A stretch of 64,000 bases of DNA from Obelidium mucronatum (taxonomy: Eukaryota > Chytridiomycota > Chytridiomycetes > Chytridiales > Chytriomycetaceae), in contig JAIVFH010000140.1 in assembly GCA_025765595.1 (NCBI GenBank), forward strand, positions 1 through 64,000, written 5' to 3'. The notes under the pieces were generated by a model. The model was not told where the DNA came from and made no database searches. It saw only the letters and a program-made list of their open reading frames with translations. This document shows positions 1 to 64,000 of this stretch, piece by piece. Made by a program: the position numbers and the translations under genes. The stretch's first letter is position 1. Each line of letters starts with the position of its first letter.

Positions 1-104
1 AAAGCAGCACCTCGTGCCAACAAGCAGCCGCGTTGGCGTTGACAGCGGATTTGCCGGCGAAACATCGCGCCAAAGGCGGCGGCAGCGGCTGAATAGTTTA
101 GGGT

Positions 105-268
105 AAGCCACACCGCCGAAGGTAGTTCTTACCACCGAAGGTGGTGTATTTCTTTCTTTCATCAACCGCCGAAGGCAATGTATCTATCCTTTCTTCCCTT
201 CTTTACACTGCCGAAGGCGGTATATCCTTTTCTTTCCTTCTCCTTCAACACCACCGAAGTTGTGCTAG
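105..268. repeat. Short palindromic tandem repeat, period about 40 bp
   Basis: Four to five diverged units each begin with a form of ACCGCCGAAGGCGGT, a 6-bp palindrome with a GAA loop, followed by a pyrimidine-rich TTTCTTTCCTTC stretch. Units start near 111, 131, 169, 209 and 248. Short ORFs crossing the array only translate the repeat. I do not recognise the family. Confidence 0.6.
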
Positions 269-1860
269 TTTAACGCTTCACAACAAACGGCACTCTACAA
301 CAGGGCCGTTTGCGTATTCGAGTCATGGACTGTTCCCCTTAGCCGAACCAACACCACGCGTCTTCAATTGGTGGTGGCTCTTCAATTACGAGGTTTACTC
401 ACAGCTGAGATCTCGACGGTTGGAGATTCAGCGGCGCCGCAGTGAGTAACAACTACTGCTTCAGGCAGCAGCGGGAGCGGGCTCAACTTACACTACACCA
501 CAGCTGGAGTTCTCCGTTTTCCAAGCTCAAGTTTCAATCGATTTTCCCTCAACAGCAACTGGAGTATATCACTGTAAGTAATGGCTTCCTTGCTGTCAAT
601 GTAGCGACTCATAGTTGGGGAATTAATCTTTTTATTTACTATTTTCAGGTGCAACTTGCAAGTGCTTCAATTGTTTCTGCAGTGCACCAAACCTACGGCG
701 GATTGACAATCATGGTGTTGCCAGCAAGCGACAGCAACTGGGGCGCCGGCTTTAACGACTGGGGCATACGTCGACTTCGTGTAAGTTTTAAAAATAGCCG
801 TTTTCCTTGTTAAGGCTTATTCATCAAGTTTGGAGGTAGCGACAACAGCAACAAGCTGGATTGCCACTATCCGTCTTCAATTGGCTGTGCCTCTTCATTA
901 GTGAGCCGGCGGGTTCATTGATAGCTTGCACATTAATGCGGGATCAGTCTTGGCAACGGTTCCGCACTAAAGTAACAACCGGAGCTTCGGCAGCCGGGCA
1001 GCGGGATCATCAGCGCCGACTTCGACCCCGCAGCTGGATTTCGACAACTCAAGCTCAAACAACTATCCAGTATACAGAATGTGGTGCCTACGGAGCTACA
1101 CTGTTGGGACCACTCAAATTTGTTGAAACACTCTCACAGAATGTCAGCGTTTCGCTAAAACACTATCCTGTGAGTTGATTGACGGAGTACGCTCACAGTA
1201 TGCCAGCGGCGTTTCGCGAAACGCTTCGTTTTGGTTATTGATTGTATCTAAATCCAATAAAATATGTGAACGTCAATATAATATGTATCGCAAGTGACCA
1301 TTTCATAGTGAAGCGGTTATCCAAACGACGGGAAAAGAGTTGCAGAACGTATACTTGATTGCACAAGTAAATAATATTGTCAAAGAATAGTTTAATGACA
1401 ATTGCTCAGGGTATCAAACGGACGTTGGCCGATATTATCAAGCCACCATTGGCAAACAACAATAAACCAACGCCACTATAAGACATCATTATTTTATTTA
1501 TGTAATCATTTAATAGATATCGTTGAAGGGCGTATATTCGATATGATGCCACGACAGTTCCTCTCCATCCACTCTTGTTACACATCTAATATTCAATGAG
1601 ACCTAAATTTGACACTGGAAAGTAACACTATTTATTTATAAGAACCTTAATCAAAGATTTATCATTGAGCGCTATACATTTGATACAACGCAGCAATGTA
1701 GTTTCGACACCTACTGTTGCCATTGGTCCAACACGGAGGCAAGATATACATTGCCCTTGCCATCGGTCTTTCATAGGGTCTTGGTCGGAACCAGTATCCA
1801 GCGGCTATTTCTGCTTTACATAGCTTGTGCACCTGCGGCAGGCTTTAAAAACTTGCGATG
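269..1860. other. No recognisable gene
   Basis: Only short, low-complexity ORFs without family motifs are present. The part up to about 1,250 has imperfect internal repeats (CTTCAATTGGTGGTGGCTCT and CTTCAATTGGCTGTGCCTCT) and a GTTTCGCGAAAC palindrome near 1,210. Beyond about 1,250 it is AT-rich. It could be decayed transposon sequence. Confidence 0.4.
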
Positions 1861-3667
1861 ATCGCGTGAGTTGTTTGCCATTTCAACCTGCACCAACTTC
1901 TTACTTGTTCCTCTTTTAGGATGCGCTTGTGAAGGAATACCGAACGAGTTTTGCAGGAGGTAATTGGACTGCTGAAGATTCTGACGGGTTGTTGCCGGCG
2001 CAAAATTATGAGAAACTCAAGGAGAAAATTGTCCAGCGAACACCGTGAGGTGCAGTTTAACTTCGCCAAGTTTCGCGTATTGAACGAGAAATAAATCTTG
2101 GTTGTTTTGCCTTTTTTTGTCTTGCCCAAGTAATTCCTACCAAACAATCCTCTTCCTGAGAAAGCTTGTCTCAAGTCAGACAAGCTGTTTCGCCAAGACC
2201 GAGCTTTCCCAGCATCATTGAAATCCAACCAATCTGCGGCTTAGATCCCTTGAACAGAAAAAACCGTCGAAACTGTAGTTTGGCCCGTTGACTTCAGCTC
2301 ATTATAAAATATTCTTTATTTCCAATCCGAGAAGTTCCTTTAACCGCAGGCCTCCGCTATTTGCCGCAAATAACCCACCGGATGCCCTCAAATACTAGTT
2401 GCTGTCCATAATTCTTGAAAAATTGAGAGACATGCACCGAAAAGTCCACATGTCTGTCCAACATCCGAAACTGCGACAACAAATCGTCACGACCGTTCTC
2501 AATATCCGACCGTGTCAATCGTAACGTCATGTCACCTTCTGTGACAACTCTCGCATTCAAGTAGTGCGTTGCATGTCCAAGTAACTTGACTGGCAGAGAT
2601 CCATTATGGTTTTGTCCAACTGCTTTGAAATTCTCCTCAAAAAAGGTTTCCAGCCATTTCGTGGTCACATCTGGCGCCAGAGAGAGATATTTTGTTTCCA
2701 CTTTTTTCTCGAAAATAGCAGCCATTAAAACTGCGGTAAGCTATTGATTTCATGTGATTAAGGAAGAAGACAAAAATTTGCCGCCTTACATCTGGTATCG
2801 TCAGTGATTGGGTGATTCTTCGCCAAAAGCCATCATTAACTTTACCCATTTCATGCATGGCCCCTTCGTATCCAATCAAAACGACTACAATATCATTGTC
2901 TTTCGCCGACATGGCTTCAAGGATGATTTCCAATGCTATTTTCCCGTAATCAGACCCAGAGGCGCCAGGCTGGTACAACGTGTATGCTTCGTCAATGATA
3001 ATACAACTTTTTTTGTTTTGTAGTATCTTTTTTGTCTTCCGCTCGGTCTGGCCAACGTATGAACCAACTAAATCCGCTCGTGAGACTTTCTTCATCCTGT
3101 CGCAACGACCAATCTTTCCAGCCAGGGTAATGAAAAGTAAGATGAAGGCATTGTGCATTTAATCATATACCGATATCAAGAACTTTGCAAGAGCCGCGGC
3201 AACAGTGGTTTTCCCAACGCCAGGTTTGCCTAAAACCATAAAATGATCCAGAGCATCATCACCATTCCCAACGCCAGGTTTGCCTAAAACCATAAAATGA
3301 TCCAGAGCATCATCACCATTCCCCGCGCCAGGTTTTTTGCCCTCCATACGACGTTTTTCGCGCAACAAGAAACCAACTCCAAATTTCGACAGTTCCTTTC
3401 GGACCTGACTCGGAAGGATCGGTTTAGTAAAAATAGAAAGACATCTTTGTGAGTGCATACTTCCTCCAGACCCACGAGATGTGCAAAGCAGCGATCCAGC
3501 AAAACGTCGACTTTGTGGGCTATTTCTTCCAGTTCGCTTCTTCTACGTCGGCTGGACAAAACCGGTAGCTGCACGCTGTAAATAACAAGCACAATAACGG
3601 ATGTAGCGAGGGTAGCGAGAAACCACATAATTATTGGACTGTTGCAGTTTGTTCTCAAAGTGGCTCT
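1861..3667. repeat. Left arm of a 1.8-kb inverted repeat
   Basis: This arm is the reverse complement of 5,753-7,567. Over the ATPase gene the coordinates of the two arms sum to 9,419 with no indel. One 9-bp difference (ATCTCTGTC present only in the right arm, near 7,243) shifts the outer part. The gene copies differ by about eight residues in 369, so the arms are very similar. Homology ends at ATCGCGTGAG on the outer side and at GTGGCTCT on the inner side. Confidence 0.9.
2357..3628 (-). CDS. Membrane-anchored CbbX/SpoVK-like AAA+ ATPase, copy 1
   Basis: Mirror copy of the gene at 5,791-7,062. Exons on the minus strand are 3628-3461, 3404-3171, 3113-2790 and 2740-2357, all in phase 0, giving 369 residues. 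An N-terminal hydrophobic anchor (MWFLATLATSVIVLVIYSV) is followed by the VGLEE lead-in of CbbX-type ATPases, a Walker A GKPGVGKTT at about 115-123, the ADLVGSYVGQTE pore-loop region, a Walker B CIIIDEAYTL near 171-180, an arginine-finger region GFWRR near 229-233 and a C-terminal lid. The family remodels protein complexes using ATP; the target here is unknown. An 18-residue in-frame duplication precedes Walker A. It differs from copy 2 at a few sites (for example ELEEIAHK versus ELKEIDHK). Both copies look intact once spliced. Confidence 0.8.
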
Positions 3668-3768
3668 ACTCGGTATTTATTTACGCTTTTGCCACGTGCA
3701 AATTCAGCCTCCAAGAAAAAATTGTCCATTTCAGAAATTAATACTGGTAGACAGTGGTCGCTCCTGAC

Positions 3769-5676
3769 ATGATCCATCAATCGGCAACGTACCTTGGCCG
3801 CACGGAAAACACTCCAGATAACCCTCCAATAGTTATTGGCAATTTTCGAAAGACTTCCGTCGCCTGCCTCTTTGTTGTAGTCAAGGTGGGTCGGTTTCAG
3901 TGCATTTCAACTTCCATCTGACTCTGAGACTCATTCCCTTGTTTGTAGAACGGGACGACTGAAGATCTGCGTGACTTGAAGCTTGATTTCACCAGAGGAG
4001 GCATCCACCCAGACGTGTTTTCACCTGACAGAAATGGCATGATCCCGCTGCCGTCCAAAACGGTTCCATTGACAATCAAAGCCGGGTACTATGATGTCTT
4101 GTGGCTGTCTGGCCTTGGAACCGAAGTGGAGAAAAAAACAGTGAAAGACGCAACAATGCGCTTCGACAACTCAGTTGTTATATCAAACCTGGGATATGAA
4201 AAGAATGTAGACGGGTACGAAACCGTGAATGTAACTGTGTCTTGGACTCTTGGGACAGTACGTTTCCTGGCGACATTCATTGCTAGCCGCGACAAGGGTG
4301 GTGTAACTACCCCCAGTGCTTCTTGCCGCTTTGAATCCGAGAACGATGGAGCTGCCAACATGCCGCGTGTACAAATTGACTGCCCAGCTCACGGTGATAA
4401 AGTGACCGTTACGCTCCTACCTCCTACTTCCGGGGAACGAAATTGTACAGCTGCACAAACCGGTGCAATTGCATCGTTGGGGCAATTCCAGGATGAACCA
4501 CATACATTGAATTTGCTTTATTACGTGCAATTAGTAGCAGTGAAGTTTTCATGACTTTCCCACCTCCTTTCCAATTTAATCTAATTTTGCAATGATCTAG
4601 GGATTTCTGGTGGCTGTGGTGGCAATGAAACAAGTATTATCGACTGTTTTCCCGGAAAACTTGGAATCTGAGTTGTGGAAGCTCGTAATCAAGGAAGAAT
4701 GGACGCCACGTTCTGACGTATTTTTCAAGGCGGGGCCCATCCATGTTTTATTGATGCTCTGTATCGTTTTGGGGTGTGTGATACTCGCGGTTTGTGTTTT
4801 TTTTTTGACATTCTTTTCATTTTTCGTTTTTTTAATTGGTTTTCAAAGGTGAATCAAGTTTGCAAACAAACAGTCGGAAATCGTCTTGGCCTGGATGCTG
4901 ACCCAACAGTTGATACTGACCAAGACATATTTCCGCTGCCGCCTGCAGAAGAAGCGCAATTGCTGGAGAGAACCATATTCGTGTTTGGACATGACAACGT
5001 AGACGCTGGAATTTTCCGAGTCCCAAGCTTTCGCTTTGTTAAACTTGGGAACCTGCCGTCAAACGCTCCTTCTTGGCTTGAGTATATCAAGACTGCATTA
5101 GGCGAACGTAGTCCAAGTCTTCTCGTTTACACGCTCCCGGCCTCAAGAATACCAGAAGAGGACATAGATCATATTAAGCTGATCTATGAAATCCTTGGAC
5201 AGAAGTCTGTCCCCCTGTTGATTTTGGTCAACATGGATATCGTGCTGGGGAACTTTGGCGCGGTAGACGAGAGGACTTTGCACAAGTGGCTTGAGTCTGT
5301 CCCAAAAAGTGGGAACTATTCTAACAAGACGGCAATGTTGCGTGCATTGTTTGGCCAAGGCCGCCTTCCCAGCAATGTTGAAATCCAACCGTACTGTGGC
5401 TTAGGCCCCGCAAATATGTATGGCACTTGCCACAGGCAAGCAAAAACCGAATTTGCGTCAAAAGTTGAAGGCCTTTCGTTGATGCAATCTGTTCAAATTG
5501 ATAGAGCGGAAGCAGTCAGGGAGATTGTCAGATTTGCTGGCTCCAAGCGCAACGTGACAGGATTCACTCAAACTCTTCTGAAGAAATGGGTCGCAACAAA
5601 CTGGCAAACATTGGAAATCCATTCAGCAGATAAAGTTGCTCTTGTGCATGATTGCTCAAACCAATGCAATCAATAA
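3769..5676 (+). CDS. Uncharacterised single-pass membrane protein with a possible degenerate GTPase-like C-terminal domain
   Basis: Four exons, 3769-3885, 3949-4524, 4601-4789 and 4849-5676, join in phase 0 to give 569 residues. The introns are 63, 76 and 59 nt and all GT-AG. The first ATG after an in-frame TAG is at 3769. Residues 1-270 look like a beta-rich soluble region with cysteines and several N-x-S/T sites. A hydrophobic segment near 278-295 (HVLLMLCIVLGCVILAV) is a probable transmembrane helix. The 275-residue C-terminal part contains PLLILVNMDIV at about 416-426, which resembles the beta-strand and [N/T]KxD specificity motif of P-loop GTPases, but I see no P-loop. The stop overlaps an AATAAA signal. 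It lies between the two ATPase copies, suggesting a shared role. No family was recognised and the GTPase relation is speculative. Confidence 0.7.
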
Positions 5677-5752
5677 AACTTGTAGCCAATGTCTTTTGGC
5701 AAACTACATTACATGTTGTTGTCAAATAAAGAAATTCGAAATTTTCTTCAGA

Positions 5753-7567
5753 GAGCCACTTTGAGAACAAACTGCAACAGTCCAATAATTATGTGGTTTC
5801 TCGCTACCCTCGCTACATCCGTTATTGTGCTTGTTATTTACAGCGTGCAGCTACCGGTTTTGTCCAGCCCACGTAGGAGAAGCGAACTGAAAGAAATAGA
5901 CCACAAAGTCGACGTTTTGCTGGATCGCTGCTTTGCACATCTCGTGGGTCTGGAGGAAGTATGCACTCACAAAGATGTCTTTCTATTTTTACTAAACCGA
6001 TCCTTCCGAGTCAGGTCCGAAAGGAACTGTCCAAAATTGGAGTTGCTTTCTTGTTGCGCGAAAAACGTCGTATGGAGGGCAAAAAACCTGGCGCGGGGAA
6101 TGGTGATGATGCTCTGGATCATTTTATGGTTTTAGGCAAACCTGGCGTTGGGAATGGTGATGATGCTCTGGATCATTTTATGGTTTTAGGCAAACCTGGC
6201 GTTGGGAAAACCACTGTTGCCGCGGCTCTTGCAAAGTTCTTGATATCGGTATATGATTAAATGCACAATGCCTTCATCTTACTTTTCATTACCCTGGCTG
6301 GAAAGATTGGTCGTTGCGACAGGATGAAGAAAGTCTCACGAGCGGATTTAGTTGGTTCATACGTTGGCCAGACCGAGCGGAAGACGAAAAAGATACTACA
6401 AAACAAAAAAAGTTGTATAATCATTGACGAAGCATACACGTTGTACCAGCCTGGCGCCTCTGGGTCTGATTACGGGAAAATAGCATTGGAAATCATCCTT
6501 GAAGCCATGTCGGCGAAAGACAATGATATTGTAGTCGTTTTGATTGGATACGAAGGGGCCATGCATGAAATGGGTAAAGTTAATGATGGCTTTTGGCGAA
6601 GAATCACCCAATCACTGACAATACCAGATGTAAGGCGGCAAATTTTTGTCTTCTTCCTTAATCACATGAAATCAATAGCTTACCGCAGTTTTAATGGCTG
6701 CTATTTTCGAGAAGAAAGTGGAAAAAAAATATCTCTCTCTGGCGCCAGATGTGACCACGAAATGGCTGGAAACCTTTTTTGAGGAGAATTTCAACGCAGT
6801 TGGACAAAACCATAATGGATCTCTGCCAGTCAAGTTACTTGGACATGCAACGCATTACTTGAATGCGAGAGTTGTCACAGAAGGTGACATGACGTTACGA
6901 CTGACACGGTCGGATATTGAGAACGGTCGTGACGATTTGTTGTCGCAGTTTCGGATGTTGGACAGACATGTGGACTTTTCGGTGCATGTCTCTCAATTTT
7001 TCAAGAATTATGGACAGCAACTAGTATTTGAGGGCATCCGGTGGGTTATTTGCGGCAAATAGCGGAGGCCTGCGGTTAAAGGAACTGCTCGGATTGGAAA
7101 TAAAGAATATTTTATAATGAGCTGAAGTCAACGGGCCAAACTACAGTTTGGACGGTTTTTTCTGTTCAAGGGATCTAAGCCGCAGATTGGTTGGATTTCA
7201 ATGATGCTGGGAAAGCTCGGTCTTGGCGAAACAGCTTGTCTGACATCTCTGTCTTGAGACAAGCTTTCTCAGGAAGAGGATCGTTTGGTAGGAATTACTT
7301 GGGCAAGACAAAAAAAGGCAAAACAACCAAGATTTATTTCTCGTTCAATACGCGAAACTTGGCGAAGTTAAACTGCACCTCACGGTGTTCGCTGGACAAT
7401 TTCTCCTTGAGTTTCTCATAATTTTGCGCCAGCAACAACCCGTCAGAATCTTCAGCAGCCCAATTACCTCCTGCAAAACTCGTTCGGTATTCCTTCACAA
7501 GCGCATCCTAAAAGAGGAACAAGTAAGAAGTTGGTGCAGGTTGAAATGGCAAACAACTCACGCGATG
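5753..7567. repeat. Right arm of the 1.8-kb inverted repeat
   Basis: Partner of 1,861-3,667. The 2.1-kb spacer 3,668-5,752 carries the membrane-protein gene. The arm includes the ATPase gene and about 500 bp downstream of it. That downstream part carries frames in both arms (such as 7,191-7,696) with no recognised domain, probably untranslated. Confidence 0.9.
5791..7062 (+). CDS. Membrane-anchored CbbX/SpoVK-like AAA+ ATPase, copy 2
   Basis: Exons 5791-5958, 6015-6248, 6306-6629 and 6679-7062 are separated by introns of 56, 57 and 49 nt. All junctions are GT-AG and phase 0, giving 369 residues ending in TAG. The splices are supported because joining restores family motifs: LVGLEE+VRKEL, KFLIS+IGRCD before SRADLVGSYVGQ, and TIPD+LTAVLMAAIF leading into the lid helix. 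Domain order is a signal-anchor (residues 1-21), CbbX-like lead-in helix, Walker A (115-123), Walker B (171-180), arginine finger (about 232-233) and lid (243-369). The 54-bp tandem duplication at about 6,086-6,193 adds a pseudo-Walker A reading GKPGVGN, which lacks the catalytic lysine and threonine, just ahead of the real one. A start at 5,764 or upstream is possible; 5,791 gives the anchor at the very N-terminus. Confidence 0.8.
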
Positions 7568-8149
7568 TCTCCAGTAGAAACTCGTAAGAAGCTCTTGCAG
7601 GCCTTCGTCAAATTCAGAGTCCCACCCATTGCAAGAACTGCTCAATTCACACATATTACACGGGGAATCTATAATGTGATTGTGGCGACTAAATAGCCTT
7701 CCGAAAACAAGGTTGAGCCCAGGTGCGTAATAATGACTTCCTTTGACACCACGCGGTTGGTGCAATAGCGGGTTCGCTGGGTCGGCTAGGAGTGTTCCCC
7801 ATATTTTGAAATGCCAGGAAAATGCTGGGAAAATGCTGATTTGCTAATTCGATTTTTCTTTGGAGGCTGAATTTGCGCGTGGTATTGGCTGTTTTTTTCG
7901 AAACTGGATTTTTAGGGCACTGAAAATAGCTCCACTATTTTTCTTCAGTGCGAGGTTTCTTCCATCTTCGCTTATGTCAGCGTTGTTACGGTATTGGTTG
8001 TCTTGGTGCCATGACTGTGAGTGCCGGACCCCTTCGCCTTCACACCGAAACCACTAACTGAACCACTTCCAGCCAATGTAGACCCATGATGTTTACTAGT
8101 ATCTTTCTGTGTACCTATTGTCTTGTCCTTCGCATATTTATGGCCCAGT
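7568..8149. other. No recognisable gene
   Basis: Unique sequence outside the inverted repeat. Short frames on both strands have no family motif. Confidence 0.4.
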
Positions 8150-9158
8150 CTAATAAAAGAAATGGTCAGAGAACAGCTCTATTAGAGAAGAATTGACCCA
8201 CCCAACTTCAAACTTCTGGCTCATCAAGCTTTCATTCGACTGTTCTCCTTTATTAACGGCGCTGATTTCTTTGTGGGCAAGTTCATCGTTCTCTTCCCTC
8301 ATCTGTAGTACATTAATGATATCGTCCACCGACTTCATATCTGGATTCCAGCGACCAATTCTTCGATTTTCAAGTTTGTTTCGAGTCTGGACACTGGTTT
8401 CTTTGATCAGCCCAATCAGCTCACTCAAAAGCGATGGTGAAATGACATTGCCCTCAAGCCGGCGCTACAATGGCCAACGTCAGATCAACCAAGAGTGATG
8501 CGTTGAAACAATATAATGACTTGCTGCTATATTCCACCGTGTTTCCGATCGGTTCCAACAATGCTCGGAGAAATCTCTCAATTGGTCGGAATTCTTGAAC
8601 AGAATTCCATCCACTCTTTCGTTCTTGAAAGAAAAAACCTTGTCGATTGCGTCCATGGTGAGCCCAATATTCCCACTCACTGTCTCCGTAACTTGTGATG
8701 CAGGCTCAAGCAAGTGTTCACCAAACCATGCAGTCACAGTGTATTGTCCATCATCAAGCTCTTTCTGATGAGTTTCAAGAAGAGAAACTGGCAGATCAAA
8801 CTCAATTAAAACAGGGTTCCTGTTTGGATCTGTAATTCTTCCATCGAGACTCGGCGGTACTCCTTGATGTCATCCGCGTTTTATTTCCAAAACAACCTTA
8901 TAGTTGGTGCCAAACAGAAGAGGTTGGAGCTTCTCGCCCGGACACTTTTTAGCAAGTTCCTTCTCGATTCTTGAAACGCAGTTGTTTAGTTGAAACGTCA
9001 CAACTCCATCCGTGTCTATTTTTAATTCCTGCGTTAGAGCTCATATTGTCAGGGTACAAAAAACGGAACGTACCCATAACGTGGTAGTAGTTATTACGGT
9101 CGTGTACAAAGGTTGCATTCTCTATTTGTTTTGATGCATGAACAGTGCCATTCAACAA
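8150..9158 (-). pseudogene. Decayed gene of unknown function, weakly resembling the membrane protein at 3.8-5.7 kb
   Basis: Minus-strand segments at about 9158-8890, 8870-8480 and 8450-8150 are each protein-like but lie in different frames. A GT-AG intron is likely around 9,035-9,075, although no splice restores one clean frame. Readable pieces include VVTFQLNNCVSRIEKELAKK, DPNRNPVLIEFDLPVSLLE, DDGQYTVTAWFGEHLL and NPDMKSVDDIINVLQMREE. The middle piece shares a spacing pattern with the membrane protein (DPNRNP..DLPV....GQYTVTAWF against SPDRNG..PLPS....GYYDVLWL). This may mean paralogy, but the match is weak. No catalytic motif is visible. Confidence 0.4.
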
Positions 9159-9239
9159 CCAAAACCAACAACAAATCGATTACTTACGCCAAGAAAGATA
9201 CCTTTTCTTGCTTCCAATATGGACTGATTTGTATGTAAA

Positions 9240-9476
9240 GTATTGGACGGTATCCACACTCACTGGTTCATGGCTTTCGGAACGCAACACGCACCACACA
9301 AAAAGCAGCAGGTACCGGAATCATTATAACAGATAAATGGAGTAGACACTTCACAAAATGTGAAAAGGCAAACGCAAGCCTAATTTCGATGACACTCACA
9401 TTTAGTGAAGGTACCATCAGAATAATCAACACATACTGGCCATCTGATGACACAGCAGAAAATTTTAGAACCAGAT
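9240..9476 (+). pseudogene. LINE endonuclease fragment
   Basis: One plus frame reads NATRTTQKAAGTGIIITDKW and then IRIINTYWPSDD before a TAG. It aligns residue by residue with the endonuclease domain of the LINE ORF at the right edge of the window (about 63,800-63,985: NATGTTHKSAGVGILIAEK and IRIVNTYWPSDD). Both ends are truncated: no start, no reverse transcriptase. It is a relic from the same family. Confidence 0.75.
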
Positions 9477-9487
9477 AGTCAATAAAA

Positions 9488-9529
9488 GACTGAGGTGCGT
9501 TTGTGCCGTTGGCCTCCGCTAGGACCTTT
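9488..9529 (-). repeat. Shared 3' terminus of a helicase-bearing element, copy 1
   Basis: In minus orientation the segment runs CTAAAAAGGTCCTAGCGGAG and ends CGCACCTCAG before a T. The same ending occurs at 11,120-11,158, likewise about 100 bp or less downstream of a helicase C-terminus. This fits a Helitron-like end inserted before T, although the usual CTRR tetranucleotide is not clear. Confidence 0.4.
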
Positions 9530-9534
9530 TTAGC

Positions 9535-9880
9535 TTACTGGGGACAAATGCAATAAAATGTATTTATGTGAATAGAAGTAATCAGAGAAAAAAATGAATC
9601 CATTAAGAATGGAAGTAATCAGAAAAAAGGGGTAGAAAACAGATGCTGCGCTTCTTTCCAACTGTTGAAGGCAACAAATATGGCTGGGCAGGCATATTCA
9701 GGGACAGGGACAGTCACCATATTTATCAAACAGACCATTTCCGCCACAAACTTTTTCGGTGGCCTGAGCTTTCGAGCATAATGAGGAGTTATTTTGGCAG
9801 GAAGTCTAATACCTGACAATTTACGAACTCTTGATAATGCAATGTAGAAGGTTTGCAGGTTAAAATTGGGGCAGTCTGTT
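9535..9880 (-). pseudogene. C-terminal fragment of a PIF1/Helitron-type helicase, copy 1
   Basis: Read on the minus strand the sequence gives NLQTFYIALSRVRKLSGIRL followed by a basic stretch (ARKLRPPKKFV). The segment YIALSRVR is helicase motif VI of superfamily 1 enzymes (PIF1, RecD and Helitron Rep-helicase). Everything upstream is missing. The following part matches the second fragment (YARKLRPPKKF against YSRKFWPPKKF), so both come from related elements. Helitrons are the likeliest source. Confidence 0.55.
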
Positions 9881-9895
9881 GAAGGTAGCTAACCT

Positions 9896-10423
9896 TTATT
9901 GATATACAACCTTAGAATTCAAACACGTCAAGTTTATTACGTAAGAATACACAAAAAACTCCAAGTCTACCAGCTTAAGTTCCATCTTTGTTAACCGTAA
10001 ACCACTGGAGACAAGCGTATTAGTAATAAAGACGCGAGGTGGGAAAAGGGGACAAAATGTACTATAAAAGTGAAACAACCTGAATCGGGGTTTAAAAGGA
10101 GGTGTACGTTTTAATAATAAACAACTGATAGTTCCCAGAAATGATATACCACTCACCTCCAGTGCAGACCACAGGACCCGAAGACGCAGGGTCTAACACA
10201 AAGATGATAAAAAGTCTTAGTAGACTTAAGATCAAAGGCCCTCACCAACTAAGACCTAAAGTTGTGAGAGAGAAACAACTAAGTCCCAATGTTGTGAGAG
10301 AAAACCAACTAAGACCTAAAGTTGGAAGAACCAAACAAACTCAGATTTGGGAAACCAAAAGACTTGATGGTTTGAAAGGTTGTTTATTGTTAAAAAGGCC
10401 ACCATTGTTTATAAAAACTCATC
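9896..10423. other. Intergenic, with a short tandem repeat
   Basis: No gene recognised. Between about 10,240 and 10,335 there are three diverged units of about 30 bp built on CAACTAAGACCTAAAGTTG plus GTGAGAGAGAAA. This may be the 5' flank of the gene at 10,424. Confidence 0.5.
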
Positions 10424-11119
10424 TTGACTGCCGCTACCGCTGTTGAAAGAATGACCGTTGACGCTTGGGTTAAGCAAACCCATGAGAAAGTCAAAGTCTT
10501 TGGCTTCTTTGACAAGATATACAGAACTACAGGTGACACCATCATTAATTTGATGGATGAGACTGTTCCCCGTAGAACAGCGATGGTCGAAAGACAGCTG
10601 GCAGAAAAGACGAATCTGATTAGAAGAATCGGAGAGTTTAAGAAAAGACTCGCCTACGCTAAGTTGACTCCTCCACAGATTTATCCAAGTCCTTTAGAAC
10701 ACACAGGGCAATTAGTTGTCCAAGTGATTCAAAATGAGGCAGGAGAGAGAAGACTTACCGCAGTCGAAACGCCAGGCTCAATCGCGATTGCTATTCAGGA
10801 TATTGAATCTGAAATGGAAATCTTGGCGGTCAACCAGAAAAATGAATTGGAGCAGTTCTAAGAAATCCAAGATGGAATTGAACGTGACAATAAGAACAAG
10901 GTTGAGTGGAGCAAGGCAGATAGTAAAGCCGTGTCCAAGGCAAAAGAATTAATGGACGCGACTGTTGCAAGACAAATATCGAGATGTGACTTACCATGAA
11001 ATGATTGTGGACATCTTGAGAAATGCAATAAGCTACAATCGTTCGAATGTCCTCCAACAGTTTGATTTGGCAGTGGCTTCCTACGACCAGAAGAACTTCG
11101 GAAAGGGCGACTATGAAAA
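10424..11119 (+). pseudogene. Broken gene encoding a charged, probably coiled-coil protein
   Basis: The frame from ATG 10,424 codes for 145 residues to a TAA at 10,859. It then continues open with the same charged character (IERDNKNKVEWSKADSKAVS) for about 40 codons, and a neighbouring frame gives ISYNRSNVLQQFDLAVASYD up to 11,119. The whole has heptad-like spacing of L/I/V with many K/E/R. It is cut exactly where the second helicase-element terminus begins, so that insertion probably truncated it. No family recognised. Confidence 0.45.
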
Positions 11120-11158
11120 ACTGAGGTGCGGTGGCAAGCCATCCGCTAGGACCTTTTT
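11120..11158 (-). repeat. Shared 3' terminus of a helicase-bearing element, copy 2
   Basis: In minus orientation it reads CTAAAAAGGTCCTAGCGG followed by ATGGCTTGCCACCGC, which folds as GCGG-A-TGGC / GCCA-CCGC, and ends ACCTCAG before T. A hairpin followed by a short tail fits a Helitron-like 3' end. Compare 9,488-9,529. Confidence 0.4.
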
Positions 11159-11169
11159 AGAATTTTTTT

Positions 11170-11632
11170 TAGAACTTTTAAAGAACAGTACTGCATAAAA
11201 CCGAGTTGATACTTAAGAAAGAGCAAGAGCAAAAGCTCGTCTTTCCATTGATGGAAGGACTGTATAATATGATTGGCAGTATAATCCGGCAGTTGTACCA
11301 AATTAATGAGACGAATCATCTTGTCTTCAAATTTTTTGGGGGGCCAGAACTTTCTTGAATAAGCCATGGAAAGTTTTTGCACAAGTCTTATGGATATCAA
11401 TGTCTTTGAGAGAAAGCTGCATCTTGGCAAAGATCTTCAAGTGCTCCAAATCTGGAATACGCTTTGTTATCATCACAGGCTTTCCCAGATAGAATTTAAA
11501 AGTGAAGGGAATTTTGCTGGTGGCATTGTCATTCAAAAAACCAAGACAAGCCAATTCTGCGGGATTGACATCTTTCAAAGCCTTCACTACAATCTGATAG
11601 CACACCAATTGCTTCTTCCAAGCCAAGTCCAT
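11170..11632 (-). pseudogene. C-terminal fragment of a PIF1/Helitron-type helicase, copy 2
   Basis: Minus-strand frames give PAELACLGFLNDNATSK, then YLGKPVMITKRIPDLEHL, and in another frame YSRKFWPPKKFEDKMIRLIN. The GKPVMITKRI piece resembles the region before motif V/VI in PIF1/Helitron helicases (pattern G-x-PVM), and the last piece matches copy 1. A frameshift separates the two. Motif VI itself is not readable. Confidence 0.45.
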
Positions 11633-12096
11633 GACTGCCTACTGCAAGACAGCACATTGTTCAAGATTCTTTGCAGTGGCCACTGGAGCAAAGAGTTGGC
11701 AAGACATTTGACAAAGTAGATTGGGAACTTGCAGCACTGATTGCATCAATGTCAGACTTAATTAATGCTCCCCAGCACATTTGCGCTAGGATCCCCATGA
11801 GTACATAGTCTGAATACAAGTTTGTCCTTCTGGCACCAGACCTGTATCCAATAAAATAGGATTATTGGAAGGTACCATTTTCCAATAAAATAAAGATATT
11901 GGAAAGGCCAATTTCCAATAAAATAAAAATATTGGAAAGACCATTTTCCAATAAAATAAAATATTGGAAAGATGGAATCAAGGGAAAACAGACCTTTGTT
12001 AAAAACACAACAAAATGCAAGTTTGCCCATCAGCAGCAACATTTGAGCCCCTCCAACGCTAGTCTCTCACTCAAGCAGATGTTTCAGTGCCTAAAC
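11633..12096. other. Intergenic segment with a cluster of CCAATA hairpins
   Basis: No gene is evident. This segment and 18,777-19,100 were contiguous before the copia insertion. The hairpins are listed separately. Confidence 0.5.
11848..11967. repeat. Cluster of four CCAATA...TATTGG palindromes
   Basis: Hairpins at 11848-11868, 11882-11902, 11915-11935 and 11948-11967 share the form TTCCAATAAAATAAAxATATTGGAA with A/T-only loops. A fifth near-identical copy lies at 19061-19081. Looser relatives are at 27843-27864, 28211-28231 and 28313-28333. Sequence between units is only partly conserved. Confidence 0.8.
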
Positions 12097-12238
12097 TGTT
12101 GTAGAGGGACTGGAAGCGGTGCTGGTTCTGTAGACAGGTGAGCTGATCGTTGTGGGCACTAGAGAGATTTTGGAGAGAATTCTTAAACTTTATTCCCAAA
12201 CATGGAGCTTGCAACATGAGTTTCATGTGCCTCCAACA
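12097..12238 (-). repeat. 3' LTR of copia A
   Basis: 142 bp with TG...CA ends. Near-identical copies are at 18630-18771 and 42064-42205. The polypurine tract GAGGGGAAG abuts it on the internal side. Confidence 0.92.
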
Positions 12239-12365
12239 CTTCCCCTCAAGCGAACATGATTGAATAAAGAATGAATTGAACAACGATCAGACTTGGATCA
12301 TGTGACATGAATGTGACTTGATTAATTGCCAATGATTAATTAAGGCTTGGTGATTAAATCAGGTT

Positions 12366-12697
12366 CAGCGGAGGTCATGTGATTGTCACGTGATGGTGCC
12401 TTCCCCTTGATCGTGTGAATCGCTTGAGAGTTGTGTCTTTCTGTGCGGTCTTGCGTTATTACACCCTGTGTCAGATTCTTACTGACTAAAACACTCGTCC
12501 CTCGCTCAACCATTGAAATGGCGAAGCAAGGATAAAGTGAAACCTTCATAGGCGGATATGTAATAATCGAAAAAGTGCGCAGAGCAGGTCTTGAACCTGG
12601 GTTGTCTTGGTAACAGACTTGCGCTCTGACCATTGAGCTAAGTAGTTGGTTTTCTTGTGTACTTTTGAACTTGAATAAATAGTTGGATTGTTCTATA
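12366..12697. repeat. Extra segment with a tRNA-like core inside copia A
   Basis: About 330 bp lies here between RNase H and the 3' LTR but is absent at the corresponding place in the second family A copy (near 41,935). On the minus strand it carries an A-box-like TTAGCTCAATGGTCAGAG (12624-12641) and B box GGTTCAAGACC (12588-12598) at tRNA spacing, then TTTTT at about 12,571-12,575. The 5' acceptor strand does not pair. It is either a tRNA-derived SINE insertion or a segment deleted from the other copy. Confidence 0.5.
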
Positions 12698-12842
12698 TGA
12701 GTTGTATGTTTAAAATATGAAGTTTTCTAGGTTCTAGAATCGAAATCGAATTGAATTGAATAGAGTTGACTTAGCATTATTGGGGGCAAATCACGACTAG
12801 CCCCAATGCGTATCACGGAAGTCAATCTTGAATCGTGCATTG

Positions 12843-14270
12843 TTAAATTGTAATCGCGGTAAGAGACATCATGCCAAATTTGGCACGTAGTTTCTTGAAT
12901 TGATCGCGTCCAAGACACTTGGTGAGTAAATCGGCTGGCTGGTCAGCGGTCTTGATCCAAGTGACCTTGACTTGTTTTAAATTGACCAGTTCGCGAATAT
13001 AGTGGTATCGAATATTGATGTGCTTGGATCGATGGGAGAATACATCGTTATTACATTGATGAATTGTAGACTGGTTATCTTCGAATACTTGAATTGGTTT
13101 TTCGAGTGGTATGTTGAGTGTATCGTATAGCTGAATAAATGATTGTAGTTCGCGTCCTAATTCGCTGATAGACATATATTCGGCTTCTGTAGATGATAGT
13201 GGAGTGACTGGAGTCTTGGTTGATTTCCAGCTGATGACGCCATCCGCGAGAACAACCATGTAGCCAAGCTGTGACTTAGCTTCGTGGTGGATGTTGTACG
13301 CGGCGTCGCTGTAGCCGATAGGACTTGAATTGCCTTGTTTAGAGTAGAAGATACCGTGGTCTTGGGTATCATGGATGTAGCGGAAGACACGCATGAGGTC
13401 TTCCCAGTGTTGCTGAGATGGTTTGCTGGAGAAGATAGATAGAAAAGAGATTGCTGTAGAGATGTCCGGGCGAGTGTTGATAGCTGCGTAGTTAAGGCAT
13501 CCGATGGCTTCAAGGTATAGGGATGGGTTGTTGAATAAGGGGGTGGTGTCTGATGCTGGAGTTGGTGAAAATGAGCTTGGCAAAGGAGTGGAAATTGGAT
13601 AATGCGAAAAATGCCCCGTAAATCGCTCCAAGATTTCCTTGATGTATTTTGATTGGTGGATGAAGATTCCGGAGGGCACGTGTTCAACTTGTATTCCGAT
13701 TGTGTAGGTAATTTTTCCTAAGTCTCGCATTTTGAATTCCTTTCTAAGAGAAATCACGCCCTCATTGATAAGTGCTTGGTCGCCAAAGAAACACAAGTCG
13801 TCGACGTAGATAGCCAAGTATACCGTCTTGCCATCCACAGTCTTAAAGAAGACGCACGGGTCCGCTTTCGACTGAGTGTATCCTGTTTCTTTGAGGTGAG
13901 TCGTCAACTTCTTATACCAGATACGACCCGCTTGTTTTAATCCGTAAAGTCCTTTTAGGAGTTCATAGACCCTGCCGGTTCCATCGTCGTATCCGGGAGG
14001 CTGCTTCATGTAGACGGGTTCGTCGATATCACCATACAAGTACGCGGTGCTCACGTCGGTCGCTGATGACCATTCTTCACCAAAAACATGTGTTTCCTCT
14101 TCGTCGAGTGTCGGTGAGCACAGCAGCGTCGTCGCGAGCAGTGTCCGTGATTTGCTGAGTCTCTGAGACATTCGTCGCGGTGCCGTTGCTGGTTTTGGTA
14201 CTGTTGGTGGTGGTTGCGGTGGCGGTCGTACCGAAGTGCCAAGACCTTGGCTTGTTAAGGTACGTTTCAT
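12843..14270 (-). pseudogene. Copia A reverse transcriptase and RNase H with internal deletion
   Basis: A 475-codon frame contains RT and RNase H parts: STAYLYGD, LKGLYGLKQAGRIWYKKL, the catalytic YVDDLCFFG, then RNase H pieces GYSDAAY, SSTEAEYMSISE, EDNQSTI and KHINIRYHYIRE. It resembles the plus-strand copy at 40,062-41,785 almost throughout. However, it passes from GEEWSSAT directly to DVSTAYLYG, missing about 400 bp that include the KWVYKVK...ARLVAQGYTQ block. The junction is at about 14,059-14,063 in a short GCGAC similarity. The remaining frame is open, but an RT lacking its N-terminal fingers would be inactive. Confidence 0.85.
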
Positions 14271-14670
14271 CGCACTTTTGAGTGGTTTTGTAGTTTTACT
14301 AAGTGTTATTCGTATTGTGATTAGTGTATCGTCGTTGATTCGAGCGATTGAGGTAAGAGTATATGTGTTTTTGTAATGATGTGTGTTAAAAGTTGTTTTG
14401 ATTTTTGTAGTGATGTATATGTGGAGAGTTTCCTCTCTTCGAGAGTACTTCCAATTGTGTGTGGCTACCGTTGATGTAGGTGATCAAGGTATGTAATTTT
14501 GTTTATGTGTTGGGGATCCCGGGATCAGGGCTTGGCCCTTATTAATTAAGTTTTTGTTTGTGTATTGTAGCTTCCCCTCAATCCGTTCCTGTTAAGTCTT
14601 ACAAGGCGTCCCCCGCAAGTTCCAAACAAGATGAATGGTAAGGAAGGATTGGGGTTATTGTTGTTGTATC
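14271..14670 (-). other. Degenerate linker between copia A integrase and RT
   Basis: No open frame links the integrase ORF (ending TAA at 14,671) to the RT ORF. The matching part is absent from the second family A copy, so whether it is decay or a normal spacer cannot be told. Confidence 0.4.
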
Positions 14671-16788
14671 TTACGTTTTTGTTAAATGTTGATTTGTGTT
14701 TTGTAGTTCAAGTCTCGCGGCGTTCGCCTTGAGGACGGTGTGGTGTAACTTTGGTTGCTTGCGGTTGGTTCGCAGAGCTTGGAGTGTCTCGGCGTCGAGA
14801 GGTTTGTTCTTGACTTTTTCCATTATGTCAAGGTAGTTTTTAACATTTGTATCAACAGCAACGTTGTCTTGATTGGTAACTCTGGTGAATTCAAGACCAA
14901 GTTGTGTGGAGGTAGCGAATGTTGGTTGCGGCCACGACGGGTATATAGTGGGCTTGAAGATACAGTCTTTGAATCGAACGAGGTGAACGCGAGCGGTTTC
15001 CAAGTCAAGGACAATAACTTGCGATGGAGTCTTGGATCCAAGGTAAATTCCTTCTTTCCGTGTTGGTTCCATCTTGCTCACGATTTGTGTTGATACAGGA
15101 AGGTATTTGACAGCACACCCAAAGGGCTGGAAGTGGGACGTTCGAGGACGAATTCCGGAGCTGGCATATTCGGGACTATCAATATCGCGCGAGATAACAG
15201 GTAAGACATTGTTGATTTCTGATGCATGTTCAAACGCGTATCCCCAGTATTCTAACGGTGCTTTGCATTGATATAGAAAAGTCCTGGCCATCTTGCTCAA
15301 GGTTTGAATTGTCCTTTCGGGTCCTCCATCCATTTGGTGCTGTTCCGGTATTCCTGGCTCGAATGAGATATTGTTGAGTTTGCAATATTTCATGAATGCG
15401 GGAGATCTTCCTAGTTCTCCTGGATCCATTCGCATCCGTTTTGTGGTAAGTTGATATTTTGTTATCGTCTTTTGATGAAGTCGAATAGCCCAAACTAAAG
15501 CTTCATCTTTGTGTTCAAGTAGCGCGACGTCAGACCTCTTTGAGCCATGATCATTCATTACAAGTGCGTATGGGTATTTTCCGAGATGTGGCGGTTTGAT
15601 TTCAACGACGTCAAATCCAAGTTGTTCACCAGGTAAATGCTTTTTCGGATCTGACTTAAACGGTTGCTTATTTGTTTTACAACTTTCGCAGGAATCGCAT
15701 GGCATTGGCTTCGGCGGAAATTGAATTGGATGCAAGTCGCTTGACGTATGATGACGTTGCATATATCTGAGTCTCGCGTCGCTAGCATGACCGAAGATTC
15801 GGTGTCGAAGTTCATAATCCAGTAAGTCATTTAACATTTGACGCGAAGCTCTTTCTAATTGTCCTTTGCTTAATTCCCTTAGGCGCATATTCTGAAGTTT
15901 GGCAGAAAGTAGCGAATGGAACTGACGCGATTGATTGGATGGAATGGGATGATTGCGTACTGGAAGAAAGTGGAGTCCATTACGTTTGATGCATTGAAAT
16001 AGTGGTTGATGCGGTCCCAAGTCAGACAATGGATGGGACTTAAAGATGTAGCCGGGGAGTCCTCTTGAAGATTGGAAATGGAGTCCAGCGTCTTCAAGAT
16101 CATTGGTCCCAATTAGGTGAGTTACAATCTTTGGAGTGAGGCACGCGTCTTTGATTAACAACGCGTATCCATTTTCTAGAATGATGACTGCATCTCCAGT
16201 TCCAGTAATCTGAAGCGGAGTTCCATCTTCGTCTGCGGTACCAGAGGTTCGGCTACACGGAGTAAAAGAGACGAAATAATCCGTGGTTTTCAAGCAAGTC
16301 TTGCGGCAACCTCCATCAATGACGAAGACAAACTTGGTGTTTGTTGGCTGAAACTGGTACAAGAGTTTTGGTGTTTCCTTGATACTGGTAGGTGTTTCAG
16401 TGTTGTTGTATAATGAAATGAATTCTTCTAATGACTTATCATTCGCAGGGGGGACTGCGTCTGGCTGTGACAAGACCGTATTCTCATCACAGGCCCCCCC
16501 GGTGCGGAACGCCCTCTTTACTTCGTCATAGAGTTGATTGTAGTTATTTGGATCCAGAATATCTTCGGGAGCTGGGTCTATCCTCGAAGGTAAACTGAAT
16601 TTGGTTTTTGATGTTGTTGTATTTGTTGATTTTGCTGATTGTTTCCATTGTAGGGCACGTTCGGCTTTGCGGAGTTGCGGTTGAATGTTTTGATGAATGA
16701 TAGAATCAGGAACGGCTTTGTCTTTCCGTCGCTTCTTATTAGTAGTAGCAGTAGTAGTTGAAGGTATTTGATTTTCGTCTTCTTCCAT
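14671..16788 (-). CDS. Copia A protease-like and integrase polyprotein
   Basis: A 705-codon open frame. Near residue 155 a segment FVFVIDGGCRKTC stands where the aspartic protease DSGA would be. Later the integrase zinc finger reads HRIFGHAS...CDSCESCK. The integrase core follows: LGFDVVEIKPP (first Asp), MRMDPGEL (second Asp) and GGPERTIQ (Glu), then YWGYAFEHASEINNVLP and FQPFGCAVKYLP, typical of copia integrases. Role: inserting the cDNA into the host genome. The frame appears intact; ATG 16,788 is the first in frame, although the natural product is part of Gag-Pol. The GG after the protease Asp is unusual for DSG/DTG. Confidence 0.85.
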   Translation of the reverse strand: MEEDENQIPSTTTATTNKKRRKDKAVPDSIIHQNIQPQLRKAERALQWKQSAKSTNTTTSKTKFSLPSRIDPAPEDILDPNNYNQLYDEVKRAFRTGGACDENTVLSQPDAVPPANDKSLEEFISLYNNTETPTSIKETPKLLYQFQPTNTKFVFVIDGGCRKTCLKTTDYFVSFTPCSRTSGTADEDGTPLQITGTGDAVIILENGYALLIKDACLTPKIVTHLIGTNDLEDAGLHFQSSRGLPGYIFKSHPLSDLGPHQPLFQCIKRNGLHFLPVRNHPIPSNQSRQFHSLLSAKLQNMRLRELSKGQLERASRQMLNDLLDYELRHRIFGHASDARLRYMQRHHTSSDLHPIQFPPKPMPCDSCESCKTNKQPFKSDPKKHLPGEQLGFDVVEIKPPHLGKYPYALVMNDHGSKRSDVALLEHKDEALVWAIRLHQKTITKYQLTTKRMRMDPGELGRSPAFMKYCKLNNISFEPGIPEQHQMDGGPERTIQTLSKMARTFLYQCKAPLEYWGYAFEHASEINNVLPVISRDIDSPEYASSGIRPRTSHFQPFGCAVKYLPVSTQIVSKMEPTRKEGIYLGSKTPSQVIVLDLETARVHLVRFKDCIFKPTIYPSWPQPTFATSTQLGLEFTRVTNQDNVAVDTNVKNYLDIMEKVKNKPLDAETLQALRTNRKQPKLHHTVLKANAARLELQNTNQHLTKT

Positions 16789-18345
16789 TTGATGTGACGC
16801 TGATGTATTGATGACTTGCAGTTATAGGTGGCGCGTCAACTTCAAGTCCATCTTTCGGCCAACTTAGTGCTGGCCCCAGGTAAAAACCCGCAGGGACCAT
16901 AGTACCAGACCCAGAAGCTAAGTTATTTGCCTGGGTATTTATAGTATTTATGGTTTGCTGATCATTGATAACTGTAGGTTGCTGCTGAAATGAAACTGTA
17001 GGTTGTTGTTGAGCAGCAGGTGGTGGTGGAAGTTGTTGTTGCGGAACCATCAGTGATTGTTGTTGGTAGTAGACGGGTTGCTGCCATTGGTAGTTGTCGA
17101 AAGGAGCATTGAACAATGCAGTTTTGCGGTTTCGAAAGTAGTTGTTGGATCAGCGGATGTTTGACAATGTCATTGCGGATCCTGTTTGGTGGCAGCAGCG
17201 GCTTCCCCTGAGGGAATGGAAGTAGCGCGTTGAATGCATAGTCCTGGGACTTGAAGCATTGAACGTGAAAGTGATTGCCCCCGCAAGTTTTGCAAGGACT
17301 TGGAGGTTGTTGAGTTGTAAACTCTAAGGCGTGTAAGCGGTGAGTGGGTTGGTTACTATTAACAGGAAATTGTCTTCCCTGATTAACGTATCCTCCCCTA
17401 TTAGAGTTCCCGCCTCCACGGTTCCACTGGGTGTTCTGAGCTGGATAAGGTCCGGGGCGACCGCTCGCGTTGTTGTAACTTCCGCGACCACGGCCTCTAC
17501 CACGCCCGCGGAAACCTCCTCGCCCAGTCCCATTGGAGTTGAAGTTGCTGCTTCCGTTGGGTTGTCCACTTCCAAGGAGCAAGGCAAAATCAGTTGCGGT
17601 CTTCTTTGGTTTGAAGCCGATCATCTTCTCAGTCTCCAAGAGTTCCTTCAAGAGATCACTGAGGTTTGTAATTTCAAGACTTTTGATTCTTTGAATTTGA
17701 TGACCAAAAGATTGTTTGTAGAGTGCGTCAATGACATGATTAATAACTTCAGGGAGATTGACAAATGGACGGAATGCGGCATTGGTTGGATCAGCACGCA
17801 TCTTGGTAAGAATGTTGGAGAATCGATTGTAGTATTCACTAATTGACTCATGTGACAGATGTTGAAGTGTAATCCACTCTTTGATGGTTTCCTTCGTATC
17901 GGTCCTAGTCTGTGCATTGTAGTATGTCTGGAGGTTTCGAATCCAGGTACGTGCACATTTGGTGTTTTGCTGACAATATGTTCAATAGGGCAGCAGAAAT
18001 GTTCCACTTGATGATACGTTGCATCATCTTGTTGTTTGCGTAAGACCCTGGACAAGTATTTGGAACATTGGTCAGCTGAAGAACCCATGGATCATTCGGG
18101 TCTTCGTGATTATCCCAGACTGCAAGTTCAAGTAACTGTGGATCATCAGTAATAGCACCATTTGGACCATAAGGGACCAAGTAGTTGTTGACATTATCAT
18201 CATGGGATTCTGGATCGAGACGAATGGTGTGGAGAACGTTGTGTTGGGCTGCAACACCTTCAATATCATCAACCCACTGGTGGAAATCGCTGATGTTATC
18301 ATGATCAAGCGTAAAAGTAGTTTTCAAGTTGTTGTTGGTTGTCAT
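16789..18345 (-). pseudogene. Copia A gag, frameshifted
   Basis: Gag starts at ATG 18,345 (MTTNNNLKTTFTLDHDNISD) soon after the 5' LTR. It continues over at least three frames: 18345-17905, 18088-17648 and 17801-16962. Readable parts include an R/G-rich stretch (GRGGFRGRGRGRGRG) and a zinc knuckle CKTCGGNHFHVQC, close to CCHC. The C-terminal part is glutamine-rich. Gag forms the virus-like particle and binds element RNA. Loss of one frame makes the copy defective unless the shifts are sequence errors. Confidence 0.75.
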
Positions 18346-18545
18346 TTTTAGTTGAAGTCAGAAAAAATTTTGAGGCGTAGTAGTTGGGGGTTGGTTGAGT
18401 TTCAAGTGTTTCAAGTAGTAGAAAGTAGAAGTTGTTGTAGTTGAATAAACTGGTTTTAATAAGTAGTTTTAGATGTTTGTAGTAGAGTTAGAAGCTGTAG
18501 CGGCTTTGGTAGTAGCGGCTGAGGTGCTTGTGTAACAGTAAATGC

Positions 18546-18629
18546 TTGAACGTTCCGGCTTTTTAAGGGTTCCCTGACTAATTGGTACAGGAAAATTTAA
18601 CAGATGTTGAGTAATAAGACTTCTTAATC
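18546..18629. repeat. 84-bp block shared with the chimeric insertion at 22.4 kb
   Basis: CTTGAACGTTCCGGCTTTTT through AAGACTTCTTAA recurs at 22,386-22,469 with very few differences. Here it is copia A leader, directly internal to the 5' LTR, where the primer-binding site should lie. I cannot match a tRNA 3' end in it. Confidence 0.8.
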
Positions 18630-18771
18630 TGTTGTAGAGGGACTGGAAGCGGTGCTGGTTCTGTAGACAGGTGAGCTGATCGTTGTGGGCACTAGAGAGA
18701 TTTTGGAGAGAATTCTTAAACTTTATTCCCAAACATGGAGCTTGCAACATGAGTTTCATGTGCCTCCAACA
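18630..18771 (-). repeat. 5' LTR of copia A
   Basis: 142 bp, near-identical to 12097-12238, flanked outside by the target duplication TAAAC. Confidence 0.92.
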
Positions 18772-18776
18772 TAAAC

Positions 18777-20196
18777 ATGGGGGCTATTGTCACGAGCTTC
18801 ACAAGTTCTCAAATCCGCTTTTCCCACAACATCAATTTTTTCATTGAAACCTTGTCAACAATGGGCAGGTAAGCACATTGTATCTTGGTTTTAAGTGTGT
18901 GATTCAAATGAGGAGATGGATCCAAGCATATGATCCACCCACAATAGGAGTGAATTGTATCTCCTCCAATCATGAGACCTGCAGCTGTGCCGCCGTTACA
19001 TTGACTACAACACCATGAAGCAAAAAATGGGAGTAGGTGTGCTGATAGGACTGGTCTGTTCCAATAAAATAAAATTATTGGAAGGCATGAAGACAGAATT
19101 AACAAAACATTCTGGGAAGCTGCTCATGGCCATGATGACCTAGTTTCTGCTGACGCATGTGTTTGAGTTGTCAAGGGCAGCGCAGCAGCACTGGGGGACC
19201 ATGTTCACCAAGACTGGTTTTTTGCTGTCGCAGAATTAATTGTCCACAAGCTGAAAGCAGACCTGGCGGCTGGTGCGCATGGTACTGGAGTTTTTTCCAT
19301 TGAGGCAAAAGAGGCACAAAGTGCAATGATTGGTCAGTTCCACCCAGAGTCACCTCTTAGTCACCTGCAATGATAAGCCTTTGCTGCACAACAAAGAACA
19401 AGGTATGGGTGTTTTGTACAGAGACTTTGGAGTCACAGCTGCAGATTCAGCAGACATTGCTGCAGAGTAATTGCCAGTACCCATACTCCCTGTTGAGGTT
19501 GTCCAGTGCATCTATTTGTTTGTTGATCCGTGCCAGGCACCTGCATCAAGGACTTGACTTGCCAGCGTAATACAGAGCCACTGCGCAAGTTGGTGCTACG
19601 TTGGAGGTTGGCGCCCTTGTACGTGTTGCCGCCTTTGACATTGTGTCAACGTTGGAGGTTGGCGTCCTCGTACGTGTCGCCCCCTTCAACATTGTGTCAC
19701 ACCTCTTCCGCGGTGCCGTGTGATTCTGCATGAGTTTGGCACGCTGTTGCAGCTTGAAGTTGCTCAACCTGTGTTGATTTGCGGCGAGCTAATGTAAGCT
19801 TTATGTGGTTAATTGTTTGTCAGGAGACAAGTTGTTGTCTTTTTCCCTGCCACAGACTCCGCTTTTATAGCGTTTTACTGTTGCTTTAGTCTTTTACATG
19901 GTCCCATTGAGACCTGTTGAGGTTGAAAACCTCGTATCCCATTTGCCCATTGAGGCGGTGCATCAACTTGACATGGCGATTTCCAATTGGGGGAAATTAG
20001 TGAAGGGGAAATTTATCGCCGTCTGACGGCGTTAATACTCAATAATAAAGGTTACATTTACAAAATGTCTTCATCTTTCCACATGTGAGCAGCTGATAAA
20101 ACCACATGCCGCCAAGGTCCAAAAGCATAACCCATCTCTGGTTAAGGCGTCCCTTAATCTCGGCAGCGCACGGCCGATGTATTATGGTGTTTTGGT
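18777..20196. other. Intergenic, no recognised gene
   Basis: Contains one CCAATA hairpin at 19061-19081 and a two-unit 51-bp tandem repeat at about 19,600-19,701 (units starting CGTTGGAGGTTGGCG). Short ORFs reflect the repeat. No family motif seen. Confidence 0.45.
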
Positions 20197-20216
20197 TTGG
20201 AGAGCATGCAGGAAAG

Positions 20217-20290
20217 ATGTATTTGGTGCAGCGGTCAAGGCGCTGGCTTTGAGAGCGTTATACTCCAGGTTCGAATCACGGTTGCTTCCA
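20217..20290 (+). other. tRNA-like sequence (pseudo-tRNA or SINE head)
   Basis: An A box TGGTGCAGCGGTCAAGG (20224-20240) and a B box GGTTCGAATC (20268-20277) sit 44 bp apart, as in tRNA genes. The acceptor arms do not pair and the T stem has only three pairs, so a functional tRNA is unlikely. Confidence 0.45.
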
Positions 20291-21131
20291 ACTACCAAAC
20301 ACTGTCCCAAGTCATTTCACAAGTGATGGAAAAACTGGATCTGGCAGACCGCCGTGCCTTCAAAACTCCACATACATTCAACGCTGCATTCGGATCTTCC
20401 TCGACTCAACCTTGTGGCACTGGTGGCGGTGATTCCCTTCAGGAAGCATATGGGCATGCTGTTCGAGCCACAGAAGTCCACAATCTCTGGGGTTTGATTG
20501 TTGATGAGTTGCCAAACAACTTTTTCAATGGATCCACAGAGAGTTTCATGGACATGATGAATGATGCTTCAAAAGGAATCTGTTTTGAGTCTGAAAGTGA
20601 GCCTGAGAGAAAGACAGTATCAATGAAAGCTCCGCCCCCTCTTCCTCCTAAGCCTGTGGGGCTGTCTCTACAACCAGCAGCATCAGCTCCACTTTCTACT
20701 ATTGGGTTAACCTCAACTATACCTCTGTCTTCTATTGGTACATCTGCCTCTGGGGACCAAAAGCTACAAACTCGCACAACTACTCGCACACTTGGTGGAA
20801 GCTTGGTGTGTAATTCCTACTATTACGACCATCGTACAGCTTTCTTGGAGTGCTTCAAGCAGACAGGAAATCAAAAAAACGCAGCACTACAGGCGGCAAA
20901 AGTTGTCCAGTCTAAAGCAAACGGAGAAGATGCGTTCCGAGTGTGTTCTGGTATTCTCTTCATTGATGAGTGGCTCTGTTTTGTTTTTCCGCGTTCTGTT
21001 TATCCTGGTTGGTTTGGTTGTGAGTTTGTTTTACTTTTACTCAAATGAAAGTGTTGTAGGATTTACATCTATTGCAAACAATTCTTACACGGGCACAGCT
21101 CCAATTTTCAAATTGGTTGATGACGGTCTCA

Positions 21132-21150
21132 GGTTGTTGGACAATGCTTC
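21132..21150. repeat. 19-bp target-site duplication, left
   Basis: GGTTGTTGGACAATGCTTC here is identical to 24,928-24,946. The two copies bracket the 3.78-kb insertion. Confidence 0.9.
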
Positions 21151-21172
21151 AATGGCCAGACGGCAGCAAAAT

Positions 21173-22385
21173 TGTTAGAAACTGATAAGGCCTCCAGTGA
21201 AACTCAACAAATAACATGAGTCGCATAGCCTATTGGCAATGTTGGGGCCTAGTAATCTGGAGGCACTAGGTTCGATCCCCGGTTTCGTCCGGTTTCATGA
21301 CTCTTCAGGTTCGATTCCTAACAGTCGACTCATGTTAAGCCTGCTGGCTGAGGACCCTGGGAAAGTCCTTGGTAAACAGTGGGGAACTCGTTCGAGGGTT
21401 CTAGGCGACTTATCAGTCTTCAACTAACACTTCCGGCCTGGGAAGGAAAGGCAAATGTTAGAAACTGATAAGGCCTCCAGTGAAACTCAACAAATAACAT
21501 GAGTCGCATAGCCTATTGGCAATGTTGGGGCCTAGTAATCTGGAGGCACTAGGTTCGATCCCCGGTTTCGTCCGGTTTCATGACTCTTCAGGTTCGATTC
21601 CTAACAGTCGACTCATGTTAAGCCTGCTGGCTGAGGACCCTGGGAAAGTCCTTGGTAAACAGTGGGGAACTCGTTCGAGGGTTCTAGGCGACTTATCAGT
21701 CTTCAACTAACACTTCCGGCCTGGGAAGGAAAGGCGAATGTTAGAAACTGATAAGGCCTCCAGTGAAACTCAACAAATAACATGAGTTGCATAGCCTATT
21801 GGCAATGTTGGGGCCTAGTAATCTGGAGGCACTAGGTTCGATCCCCGGTTTCGTCCGGTTTCATGACTCTTCAGGTTCGATTCCTAACAGTCGACTCATG
21901 TTAAGCCTGCTGGCTGAGGACCCTGGGAAAGTCCTTGGTAAACAGTGGGGAACTCGTTCGAGGGTTCTAGGCGACTTATCAGTCTTCAACTAACACTTCC
22001 GGCCTGGGAAGGAAAGGCGAATGTTAGAAACTGATAAGGCCTCCAGTGAAACTCAACAAATAACATGAGTCGCATAGCCTATTGGCAATGTTGGGGCCTA
22101 GTAATCTGGAGGCACTAGGTTCGATCCCCGGTTTCGTCCGGTTTCATGACTCTTCAGGTTCGATTCCTAACAGTAACTCGTTCGAGGGTTCTAGGCGACT
22201 TATCAGTCTTCAACTAACACTTCCGGCCTGGGAAGGAAAGGCGAATGTTAGAAACTGATAAGGCCTCCAGTGAAACTCAACAAATAACATGAGTCGCATA
22301 GCCTATTGGCAATGTTGGGGCCTAGTAATCTGGAGGCACTAGGTTCGATCCCCGGTTTCGTCCGGTTTCATGACTCTTCAGGTTC
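21173..22385 (+). repeat. Tandem array of 283-bp units, 4.4 copies
   Basis: Units begin with TGTTAGAAACTGATAAGG at 21173, 21456, 21739, 22022 and 22246. The fourth has an internal deletion of 59 bp and the fifth is partial. Each full unit ends with CTTATCAGTCTTCAACTAACA, so the first 257 bp have inverted ends TGTTAG...CTAACA. A 26-bp spacer with a purine-rich GGGAAGGAAAGGC precedes the next unit. Each unit also has TAGCCTATTGG and GGTTCGATCCC 43 bp apart, like Pol III A and B boxes. Short ORFs are shadows of the repeat. Confidence 0.9.
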
Positions 22386-22469
22386 CTTGAACGTTCCGGC
22401 TTTTTAAGGGTTCCCTGACTAATTGGTACAGGAAAATTTAACAAATGTTGAGTAATAAGACTTCTTAAC
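22386..22469 (+). repeat. 84-bp block shared with the copia A leader
   Basis: Same sequence as 18,546-18,629 in the same plus-strand direction, with very few changes. In the copia A RNA this would be antisense. Confidence 0.8.
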
Positions 22470-22474
22470 CTTTC

Positions 22475-24762
22475 AGCGACCAATTACAGACTTCTGGCAA
22501 AGACTTAACAAAAACGAAACAGAAGAAACAGAAGCAGAGGAACACATGATGAGAAGAGAGGCTGAGGCGGAAATGGAAACTGCAAACAGAATCCCCACAA
22601 CTGAGCCTAAAAAGCTGGAAAAGACACCACTGGAAAAGGAAAACATTGAAAATGTAAACAAAGCAGGAACATACCTCCTGTGCTCCCAAAACCTACTTAA
22701 GGCAATAGGAACATGTGTAATGGAAGATAACCCAGACCCAAATCCAGACACAATATACACAGACGGCTCTAGGCACACAAATAGCATGGGAACAGGGGGG
22801 ATATGCACTGAAGGGGCCAATAGAGGACGAGAATGGTGTGCAAAAGTAACTGGATGGTCATCATCCAAACTACCAGAAGCCATGGGGGCAATCACAGGGA
22901 TGATAGGAGCAAAAAAAGGACTCACCATTATCAAGATTGACAACGCAGCCGTGGTAAAAGATGGCAAGGACGTAGTAAAAAGCAACGGAGAGATCAACAC
23001 AAGAGACCTTATGGGAAGAGCATGCATGCTACAAGTGGCAATGATGGCCCAAATCGTAAAAGACTATAGTAAAGAAGGGAGGCTCTTCCAATTCACCAAG
23101 GTAGAAGGACACTCCAAAACCTCTGCAAAGGACAAAACAGGAAACGACATAGCAGACAAGAATGCAAACATGGGTAACTCCGCAGAGGTAATCAACCTTA
23201 AAACAGGAGCCCAATCTCTCATACGATTCATGGCAAAAGCGGGAGACAGCCTAATTGAGGGGCAAGTATGGGAAAACCTCAAGACCATCAACAAAATACA
23301 CTCATACCTGGGATGGCAAGAGCAACACTCATTTAGACACATCAAAGGCTACCTCAACAACATTGACCTTGACATGACAATAACAACAGTAACTTGTGGC
23401 CGCAAACCCACAACCCCCTACACATCCACAGGGGAATCTGCCGCAATCAGATACAATGTACAAGCACTACACCACCTTAGACCAACACAGTCAGTAATGA
23501 AACAAAGGTACCCACACATATACCCAAACGGGAACTGCAGGTGCTGCGAAAACCAAGAAGAGGAAACAAACTCCCACATCATGAAATGCAAAGCATTTGA
23601 GGCAAAAAGGACAGAAATCCTAAACAACTTCATCAAGGAGGTTGCAAGTGGATGTGACAATGGAGGAGGCAACGAAAAGAAAGAAGGATGGACAAAGGAC
23701 CTCACAAAATGGGCCAGACCATGGCAACACCACCTCAAGGACACAAAACCCAAGGGAGAATACCAGGGGAAATGGCAGAAAAAAGTAAACAACCTAAGAG
23801 CTGAAGCTATATTAGAAGGGGCAGTCCCAGAAGTACTTAAAGAAATTCTCACAACCGTATGCGGCCTAACTGCCCAAAAAACAAGAACAATAATCATCAA
23901 TGCAATGAAAAACGTGACTAAAGCGGCCAGAGAAATGTGGAAAGAGCGATGTGACAAAACAGTCAAATGGGAACTAGAACAAACACCCGCAATAACTGCG
24001 ACCACCAAGAAATCCGCAAAAAGGGCAAACTGGAAAAGGAAGGAAGCAGAAGAGGAAACGCTAGAGGAAGACGAAGAACCCACTGAAGAAACACAACACA
24101 ACCCAGGACCGGAAGGAATCCCAGAGAAAAGCCCGACTAAACGGCAAAAAAGAATATCAGGAAAATGGTGTCTTGTCTGCAACCAAAGCATGGACAGCAA
24201 CCCAGACGAGTTTGGATTCCACACACACAATAACAAATATGAGAAAAGGGCAAGAGCCATTGAAATGTGGTACAATCACAAAACCGGAAAACAAATCCTC
24301 AGACCTGGGATGATAGAAATCTCAAAAGCAGCAAGAGAGGCCTACGAGAGCAACTCACCCCAAGAAACAGAATGGATCGAAACTGAAGAACCAATAGAGA
24401 GCCCCAAAAGGAGCCCTGATAGCAGCAGCAAACCAAACCCAAAACCAAGGAAGAAACGCCCGAGAAAAGACCGGAGAAGACATAGGCGCAATCAGTCTAG
24501 AAAACCAGCAACAACAAAAACTCACCAAGCATCAGAAACAGCAAGGGCACCAAGCACACTAGATGGAGGAATGATGGAATGGACAACAAGCCAGGACGAC
24601 AGCGACCCGGACGAATGGGAGGATCTCAGCCAGAGACCTCAGGACCAAGACAAGCAAGCAAGACACAAGATGGAGGAAGGGAGGCTGGATGGGGGCACTC
24701 TTTTCCCCACAGGGGTTTTTAATGAGGCCCCCAAGGCTTCTACTGGTGGTAGCTCCTGGTGA
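22475..24762 (+). pseudogene. 5'-truncated LINE ORF2: RNase H and C-terminal zinc region
   Basis: The open frame starts without an ATG (TFQRPITDFWQRL), so the upstream part is missing. An RNase H type I domain follows: DTIYTDGSRHTNS (first Asp), KIDNAAVVKD, and GHSKTSAKDKTGNDIADKNA with the final His/Asp motif. A cysteine-histidine segment CRCCENQEEETNSHIMKC fits the C-terminal zinc region of many non-LTR elements. The rest is a long K/E/R/P-rich tail with a CLVCNQ...HTHNNK segment. No endonuclease or RT is present. Length and composition match the LINE at the right edge of the window, which supplies the missing endonuclease side, so both may be one family. It ends at TGA 24,760. Confidence 0.85.
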
Positions 24763-24927
24763 GCTGGGGGATGGGAGGGGGGATTGGGAGCTGAGGAAGG
24801 AGTTGGAAAATCAAGTCTGCCGCCTGCACAAGGCTGGAGGGTTTGCTCCGTGGCGAGGTTGGAAACAGCAGCGACATACTTTATTTTAAACAATGGAGTG
24901 AGGAGAATAAAACCACTAAAAAAAAAA

Positions 24928-24946
24928 GGTTGTTGGACAATGCTTC
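24928..24946. repeat. 19-bp target-site duplication, right
   Basis: Identical to 21,132-21,150, directly after the A run. Confidence 0.9.
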
Positions 24947-25190
24947 GACCGTTGCAATAGACGATAACGGTGGTAGTATCCAGACTGTCTTTGATTCAAG
25001 TGGCGACCTGTTATCGTCGCTGCAAAAGACCAAATCAAGATGGTATTTTAAATTTTACACCTCTTTTATGTTGAAGCCGGGTGAAGTCATTGGGGGGGCC
25101 ATCAGAGCTTGTCCTTGGAAAAGGATTAAATAGTAATCCATTGGTGTTATCAGTTGATACAAATATTTATTAAAGAGTTTTTTTTAACTA

Positions 25191-27165
25191 TTAAGTTTTG
25201 CTCTCTTTCTTCATTCTTCGAGTCAATAAGTCCGTTTCAATTTGCTCGTTATGCATATCCACCAATGACCACATCATGAAGTCGTGCTGCACTGCGTCAA
25301 AGTAACGCATAATATGAGCAATTTGACCAAACCAAACGTTTGTTTGTTCTGCAATCTGCGTATTGAAATCAGAAACTCCTGCACGAGCACAATTTTGTTT
25401 GCCTAAAAGTGGGTTGCAGTAGTAGTTGCAAAAGGCCTCAGTGTGGCGTAAGAAGTGAAACTCGTCAAGAAGAAGAAGCACATGCAAGTAGATACAAAGT
25501 AGTGAAACAAAGAATGGCGGGCTATTCTCATTGATATCCCCATGCTCACGAAGCATTTTGGCAATGGACCGGAATATCAAGCAGTTCTTGTCAAAGTACA
25601 GGTGGCTGGGAACCTCACCAAGAAGATCAAACGTTTCGACAAGAAGCAAAATGATATCATCAGTCGACTCAAACGTATACATCTTTCGGACATTTGCAAT
25701 CACACCACAGCTCCACACAAGAGTAAATAGGCAAGGCAGAAAGTACTCGTGCATTCCGAACTTGACAAACCCAGTCTGTGGAGCTTCATGACGTTCTTGG
25801 TGACACGTAGACACCTGCAAGCCGCAAACAGTAAGTAACTGAGTCCAAAATTGAATAAATAAAATGGCCCAACCTGCTTTGACTTAATGTTCTTCCCTCG
25901 TCTTTGTGTGGCTTGCTTTCGATTGTAGAATTTGTTTGCAGGGTCAACCCCTTTGGCTCTGACTTGAGTCTCAATTTCAATGTGACTTTGATTGCTGCAC
26001 GCGTAAACTTGCGATGCTTTCTGTGCATTTCCAAACCCACTGGCCTCAAAATTGCGACGCAGCTGACTGCACCCATACACAAAGCAAGTAGCTGCTTCAA
26101 CTTCATGTTGACGACAAAAACCAACCTTATTGTTCACAAGCGGAAGCTTTCAGGGGCGAATTGGGCAAACTCGATGACCTATTTTTGGCGTTGTTAGCAA
26201 TAGTTTCAGCTTCATTGTAAAGACAAGGGAAAATACACACCCATTACTTTTCCATCATCTACAATTGCAGAGAGTACCTCCTCATGCAAGCCAACTTGGT
26301 GACACAACTCGCACAAGTGTTTGTTTTTGACAACAAAGTTAGATTCAAACCATTGAGAATAGAGTATCATTCCTTCCTCCATATCATCCATAGTTTTTGT
26401 GTCTCCACCCACTACAACACGAATAATCGCAAATCCTTCGGGAGTCACAAGTCCAGGGGTACTATTTGTGAAGGATGGATGTGATTTTATCCACTCGGCA
26501 AGTCGTAGAAAACCAAAAAGAACAAATGAACGCTTGAATAATGCCAAATCTGCAGGAGCAGGCAATGCATTTTGACCAAACTTATTACAATACATTTGTT
26601 GCGATGTCCAAAATTTAGCTCTATTTTTTGAGTGTTTATTTATTTAATAATTTAGTGAATACGTGTTTATTTACATTTAGAACAACTACTAACTTCAAAT
26701 CCTTCACAACGTCAACACAGAGCCACTCCAATGTATCCCATGTAATCAAATATTTGTCATTGAGAAAAATATATCCCCGTGTCTTGATAATCTCCATCTG
26801 ATAGTAGAGACGTACAGAGCCTTCCTTGTCCTTAAACACACAAGAGTCCACATCAAAGGCACCCCAACGACACAAGCGATTTTGGCAGAACTTCGGTAAA
26901 TATTGCGCGGATTCAGCGCCATTCATTGTGATAATCTTGACGTTTTGGCTGTTTCGCGTGACTAAACTGCGCATACACTCAAAGCATTTGGCTGCTGGAT
27001 TACAGATAACAAGCTCAACAGTTCAAAACAGCCTTGCTGAAGCATGGCATCGGCATGTGAGAAAATATAGTCGAGAGGGAGAGACATTGCTGCTGCGAGT
27101 GTGGCAAAGATGGTTTGCAGATGCTTTCGTTTCGATACAGCAATTGCGACAGATGGTGCCCTCAA
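25191..27165 (-). pseudogene. KDZ-type DDE transposase with CxC5 and CxC6 cysteine clusters
   Basis: Minus-strand exons include 26974-26636 (CxC5-like), 26595-26241, 26178-25874 and 25814-25191. Introns at 26240-26179 (62 nt) and 25873-25815 (59 nt) are GT-AG. The CxC6 cluster reads KVGFCRQHEVEAATCFVYGC and later YACSNQSHIEIE. Catalytic segments are SHLYFDKNCLIF (Asp), LDEFHFLRH with NYYCNP, and AEQTNVWFGQ (Glu), as in the KDZ-related families of fungi. KDZ proteins are DNA transposases; many genomic copies are immobile. A TGA at 26,150-26,152 interrupts the CxC6 exon where related proteins usually have cysteine. The N-terminal end (27,165 or 27,229) and the junction near 26,600-26,650 are not resolved. 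An AATAAA follows the TAA. Confidence 0.75.
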
Positions 27166-27229
27166 ATATCGGTGCCAATAGCGTCGCGTTGCTGAAGTAA
27201 AGCGCCCGTGAGTGATGCAAGCTGCGCAT

Positions 27230-28397
27230 GAGTTGGTTCGGGTGGGTTTGACTTCATTCGATTTGATTTTTATTTTTCTATTCGGTCGAAAGACCCGCCC
27301 ACCACCTCTCTCAACCTCCTGTCACCGAAAGAAGCCGTTCGGACGTCCTACCGTTCGGTCTACATTCTCAAAGGTGGGTATCTGAAGCATAGTCCTTTTA
27401 CAGCCAGCCGCTTTTTTAAGTAATTTAGCAACAGATGAGACACTGAGGATGGCGCCATGTCCTTACTACAGCTCTGTTTGTTTGTTGTTCATGAGTCAGT
27501 GTGGCAGCTGCTGTTGTCTTGTTTTTTTGCACACAATTCAAATTGCTTGGTTTTCATTTATGATTTCACAGTGCTTGGCAGGTGCTTGGTTTGGGCGGGA
27601 AAAGTATAAAAGAAGACAAATCCCCCCCTCCAGAATTTCTCATCTGCGTACTTTGAACCAAACTCTTTATCATAATATTTCAAATTTCTTCTCCATAACT
27701 CTTTGCCTATGCTTCAAACCATAACTCCATGGCAGAAGTAGAAGGCAGATTCCAATAGACGGTCTTGGTATTTTAACTTTGATTTGCCAACTAGCATGTT
27801 AAGTTTGAAATCTTCAGGACATTTTGGGAGGTGATTCTTTTTCCAATAAAAGTTGACTTTTTGGAAAACAAAGAATTCTTCCAATATGTACTTGCTTGCA
27901 TCACTGCTTTGACATAACTATTTTACTAAACAAAAAATTATTTAGATTGTTTGGTATTCAGCTGAATTCTTTCAACGTAGGAATGTTTGGGTGGCATGTA
28001 TTTGGCTTCCTAGTTTGTCCTCATTTGAATGCAATCAAGATGAATGTTGACCAAATTGCTATCACAGAAGTAGCAGAAGAAGTGATTAGTCATCAAGATG
28101 ATAAATGGAAAAAGAAATCCAGTTTCATTAGGGGATCCTTTGAATATTTCAGGAATGTTGGAAATTATACCTTCTTGTTGATGACTCTTCTTAATAGTGG
28201 TGAGTCATTTCCAATAATCTGTGGTTATTGGAAACTGAATTCAATGAAACAGGAACTAAAAATTGAAGTTAATTCTTCATGTCAAATATCCGCAAACTCT
28301 GGTGAGTGACTTCCAATATTTTGTAATTATTGGAAACTGAGTTTCTTAACAGTAGTGTTTATTGACAAATCAATGAAATAGGGGGGCCATCACTTTA
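27230..28397. other. Intergenic with further CCAATA hairpins
   Basis: No gene recognised. Hairpins lie at 27843-27864, 28211-28231 and 28313-28333. The last two share flanks (GGTGAGT before and TTATTGGAAACTGA after), suggesting a diverged unit of about 100 bp. Confidence 0.5.
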
Positions 28398-29800
28398 TTA
28401 TAATGGTGGCTCAGCAAAATGTCGCCGCACAGAGAAAAAGGATGTGTAGATAGCTGAGGCTAAAAAGGATTGGTTAAAGAAAGCAAAATGCTTTATGAAA
28501 CTTTGCTGATTGCTTACCCGAACCGACAAGGCGCAAGCGCGATAGCCGCTCAGAAACTTGTGTCTCAAAAAATGAAGCTGCAACCGAGAAGATTTATCAG
28601 TTACATGAGACTAGACCAAATGAGTTCTCACGTAACCGATATTTACAATAAGGCACTTCAAGAAGATATCGAAGATTCGATTGAGTGGGCCTGACCTCCT
28701 AATTGGTTTAAACAAAATGTTAACCGATTATAAAATAGACCAACTCTATGGCAGGCCGTGTGGGAAAAAAATTAAAAAACAACATTTTACACAGAACACA
28801 TTTATTTTCTACACCACCAAAAAAAAGACGTGCAACAGTTTTCATTTTTCCAACACCAAAATGTTTCAGCGCAACACCGAAAATGTTTTCGCAACACCAA
28901 AAGTCTTTCGCAACACCAAAATCCAGATCCACACCAGCCGCAATATCCGCAAACACTAGGAGAAGAATGTTTTGGTATGGTGAGAGAATTGGACTTGTCG
29001 TTATGAAGTTTATTGAACATTCTTTAGTGGTGATTGACCTGCATATGAACAGCAAGAATGCCACAGAGTTTTGCTGGCCAGTTTAAATCAAATCGAAGCG
29101 TCAATGCTGGTATTCTGTCAACATCAATGCCAACGTTTTTCCACCCTGCCGACGTTCAGCCAATTGTTGTCCATCCCACGTATCCTGAGAGATCAACAGC
29201 TGAGGGCCATCTGATTAAATCCCCGAGGATTTTCTGTCTGGACATCTGATTTGCCTTTTTCAAATTAAAACTGGAGAATGTTCAACGGAGGCCACAAACT
29301 ATGTTCAGGGACATGAAGTGGGATGTTTATGCCCAATTTACTGTACTTTGGACTTTGTTCGGACTGTCTTAGGAGGTTAGTTGCTTATCTGCGTCTGTTT
29401 AAATTATTTTCTTTTTAACAACGTCTCCAGAGCTCACGAAGCGCAAGCGGCAGCAAGCGCTGCAACAAGGGTTACAAAGCGGCCGGCTGGAAGTTTATTG
29501 ATCAGATCTGACCAAGGAATGTCGACTGTGGTTGCAGCTGATCCGCTGAAAAGGTGATCATCACAGTATGCATTCACTTTTTTATTTAAAGTCTTTTTTC
29601 CATTAGTGTTATCGCTGCCACATCCGCTGCAACAGTGTTGGGAGCTATGGAGTTGCCGCAAAGCAGAGGAATGCCGGCTCGCGCAGAGTCAATGCACGAG
29701 TCAATTTATTTTTCACTTCCCCTTTTTTTCTCGTTTTGTAATAAATACTAACAAGCACAAAGTATTTCAAACTCTTTCTCAAACAGTGTTGGCCGGCTTC
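28398..29800. other. No confident gene; low-complexity repeat at 28.85-28.96 kb
   Basis: A plus frame at 28,470-28,694 (74 codons) looks protein-like but has no family motif. From 28,845 to 28,960 a short unit (GCAACACCAAAA) recurs about five times. The stretch just before 29,806 may hold the 5' end of the HECT-like gene. Confidence 0.4.
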
Positions 29801-29805
29801 CTCCC

Positions 29806-32515
29806 TTGCCAGTTCTGCTGGCGCCTGTTCTACCTGCTAGGAATGCCGTTGCCGAGCGATTATTGACATTTGGCAATTATCCTCAGCCGAACAGCCACTT
29901 TGTTGATCACATTGCCCATCCCATTCAGTCCCAGAGGCTTGCAGTGTCTAGATCATCAGTAGGGCAATACACATTGGGATTACTAAGCTCAGGACCATCC
30001 GCCAGCACCAAGCACTCCAGACCTTCCAAACGACTTGCTGCAAAGCCAATAACCAAAAGTTGTTTAATCAAATCCGTGCATTCCGTGGTACGGGAGTATT
30101 GTCTGACTTTTGTGGACCCGGTTCTTCTTGCCGATGCCAACAATGCTCAACATACTGCATATGTGGCTCCTTATGATTGTAGCAGGTGAATATTAGTTTT
30201 ATATTGGTTGGCAATATATTCAATGCTGTATTTTAGAACACAGACATTGAAAGACTTCAGACTTTTTCAACATTCAGTATTTGTCACAAAAGACCAACTT
30301 CTTGCCAAAGTGGTGGAATTTGCAATCAATGCCTGTGATCGGCTGGGACTGGAATCTGAAGGAAACAAACTGGTGTTTCTAAAAAAAGTTTCGGGAATGG
30401 TCAAAAAAGGCCGTTCAAGTATACACCCTGCTTCTACTTGTTCCTTGGACCAACAAACCCTCAAGTTTATCAGTATGTGCTCCCTCTGTTGACTGCTGAT
30501 GAAACACCAGAGGCCCCTGTGGTTGTGGGCATGGAAGCCATGAATTGCGTTTACAATGGAAGAGAGAACCAGGTCTTTATCAGTGTTGGGGAACCTCAGG
30601 GTAAGTCAAAAGTCCTTTTTTGGCGGGTTCAAAGACTAACTGTATAGTTAGGTGATTATACCAAAGTTGAAAATGTTTTGGCAGAGTACGAAGACTTTCC
30701 GAATGAAATCTGTGAGGTTCAACAATCAATCCAACTTCCAGTTGACCTTGACCCCAACCCAAAACCTGCCAAAAGACGACGAGAAATCCAGATGCTGGGA
30801 TCTGGAGACTTTGAATTCAGTGATAGTGAGTTCGTTGACTCAAACGAACTGGTCTTTGCTATGTTGCCCCTCCAATCCAATGACAGCAATATTGAAGCAC
30901 GTGCCAGTACCAGTGGAAGTCTGGAGCTTACTCCCAAGACACTGAGTGCTGCTACAATGCTGTTGGATTTTAATGTTGCCCAAGCCACTGTCTCCAACTG
31001 CAAGATATTCTCAATCCGCAGGTGACTCTGTGCTGGCTGATTCAACTTCTGGTACTACAATTGAAGGACAACAATACTTCGAGCCTCTTGTCCCTCAAGG
31101 GCTTGCTGCTGTTTCTGTCATTGATCTAACAGACAGTGGTCTGGACCCAGAAGGCTTGCCTCCAGTTGAAACTGCAGCTGGTGATGGGGTTAACTGAACA
31201 TCTGTCACCTTGGATGTCTTCAGTCAACATCGGGCTAGTATATGCCAAAGAATGGAGTTGGATCCTTCAGATTCTTATTGGTTTGCAGTTTCAGGAAGTT
31301 CAGTGAATTCCGATTACCATCAATTATTCCATCAGCTTTTTGAGGACGAGACTTTCTTACAGACTGTCCCAAAGCAGCTCAAGTTGGATTATTCAGTGGA
31401 TGGTCGAGTGATCGTTGATAGTAAAGGAGCTGCGTGGGCGAGAAGCCATAGACATATGCAAAGTACATACACATCCAGCAATATTATGTTTGAGGGTGAA
31501 GCACATTGCCGGCATGTGAAATCACTCCTACAGTCTCCAACTCAAAACATCAATGGAGGACAGCTGGAACAGCTTGGTCATGTATGTTGAGGGTTGGTGA
31601 TTTGCGTTCCATTAAATCAATTTTATCAGTGTATAGGAGTGTCATTCCTTCAAGCCGGCTTTGTTGTTGCAATTGATGAGGCATTGTCTCCCGCATTCCT
31701 CCTCAACTGTTTGGAGGCACCTCTGACTATGTACACCAAGCAGATGGTTTTAGATTTGAAACCTGGGTTTTTAGGTACATTTCAATTGTCAAGAGACAAT
31801 CCAGAAGAACTGGAGTTGATGAACCTCTACATGAGTCAAGCAGGAATAGCAAACACAGTGGTGAGATGTTTTCGAGTATTAATCAAGGAAATTAACCTGA
31901 AAATCTCTCAAGGGTTGTATTGATTACACTTGCAAAGAAAACTGGGAGCAGTTTTTGATTCATACTGAGTTGGTGAAAAAGAGAGAGACCTATATGGCCT
32001 CTGTTCGGATTAGAGTTCGGAGTGTTATTGGCAGCAACACTAGCAGCCTTTTGGAGGCAGTTCACTTGCTTTCCATAAGGGTCACAACTCCTGCAGAGTT
32101 TATAGCCCTGTTTGATCACTCCAAGAAGCCTATGGTTGAAGATACGGACAGATTAGAATCTTGGAATTTGGTTTTTGAGATTTTGGGAACATGGGATTCA
32201 AAACAGTTACAGCAGAGCATGATGACTCTCATGGGCCACAACATCTTACCTGCTGCACAGAAAATCAAGCTGTTGTTTAAAGGTAATAATATTGGAAACA
32301 TTGAACAGGTCAGGTTGGAAACAGCAGATGAAGTAGCCGCAAGAACAACAGATTCCACTGGATATCATATTAGACAATTTGAGGATGTTGTTCCCATCAA
32401 TGTGGCAGCATGCAATGCGTTTTTGACTTTGCCAGTTTGCACAAATAAGGAGTTGATGGAATCTGCAATGATTGGTGCTTTGTGCGGGGATGCTGGAATG
32501 TTGAACAAAGCTTAA
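29806..32515 (+). CDS. HECT-like E3 ubiquitin ligase, multi-exon, possibly decayed
   Basis: Introns at 30186-30236, 30601-30651, 31582-31629 and 31861-31912 (48-52 nt, GT-AG) join frames cleanly. The exon after 31,630 reads LEQLGH+CIGVSFLQAGFVV, which fits the HECT N-lobe pattern (F/Y-x-x-hG-x-x-hG-x-A/S-x-x-x-G). The C-lobe ends VAACNAFLTLPVCTNKELME; the Cys encoded at 32411-32413 aligns with the HECT catalytic cysteine of the T-C-x-N-x-L-x-LP pattern. HECT enzymes accept ubiquitin on this cysteine and pass it to a substrate. The N-terminal 350 residues are not recognised. Two places do not join: near 30,408 (six A where seven restore the frame) and near 31,000-31,220. The true start may lie upstream. 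AATAAA follows at 32,546. Confidence 0.6.
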
Positions 32516-33170
32516 AGACAGTGGTTCCTTTTCCTTTTGTTATTCAATAAAATTAAATTGAATATAGATCTTACTGATTCAAAATCATTACTTTGTTGCA
32601 TCCACTAATCGGGTGAGTCCAACGAGACACTATCATAAACAGTAGGTGACACAGCACTGGACAATCACAGTCGCTAGACACTGTATGGCTAAGAGGCGGC
32701 TTATGACTCTCAGGGAAAGGGGTGGTGGACGTTGCTTGCACACGAGCTTACTTCCACAGAAGCGACAAGGGTGAAGTATCGTGCATGCGCACACTTCTCC
32801 GCATTTTTGTCCCTTTTCCGGTGAAGGGGCTGGTGGATATGGGATAGGGTTTGCTGCTCCGGAAGCCGCCGGTGCAATCCGTCGCACCGGGAAAGAACCG
32901 ACAATAAACCAAATACAATCAATTGTAACACGGGATGCCTCCAATTTCCCAGGAACTGCGGTCCAGGTGAGTTCCCAGAACGCCCCATAGGCTGAGCGCG
33001 GCTGTGTGCTACAGATCCAGCCACACTCTCCGCAAGCCTGAGCTCCAAGACCACGCTGTAAGCCCAGATCCCTCCCGCGGATATAACCTATGGGTTTTTC
33101 ATTGTTTGGTTAGTAATCTCTCCACACCTTTAATTCCCGTGCGAAGTTAAACTGATCACAATCAGCGGTC
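32516..33170. other. Probable leader and gag start of a second gypsy copy, minus strand
   Basis: The DNA next to the primer-binding site at 33,171 should be retrotransposon leader. Two overlapping minus frames (33054-32710 and 32944-32633) have cysteine pairs (CGEVCACTILHPCRFCGSK) but no clear Gag motif. The outer boundary is not visible. Confidence 0.35.
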
Positions 33171-33187
33171 CCTTGCCCTGATACCAA
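33171..33187 (-). promoter_or_regulatory. Primer-binding site for initiator tRNA-Met
   Basis: On the minus strand TGGTATCAGGGCAAGGG directly follows the LTR end, one or two bases away. TGGTATCAG is the complement of the 3' end of initiator tRNA-Met and is a common LTR-element primer site. Confidence 0.65.
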
Positions 33188-33188
33188 C

Positions 33189-33876
33189 TGCGGAAATAGC
33201 TGCCGCTACAACTTTGATTCTATCAAAGGGTTAAAAGCAAACAAATAAAGAAAGAAGAAGAAGATAGAAGAATAAAGAACGAACTTAAATAAAACACCGC
33301 TTACTAACCCCGCTCCCTACGTCACGCGCCTCAAGCCCATCATCCACCCTCATCTCCCCACACGCCACTGTTTGATTTTGACCAGCCCTCACCTCTGCCG
33401 CACCGTGGGTCATCAAACACGTGATAATAATTATTACTAGCTAGACGGAATTGTAATCGCGGTCCCGGGTCCCTGCCTTGGGGTCCGCAATCCGCAACAC
33501 AGTTAAGTCGCGCCACCAGAATTCCAATAGCGCCTTTCTCGATCCTCCGCTACCAGTCTGGGCCACTCTGTGTCCGCCGCCTCCAGGCCTACGTAATAAT
33601 TACCGCAAGGTCCCGTGGATCTCTTCGATCCACTCATGTGACTTGCGTTACACACGCGTCATCTGACATCAAACCCCTTGTCCTGCGAACGCATCACAGG
33701 AGAACAATAGAATGCGTTAAGTTGCGCATCTAGAGAACCTACACCCTCCCCAGGATAATCATGTAAGTAACCGACACGTTTTTACTCTGAAACTGGGACT
33801 CGTGGTAAGCCCTGTAGAGCTGGATAGTGGCCTACTATTTCATTCTCAGCAACTTGTATTTTATTTCTTCACCGCA
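33189..33876 (-). repeat. 688-bp LTR of the gypsy element
   Basis: In element orientation it starts TGCGGTGAAG and ends ATTTCCGCA, with inverted ends TGCGG/CCGCA. A polypurine tract lies on one side and a primer-binding site on the other. Only one copy is in the window. Positions 33,466-33,680 hold short plus ORFs without meaning. Confidence 0.75.
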
Positions 33877-33900
33877 TCCCCTTTTTGTAGTTTCCCCCAC
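33877..33900 (-). promoter_or_regulatory. Polypurine tract of the gypsy element
   Basis: Minus strand reads GTGGGGGAAACTACAAAAAGGGGA directly before the LTR start TGCGG (shown here only as two runs, GTGGGGG and AAAAAGGGGA). It primes plus-strand DNA synthesis. Confidence 0.7.
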
Positions 33901-34250
33901 AAAATGTAAATCTGCAACAAAGAAATCCAATTCCCCCAACACAAATAAATAAATAATAAATAACCAAATAAATCATAAATAAATAAGTGTGTAAATAAAG
34001 ATAAAATAAAGTGAATTAAAGAAACCCTAGTGAAGTGAATTCCCACTTCACAGTAGCCTCTCTTTCAACCATATGCTCGTCCCTGAACATATACCTCACC
34101 CTACAAATTATCCTTAAACCCCAAAATCCTAAAAACCAATAAAACCCAAAAACAACCAAAGACAAAAACTGACTCCTCACGTCCGTGACTTGTCTAAAAA
34201 AATCTTTGGCCCAAAACAAAACTCCTCCAAAATAAATAAAAACAAACTCC
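33901..34250. repeat. A/T-rich 3' untranslated region of the gypsy element
   Basis: Rich in AATA and AAATAAAT runs between the last pol codons and the polypurine tract. No gene seen. Confidence 0.6.
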
Positions 34251-35206
34251 TTAACCCTCCTCGGCATTTCGCTGGTTCCTCTCAGCAATCCTTCTAGAAC
34301 TTCTAGAAGGCATCACAGTAGGTGGTGGTAATGGTTTAGCTTCCCTCCTAGGTTGCCTAGGGACCTTTGACCTCAAAGGTACATTGACCACTACTGGATC
34401 AACCAGTGAAGGGTCTTGGGGATCAACATCCCTTGGCAAAGGTTCATCCCCTTTGTTTCTGCTCTTAAACCAGATCCTATATTTCCTATAGAATTCACCA
34501 TTGTGTTCCTTCTGTTCTTCCCAGAAGATTCTCTTTGTCTCCTCAGGCAAAGTAAGTCATTGAACACCCTGTTCTCCCTAACAGGTTGATTCCTAAACTT
34601 AACCAAGTACCAGAACATATTCTGTTCTCTCCAAACACTAACCATCTTCTCAATTTCGTAGAGAGGATTAACTTCATCTTCCGGATCATAGTCTGGGTCA
34701 AGTTTCTTCCTCAATAGAGGATCAGTAGTGTATAAGGGCTGGTGTGAATGCACCGGTCTCCTTGTTAAGAGTAAGGCCTTGTTTTTCCAAGTTTCCAACT
34801 CCTCCTCAAAACTAGGATGACTGTTGATCACAGCTGCTTCTGCTGAATCAATGGGTTTTCTAGGAGTGAAGGGTCTTAACCTACCCACATGGACTTCACG
34901 AGTAGTAATCTCTCCTCCAGGGAAGGTCTCTACAACAGTGAAAGATGACTCAGAGTCTCCTCCTGACTGAGAGATAATTCTCACAGGTCCAACCCATCTA
35001 AATATAAACTTCTTAGGGGCTCCTAATCTTTGAGCTTCTCCATCCAAGGGAATAGCCAACCAGGCTCTGTCACCAACATCAAATGTATGAGGTGCAGAGT
35101 CGGCATCTCTGGACTTAGCAGCCAAAGCAGCTTTCTTCAAAGCCACTTTTGCTTTAACAACTTCCTGTGCAGCCTGAAGCCCCTTTAAGGTTTCCTTTAT
35201 TGCCAA
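34251..35206 (-). pseudogene. Gypsy integrase C-terminus: GPY/F module and chromodomain
   Basis: The 271-codon frame from 35,206 has KKFIFRWVGPVRIISQSG, the GPY/F module following the integrase core. A chromodomain-like part reads PLYEIEKMVSVWREQNMFWY then LVKFRNQP. In chromoviruses this domain guides integration to marked chromatin. The frame shifts near 34,540, after which 34550-34251 gives a proline- and arginine-rich tail ending TAA. Confidence 0.7.
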
Positions 35207-35225
35207 CTTACGCCTTTCAGAAGCA

Positions 35226-36107
35226 CTAAGTTTGGGCAGGTTGTCTATATTCCAACCAAGATTCCAAGTAACTAGTACTCAGGTCTTCTCCAAAATAGAA
35301 GTATTCACCATGGGGGGTGTTCAAGGCACAAAGAGGTGCCTGCAACTTCCAAAGTTGTCCTGAATTAGCCCACAAAGCGACAGGTCTGAACATAAAAAGT
35401 TTTGTAGTCCTTGGGTCAAACAGAACTTGTGTTCTGTCCTCAGAAGTTCCATCTCTACCATAGCAACGGTAGGTGCAAGAGACAACACCAATGGCATTAT
35501 TTCTATGTAAGGTGATGACAGGTTTTCCAAACTCTTCTGTCAATTCTTCTGGTGGAGGCCTGCGTGAGTAAATTGCAACCCATCTTCTAGGAGGCATGTG
35601 TCCCTTCCTCACTGCTGAAGACTCTAGGTGTTTGGGATCAAGTTTATAGACTGCATCCACCAAGTCCACACGGTCACCATTATTGAGGTAAAAGAATCTA
35701 GGCATGATATCTTTAACAGTCTTCACCCTAGGGTTATAGACTAAACAAAAAATATCCAAGTCATGTTTTTCCATGATTTCCTTCAACCTCTGCCATAGAA
35801 CTTGTTGGTCTTTTAAGTATCCATATAGGTGTTTGCAACACTTATCATTAAATTGGTCCAGACTAGAAAACTGAGCTACAGCAATGTTTGGGAAATCACT
35901 GTCTCTCACAATTGGTGTGGCTTTGAACATTGTATGAGTTTCTAATTCTTCCTGTTCCACGATTTCTACAGGGACCTCAGGATAGATGTTATCGTTAGGA
36001 CTAATACCATAAAACATGTCAGCCGGCAACCTAGCATCACGCGCATGCCAACCAAAGAAAGGAGTTTCATTAGTTAGAGAATGTGCATGTGTTCTATAAG
36101 CAAACAT
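35226..36107 (-). pseudogene. Gypsy integrase end plus an extra region of about 250 residues
   Basis: The first residues (MFAYRTHAHSLTNETPFFGW) are the usual integrase A-YR/N-x-x-x-H-x-x-T-x-x-x-P-F segment. The next 250 residues, up to the GPY/F module, do not match a domain I know; they contain IMPRFFYLNNGDRVDLVDAV, PPRRWVAIYSRRPPP and TKLFMFRPVALW. Integrases normally have a shorter linker here. This frame is uninterrupted. Confidence 0.6.
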
Positions 36108-36109
36108 GA

Positions 36110-36742
36110 TAAAAGGGAGTATATCTTCCCAATCATTAAAATGGACTTATCAATATAAGCCCGAATCTCCTGGGATAAGTTAATAAGTCTTTCAACTGGA
36201 CCATTGGCTCTAGGCCAGTAAGGAGATGTGAAGGTCTTTTCAAATCCCAACATTCTGCTTAACTGCATCATTAAGTCACTGTCTAAGGGGTGGACCTCCA
36301 TCTGTGTGTAGGAACACTGGGATCCCATTTCTACAGAATATCTGTGTAACCAGTGCTCTACAGACAGTTGCTGCCTTCCAGGTTAGGAATAGGGATGGCC
36401 TCAGCCCATTTTGTGAAGCTATCAACCCACACCATCACATAGCAGTTCCCTGAAGGGCCAGGTGGAAGAGGACCCACAAAGTCTAAGAAGGTTCTCTCAT
36501 TGGGAAACTCTCCTGAATGGAATAGGATGTAGGTAGCCTGTCTTAGCCACAAAATCCTTAGATTTCTGACAAACTATGCATGAAGCAACATGATTTTGCA
36601 AGTCAGTGATAATGGTAGGCCACCAATATCTATCCAAGAGGGTAGGCAAGATCTTGGCATGACCCAAGTGTCCTGCATAGAGGTCATCATGGTGCCTTTT
36701 TAGGATTTCCCTTTTCATGCCATCAGGGTACACATAAGGCAA
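36110..36742 (-). pseudogene. Gypsy integrase: zinc finger and catalytic core
   Basis: Zinc finger: RHHDDLYAGHLGHAK followed by CIVCQKSK (HHCC). Core: TFLDFVGPLPPGPSGNCYVM (first Asp), HTDGGPPLRQ in another frame near 36,290 (second Asp), and SPYWPRANGPVERLI (Glu). All three catalytic residues can be read, but the region uses three frames and has a TGA after GGPPLRQ. Confidence 0.8.
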
Positions 36743-37079
36743 TTCGTCCTGAAGTTCGCCTCACTACCTGAGTCCTAAAGTCTGCTACAAAGTACAAGAG
36801 ACCATTTTTGTCTAATACCATGGATTTGGTTTTCTTAACCATAGACTCAATGTCTTCATCTTCAGGAATGACTCCACTTTCCTTAAACCGAATCATGGGT
36901 CCAAACAATTTGTCTTTTAGTTGCATCTTTCTTACTTCTTTTATAGAATCTCCCTGAGTAAAGGACAAAACACCTAAGTTGGTTTCATTAAGGAATGTAG
37001 AAAAGTCTAGTTCTACTTTAGGGTCGAGCCACTGAGTTTTATCAACCAGAACATCCAAATTCCTTGGGAAATAACCTTC
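36743..37079 (-). pseudogene. Gypsy pre-integrase region
   Basis: Continuous with the end of the endonuclease frame (37289-36723). VRKMQLKDKLFGPMIRFKES and MVLDKNGLLYF match the segment normally lying between RNase H and the integrase zinc finger. Its presence after the endonuclease shows that the endonuclease sits on the RNase H side of it. Confidence 0.7.
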
Positions 37080-37935
37080 CAAGTTGGTGTGCAGCTCTAG
37101 GCGCAAATGGTCACTCTGAGGCATTGAGGAATCAATTCTCACATCAAATCCATCTGGACTTATTCTGTTATCAATCAAAATATGATCAATTCTCCAGAAA
37201 GGGTATTCAACTTGGTTCTTGGCCTTCAAAAGCCAAGTTGCACCCATATCATGGGGGTGTTTAACACGAAAACCGTCAGTGATAGTCAACTTTCATCTCC
37301 TTAAACCAATCTTGCTCTTCTTGGGATATAGTAGAAGGGAAATGACCCTCGAGTCCTTCCTCTTGTATCAGAGGTAACACATCAGCGCTTGAAGGCGCTA
37401 TGTTCAAATCTCCTAACAAGATAACTAGGTAAGATTCTCTCAAGACTATACAGTGTTTCTTGAGGTCAGTCAAGAAGTGCATCTTGTACTCATGTCGCTC
37501 TAACCTTTTCATCCCACTTGGAACATAAGTATTGACAATTGCTAGGTCCCCTAGGAACAGAGTTAGGACTCTGCCCTCATCATCAGGATATCTATCCTTG
37601 ACAATGGTTCTGTTCATGCCAGGTAACAGTTTTGCATTCCACTTTACCATGAAGTTCTTTCCTCCACATAATGCCGACACCAGCATAGCCAGTCTCAGTA
37701 TCATTGAGAGAACATTCCCAGTTTGGGAGTTCCTGCAAAGCTTTCAACAATTTCTTACTTTTGTTGTCCTTACCCATTCGAGTTTCTTGCAGACAAATGA
37801 TGCTACATCTTTGAGAGCTCAAGAAGTGTTCCAAAGTTTCGGTTAAAGGGCACTGTTCTAAGGAATTATCCTTGGAGTATTTTTTAAGAAGGCTTCTCAG
37901 CCCATTGATGTTCCAAGTTGAAACATTGACACTTG
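37080..37935 (-). pseudogene. Exonuclease III/APE1-type AP endonuclease domain within gypsy pol
   Basis: About 285 residues, the usual size of the family. Motifs in order: VSTWNINGLRSLL (Asn of motif I, as human APE1 N68), IICLQETRM (Glu, E96), TGYAGVGIMW, EGRVLTLF, AIVNTYVPSG (Tyr, Y171), ILLGDLNIAPSSADV (Asp/Asn, D210/N212), FWRIDHILID (Asp, D283) and PQSDHLRLEL (Asp/His, D308/H309). Every metal and catalytic position is present. The family cuts DNA 5' of abasic sites; LINE endonucleases are distant relatives, but the EGRV, NTYVP, DLN(I)A and WRID pattern is closer to the repair enzymes. Here it is preceded by RNase H and a 130-residue linker and followed by the pre-integrase region. Two one-base shifts, near 37,640 and 37,285, break the frame in this copy. 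Confidence 0.9.
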
Positions 37936-38803
37936 GTACGAGGTGACCAAGTTTCTGTTTTGGAGACTTCTTCAAGTCCCTAACATTTGAAATCTTTCTT
38001 TCAAGTTTGTTTTTCTTCATAATCATCTTACCAATCCCTGACATTAAGTCATTTATGTTTTCTGGCTCAGCAGCTACTGAGATGTGTGCAAGAGTCTCTT
38101 GACAGATTCTCCTGAACTCGCTTTTTGCAAACTGTCTCTGGCTGTCATTTTCTGAGTATTTGTCAAACATGTAAGTCTCATACAAAGTTTTGAGGGGCTC
38201 TCTTATCCCCTGGTCATCTCTATGACCTTCAGCCTCTTTTTCAACTATCTCCTTCATCCTCGAAGGAGTTTCCTGGGTATCAAAAGGATCTGGTGTCCCC
38301 GATTTATTATGTAAGTTAATTCTGGACAAGTTGTCAGCAACAATTTGTTGTTTTCCTGGGACATGAACCAAAGTTATGTCATAATCACTAAGGGCATAAG
38401 CCCATCGCGCAAAACGTCCAGTTAAGGCGCCATTTTTAAACAAAGGAATCAAAGCAGAGTGGTCTGTTTCAATAGTTACAGGTCTCTGAAAGATGTATTT
38501 GTCAAAGCAGTTGACAGACCAAATCACTGCAAGGCCCTCCCTATCAGTATTTGTGTATCTTTGTTCAACTTCAGATAATGTCCTTGAAATGAAAGCAACA
38601 GGCTTTCTGTCACTTCTCTTTCCTGTAGTCCCCTTGATAAAGAGGGCAGCTCCTAAGGCTGTTCCTGAGGCATCACATTCAATAACAAATGTGTCCTCAG
38701 GCCCAGGTATATGCATCAGGTTGTCAGCACTTAGCTGTTTAACTAAGTCTCTAAAACTTTTCTCACAGGCCTCAGTCCATAACCATGAGCTATCAGCCTT
38801 CAA
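37936..38803 (-). pseudogene. Gypsy RNase H and linker to the endonuclease
   Basis: RNase H motifs FVIECDASGTALGAALF, RYTNTDREGLAVIWSV, TIETDHSALIPLF and GKQQIVADNLSRI are those of Ty3/gypsy. The next 130 residues are charged and without known domain (for example ETPSRMKEIVEKEAEGHRDD). The same uninterrupted frame runs into the endonuclease, showing that it is fused to pol and not a separate insertion. Confidence 0.85.
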
Positions 38804-40005
38804 TAGGGAGTACAGAGGGGCAGCTATCTGAGCAAAGTTTCTAACAAACCTTCTAAAGTAATTTCCAAATCCTAGAAAGACTGTAACTGTTTAACTGTCT
38901 TTGGTCTAGGCCAGTTGGCCAGTTCAGCTAATTTGCTTGCATCTTTTCTAAGCCCATCCTTAGAAATGCGGTGACCCAAGAATGGTAGTTCTGAGTGGAA
39001 CAAAGTGCACTTTGAAGGTTTAATCTTCAGGTTGTGGTCCCACATTCTTTGAAAGACTTTTTCCAAGTGTTCAAAGTGTTCTTCCTCAGTGTTGGAGTAG
39101 ATGACTACATCATCAACATAAACCATTGCAAACAGGAATCTATATCCTGCAAGGACAGCATCCATTAGTCTCTGGAAACTAGGTGGTGAATTAGTAAGTC
39201 CAAAAGGTAGGACTTTGTACTCAAAGAGTCCCTGAGAGGAGATAAAGGCAGTCTTATCCATACTCTCAGGATCCATAGGGATCTGCCAGAATCCTGACAA
39301 TAAGTCTCTAGAGGAAAAGTAATGTCTATTTCCTATCATATCAAATGTCTCATCAATCCTTGGTAAAGGATATTTGTCCTGTTTAGTTAAGGCATTAATT
39401 CGCCTATAATCAGTGCAGAATCTCCAAGTTCCATCAGCTTTCTTTGCAAGAACCACTGGGGAAGCATACTGAGATGTAGATGGCTGAATAATACCATTTT
39501 TGAGCATAGTCTCAATGTGTTCCTTCAAGATGGCTGTTCTTCCTGCACCTTCAGGGTATGGATGGCTATGAGGGATTCTTGCACCTTCCTTCAGCTCAAT
39601 CTTATGAGGTGGCATTCTTTTTGTGCCTGTTACAACATCACTTTTAAAGATGTTAACATACTTCCTGGCTAAGTCAAGGAGCCTCTTTTTTGTTTGAGGT
39701 GAGTAAAGAGAGTCCATGTGTGACAGGTTTAGCTTCTTTAGGACAGCTTCATCATCACTGAAGAGCTCAGGGATGTAATTCCTTTTTTCTTCCAGACTAG
39801 TATCATGAGCTGGGATGGAATCCATGATAGGATTAGTATAAGGTTCTGTTGAATCAGTGTTCAAGGTTTCTTTGACTTCCAAACCAAGAATGAAGTTCCT
39901 CTTAGACTGGGCTTGCTTTCTAAGTTGACAAGGGTTCAAGGGGAATGGGCCCTTGACATCAATGCTATCTGAAGACAAAACTTCTGTTTCACACAAGGCT
40001 GAATA
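38804..40005 (-). pseudogene. Gypsy reverse transcriptase
   Basis: RT motifs: YASPVVLAKKADGTWRFCTD, INALTKQDKYPLPRIDE, FSSRDLLSGFWQIPM, VLPFGLTNSPPSFQRLMD, the catalytic YVDDVVIYS near 39,110 and FLGHRISKDGL. The frame ends early at LQSF; one base must be restored near 38,873 to read on through LGFGNYFRRFVRNF into RNase H. The first residues of the listed frame (up to about 40,005) derive from the copia A junction. Protease is missing. Confidence 0.88.
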
Positions 40006-40061
40006 AAAAGTTTGAGTAGCCACCACCAACAGCACCAAAACTAGTAACGGCGCCGCGACGA

Positions 40062-41785
40062 ATGTCTCAGAGACTCAGCAAATCACGGACATTGCTTGCG
40101 ACGACGCTGCTGTGCTCACCAACACTCGACGAAGAGGAAACACATGTTTTTGGTGAAGAATGGTCATCAGCGACGATCGAAGACAAATTACACGATGTAC
40201 CACTTACCTTGACGCCTATCTCGAAGACTCCTGAATCACCAAAGACACGGAATGCAGCCATGAAGAACAAATTCCAAGAAGAATGGCTTGCAGCCGAAAA
40301 AGCCGAACTCGACGCGCTCGTGGACAACAAGACCTATAGACTTGTCAAGCTCCTGACGGCATCAATATCGTTGGCAGCAAATGGGTTTACAAGGTCAAGT
40401 TGAACAGCGATGGATCTGTTGAAAGATTTAAGGCGCGTTTAGTCGCTCAGGGATATACACAACAATTCGGATTGGATTATACGGAGACTCACTCACCGGT
40501 TATGCGGGCAGCAACTTTCAGATGGCTTTTATCGCTCACAGCAATCAACGGGTGGGATACCCGCATGTGCGACGTGAGCACCGCATACTTGTATGGCGAT
40601 ATCAACGAACCTGTCTACATGAAGCAGCCTCCCGGATACGACGATGGAACCGGCAGGGTCTATGAACTCCTAAAAGGACTTTACGGATTAAAACAAGCGG
40701 GTCGTATATGGTATAAGAAGTTGACGACTCACCTCAAAGAAACAGGATATACTCAGTCGAAAGCGGACCTGTGCGTCTTCTTTAAGACTGTGGATGGCAA
40801 GACGGTGTACTTGGCTATCTACGTCGACGACTTGTGTTTCTTTGGCGACCAAGCACTTATCAATGAGGGCGTGATTTCTCTTAGAAAGGAATTCAAAATG
40901 CGAGACTTAGGAAAAATTACCTACACAATCGGAATACAAGTTGAACACGTGCCCTCCGGAATCTTCATCCACCAATCAAAATACATCAAGGAAATCTTGG
41001 AGCGATTTACGGGGCATTTTTCGCATTATCCAATTTCCACTCCTTTGCCAAGCTCATTTTCACCAACTCCAGCATCAGACACCACCCCCCTCTTCAACAA
41101 CCCATCCCTATACCTCGAAGCCATCGGATGCCTTAACTACGCAGCTATCAACACTTGCCCGGATATCTCTACAGCTATCTCCTTTCTATCCATCTTCTCC
41201 AGCAAACCATCTCAGCAACACTGGGAAGACCTCATGCGTGTCTTCCGCTACATCCATGATACACAAGACCACGGTATCTTCTACTCTAAACAAGGCAATT
41301 CAAGTCCTATCGGCTACAGCGACGCCGCGTACAACATCCACCACGAAGCTAAGTCGCAGCTTGGCTACATGGTTGTTCTCGCGGATGGCGTCATCAGCTG
41401 GAAATCCATCAAGACTCCAGTCACTCCACTCTCATCTACAGAAGCCGAATACATGTCTATCAGCGAATTAGGACGCGAACTACAGTCTTTCATTCAGCTA
41501 TACGATACACTCAACATACCGCTTGACAAACCAATTCAAGTATTCGAAGATAACCAGTCTACAATTCATCAATGCAACAACGACGTATTCTCACATCGAT
41601 CAAAACACATCAATATTCGATACCACTATATTCGCGAACTAGTCAATTTAAAGCAAGTCAAGGTCACTTGGATCAAGACCGCTGACCAGCCAGCCGATTT
41701 ACTCACCAAGTGCCTTGGACGCGACCAATTCAAGAAACTACGTGCCAAATTTGGCATGATGTCTCTTACTGCGATTACAATTTAA
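40062..41785 (+). pseudogene. Copia A reverse transcriptase and RNase H, one frameshift
   Basis: The first frame (40,062-40,403) covers the RT N-terminus. A missing C near 40,352 shifts the frame; with it the reading would pass through GSKWVYKVKLNSDGS to the 461-codon frame at 40,400. That contains FKARLVAQGYTQQFGLDYTE, VSTAYLYGDINEPVYMKQPP, LKGLYGLKQAGRIW, YVDDLCFFG and copia RNase H motifs ending KHINIRYHYIRE. It is nearly identical to 12,843-14,270. Confidence 0.88.
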
Positions 41786-42063
41786 ACTATTCACGATTCA
41801 AGATTGACTTCCGCGATACGCATTGGGGCTAGTCGTGATTTGCCCCCAATAATGCTAAGTCAACTCTATTCAATTCAATTTTGATTTCGATTCTAGAAGC
41901 TAGAATACTTCATATTTTAAACATACAACTTCGCCGAACCCAAATTAATCACCAAGCCTTAATTAATCATTGGCAATTAATCAAGTCACATTCATGTCAC
42001 ATGACGCAAGTCTGATCGTTGTTCAATTCATTCTTTATTCAATCATGTTCGCTTGAGGGGAAG

Positions 42064-42205
42064 TGTTGGAGGCACATGAAACTCATGTTGCAAGCTCCAT
42101 GTTTGGGAATAAAGTTTAAGAATTCTCTCCAAAATCTCTCTAGTGTCCACAACAATCAGCTCACCTGTCTACAGAACCAGCACCGCTTCCAGTCCCTCTA
42201 CAACA
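42064..42205 (+). repeat. 3' LTR of the second copia A
   Basis: TGTTGGAGGC...TCTACAACA, 142 bp, preceded by the tract TTGAGGGGAAG. Followed directly by copia B gag sequence with no copia B LTR between. Confidence 0.92.
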
Positions 42206-42209
42206 TGAC

Positions 42210-43065
42210 AAAGTCAACTTGTACCCGAAGATATCCGAAAACGTTCTCATGGATAATCCTAGAGCGGAAGGACAATCAGAGGAAGATCACCAGAAAGCGA
42301 TTAAAGAACTTACAGACCTGTTCACTCCACAGTTCGTCAGAATACTACTTGAAGAATTCCTGAGCATAAGTCTCCTGAAGTCGCTTCCAGATATTATCAC
42401 TCCCCTTGGACAGAAATTCATCCCGTTCAAAGAACGCCTTGAGACTCAAGGACTCAAGAAAGCATTCAAGAGCCTTGAAGGAGCACTTGCAGAAATCAAC
42501 GAAATCCTAAAAAATTTCGATAGTATTAGCGGTGATGGATGAAGAAAAGAAGAAGGAGAGTGACGAAAAGAAGGTTGCAGCAGCTGTCAAAAAGCAACAA
42601 CAAGAAGTGGATCGCGCATCATATGCAGCCAGTTCTAATGGAGCCGAAAAGACAAGTGCGAACCAACAAGGAGGAAAGAGAACTTACAGTACTGGATGCT
42701 ACGTGTGCAAGGACAGCCAAACACCAAAGCATGAACCATCAAACTGCAAAGTCATCCTTGAATTAGCAAACAAAAAGGAGTTTGTAAAGATGGCTAACCT
42801 GTTGAATCCCCAAAGTCAGGGCAACGCAAGTCAGAAAACCAAGCGTTTCAAAAGACGCGCGTCAGCTGCAGGGATTAACCAGAAGCCAGGATCGAACAAA
42901 TCCAGTCCAAGCCTTCGTGCCGCCCGTAAGACCATGGGAAGTCTTGCTAAGACCCTTGGTGAGGACATTTTGCACTTCCGGAAATCTAAATTTTGTAATT
43001 TAGCAACTGAATTCCCAAATTACCCCAAACAGCTCGCACAAAGAAAAAGAAATGGTTCCGAGTGA
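42210..43065 (+). pseudogene. Copia B gag, 5'-truncated and frameshifted
   Basis: The first frame reads KVNLYPKISENVLMDNP and ends GDG with TGA at 42,540. An overlapping frame from 42,532 holds a zinc-knuckle-like CYVCKDSQTPKHEPSNC and a basic tail. Gag packages element RNA. One frame change is needed to link the two; it could be decay or ribosomal frameshifting, but nothing marks a slippery site. Confidence 0.65.
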
Positions 43066-43127
43066 CGCTGATGGGATGGATTTTGGAGATTTTAGTTCTA
43101 TTTTTAAATCTACAATGAAAGCTTGCG

Positions 43128-44792
43128 TTGCAAATAACGTTAGGCGATTCAATAAAGAAAACAAGATGTTGGATTCTGGATGTTATTATGACGCATGACA
43201 TTTCACTATTTATCAATGGTACATTTAAATATGTAATGGATGAATGGATATACCTCGCGGACAATAGTAAAATTAGAGTCCATGCACGCGGAAGTGTGAA
43301 TATGGAGTTTGGGGGAGTAAAACAACGAATCGACGACGTCTAATACGTTCCAGATTTAGCGGAAACTCTCATATCCCTTGGACATATGTTAAAGGGAACA
43401 AACAATTTAATTTTATTTAGCGAAGACTATGTCTATATGTTTCACCAACCAACGAATACAATAATTGAAATTGGTCATCGCGTCAACGGACTATACTATA
43501 TTAATATATTCGGAAATGGGAATAAAATCATGACGGCCGCTAGAGCCAACATGGTGAGATCTATTCAGCCGATTGATAATCTGGAAGAATTAGAAACAAT
43601 CCATCAAGCAAATAATAGTAATAGTCAAAAGAGAAAGAAAGTCGAAGTAGAAGTGAAGAATAAGAGAGCAACAACGCGTTCTACGTACCTCCAATTCCAT
43701 GTGCGATTTGGACACATAGGTCAAGAATTGCTATGTAAAACTCTTGATGCTGCTGGAATATCCTATGATTTTTCCAGAGACTCCACTGAATGCGTGACTT
43801 GTCAATTAGTAAATTTTCAAAGACTCACCACTAGAACAGTCTCAACGCCAGCAACGCGATTTCTACATACGATAGGTGAAGATATATTCCCGCTAAAAGT
43901 AGTAGCGTGGAATAGAGCGAAATACTGCTCATTCATCATCGATAAATTCACGAAAAAGTGTTGGGCGCTATGGCTGAATTCTAAAGATGATTTTACAGAA
44001 GAATTTATTAAGTTTCTCGATACAATACAAGCAAATCATAGTAAAAGAATATTGATACTGCAGGGGGATGGGGGAGAGTTGCAAGCAAACGCGATAAAAG
44101 AATATTGCAAGCGCGCCTCACCTCAAATCAAACTCGTCAAATCGCCAGCCGATACACAGGCACTAAATGGTGGAGTTGAGAGACCTCTGGGAATCTATAG
44201 AGAGAGAGCTGTGTGTATGTTAGCGACTGCTGGTTTGACGCATAGAATGTTTCATTTTGCAATGAACTACGCGATAAGACTAGGATCAGTAATACTTAAC
44301 ACAGAAACTGGAAAAACACCGTTTGAGATGGTAAATAACAGACCTCCAAATTACAAACGGACTCGAGTTTTCGGTTGTCTCTGCGCCATATTTGTTCCAA
44401 AAGAAAAACGAAAGGATTGTGTACCTAAAGGACATAAGGCCGAACCCGGAGTTTATCTAGGAGATCGAGATGGGCGTGTAGTTTACGTCTACAAATATAG
44501 AACAAAGTCAGTTCATGAAGAATTTCATGTCAGATACCTTGAATCCATATTTCCCGGTCTAAATCTAAGTCCAACCTATTTGAATCCATTGTCAAATCTC
44601 AATTTCACAGAATTTGAAGACGAAGACAATAGTGGGGATGAAATTAGTGACGACGAAGAGACAGAGTTTAATAATAGCTTACCATTTGAGTCTCCAGTCT
44701 CGAATGCTGACGCGTTTATTGAAGATGTTGACTTTGGAGGAATCAAATTCCGTGGTATAATTGAAACTGAAAAGGACGAAAGCGGTGAGTAG
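43128..44792 (+). pseudogene. Copia B protease region and integrase
   Basis: A short frame (43,128-43,343) and a TAA separate a degraded protease part from the 468-codon frame at 43,386. The integrase has RFGHIGQELL...CVTCQL (zinc finger), TIGEDIF (first Asp), LQGDGGELQA (second Asp) and NGGVERPLG (Glu), then FGCLCAIFVPKEKR and GVYLGDRDGRVVYVY. The last 70 residues are very acidic (EDEDNSGDEISDDEETEF). Ends TAG. Confidence 0.75.
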
Positions 44793-45343
44793 CCGTTCAC
44801 TACCACGCAAATAATTAAAACTACACAAATAATTCCAAAAGACACAACACTTACCAAACCTATGGATGTAACTGGAAGAGTTGGTGATCTGGAGGAGGAG
44901 ACTGAAGAGGGTTCCTTGGAGAGAGAAGGTTTGTTTGTCCAAAACTATCAACGCTCTAACCAAAGGAATTACTTAATTAAATAAGACCTCAACAAAAATG
45001 AAGAAGAGGAAATAAAAGAAATTGATAGGGAGATGGACGAACCTGAAGTGGATAAAGACTTAAACCCACTTTGCGGTAGTAAACCCATTGACGCAAACAA
45101 GTACAACTTGAGAACGCGTAAACCTAAAAATTATGCGAAAAGCACAAATCATAAGTATTCATCAGATGAAAGCGAATTAAACGAATTGCTATTACTGAAT
45201 GAAGAAATGTCGAGTCTCTTGCATCTAGCGGAACAAGTCGGGTTATTTGGAGAAAATGGTATAAATTATTGAATTTGATACTCACTCGATAACTGTCACA
45301 TCCAATTCCACTAGATGAGATCGATAATAAACTACCGTCGGAG
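44793..45343 (+). pseudogene. Copia B acidic linker between integrase and RT
   Basis: Pieces of frame such as LRTRKPKNYAKSTNHKYSSD (45,033-45,272) show the usual integrase-RT linker with a basic patch. Stops and frame changes separate them. Confidence 0.5.
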
Positions 45344-47383
45344 TTGACTGAAGATGAGGCATACACCGCATTTGCAAACAAAGCGATAAGCTTGACAGGC
45401 GAGATTGCGGGCCTATCTGATGAATTTATCAGGCTATCTATATTGAAAGAAGAATTTGAGCGAGATGGTAGGACTCCACACCCTAACTTACTCAAGAACT
45501 TGAATCAAGAAGCTGATAAATTGAATCGCAAACTCGATGAGAAAATGGAGAGACTAGATGGAAAATATAAAACCATTAGTCAACGTGTAAATAGTGCTCG
45601 GAAGGGAAAACTTGATATAGACTGGTCAACAGCCGCTGAGAGTCACATACCTACCGAGAAGACTCACATTTCAGAAGCACCAAGAGCTCCTAAAAGTGTG
45701 CGAGAGGCGATGGAAGGTCGTTTCGCTGCATATTTTAAAAGGGCGATGTTAGTTGAAATAGAATCGCTATTAAAACATGAAGTATGGGAAGAAGAAACCT
45801 TACCGCCAGGACGGAAAGCCATCAGTTCCAAATGGGTGTTTGATTATAAAACGAACCCGCTAGGTATGATTGAGCGATTCAAGGCGCGTCTGGTTGCTGT
45901 TGGATCCAGTCAAGTAAAAGACCACGATTACACAGAAACCCATTCTCCAGTAGTGAAAACTAAAATAATTCGATTTTTAATTGCTATGAGCGCCATGTTG
46001 AACTTACATATTGAGCAACTTGACGTCGAGACAGCATTTCTATATGGAACGCTGACTGAAACCAATTATATGAAAATGCCGCAAGGGTTTGAAAAATACG
46101 AACCTGATGGAACTCCAAAAGCAGCGAAGCTAGTAAAAAGCCTCTATGGTTTACACCAAGCTGGACGCGAATGGTATAAAGTTCTACGCGACTATTTCCT
46201 AGGATTGGGTTTTACGCAGTTAAAATCAGACGCTTGCACATTTCTTAAAATTGATCCTACATCGAAAAACTTGGTGATCGTTTTGATTTATGTAGATGAT
46301 GTGTTGATAGCGAGTTCTGACCGACAAGCAATTGCGACCCTAAAAATTGATATTGGTAAACGATTCAAGATCAAAGATATGGGAGATGCGCAATGGATCC
46401 TCAAAATTCAAATTGAAGATTGTGGTGACGCGAAGTGGTTGGGACAAGTACAGTATATAACTGCATTGTTGAAGGAGTTTTTTGTTTGGGACTTACCTGA
46501 AGACAAATGGAGAACTACTCCAATGGCGGTAAATTGGGAGCACGATCCGAAAAGCGTTCAGCTTTCGGGGGAGAAAGCAACAGACTACGCTAGCTTAATT
46601 GCAAAGCTGATCTACTTGTCGACTCAATCGCGTCCTGATATTCAATATTCAGTAAATACGTTGGCACAATTCCAGAGAGACTCACGCGAGTGCGACTGGA
46701 GTGCAGCGATACGCATTTTGAAGTACTTGCGATTCACTGTAGACTTGGGTATAACATTCTTCAAAAGTAAAGGAATCGAATCTGTGGTATACATGTCAAA
46801 TACTGATGAGTTACTAAACATGGAACCGATTGAATTACCTGAAGGTATGAAACCTATGGGCTATACTGATGCCAGTCATGCTATGGAAGATGACAGAAAG
46901 TCGCGATCCGGATACGTATTCATGGTATTTGGTGCTCCGATTATCTGGTTCTCCAAGAAGCAACCGACGGTAGCATTGTCTTCATGCGAGGCTGAATTGA
47001 TTGCACTGGTTGAAGGTACCAAAGAGGGATCCTGGATTCGAGACTTCTTTAGGGAGTTAGGATTTAAATTGGATGAACCTACGGTAATGCAACAGGACAA
47101 TCAAGCGGTTATTGCGATAGCGGTGAATCCTATACATCATGCGAGGATTAAACATATGGAAGTCAAGAACCACTACATACGTGAAAGCGTAGACAATGGG
47201 ACTATTCGACTCATATATTGTCCGACCGATTTGATGATAGCGGATGTTTTGACGAAAGCTCTTCCTGCACCTCAACATTGGAAACTGTTGGAGTTGTTGG
47301 GGATGAGACGACTCTCGGAACTAAGAGATGGTCAAAAGGACAAAGCTCACCTCGCGATATATCCGATCGATGATGATGAATAA
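45344..47383 (+). CDS. Copia B reverse transcriptase and RNase H
   Basis: A 679-codon open frame to TAA. A charged N-terminal 150 residues precede RT motifs KWVFDYKTN, RFKARLVAVGSS, YTETHSPVVK, DVETAFLYGTL, KSLYGLHQAGREWYKVL and YVDDVLIASS. RNase H follows: GYTDASHAMEDDRKSRSGY, SSCEAELIAL, QQDNQAVI and HMEVKNHYIRE. The enzyme copies element RNA to DNA and degrades the RNA. This is the best-preserved RT of the window and could be functional within a complete element. Confidence 0.88.
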   Translation: MTEDEAYTAFANKAISLTGEIAGLSDEFIRLSILKEEFERDGRTPHPNLLKNLNQEADKLNRKLDEKMERLDGKYKTISQRVNSARKGKLDIDWSTAAESHIPTEKTHISEAPRAPKSVREAMEGRFAAYFKRAMLVEIESLLKHEVWEEETLPPGRKAISSKWVFDYKTNPLGMIERFKARLVAVGSSQVKDHDYTETHSPVVKTKIIRFLIAMSAMLNLHIEQLDVETAFLYGTLTETNYMKMPQGFEKYEPDGTPKAAKLVKSLYGLHQAGREWYKVLRDYFLGLGFTQLKSDACTFLKIDPTSKNLVIVLIYVDDVLIASSDRQAIATLKIDIGKRFKIKDMGDAQWILKIQIEDCGDAKWLGQVQYITALLKEFFVWDLPEDKWRTTPMAVNWEHDPKSVQLSGEKATDYASLIAKLIYLSTQSRPDIQYSVNTLAQFQRDSRECDWSAAIRILKYLRFTVDLGITFFKSKGIESVVYMSNTDELLNMEPIELPEGMKPMGYTDASHAMEDDRKSRSGYVFMVFGAPIIWFSKKQPTVALSSCEAELIALVEGTKEGSWIRDFFRELGFKLDEPTVMQQDNQAVIAIAVNPIHHARIKHMEVKNHYIRESVDNGTIRLIYCPTDLMIADVLTKALPAPQHWKLLELLGMRRLSELRDGQKDKAHLAIYPIDDDE

Positions 47384-47557
47384 AGTGATGAACTATTTCG
47401 TGTGTTTTGACGTTTACTGTCTTTGACATTTTGAGTTCATGATCGCAGCTGGGTTCGAGTCCCTCGCACGCACGGCGCCATGGTGGCCTGTGATCAATCA
47501 CTAAGAATATTCTATAAATTGGATGACAACTTACCCGACGCTGATGTCATGGGGGAG

Positions 47558-48009
47558 TGACAGAGTATCTGGCTGGTCCAGAACCTGTGTTCGATGAATC
47601 AACATCGAATTGTCATTTAATTGTTTTAACACTGAATAAATGTATAATTGGTTTATTAATACATTATATTACGTATTTACATTCAATCGCCAATGTGTAT
47701 GCGGTCGCAGTCTGTAGAGAATGCGGAGCGTACAACATTGGAAGAGAGCCATAGCGCCGGGTCGCGCATGTAGCTGGAGATTGATTAAGTAAAAGGGTAA
47801 TAGAATGCTTTATTAGAATAAATACAATAGATATATATTGGTGGTGTTGTAGTTTAGAGAGTATCTGCTTGCGATCTGAAACACCCCCGTGTTTCAGATA
47901 TGAGGCAATGCCCTATAAATACAGGACATCGCAGTGTTAGTAAAGAATAATATTCTCGCTACGAAATGAGTGCTACACACACCTGTGACCCTACGCAGAT
48001 TCTCTGACA
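47558..48009 (+). repeat. 3' LTR of copia B
   Basis: 452 bp starting TGACAGAGTATC directly after a purine tract (GGGGGAG) and ending TTCTCTGACA, so the ends are near-inverted (TGACAGAG/CTCTGACA). A TATA-like CCTATAAATACAGG is at 47,912-47,925. No second copy is in the window, so the limits rest on the ends alone. Confidence 0.65.
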
Positions 48010-49097
48010 GTTGCAGCTACCATCGCAAAAAATTGCTTTTGAAAATTTTGAAAATTTGACAAACCAAGGTCAGTGTCGAATGGTTGGCAACTTTGGGAGA
48101 TACCCTATGACGAAGGAGGTGAAATGGCATAAAAAGGGGAAAAGAAAAAATTTGCACAAAAATGGCAGTGTTATAAAAATGTGGCAAAGTCAGGTAATAG
48201 CACCAAAACAGATCTTTGGCACTGAACCAGCAACAAAGGAATAATTTGGTAATATTACTGCATTGCAGCAGAAGGAATGTTGAAGCCAGTTGTGGCTCAA
48301 ATGATTGCCTGCTGCCAAAAATGGCAATACAACTGGTTAGGAGCCAAATATCTCTTTTGCTGTTATTTTGCAGTGTGGTTCAAGTTTGGTTTATTTTTAC
48401 TCAGTTGAAAATTCATTGAAGGAGCAGATATGCAAAATTTATTGGTGAAATCAGACATTATTAAAAATGGTTTGCATAGGCAGGCTAGCACAGGGTGGGA
48501 ATTACCCTCTGCTCACTCAAACCTGAGATAAGACCGTTTTTCTAATATCAACATTTTAGTGCTTGCTTGCTTTAGGGCAGCAGGTCAAAGCTAGAGAACC
48601 AAGATAAAGGAATGAGACAACAGAGCAAAAGCAAAGAACAGACAAAAGATAGACACAAACCAGCTTGAAACAAGCATGAAATCCTGTGGCCCCCTTCTTG
48701 GCAGTCTAAAGTAATTCGGGAGTTTAGGTCTAATGTGAGCATTTGATCCCATTAGCAGAACCGAAGTATTAAATATAAATCGTTGAAACTTACCACACTT
48801 TGAACCAAACACGGCTGGATGGGCTGTGAAGCTGTGGAACTAAGGCTAACAAAAGAACAAAAGAAAGGCAATGTTTGAGCACATCCCTTACCTGCGTCAT
48901 GTTTCCAAAACGCTGGAGAACCAATGTGAGTTTTTTCGGAAGACAACACCTCACCATTTCCGGCACTGTGGACAAGCTGCAGTTAGAACAAAACCACAAG
49001 ACAAGCAACAACTCACCAGCAAAAAGTTCTGTGTCCTGTCATTTGGCGGAAACAACACTGTAGCTGTGTATGGTGGTAATGGGGGTGATGAAGGGGT
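48010..49097. other. No recognisable gene
   Basis: AT-rich unique sequence. Short frames on both strands carry no family motif. Confidence 0.4.

Positions 49098-49130
<33 letters not shown>
49098..49130. repeat. Poly(G) run of 33 nt
   Basis: Uninterrupted G tract; ORFs of poly-Gly or poly-Pro across it are artefacts. Could form G-quadruplexes. Confidence 0.95.
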
Positions 49131-49131
<1 letters not shown>

Positions 49132-49865
49132 CGGAGGCCGAGTTGGGACAATACTTGAGTTCTTTTTTAGATGAAATTTGTGAGGTACTTTCCAAATGAG
49201 CCATCCCCTTATATTTTCTGAAGCCATGCTGAATTAAAAAATGCTGTAATTTATTTTATTATTTTCATGATTGCAAAAAATAATTTTGCTTTTTTTCCCC
49301 CCTTCCACCCGCCAACATCACTCCAACTTGTATGGGGTGGTGGCTGCAGAATTCGGGTCATGCTGCACAGCCAATGAGCCTGCTTCCCACACGCAGAGCT
49401 CATCTGGTATATTCTATCCTCTACCCGCTAACATCGCTCTAAGCGGTGGTGCAGAATTCGGGTTATGCTGCGCAGCCGGCGAGCCCGCTTCTCTAGTGCG
49501 GCGCTCGTTTGGTTTTCTCTCTATTACACACACACACACTCTATCCCTCTCTCTTTCTCGGTTCGTTGGTGCTTCTCTCTGGATATTTGATTGCGGAAGA
49601 CCAAGGAGGAACATCTCTATTGCTGTAACTAAACTGTTAATTATTTACTCTGCTAACCATCTGTTTTAGTTTATAACAGAACTGGACCGCCCTGGATGTG
49701 TTTGCGATTGAGACGGAGTAGCTACCCATATCAAATGCAGACGGTGGGCAGCTTTGCGATCTAAGAGGCTTAGCTACCCAATTTGATCCCAAACGTATAA
49801 GAAGAAAAGACATAGCACTCAGTCACAAATGCCTTACCTGTCAAAACCGTTCCAGTACCTACTGG
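49131..49865. repeat. Noncoding stretch with an imperfect tandem duplication
   Basis: A unit of about 120 bp occurs twice between 49,308 and 49,500, best seen as CCCGCCAACATC...GCAGAATTCGGGTCATGCTG and CCCGCTAACATC...GCAGAATTCGGGTTATGCTG. A short CA microsatellite lies at about 49,527-49,541. No gene seen. Confidence 0.6.
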
Positions 49866-49898
49866 CTACTCTCAAACTTGGCGAAATTGTCACCCTTT

Positions 49899-51350
49899 TC
49901 AGCTGTCAAATTTTGCCAAGTTTGTGAGTAGCTGGTGACGTGAGTAGCCAATAAGAGGGGCCCTTTTGAAATCGTCATTTTTGGCAAATTGGTATTTACA
50001 AATATTTTTTTCTGCATGAGTATTGAAATAAAAATTGCTACAAATTCGCTGATAAATTCCTAAAAAATCGCTTTTATTATCTACGCGTTCTGAGGTAGTT
50101 CTATAGTCCTCCCACATGGCATTGGCAATAGCACTGTTCCACTGGAACCACCAACACCATCTTCACATTCACCACCACCATCATAATATTCATCTATTTC
50201 TTCGTGGTCATTCAAACCATCATTGGGAAATGCTGTTCTGATGATGTTGAATAGAATAGCCAAAACAATGACCAAATCGCGCTGGGTTTCAAAAGGGTAG
50301 CTACGCATTGCCTTCAAAATCGGAAACCGCTTTGTGAAACATCCAAAAATCCGTTCAATCACGTTCCGTAGAGTAGCATGTCAAAGATTGAACAGCTCGC
50401 GCGCATTTTGTGGGCTTTGTTAGACGTCAAACCAGCGAACAAAAGAAAACTCACCGCTCTTATCCCTGTCCCCACTCCTTCAAATGATACCTTACTCCAC
50501 GATAAGGAGTAAGCACTTGTTTTGACAGTGAGTATCGGGCGTCGCCAAGATAAAACTTTCCATCTGGCACAGAGAATCCATGAGCAAAAGCGTCATTCAA
50601 CACTCGCCCGTCATGTGCAGAACCTTCCCAACCAGCATGAACAAAAAGAAAAATCATTGCAAATTCTGGGATAGTCCTCCTCCCTTTCGGTTGTGAAAGG
50701 GACCACAGGTGTTTTCATTCACAACAGCATGGACATGTGTACCGTCCAAGCTGCCCAAGCAGTCCTTGAAGAATGGAAAATATTTTGGGTTGTCTTTGAT
50801 TTCCAAAGGAGTAGGAGCACCAGCAGCAGGCAGTTTCATGAATCTTGGACCGACAGCAAGGATGGCCAATAACACACCGTGAAAACACGTGCTGACTGTG
50901 GAACCTGACCGTTGGAATCGTTCCTGGGCAGACCGATTCGAGTTGTTTCCACCAACAATGTAGAGAAAGATCCCAACTTGCTCTGCATGAGACATGTAGC
51001 GCTCGTTGGGCAACCGACCGGTTTGTTTCAGGATATCAACAAGTCCACTATCGTCAAAAGTCATCAATGAAGATAAAATGCAGAATAAAAATAACAATCA
51101 CTTACTCAAAAGTTCCAGCATCCATTCGAAAACTATGATGTTTTCGATCTGGGTGACCTGCCCGCAACTCTTGCAACCATGCATAACCAGTCAGAGCTGA
51201 GGTGTGCTTGGGTGTCCTCCTAAGTGCAGCTTGCCACTTTGGCAATACCAAAACTGCATAGGCCACAAGCAAAAGTACAGTCAATTGAGCTCGGAGCCTG
51301 CTGATGTTGGAGGGGTAGGTGTCTTTGATGCATTTAAGGGAAGTCTTCAA
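49899..51350 (-). pseudogene. PIF/Harbinger DDE transposase (DDE_Tnp_4 type), copy 1
   Basis: Exon 1 (51350-51106) reads to RMDAGTF. A 58-nt GTAAGT-TAG intron (51105-51048) leads to DGLVDILKQTGRLPNERYMS. Catalytic motifs are CLGSLDGTHVHA (first Asp), HAGWEGSAHDGRVLNDA (second Asp) and RNVIERIFGCFTKRFPIL (Glu). The protein cuts and pastes Harbinger elements together with a Myb-like partner. It is broken by a one-base loss after GGLSQN (near 50,667), a frame change with TAA after HLKEWGQG, and a TGA in LFNL-x-HATLRNVIE where relatives have Arg. The 22-bp deletion hits the C-terminal part here but not in copy 2. Confidence 0.85.
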
Positions 51351-51485
51351 AATCGAAAAAATTCAAAATTGGACAAGCCCAACTGGCCACGCAGCATTCG
51401 AAATGATTCTCGAAATTGATTCTCGTGGACAAGCCAAGAATTTTTTTGTACTTACACTTTTTTTTCCAACACAACCCTAGTATCA

Positions 51486-52771
51486 ATGCCCCCCCGCCAA
51501 CGCCAACCTCGCAAGAGCAGCATCAATACCCAGCAGGCTCAACCTGCAGCGCTTGCCCCTGCTGCCGCAATTGGCACATCATCTACACCCCTTACACCAT
51601 CCAACACCCAGGCATCAGTCGCCTCCGAGTCTTCTCCATTTACTGCATCTATCGACAGCAAAATGGAGTGGACTGATGAACAAATCCGATTTATTCTTGC
51701 AGAGCTACTGACTCAAGCTGAGCAGGGGAAGTGATCGGACTCTGGTTTCAAGAAGGAAGCATATCTTGCAATTATAGCCCGCTTCAAAACAGTCTACAAC
51801 AGAGAAATCACCAAAGATCAGCTGAAAAACAAGATCCAAAACGCCAAAGCTCGATTTTCTGTATTTTTGAAGCTGCGGAACTTGAGCAGCTTTGGTTGGG
51901 ATGACGGTATGAAAGCTCCAACAGTGCCGCCTGATGTCATCAGAGACTTTATTGCTGTATGTCCACCTTTTCCCCTATTTTTTTTCTTATGTGTATCTGA
52001 TTTGTTTTTCAGAAACTGACGCCCACGGATAAAACACATGCGAAGGCCATTATGGGCAAAGGCCTTGACAACCTCAATCTGTTGAGTGATCTGTTTGAAA
52101 CCAAGCTTGCAACAGGAGCTTTTGCAAAGTCTTCCATGGAAAAGGCTGACTCAGACCAAGAAAATGCTCCCATTGACTCAGACGAAGATGACGAAGATGA
52201 TGAAGATGTTGATACAGTCAATGACCTTACTCTTGGTGCTGCTACTACAGTTGGTACTTCTTCTACACCTGCTACTGCTTCTACAGTCTCCAGAACTGCA
52301 AGTACTATGGATCCGTCGGCTAGTTTCACACCTGTTGGAACTCCTGCTCCTCGCAAATTATCCTCAAAGAAGCGTTCAGCGTCTACAGCGCTTGGTGACC
52401 GTCCTCCGCGATCCCACACAAGTACATCCTCACAAGCGCAACAAATGGCTAGCTTGCAAGGGAGCATTGAAGACGCTGTGCAGGCTCTGGCTTGTGATAA
52501 CTCATCAACTGGATCCATTCCCAATGCACACCAAAATCTTCCTGATTCTGCACAGCTGGGGCTCCAATTGGCAACGAAGCTGGATTCTCTACTCTCAAGA
52601 CTAAATGGATCATTTGAAGGAGAGGAGTTAGACTGTTTATCCCGTGACCTTCTTTTTGGTTATGGGGAGTTCTTTGCAGCCAACTCCTTTAGCGCTTCTA
52701 TGTTTTTGGGGATGGCGTCAGATAAGAATTCTGTCGAGTTTCTTAAAAAAGTGCATTTTAAAGTCCAATAA
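51486..52771 (+). pseudogene. Harbinger-associated Myb/SANT-like protein, copy 1
   Basis: Exons 51486-51956 and 52013-52771, joined over a 56-nt intron (FIA+KLTPTDKTHAKA), would give 409 residues. A Ser/Pro/Ala/Gln-rich N-terminus precedes a trihelix/Myb_DNA-bind_3-like domain (WTDEQIRFILAELL, GFKKEAYLAIIARF, KNKIQNAKARFSVFLKLR, GWDD), then an acidic-serine linker (DEDDEDDEDVD) and a C-terminal domain. In PIF/Harbinger elements this protein binds the termini and recruits the transposase. A TGA at 51,732 (GK-x-SDSGF; a CGA Arg is likely ancestral) interrupts it. Both strands share a short region between the two divergent genes. Confidence 0.8.
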
Positions 52772-52811
52772 ATACAATAAATACTGTAATATTTTTTGAT
52801 TTTCTGTCTTT

Positions 52812-54285
52812 TCAGCTGTCAAATTTTGCCAAGTTTGTGAGTAGCTGGTGACGTGAGTAGCCAATAAGAGGGGCCCTTTTGAAATCGTCATTTTTGGCAA
52901 ATTGGTATTTACAAATATTTTTTTCTGCATGAGTATTGAAATAAAAATTGCTACAAATTCGCTGATAAATTCCTAAAAAATCGCTTTTATTATCTACGCG
53001 TTCTGAGGTAGTTCTATAGTCCTCCCACATGGCATTGGCAATAGCATCCCTCCAGCGTTCAGCGTCACCTGTTCCACTGGAACCACCAACACCATCTTCA
53101 CATTCACCACCACCATCATAATATTCATCTATTTCTTCGTGGTCATTCAAACCATCATTGGGAAATGCTGTTCTGATGATGTTGAATAGAATAGCCAAAA
53201 CAATGACCAAATCGCGCTGGGTTTCAAAAGGGTAGCTACGCATTGCCTTCAAAATCGGAAACCGCTTTGTGAAACATCCAAAAATCCGTTCAATCACGTT
53301 CCGTAGAGTAGCATGTCAAAGATTGAACAGCTCGCGCGCATTTTGTGGGCTTTGTTAGACGTCAAACCAGCGAACAAAAGAAAACTCACCGCTCTTATCC
53401 CTGTCCCCACTCCTTCAAATGATACCTTACTCCACGATAAGGAGTAAGCACTTGTTTTGACAGTGAGTATCGGGCGTCGCCAAGATAAAACTTTCCATCT
53501 GGCACAGAGAATCCATGAGCAAAAGCGTCATTCAACACTCGCCCGTCATGTGCAGAACCTTCCCAACCAGCATGAACAAAAAGAAAAATCATTGCAAATT
53601 CTGGGATAGTCCTCCTCCCTTTCGGTTGTGAAAGGGACCACAGGTGTTTTCATTCACAACAGCATGGACATGTGTACCGTCCAAGCTGCCCAAGCAGTCC
53701 TTGAAGAATGGAAAATATTTTGGGTTGTCTTTGATTTCCAAAGGAGTAGGAGCACCAGCAGCAGGCAGTTTCATGAATCTTGGACCGACAGCAAGGATGG
53801 CCAATAACACACCGTGAAAACACGTGCTGACTGTGGAACCTGACCGTTGGAATCGTTCCTGGGCAGACCGATTCGAGTTGTTTCCACCAACAATGTAGAG
53901 AAAGATCCCAACTTGCTCTGCATGAGACATGTAGCGCTCGTTGGGCAACCGACCGGTTTGTTTCAGGATATCAACAAGTCCACTATCGTCAAAAGTCATC
54001 AATGAAGATAAAATGCAGAATAAAAATAACAATCACTTACTCAAAAGTTCCAGCATCCATTCGAAAACTATGATGTTTTCGATCTGGGTGACCTGCCCGC
54101 AACTCTTGCAACCATGCATAACCAGTCAGAGCTGAGGTGTGCTTGGGTGTCCTCCTAAGTGCAGCTTGCCACTTTGGCAATACCAAAACTGCATAGGCCA
54201 CAAGCAAAAGTACAGTCAATTGAGCTCGGAGCCTGCTGATGTTGGAGGGGTAGGTGTCTTTGATGCATTTAAGGGAAGTCTTCAA
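52812..54285 (-). pseudogene. PIF/Harbinger DDE transposase, copy 2
   Basis: Same exon structure and the same frameshifts and TGA as copy 1, so the lesions predate duplication. It keeps the 22 bp absent from copy 1 and thus a longer C-terminal frame (53297-52812, GDAERWRDAIANAMWEDYRT). Confidence 0.85.
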
Positions 54286-54420
54286 AATCGAAAAAATTCA
54301 AAATTGGACAAGCCCAACTGGCCACGCAGCATTCGAAATGATTCTCGAAATTGATTCTCGTGGACAAGCCAAGAATTTTTTTGTACTTACACTTTTTTTT
54401 CCAACACAACCCTAGTATCA

Positions 54421-55706
54421 ATGCCCCCCCGCCAACGCCAACCTCGCAAGAGCAGCATCAATACCCAGCAGGCTCAACCTGCAGCGCTTGCCCCTGCTGC
54501 CGCAATTGGCACATCATCTACACCCCTTACACCATCCAACACCCAGGCATCAGTCGCCTCCGAGTCTTCTCCATTTACTGCATCTATCGACAGCAAAATG
54601 GAGTGGACTGATGAACAAATCCGATTTATTCTTGCAGAGCTACTGACTCAAGCTGAGCAGGGGAAGTGATCGGACTCTGGTTTCAAGAAGGAAGCATATC
54701 TTGCAATTATAGCCCGCTTCAAAACAGTCTACAACAGAGAAATCACCAAAGATCAGCTGAAAAACAAGATCCAAAACGCCAAAGCTCGATTTTCTGTATT
54801 TTTGAAGCTGCGGAACTTGAGCAGCTTTGGTTGGGATGACGGTATGAAAGCTCCAACAGTGCCGCCTGATGTCATCAGAGACTTTATTGCTGTATGTCCA
54901 CCTTTTCCCCTATTTTTTTTCTTATGTGTATCTGATTTGTTTTTCAGAAACTGACGCCCACGGATAAAACACATGCGAAGGCCATTATGGGCAAAGGCCT
55001 TGACAACCTCAATCTGTTGAGTGATCTGTTTGAAACCAAGCTTGCAACAGGAGCTTTTGCAAAGTCTTCCATGGAAAAGGCTGACTCAGACCAAGAAAAT
55101 GCTCCCATTGACTCAGACGAAGATGACGAAGATGATGAAGATGTTGATACAGTCAATGACCTTACTCTTGGTGCTGCTACTACAGTTGGTACTTCTTCTA
55201 CACCTGCTACTGCTTCTACAGTCTCCAGAACTGCAAGTACTATGGATCCGTCGGCTAGTTTCACACCTGTTGGAACTCCTGCTCCTCGCAAATTATCCTC
55301 AAAGAAGCGTTCAGCGTCTACAGCGCTTGGTGACCGTCCTCCGCGATCCCACACAAGTACATCCTCACAAGCGCAACAAATGGCTAGCTTGCAAGGGAGC
55401 ATTGAAGACGCTGTGCAGGCTCTGGCTTGTGATAACTCATCAACTGGATCCATTCCCAATGCACACCAAAATCTTCCTGATTCTGCACAGCTGGGGCTCC
55501 AATTGGCAACGAAGCTGGATTCTCTACTCTCAAGACTAAATGGATCATTTGAAGGAGAGGAGTTAGACTGTTTATCCCGTGACCTTCTTTTTGGTTATGG
55601 GGAGTTCTTTGCAGCCAACTCCTTTAGCGCTTCTATGTTTTTGGGGATGGCGTCAGATAAGAATTCTGTCGAGTTTCTTAAAAAAGTGCATTTTAAAGTC
55701 CAATAA
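54421..55706 (+). pseudogene. Harbinger-associated Myb/SANT-like protein, copy 2
   Basis: Exons 54421-54891 and 54948-55706, identical in reading to copy 1, including the TGA at 54,667. Confidence 0.8.
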
Positions 55707-55742
55707 ATACAATAAATACTGTAATATTTTTTGATTTTCTGT

Positions 55743-56530
55743 CTTTTTTTCAGTTTTCAAATGCATTTTGGAAAGGAAAAACAGCTATTTTCTATTTTTG
55801 GTTTTTGACCTCTTTTTGGCCTCTTTTTGGCCCTAAAATGCATTCCGGAAGTTTTTTGGAAAAAACACATTTTGCATAATGCCTTTCTGGATCAAAATGC
55901 ATTCACGAAGCCAAAAAGAGCTTTTTGCATTTTGCAGAATGAATTTTTGGAAAAAATAGGTTCTTTTTGGTGGAAAAAGAAGGAAATTTTTCATGGCCGA
56001 ACGGGCCTAAGATTTTTCCGGGCCAAAAGACATTACGGCAAATACGCAACCACCGACCAACCATGCCCAGCTATTCGCGGAACGCTGCGGATATCGAGAG
56101 ATTAAAAAAGGGCTTTTCAATTCTCCAAGAATCATTTTTTTACCATTTTTGTGTGCCACGAAAAACAATGTCAAAATGTTGTCAAAAAGCCTTCACGAAA
56201 CCGAGTCAAACTTAGGTAATACTTATGCCACAGCGCTAATTCTGGCAGCATTATATTCGCAAAGAGCTCAATTATAGAAATCCGTATCATTTAGTCGTGT
56301 TGCCCCTTACATACAGTTGTCGTGGGTCGATTTATCTATTTTTTGCTTGATATGCCTAATCTTTCAAGCCAGGCTGTCCCCACAGGCCCAAACAAGCAAC
56401 CCCACATTCTTCAAGACATTGATTCAATGTAAATGAATGATAATCCGTATGAATATTCTGCTTTATTTGTCCACCAACCCAAAAAACACGATGTAAAAAT
56501 GCCAAACAAGAGAAACTGAAAAAACAGGAC
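55743..56530. other. Low-complexity spacer, no gene
   Basis: From 55,745 to about 55,960, diverged repeats of TTTTTGGCC and AAAATGCATT occur. No protein motif. Confidence 0.45.
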
Positions 56531-57300
56531 ATGAATCGCACGTTGAAGCGGACCAGACATCCACTGGAAATCCTATTGTTGATCTACAACAAACACCTGC
56601 ACCAACAGTCAAGAAGACAAGGACGTTTGGTGATACTGTCATTGCCTCCCAATCTGTTCAGACTCCATCAAACCCTGGCTCATTTTTTGAGGAGAGCAAT
56701 CGCCAGACTTCTACTCTTCTTGCAAGTGTTGGCCCAAATGGTGGGACAAAACATGCTTTCTGATATTGATCAAGCAATGGTTGACGCTGCAATGGATGAT
56801 ATTGCGGCCGAAGACGATGATCATCAGTTTGAGTTGTTTGGGACACGCCAGGAACGAGAAGGGCTGGCAATTCAGATTCAGACTGTCCTGGAACAACTTC
56901 AGCTACTATTGTTGACTGACGATGATGGGATATCTGGAGTTCGAAAAAGATTCTCAAAGAGTCTTCTGGATATGCAGAAGAGCCAGTTCTTTCAAGCTCT
57001 GAAACTTGTCAAGTCGCTCTTGTATCGTCTATTGGAAGTCGTAAATCCAACAAATCCTCTTGCCATTCTGCATTTGCTGACTCTTTAGAGCTATAAAAAA
57101 GACTCTCAGTATTGTTATATGGCAGAGGCAGTTGTATCAGAGCAGCCGGCCGAAAAGAAGGAAAGCACAAAAATCAAACAACTACAACAGAGACTGAGGC
57201 GTCAAACAGACACTGTTATGAGAGAGGATGAACTAAATCGCAAAAAACATCAAGGTATTTGAAGTGATGATATACATTGGTCCCTAAAGAAAAAAAGCAG
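56531..57300 (+). pseudogene. Possible N-terminal exons of the transposase-helicase gene
   Basis: One frame at 56,531-56,745 reads HESHVEADQTSTGNPIVDLQ and NPGSFFEESNRQTSTLLASV; further pieces at 56,750-57,090 are acidic or Ser-rich. A short exon from ATG 57,119 reads MAEAVVSEQPAEKKESTK up to RKKHQ and a GT at 57,256. No domain is recognised; the links between pieces are not certain. Confidence 0.4.
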
Positions 57301-60050
57301 CCTTACTCTTGGACATTGATTCTCTTGGCGAATCGTTCACAAGCCACAACACCATTGGACCAACGATTTTTATCGAAACACGCCAGTTTTGGCGGTATTC
57401 TCTTCTTTATCCTTGTGAGGATTGCGGCAAGCCTCCTGCCAAATACAATGACATCATAGTGACCATGCAAGGGCTCCTTGTGTCTGTGTCGCGTCTTTGT
57501 CAGCATTGCAAAAAGGGTCGAAAAACAACTGGAAACTTTTTGTCAAGCTGTTCTACCCCAAAGTTTCAGAAGATGAAGGCTTGTGCTGTACTCACAAGTG
57601 GACTCACCTTCACACAAGTGGAAAAGTTCCTTTTAGCTTGTGGAATAAAGTATTTGGCAGAGTCGTCTTTCTATTGTCAGCTGTCGGAGCATCTCACAAA
57701 TGCTATTATTGGAGAGGCGATTCGTCTGTGTGATATTGCGGTATTGGACTGCATTGCTGATGCCGAGCGCAGAGGGATCAATATTTTATATGGCAGTATT
57801 GATGGGTTTTGGTCACACGTTAGAAATGCAGCAGAGGGTGGGTGTCACTTTATGTATTCCTTTTTCTTGAAGAAGTACAACGGGCACCCAATTTTGAGCT
57901 TTGCTATTACAATGAGACAGCGTTTAGGGAGGGGGGGCATTTTTGCACGAGAAGGTCATCAAGATGCCTCAAAGATATTTGAGCATAGAACGTATGTGGA
58001 AACATTAAATCATGTCGGACTGGTGGCATCCTTGGGAGAGACTTACAAAATGGTTGTATCACAAGATGGAGACACATCTCTTGTGAGAGTGGCAATTGAG
58101 GAGGTGCCTCAAGTGCATGGAATTGGTTTGGATTGGGGTCATGATAAAAAGAATATCATGAAGAAGTTTGATGAGTCCCAAAAGTACCAAGAGTTCAAGA
58201 TGTTTCGAAAACGGCTTGAAGATTATATGGAAGGGGTTGTGGCTGTTGCAAAGGATTTCTTTCGACAAGGTATTTGTTAGTTCTCATCTGTGTCTTTTGA
58301 TGTATCTTACTCTTGTTTCTTAGCAGAACCATTGAAAAACGTTGATCCTGCGTTTTTACCTACAACTTTGTCAGAGGATGACGTTTATTCCCACCTCACA
58401 GATGTATTTTTTGCCCATCTTTGCAATGACCACTCGCGATGCTTTTGATACCACTGTTTCATAAATGCCAGTGAGGGTCAAGCACCACTGATCAATCTTA
58501 TGAGTATGGATCCAATGTACTGTGAAAGATTTTTGGCCATGCTCAAGACTATCATTGTTGATGATAAAAATTATTGCAGAATTAAGGCCAGTGATACTAC
58601 CCACAACAAAGCCTCCCATTCTGCAAGACTCCAATTTGGTAGCAAGAGGAGTGACAACTTCCAGACTTATGAAGCACGACATTCCCTCTTTGTTATTGAT
58701 CATAATGGCGGAACCCTGCATCTTTACACATTCCTGTCAGCTCTCTACGGATTCCCAATTGAAAAGAGCTCTGCGGAATACTCCCTAATTGAGGGTATGG
58801 TTCGCCGTTTCACCTCAAAGCTGGCTGCAAATCGGTCCAAACTTGCAGAACTGTCTCTTGCAAAGCGCAACAACGTTGAGCTTCCACGAGGAAACTTGGA
58901 ATGCGTTGACGTTGATTCTGTCTACATACAGTATAAGGAACGGGTACATGAGCGTATTCGAGATTATTATCCTCGTTGGGCCGATGCTAAAACCAAGGAA
59001 TTTCCTTGTCTTCATTGCCAAGCTTTCCCTCGAAGTGGAAATGGCCAATTTTGTGTTGTTTGCAAGTTTCGAAAATCCCCCCACTTCAACAAGAGAGATA
59101 GTTTGGCTTGTCTGCATCATGTTTTTGGGTACCAGTTATTCCAAGACATCCAAGAAACGGTTATGACATCTCTTTTATCCTTTCTCAATACTTCCCTCAT
59201 GGTGATAATGCCTACTGGTAGTGGAAAGACACTTTTATTGCAGATGCTACATCTATTCTCTCCAAACGACTTCTTTGTCTGCAGTGTACCCACTAAAGCT
59301 GTCATGGAAAGCCACTACCAAGATTGCATAAAATCAGGAATCGCCGCAGCGTTTTATAATTCAGATGTTATCCATTCGGAACGCAAAGAAATCATCCTTC
59401 AACTATTTCAACAGAGAATCTCGGTCCTCTTCCTCTCGCCCCAAATGCTGGCGACGTCAAACACAAAAAACTACCTTGAAAAAATTCAGAACGATTGCCA
59501 CCCACCACGTCGTATGGTCTTATTTGTTGATGAGGCTCATAATGCATTGAAAACAGACGACATTTATACTTCCATTGGTCACTTCTACAGATGGGATCGT
59601 ATTATTTGTATTTCAGCTACATTATCTGTGGAGGATGAGAAACCATTATGTAAAAAATTAGGGTTGTGTGACGACGGATCTCCTTCCAATATTCAGCAAC
59701 TTCAGGTTTTTATTTCTCCAGACTCTTTACCTTGGAGGTTGAATCGAGACGTCAAGTAATGGTATTCTGTGGAACAACAAAGGGAGTGGACTCTGTGTTT
59801 GAGGAACTTCAAAATGTCGCACCAAGATTCCGAATTGTGCGCAACCACGGTCAAATGTCCATGGAGGATTGGTCGGAAGCAACGAAACTATTCAAAGAAG
59901 GCGTTGCAGATATTCTTGTTGGAACAACAACCGTGGCAGAAGGAGTAAATTACAAGAATGCTGGACTTGTCATTTGCAAAGACTACCCTCCAACTTTGAA
60001 GCTGATTATCCAATGTGGTAGGTGCGATGGCACCCCCGAACCACTTCGAA
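57301..60050 (+). pseudogene. Kolobok-like DDE transposase fused to a RecQ-like SF2 helicase
   Basis: The frame opens KAALLLDIDSLGESF. A zinc-ribbon-like CEDCGKPPAKY...CQHCKKG is followed by a transposase-like region: SGLTFTQVEKFLL, ILYGSIDGFWSHVRNA (probable first Asp), VVSQDGD (second Asp), GLDWGHDKKNIMKKF, and after a 54-nt intron (58270-58323) HLTDVFFAHLCNDHSRC. The same frame continues past one TGA (58,450) into MDPMYCERFLAMLKTI, a CLHC/CVVC zinc segment, and a helicase core: VIMPTGSGKTLLLQ (Walker A), LFVDEAHNAL (DEAH), ICISATLS. A one-base shift near 59,730 leads to MVFCGTTKGVDSVF, LVGTTTVAEGVNYKNAG and LIIQCGRC (motifs IV-VI). The helicase stops short right after motif VI, before the recombinase element. 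Assignment of the transposase family is by motif spacing only. Confidence 0.65.
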
Positions 60051-60132
60051 CCGTGCAAATGTACCCAAGGAAGAGCGAAAAGACCGGTGGAGGCTACGAT
60101 GGTAGGCCCCCACGAATGGCGGCTAACCGGGC

Positions 60133-61344
60133 CTACGATGGAAGCCTGCCATGGGGAAGAAGAGGTGAAGCCAAGGGCAGGAGTCCACCGGTGATGAGAG
60201 AACGCAAGGATGCTGGTTTTGTAGCGAGGGCCTTTTGGAGCGCGGGGAAGGAGCGAACGTAGGATTCCCAAGCATCAGAGGTCCAGCGGCCTTGGATTTT
60301 AATGTATCGGGCTGAGCAACCGTGAAGGGCGAGGAATGTTGCACCTCCAGCTCGAAGGCATTTAGAGCCTACTGTGAAACCCAGGAGGTTGCTGAGGAGG
60401 GTCAGAAACCAGCTCCTGGTGGGTACTGTAGCGTCTTCCCTCAAGAGTAGAACATTGCTTGAGAGGGAGTGGGTATCAAAGCGGAGTTTTAAATATTCTT
60501 TGATGATGTTGAGGGAGTTTGCGGGTGATGGGTTTAAGTCCCGGGAGAGTTTGTGGATATAAATGGTGTAACCCTTTCCAATTTGGTCGGGTTTGTGGAC
60601 TGGAAGTTTGTACGAGATGAAGCGAGTAGCTTGTAGAATCAATGGTGTGTCCGCGTCTAGTGATGAAATAAGGATGCGTTTCCAAGGACAAATGAGGGCC
60701 GGGTCGTCGTAGTCAGATATTTCTGCCAATCTGTGGAGTGCGAAGAAACCAAGAACGAGCATGACTCTAAAGAGCGACCAGTTGTATGGCGACACATTTT
60801 GAGGCATTGGTTTTGAGACAAGTGAGTTGATGTCTTCGATGGTCAAATAAAGGTCGGATTGAGCGACAAGTGAGTTGATGTCTTCGATGGTCAAATAAAA
60901 GCTGTCATTTGCTGCTGGTAGGATTGAGCGAATTCGCTGTTTGCAGATGCCGAGCAGGGTTAATTTTAAACGCTTGCTATTGCGCATGCTGCTCCAGTCG
61001 TCGAAACCCATCGATGTGTATACTGCACCAATTCCGCCAAGCCAAGATGTTATTGAGGCAGGCGAGTAATTTGCGAGATGCATCCATGTAGACCAAAGTA
61101 TGAGTGTCTCTGAAGAGTTAGGCAAGCCTGACGATGCTATGTCAGGAAATGGAGAAGCAAATCGCTTCCAGTGGGACCAAGCTGTAGCATGGGACTTCAG
61201 AGTGGTGCCTTCGAATGCAGAAGAAATTAATTTGTTTGCAGCGGATTTGAGAGATGGGGCAGTGATATGGGCTGAAGGCTTTCTGGCGGTAAAGGCGGAC
61301 ATTTTTCGAGAAAAATGGATCCAAAAATAGGGGCTGCGGATCAT
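60133..61344 (-). CDS. Tyrosine recombinase, Crypton/DIRS-like
   Basis: An intact 403-codon frame to TAG. Catalytic positions: Arg205 in FFALHRLAEI, SKCLRAGGAT (Lys/Arg, R331; the first basic residue replaces His of H-x-x-R), GRW (352-354) and Tyr362 in WESYV. The RAGGAT and GRW patterns are typical of eukaryotic mobile-element recombinases. The enzyme would cut and rejoin DNA through a 3'-phosphotyrosine link. A 16-residue tandem duplication (YLTIEDINSLV at 150-160 and 166-176) comes from a 48-bp repeat at 60,818-60,898. Met15 (61,302) could be the real start, since the first ATG lies in a hairpin. It converges with the helicase gene, whose 3' end is lost here; a Crypton-type insertion may have truncated it. 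Confidence 0.82.
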   Translation of the reverse strand: MIRSPYFWIHFSRKMSAFTARKPSAHITAPSLKSAANKLISSAFEGTTLKSHATAWSHWKRFASPFPDIASSGLPNSSETLILWSTWMHLANYSPASITSWLGGIGAVYTSMGFDDWSSMRNSKRLKLTLLGICKQRIRSILPAANDSFYLTIEDINSLVAQSDLYLTIEDINSLVSKPMPQNVSPYNWSLFRVMLVLGFFALHRLAEISDYDDPALICPWKRILISSLDADTPLILQATRFISYKLPVHKPDQIGKGYTIYIHKLSRDLNPSPANSLNIIKEYLKLRFDTHSLSSNVLLLREDATVPTRSWFLTLLSNLLGFTVGSKCLRAGGATFLALHGCSARYIKIQGRWTSDAWESYVRSFPALQKALATKPASLRSLITGGLLPLASPLLPHGRLPS

Positions 61345-61392
61345 GGTGACGCGCTCCGCGCGTCACCATCTCCGCACCGCCGCCGAGGCGGC
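61336..61392. promoter_or_regulatory. Two GC-rich hairpins at the recombinase 5' end
   Basis: A perfect 11-bp stem ATGGTGACGCG (61343-61353) / CGCGTCACCAT (61359-61369) with loop CTCCG extends imperfectly by TGCGG/CCGCA. A second, GCCGCC/GGCGGC, lies at 61379-61392. The recombinase ATG at 61,344 is inside the first. May be an element end, recombination site or regulatory hairpin. Confidence 0.65.
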
Positions 61393-61448
61393 GCAAAGCA
61401 ACGCGTAAAACAAAGATAGAGGATAATTTATCTGTATAGTTTATTTCT

Positions 61449-61655
61449 TTAAGAAGTCCCGATAGCAACTTTCTTCGTAGGGAATTTTATACATGATGCA
61501 TTCCCACCATTACAAAGTCTTTGAGAGGATTTACAGGCAGAACATGGCTTGGAGCAACCTGGACGGCTACCGCCACACTTCCGTTTGGCTGATTTACATG
61601 GCGGGCAACCAACCACAGCAAGAGTTGGGCTTGATTCCTGCGTGCACAATTTCAT
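61449..61655 (-). CDS. Small cysteine-rich ORF
   Basis: 68 codons with GCPPCKSAKRKCGGSRPGC then KPCSACKSSQRLC, reminiscent of a Zn2Cys6-like cluster or a zinc-binding C-terminal tail. It lies 105 bp upstream of the recombinase on the same strand. It may be an exon, a fragment of another element protein, or chance. Confidence 0.3.
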   Translation of the reverse strand: MKLCTQESSPTLAVVGCPPCKSAKRKCGGSRPGCSKPCSACKSSQRLCNGGNASCIKFPTKKVAIGTS

Positions 61656-61685
61656 TCACAGACTCTGGTTCTGAAGCTCTGGATT

Positions 61686-61687
<2 letters not shown>

Positions 61688-61716
<29 letters not shown>
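61688..61716. repeat. Poly(C) run of 29 nt with adjacent CT repeats
   Basis: Followed by ATATCCGGCCCCCTCTCTC twice around a TCTCTC stretch (61,715-61,774). Confidence 0.95.
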
Positions 61717-61717
<1 letters not shown>

Positions 61718-61774
61718 TATCCGGCCCCCTCTCTCTTCTCTCTCTCTCTCTCTGCATATCCGGCCCCCTCTCTC

Positions 61775-62713
61775 AAAGAAATGATTCAGGAAGTAGTTGG
61801 GGAGATTACAAAGGAAGCAACGGCTAGATGGATGGAACGCATGAAGGTACCACTTACCGACATGGCCGAAAAACTCCAAATGCTAGAAGTGGAGGTACTG
61901 GTCAATGCCAAAGGGGCACTTGAGAAGGGGAGCGACGGGACAACAGGCGAACCAACGCTACGCCAAATCGTCGAGACGGCGGGGTGATGACTTCTACTTG
62001 TTGGATAGGGATGTTGAAGAAATATTCAAGCGGGTGAGGGGCCTCGAGAAGTATGTTGGGGTAAGATGGAGACATGCAGATGAAACAAACAGCAACAAAG
62101 AACTCACCACCACCAAGTAAGAGCACCACTGGAGAGAAGGAGAGAAAGAGAACGAAACAATGGTAGTTCCCAAGCACAAGTGGAAATCGGTCCTAGAAGC
62201 GGTGGAATCAATGAAAAAGAGAAGAAGAAAGGACAGCTACCAACCGGAATACAGCAGCAGCCAAGACAACAGCAAAACTCCAACCAAAGAAACCGAAAGA
62301 GACATCGAAAGAGGTGCGAGAGGAGCGAAGAACAATGCGGTCAGCAGAAAGACGAACATCGCAGCAACTGCAGCGGAAGACAACACTCACCAGACGAAAC
62401 ACTGGCCAACGGATCTGATCCCAACAACTCAAGTCAAAAAAGCCGAAACGGAGGACGTGGTAATGGAAGATTCAAGAGACACAGGTAAAACAAAAGCAAC
62501 GCATCAGATTTATACTAAAGATAAAAATAGAAACAATCTAAGAGCCAACAGTCCCCACCCAGACTCCTCCAAATTGGCCATAGTGGTCCCCCTCTGCTTC
62601 ACCTTTCCTTTCCGATTTATGTACCCCCGGCGTCTTAGCGTGTTGACGCAGAAGCCTTATTTATTTATTATTCAACTCAATTAAAAACAAAAACAAAAAC
62701 AAATAAACACAAC
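61775..62713 (+). pseudogene. Probable 5' region/ORF1 of the right-edge LINE
   Basis: Pieces in three frames: a helical MIQEVVGEITKEATARWMER (61,760-61,987), FYLLDRDVEEIFKRVRGLEK (61,905-62,120) and a basic K/E/T-rich frame at 62,160-62,684. Composition is like the LINE ORF that follows, so this could be an ORF1-like region. A short AAAAAC run lies just before the next ATG. Assignment is tentative. Confidence 0.4.
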
Positions 62714-64000
62714 ATGCGCCGAAATGCGCCGAACACATATATGAGTAATAAAAGGAAACTCCAAGACATGAACAAAGAGCAACTCGTAAACTGCGAGAAC
62801 AATAATAGAAAGCGCAGCAAAGTAGAAGTCACAGAGGAAGAAATGGAAAAGGCGATAGAAGAAATACACGGTAAAGGAAACGTACCCTCGGAAATAGACG
62901 CGATAATTCTAAAAATTGACACAGAAAACAATCCATTTCCCCAGGCAGGAGGATCCAGTGCTGCACAACAAGAAATACTTAAACAAAAAAGGGTAACCTG
63001 GCTCCACGAGAGACTGTTCCAAATCAGAAGGAACAAAGGAGCAATAAGACCCCAAGACGCAAAACAGAGAACAAATGAGAAAGTCAACAAAAAACTGGAA
63101 GTACTGACGAAACCAACCAAAAACCAAAAACGGATAGGAGAACCGTCCAAAAAATATAATAACAAACAACGAGGGGTCACAAAGGCTAATAAAACTAATG
63201 AAGAATCCCTAAAACAAAGAACAATCACATCTCTCTGGGACAAAACAACCAAACCCAATCAGAAGGAAACAATACTAATCACCATCAGAGATGACGAGGA
63301 CAAAGAAAATAAAGTTGAAACCCGTAAAACACCCATAAAGAAAAGGAAAAGAGAACCTGCGCAGGAAAACACTGGAATAGAAACAGGATTGGCAACACCC
63401 ATAGGCAAAAATGAGAAAAGTAATAAACTGGCAAAATCACTAACAGGGAGTAAAGCAAACATGACAGGAAAACAGAAAGACAAGAAAGAGGAGATGCCAA
63501 TTACACCCCAGACAACACCAACAAAAACGCAGAATACCAAAGAAACCTATGATGCAGAACAGCACAACCGAGAATATACAGGAAAACTTAGCCAAATAAG
63601 AACCAAACCTGACGAAACCCTCCGCATAGCAACCTACAACTGCAGGGGACTCAATGACCCCACAATGATACAAATCAGCCAATTAGTAAAAGATCACAAG
63701 ATTGACATACTGCTAGTACAAGAAACAAAGTGCACCGAAAAACAGGCACAAAAACTAATGAGTGCATATAATAGCGAATTTAAAGGACTGTCATACTGGA
63801 CAAACGCAACAGGAACTACACATAAATCTGCGGGTGTGGGGATTCTAATAGCAGAGAAATGTAATAGACACTACACAAAATGCGAAAAAATTAGCTCAAG
63901 CCTCATGTCAATAACACTTTCGTTTAAGAAAGGCACAATCAGAATTGTCAACACATACTGGCCGTCTGATGACAACGTGGAGAACACAAAGGACACAATG
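62714..64000 (+). CDS. LINE ORF2, 5' part: APE-like endonuclease, continues beyond the window
   Basis: An uninterrupted frame of 429 codons from ATG 62,714 to the last base. The first 290 residues are lysine-rich and without known domain (TPIKKRKREPAQENTG, for example). Then comes a non-LTR retrotransposon endonuclease: LRIATYNCRGLNDP (Asn motif), IDILLVQETKCTEKQ (Glu motif), SAGVGILIAEK and IRIVNTYWPSDD. This enzyme nicks the target DNA to start reverse transcription. RT and RNase H should lie to the right of the window; the RNase H end of a related copy is at 22.5-24.8 kb and another endonuclease fragment at 9.24 kb. Other ATGs at 62,741 and 62,768 are possible starts. Confidence 0.88.
   Translation, partial: MRRNAPNTYMSNKRKLQDMNKEQLVNCENNNRKRSKVEVTEEEMEKAIEEIHGKGNVPSEIDAIILKIDTENNPFPQAGGSSAAQQEILKQKRVTWLHERLFQIRRNKGAIRPQDAKQRTNEKVNKKLEVLTKPTKNQKRIGEPSKKYNNKQRGVTKANKTNEESLKQRTITSLWDKTTKPNQKETILITIRDDEDKENKVETRKTPIKKRKREPAQENTGIETGLATPIGKNEKSNKLAKSLTGSKANMTGKQKDKKEEMPITPQTTPTKTQNTKETYDAEQHNREYTGKLSQIRTKPDETLRIATYNCRGLNDPTMIQISQLVKDHKIDILLVQETKCTEKQAQKLMSAYNSEFKGLSYWTNATGTTHKSAGVGILIAEKCNRHYTKCEKISSSLMSITLSFKKGTIRIVNTYWPSDDNVENTKDTM

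What the first reader, a model, noticed from the sequence alone, without database searches (positions are those of the whole stretch)
37080..37935. AP endonuclease (ExoIII/APE1 type) built into a Ty3/gypsy pol between RNase H and integrase
Seen: one frame runs from gypsy RNase H through a 130-residue linker into WNINGLR and CLQETRM, then NTYVPSG, GDLNIAPSSADV, WRIDHILID and SDHLRLEL, then a typical pre-integrase region and HHCC finger. Known: APE-like nucleases drive LINE insertion, and some retroviruses carry dUTPase at this pol position, both uracil/abasic-site functions. Inference: the element may use its own repair nuclease to process abasic or uracil lesions in its cDNA, or to prepare target sites. 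I know of no LTR element with this order.
Basis: partly seen in the sequence, partly recalled or inferred. Interest (0 to 1): 0.95.

Follow-up and report, generated by a model that had tools for sequence, protein, structure and literature searches.

The report
Repair nuclease inside fungal gypsy retrotransposons
In the genome of what is probably a chytrid fungus, several families of virus-like jumping genes carry an AP endonuclease, a DNA-repair nuclease, inside their replication polyprotein, apparently kept by selection and found at two different places in it, an arrangement I did not find described in the papers I could search.

Summary
On the minus strand, window 37,090-37,930 encodes an AP endonuclease/exonuclease III domain between gypsy RNase H and the integrase finger. 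The window copy is a 5'-truncated relic with at least four frame breaks, but the order is not a one-off. Natural frames join RNase H, nuclease and integrase at C601 (1600 aa), C33 (1580) and C625 (1418); an outside protein (P0001, 43% identity) has RT-RH-APE. All 12 loci found with RT at least 60% identical to the window's have the domain.

A second, distant gypsy clade also carries it: after RNase H in family F (also in the chytrid Obelidium mucronatum), before RT in families G and H. One G element (C93) has identical 1007-bp LTRs, a 4-bp target duplication and an open APE-RT-RH-integrase-finger frame.

Main catalytic residues are kept in every aligned row; families differ by 40-48% in protein with synonymous sites saturated. 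All 11 aligned retrotransposon rows have Thr where 20 cellular rows have an aromatic (human Phe266); removing that aromatic raised APE1 exonuclease activity in published work. I infer an element-borne nuclease that trims or repairs cDNA 3' ends; the role is untested. Seven searches of an open-access library listed no such LTR element.

The parts
32924..34053 (-). 3' LTR (about 1.13 kb, TG..CA) of the window copy; one search found no second copy of it on this contig
   Evidence: the same LTR occurs at C601, C305, C649 and elsewhere in the genome
34391..35278 (-). integrase C-terminal part: GPY/F-like stretch (GDRAWL..FRWVGPVRI) and tail
   Evidence: the GPY/F label is recalled, Pfam gave no match here
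35079..36050 (-). extra segment (about 230 aa) in the integrase C-terminal region, conserved in families A, B/E and C, function unknown; coordinates approximate, from alignment with L034
   Evidence: PDB profile search gave one match, E 0.37; model too poor
36050..36480 (-). integrase core region, in more than one frame in this copy
   Evidence: sequence; no Pfam match to the window pieces; rve matched in L034 and L042
36550..36720 (-). integrase HHCC zinc finger
   Evidence: sequence; Integrase_H2C2 matched in L034, L035, L036, L039, L040
37090..37930 (-). AP endonuclease / exonuclease III (EEP) domain, split over three frames in this copy
37922..38380 (-). linker between RNase H and the nuclease domain (30-31% identity between families)
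38381..38701 (-). gypsy RNase H
   Evidence: PF17917 E=5e-28
38965..39444 (-). gypsy reverse transcriptase
   Evidence: PF00078 E=1.2e-35
39929..40021 (-). upstream limit of the similarity to the C305 copy; the gag side was not found in the window, and a copia RT lies beyond on the other strand
   Evidence: RVT_2 E 3e-57 at 40340-41785

Best explanation
Shown: the window holds a decayed copy of a Ty3/gypsy LTR retrotransposon family whose pol carries an APE/ExoIII-type nuclease domain between RNase H and integrase; other gypsy families in the same genome carry such a domain there or before RT. Inferred: it is a captured cellular-type nuclease that is made as part of Gag-Pol, travels in the particle with RT and integrase, and acts on the element's own cDNA: it incises abasic sites and, because the specificity pocket is opened (Thr in place of the aromatic at human Phe266), removes mispaired or blocked 3' ends before integrase joins them. 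My odds by step: domain and its place about 0.97; kept by selection about 0.9; acts on cDNA ends and lesions rather than on the target about 0.45.
Against: No biochemical or expression data. No clade-1 copy that I read has one uninterrupted frame from gag to integrase: C183 and C77 change frame, C625 and both C182 copies have an in-frame stop in RNase H, and C601, C649 and C33 lack RT sequence. C625/C128 shows no constraint (2 synonymous, 7 non-synonymous codons). Two further APE1 sites are not kept: Asn174 is Ser in 7 of 11 rows, Asn226 in none of 11. The Phe266 argument carries a result from human APE1 to an enzyme about 26% identical, and the 11 rows are only about eight families. The young element with clean integrase marks is of family G, not of the window's family; at C305 (family A) I saw no duplication.
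Confidence: 0.5

Rival explanations
1. The domain repairs abasic or uracil damage in the cDNA as an AP-site-specific enzyme, the functional counterpart of retroviral dUTPase.
For: Main catalytic residues intact; Trp280 kept in the six clade-1 rows. Fungal gypsy elements carry dUTPase at variable places in pol, one of them between PR and RT (PMC2864245, passages); retroviral dUTPase between RH and IN is recalled.
Against: The aromatic at 266 is absent in 11 of 11 rows; at 280 F and P0002 have Phe, G1, G2 and H have Met.
Confidence: 0.25
2. The domain nicks chromosomal target DNA and helps or replaces integrase, as LINE endonucleases do.
For: Same fold superfamily as LINE endonucleases (PMC8565326, passages); in families G and H the order APE-RT is that of a LINE. 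The integrase core (rve) passes Pfam's cut-off only in clade 1; it is below the cut-off in C493 and C26 and was not matched in C93 and C21.
Against: A young family-G element has TG..CA ends, two identical LTRs and a 4-bp duplication. The integrase finger was matched in each family scanned.
Confidence: 0.12
3. The domain acts as an extra RNase H or RNA-primer remover beside the gypsy RNase H.
For: Archon gypsy elements of oomycetes took up a second RNase H next to the gypsy one (PMC5348765, passages). ExoIII-family enzymes can cut RNA in hybrids (recalled); APE1 endoribonuclease activity is in an abstract start in the listing (PMC7385091).
Against: In G and H the domain is not beside RNase H; residues for RNA preference were not examined.
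Confidence: 0.13
4. One-off insertion of a LINE or host-gene fragment into a gypsy element, without function.
For: The window copy alone is broken and would fit.
Against: Recurs in frame in families with saturated synonymous sites, with main catalytic residues kept; present outside this genome.
Confidence: 0.02

Closest known systems
dUTPase-bearing fungal gypsy elements (PosPlaTy3 of Postia placenta; PMC2864245, passages read)
   Same: Gypsy pol with an added enzyme whose place in pol varies between families, one of them between PR and RT
   Different: dUTPase acts on nucleotides; here the added enzyme is a nuclease of the ExoIII/APE family
Archon and Chronos gypsy elements of oomycetes, Tat of plants (second RNase H; PMC5348765, passages read)
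   Same: Extra nuclease captured in gypsy pol, in Archon next to the gypsy RNase H
   Different: The extra domain is an RNase H, not an AP endonuclease
KnitGypsy-Dnmt3 (PMC5890265, passages read) and orchid gypsy elements with an m6A demethylase (PMC9289625, title and start of abstract only)
   Same: Cellular enzyme domain taken into gypsy elements; purifying selection reported for KnitGypsy-Dnmt3
   Different: Methyltransferase or demethylase
LINE retrotransposons with an APE-type endonuclease
   Same: EEP endonuclease in one polyprotein with RT; in families G and H also before RT
   Different: Here there are LTRs, gypsy RNase H and an integrase finger
Cellular APE1 / ExoIII / Arabidopsis ARP
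   Same: Fold and main catalytic residues
   Different: Thr at the Phe266 site; lies in a retrotransposon polyprotein

Membership tests
Ty3/gypsy LTR retrotransposon | RT, RNase H, integrase in this order | tested here: met
   the integrase core passes Pfam's cut-off only in clade 1
Ty3/gypsy LTR retrotransposon | Paired LTRs with TG..CA ends | tested here: met
   A at C305 (about 97.5% alike); G at C93 identical; C at C182 paired, ends not read; the window copy has one LTR only
Ty3/gypsy LTR retrotransposon | Short target-site duplication | tested here: inconclusive
   4-bp TTAG at C93, family G; at C305, family A, the flanks differ; others not read
Ty3/gypsy LTR retrotransposon | CCHC knuckle and aspartic protease upstream of RT | tested here: met
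   C77: zf-CCHC 2.2e-6 and Asp_protease_2 6.4e-4 before RVT_1 in one 1577-aa frame; the protease match is below Pfam's cut-off
APE1/ExoIII (xth) nuclease family | Score above the curated cut-off of TIGR00633 | tested here: met
   127, 118, 137, 135, 116 bits against 99 in 5 of 5 domains scanned. The domains of G and H pass as well
APE1/ExoIII (xth) nuclease family | Catalytic residues N68, E96, Y171, D210, N212, D283, D308, H309 | tested here: met
   roles recalled, partly seen in PMC8565326. Asn174 is Ser in 7 of 11 rows
APE1/ExoIII (xth) nuclease family | Aromatic at site 266 of the abasic pocket (typical, not strictly defining) | tested here: not met
   Thr in 11 of 11 retrotransposon rows, aromatic in 20 of 20 cellular rows; the pocket is said to be poorly conserved among family members (PMC5785985)
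APE1/ExoIII (xth) nuclease family | Nuclease activity | not testable with these tools
   needs protein
LINE (non-LTR) element | No LTRs, no integrase | tested here: not met
   LTRs and integrase present

The most novel reading that the evidence does not exclude
These gypsy lineages carry their own 3'-to-5' exonuclease tethered to reverse transcriptase or integrase: retrotransposons with a proofreading or 3'-end-finishing step. The pocket-opening change at site 266 in every aligned family, and retention of the nuclease while its place in pol differs (before RT, or between RNase H and integrase), would be the marks of that role.
Probability: 0.2. Interest if true: 0.92.

Novelty: new variant of a known kind. 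Interest (0 to 1): 0.8.

Why it matters
The accessory enzymes of gypsy elements that I found in print act on nucleotides, RNA or epigenetic marks. A repair nuclease kept in pol would suggest that an LTR retrotransposon can bring its own base-excision or proofreading step to reverse transcription, which can be tested with one purified domain. The two positions, in a clade where domain and RT branch alike, would also be a good case of a domain changing place inside a polyprotein.

Tried and rejected
LINE insertion or host-gene fragment: rejected by recurrence in frame. Chance: rejected by E-values and curated cut-offs. I first took the APE-before-RT loci for LINEs; reading three of them showed gypsy RNase H and integrase finger after RT. 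PDB search as a test of cellular against LINE origin: weak, since a LINE-like endonuclease piece at the window's end scored better to human APE1 (4e-4) than to L1 (0.03). That 136-aa piece was left out of the domain tree, so no LINE outgroup was used. TIGR00633 as such a test: not useful, since many hits in this genome pass or come near. Origin from the host's own APE gene: not tested; two loci fetched as suspected host genes (C225, C1) proved to be decayed family-G-like copies, and no letters were left for others. Model of the extra integrase segment: pLDDT 43, discarded. Relatives in viral contigs: 0 of 24 candidates. In genome contigs (prokaryotes): 0 of 39, then 578 of 595 listed stretches with 80 kept, of which 16 went into the tree. 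Protein searches gave one hit each: P0001 among 5186 candidates, P0002 among 7995 (capped), and from P0001 only itself among 7991 (capped). No collection of eukaryote genomes was on hand. dN/dS between families: most dS not computable, YN00 mostly failed. C53 shows RT then nuclease by coordinates; it was not read and is not counted. No tRNA gene in the window. Seven paper searches on LTR elements (listed of found: 30 of 176, 25 of 32, 20 of 64, 20 of 46, 20 of 62, 15 of 334, 5 of 5) showed no title or abstract start about an LTR element with an AP endonuclease domain; one search was on APE1. Unlisted papers, most subscription journals and preprints were not seen.

Full report
What is in the window. 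The minus strand from 40,021 to 32,924 carries a 5'-truncated Ty3/gypsy copy: RT (PF00078, E 1.2e-35), RNase H (5e-28), then Exo_endo_phos (2.3e-7) in the same 432-aa frame as RNase H. The rest of the nuclease domain continues in two other frames, followed by the integrase finger and core in further frames. An LTR at 32,924-34,053 closes the element. So this copy is dead, but the order is clear. Similarity to the C305 copy ends at 40,021, and a copia RT lies beyond on the other strand.

It recurs. A search of the same genome (48.3 Mb, 694 contigs) with the linker and the first part of the domain found 11 loci: family A (window, C305, C601, C649), B/E (C33, C183, C77), C/D (C625, C182 twice, C128). 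C132, C191 and C473 hold the later part of a B/E domain, and C579 and C21 a distant family F. That makes 16 loci with the domain between RT/RNase H and integrase, counted partly from coordinates and DNA alignment. Some are near-copies: C305 and C649 share their 3' flank and C579 and C21 are 99.3% alike, so there are fewer insertions than loci. Natural frames join the domains: C601 RH-APE-H2C2-rve in 1600 aa; C33 the same in 1580 aa; C625 RNase H end-APE-H2C2-rve in 1418 aa. In C77 one 1577-aa frame holds knuckle, protease-like match, RT, RNase H and, by sequence, the first part of the nuclease domain, which Pfam did not score there.

No close relative without it was found. In one search (104 of 115 candidates scored), 12 loci have RT at least 60% identical to the window's, some as fragments: C140 itself, C305, C183, C77, C182 twice, C625, C132, C191, C649, C601, C473. 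All 12 have the nuclease on the same strand. Other loci fall to 43% and less; I read one of these from RT to integrase (C172) and it has no nuclease.

A second architecture. C493, C93 and C26 have the nuclease before RT, with RNase H and integrase finger after it. By coordinates C10 (two places), C295, C151, C196, C85, C144 and C208 are alike, 11 loci in all. C93 has two identical LTRs of 1007 bp with TG..CA ends, a 4-bp duplication TTAG and an open frame of 1432 aa. That is a young, integrase-type insertion, although Pfam matched only the finger, not the core, of its integrase. For family A at C305 the LTRs are about 97.5% alike and the flanks show no duplication. At C182 a family-C LTR copy about 15 kb away on the same strand is 100% alike (rounded) over 790 bases; that the two belong to one element is inferred.

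Trees. By RT, the A, E, C and P0001 rows group (90/98), and F, G1, G2 and H form another clade (100/100); the six gypsy rows without a known nuclease fall on the first side (16 rows, 309 columns; for five of these six the absence rests only on there being no nearby hit). By the nuclease, clade 1 (100/100) and F-G-H (100/98) are each one side of a branch, and all 11 retrotransposon rows stand apart from 20 cellular rows with support 82/92, not starred (no LINE row). One origin or two is therefore open. Among F, G1, G2 and H both trees put G1 with G2 (RT 100/100; nuclease 87/50) and the nuclease tree puts F with H (98/87). I infer that the domain has been with this RT lineage since their ancestor and changed its place in pol; a later exchange is not excluded.

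Outside this genome. P0001 (source ENA, organism not given, 1052 aa, RT-RH-APE) is 43% identical over 68% of the query piece. P0002, a hypothetical protein of the chytrid Obelidium mucronatum, matches family F at 71% over 99%; Pfam found a weak RNase H and an integrase finger but did not call the nuclease there. I infer that the window's host is a chytrid near Obelidium; that is not proven.

Selection and active site. Between families the domain keeps 52-60% identity, integrase 66-70%, linker 30-31%, with dS in the domain not estimable. Recent pairs: C33/C183 7 synonymous and 1 non-synonymous codon of 266; C33/C132 9 and 1 of 161; against, C625/C128 2 and 7 of 293. Eight catalytic sites are kept in all rows that cover them; Asn174 is Ser in 7 of 11 rows and Asn226 is kept in none. 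The model of the A domain (pLDDT 71, five sequences) matches APE1 and ExoIII structures.

Mechanism. At the site of human Phe266 all 11 retrotransposon rows have Thr, all 20 cellular rows an aromatic. In PMC5785985 (passages) F266A raised the exonuclease burst rate about 20-fold without the same effect on AP incision, and APE2, which lacks the pocket, is said to prefer exonuclease substrates. I infer exonuclease-capable processing of cDNA ends, with AP-site repair as the main rival. Target nicking is less likely, because insertion of a young relative looks like integrase work.

What is known. Gypsy pol has taken up other enzymes: second RNase H (PMC5348765), dUTPase at varying places (PMC2864245), DNMT (PMC5890265); of these I read passages. 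The orchid demethylase paper (PMC9289625) I saw only in listings. PMC3248453 (passages) mentions complex fungal elements with many added domains that result from multiple insertions; its figure S1 was not seen and might hold something similar. No paper listed in my searches showed an AP endonuclease in an LTR element.

Noticed in passing
window 35079-36050 (-); L034:3012-3983; L035:6553-7518; L036:1033-2025: A second extra segment of about 230 aa in the integrase C-terminal region, 36-37% identical among families A, B/E and C, without Pfam match and with only an E 0.37 PDB match; model too poor to use.
   Followed up: partly
L034:7064/7065, L043:7825/7826, L035:3819-3826: C601 and C649 lack the same 1.8 kb of the RT region that C305 has, and C33 lacks 3.2 kb over PR-RT with 8 shared bases at the joint; C601 and C33 still keep long RH-APE-IN frames.
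   Followed up: partly
L036:4492-4494, L037:4677-4679, L040 near 4047: Family C copies carry an in-frame stop in RNase H at about the place where the B/E copy C183 changes frame; C77 and C33 are open there. Probably coincidence, possibly recoding.
   Followed up: no
window 62639-64000 (+): Start of a LINE-like frame with an EEP endonuclease (Exo_endo_phos E 2.5e-7); it runs off the window and no RT was seen, so the LINE label is a guess.
   Followed up: partly
window 34309-34639: 331 bp present in the window and C601 copies but absent from C305 and C649, in the integrase tail.
   Followed up: no
window 40340-41785 (+): Copia RT (RVT_2 E 3e-57) beside the truncated end of the gypsy copy.
   Followed up: partly
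C305:14461-28661, C182:41386-54724: Taken from LTR to LTR these elements are about 14.2 and 13.3 kb, large for gypsy.
   Followed up: no
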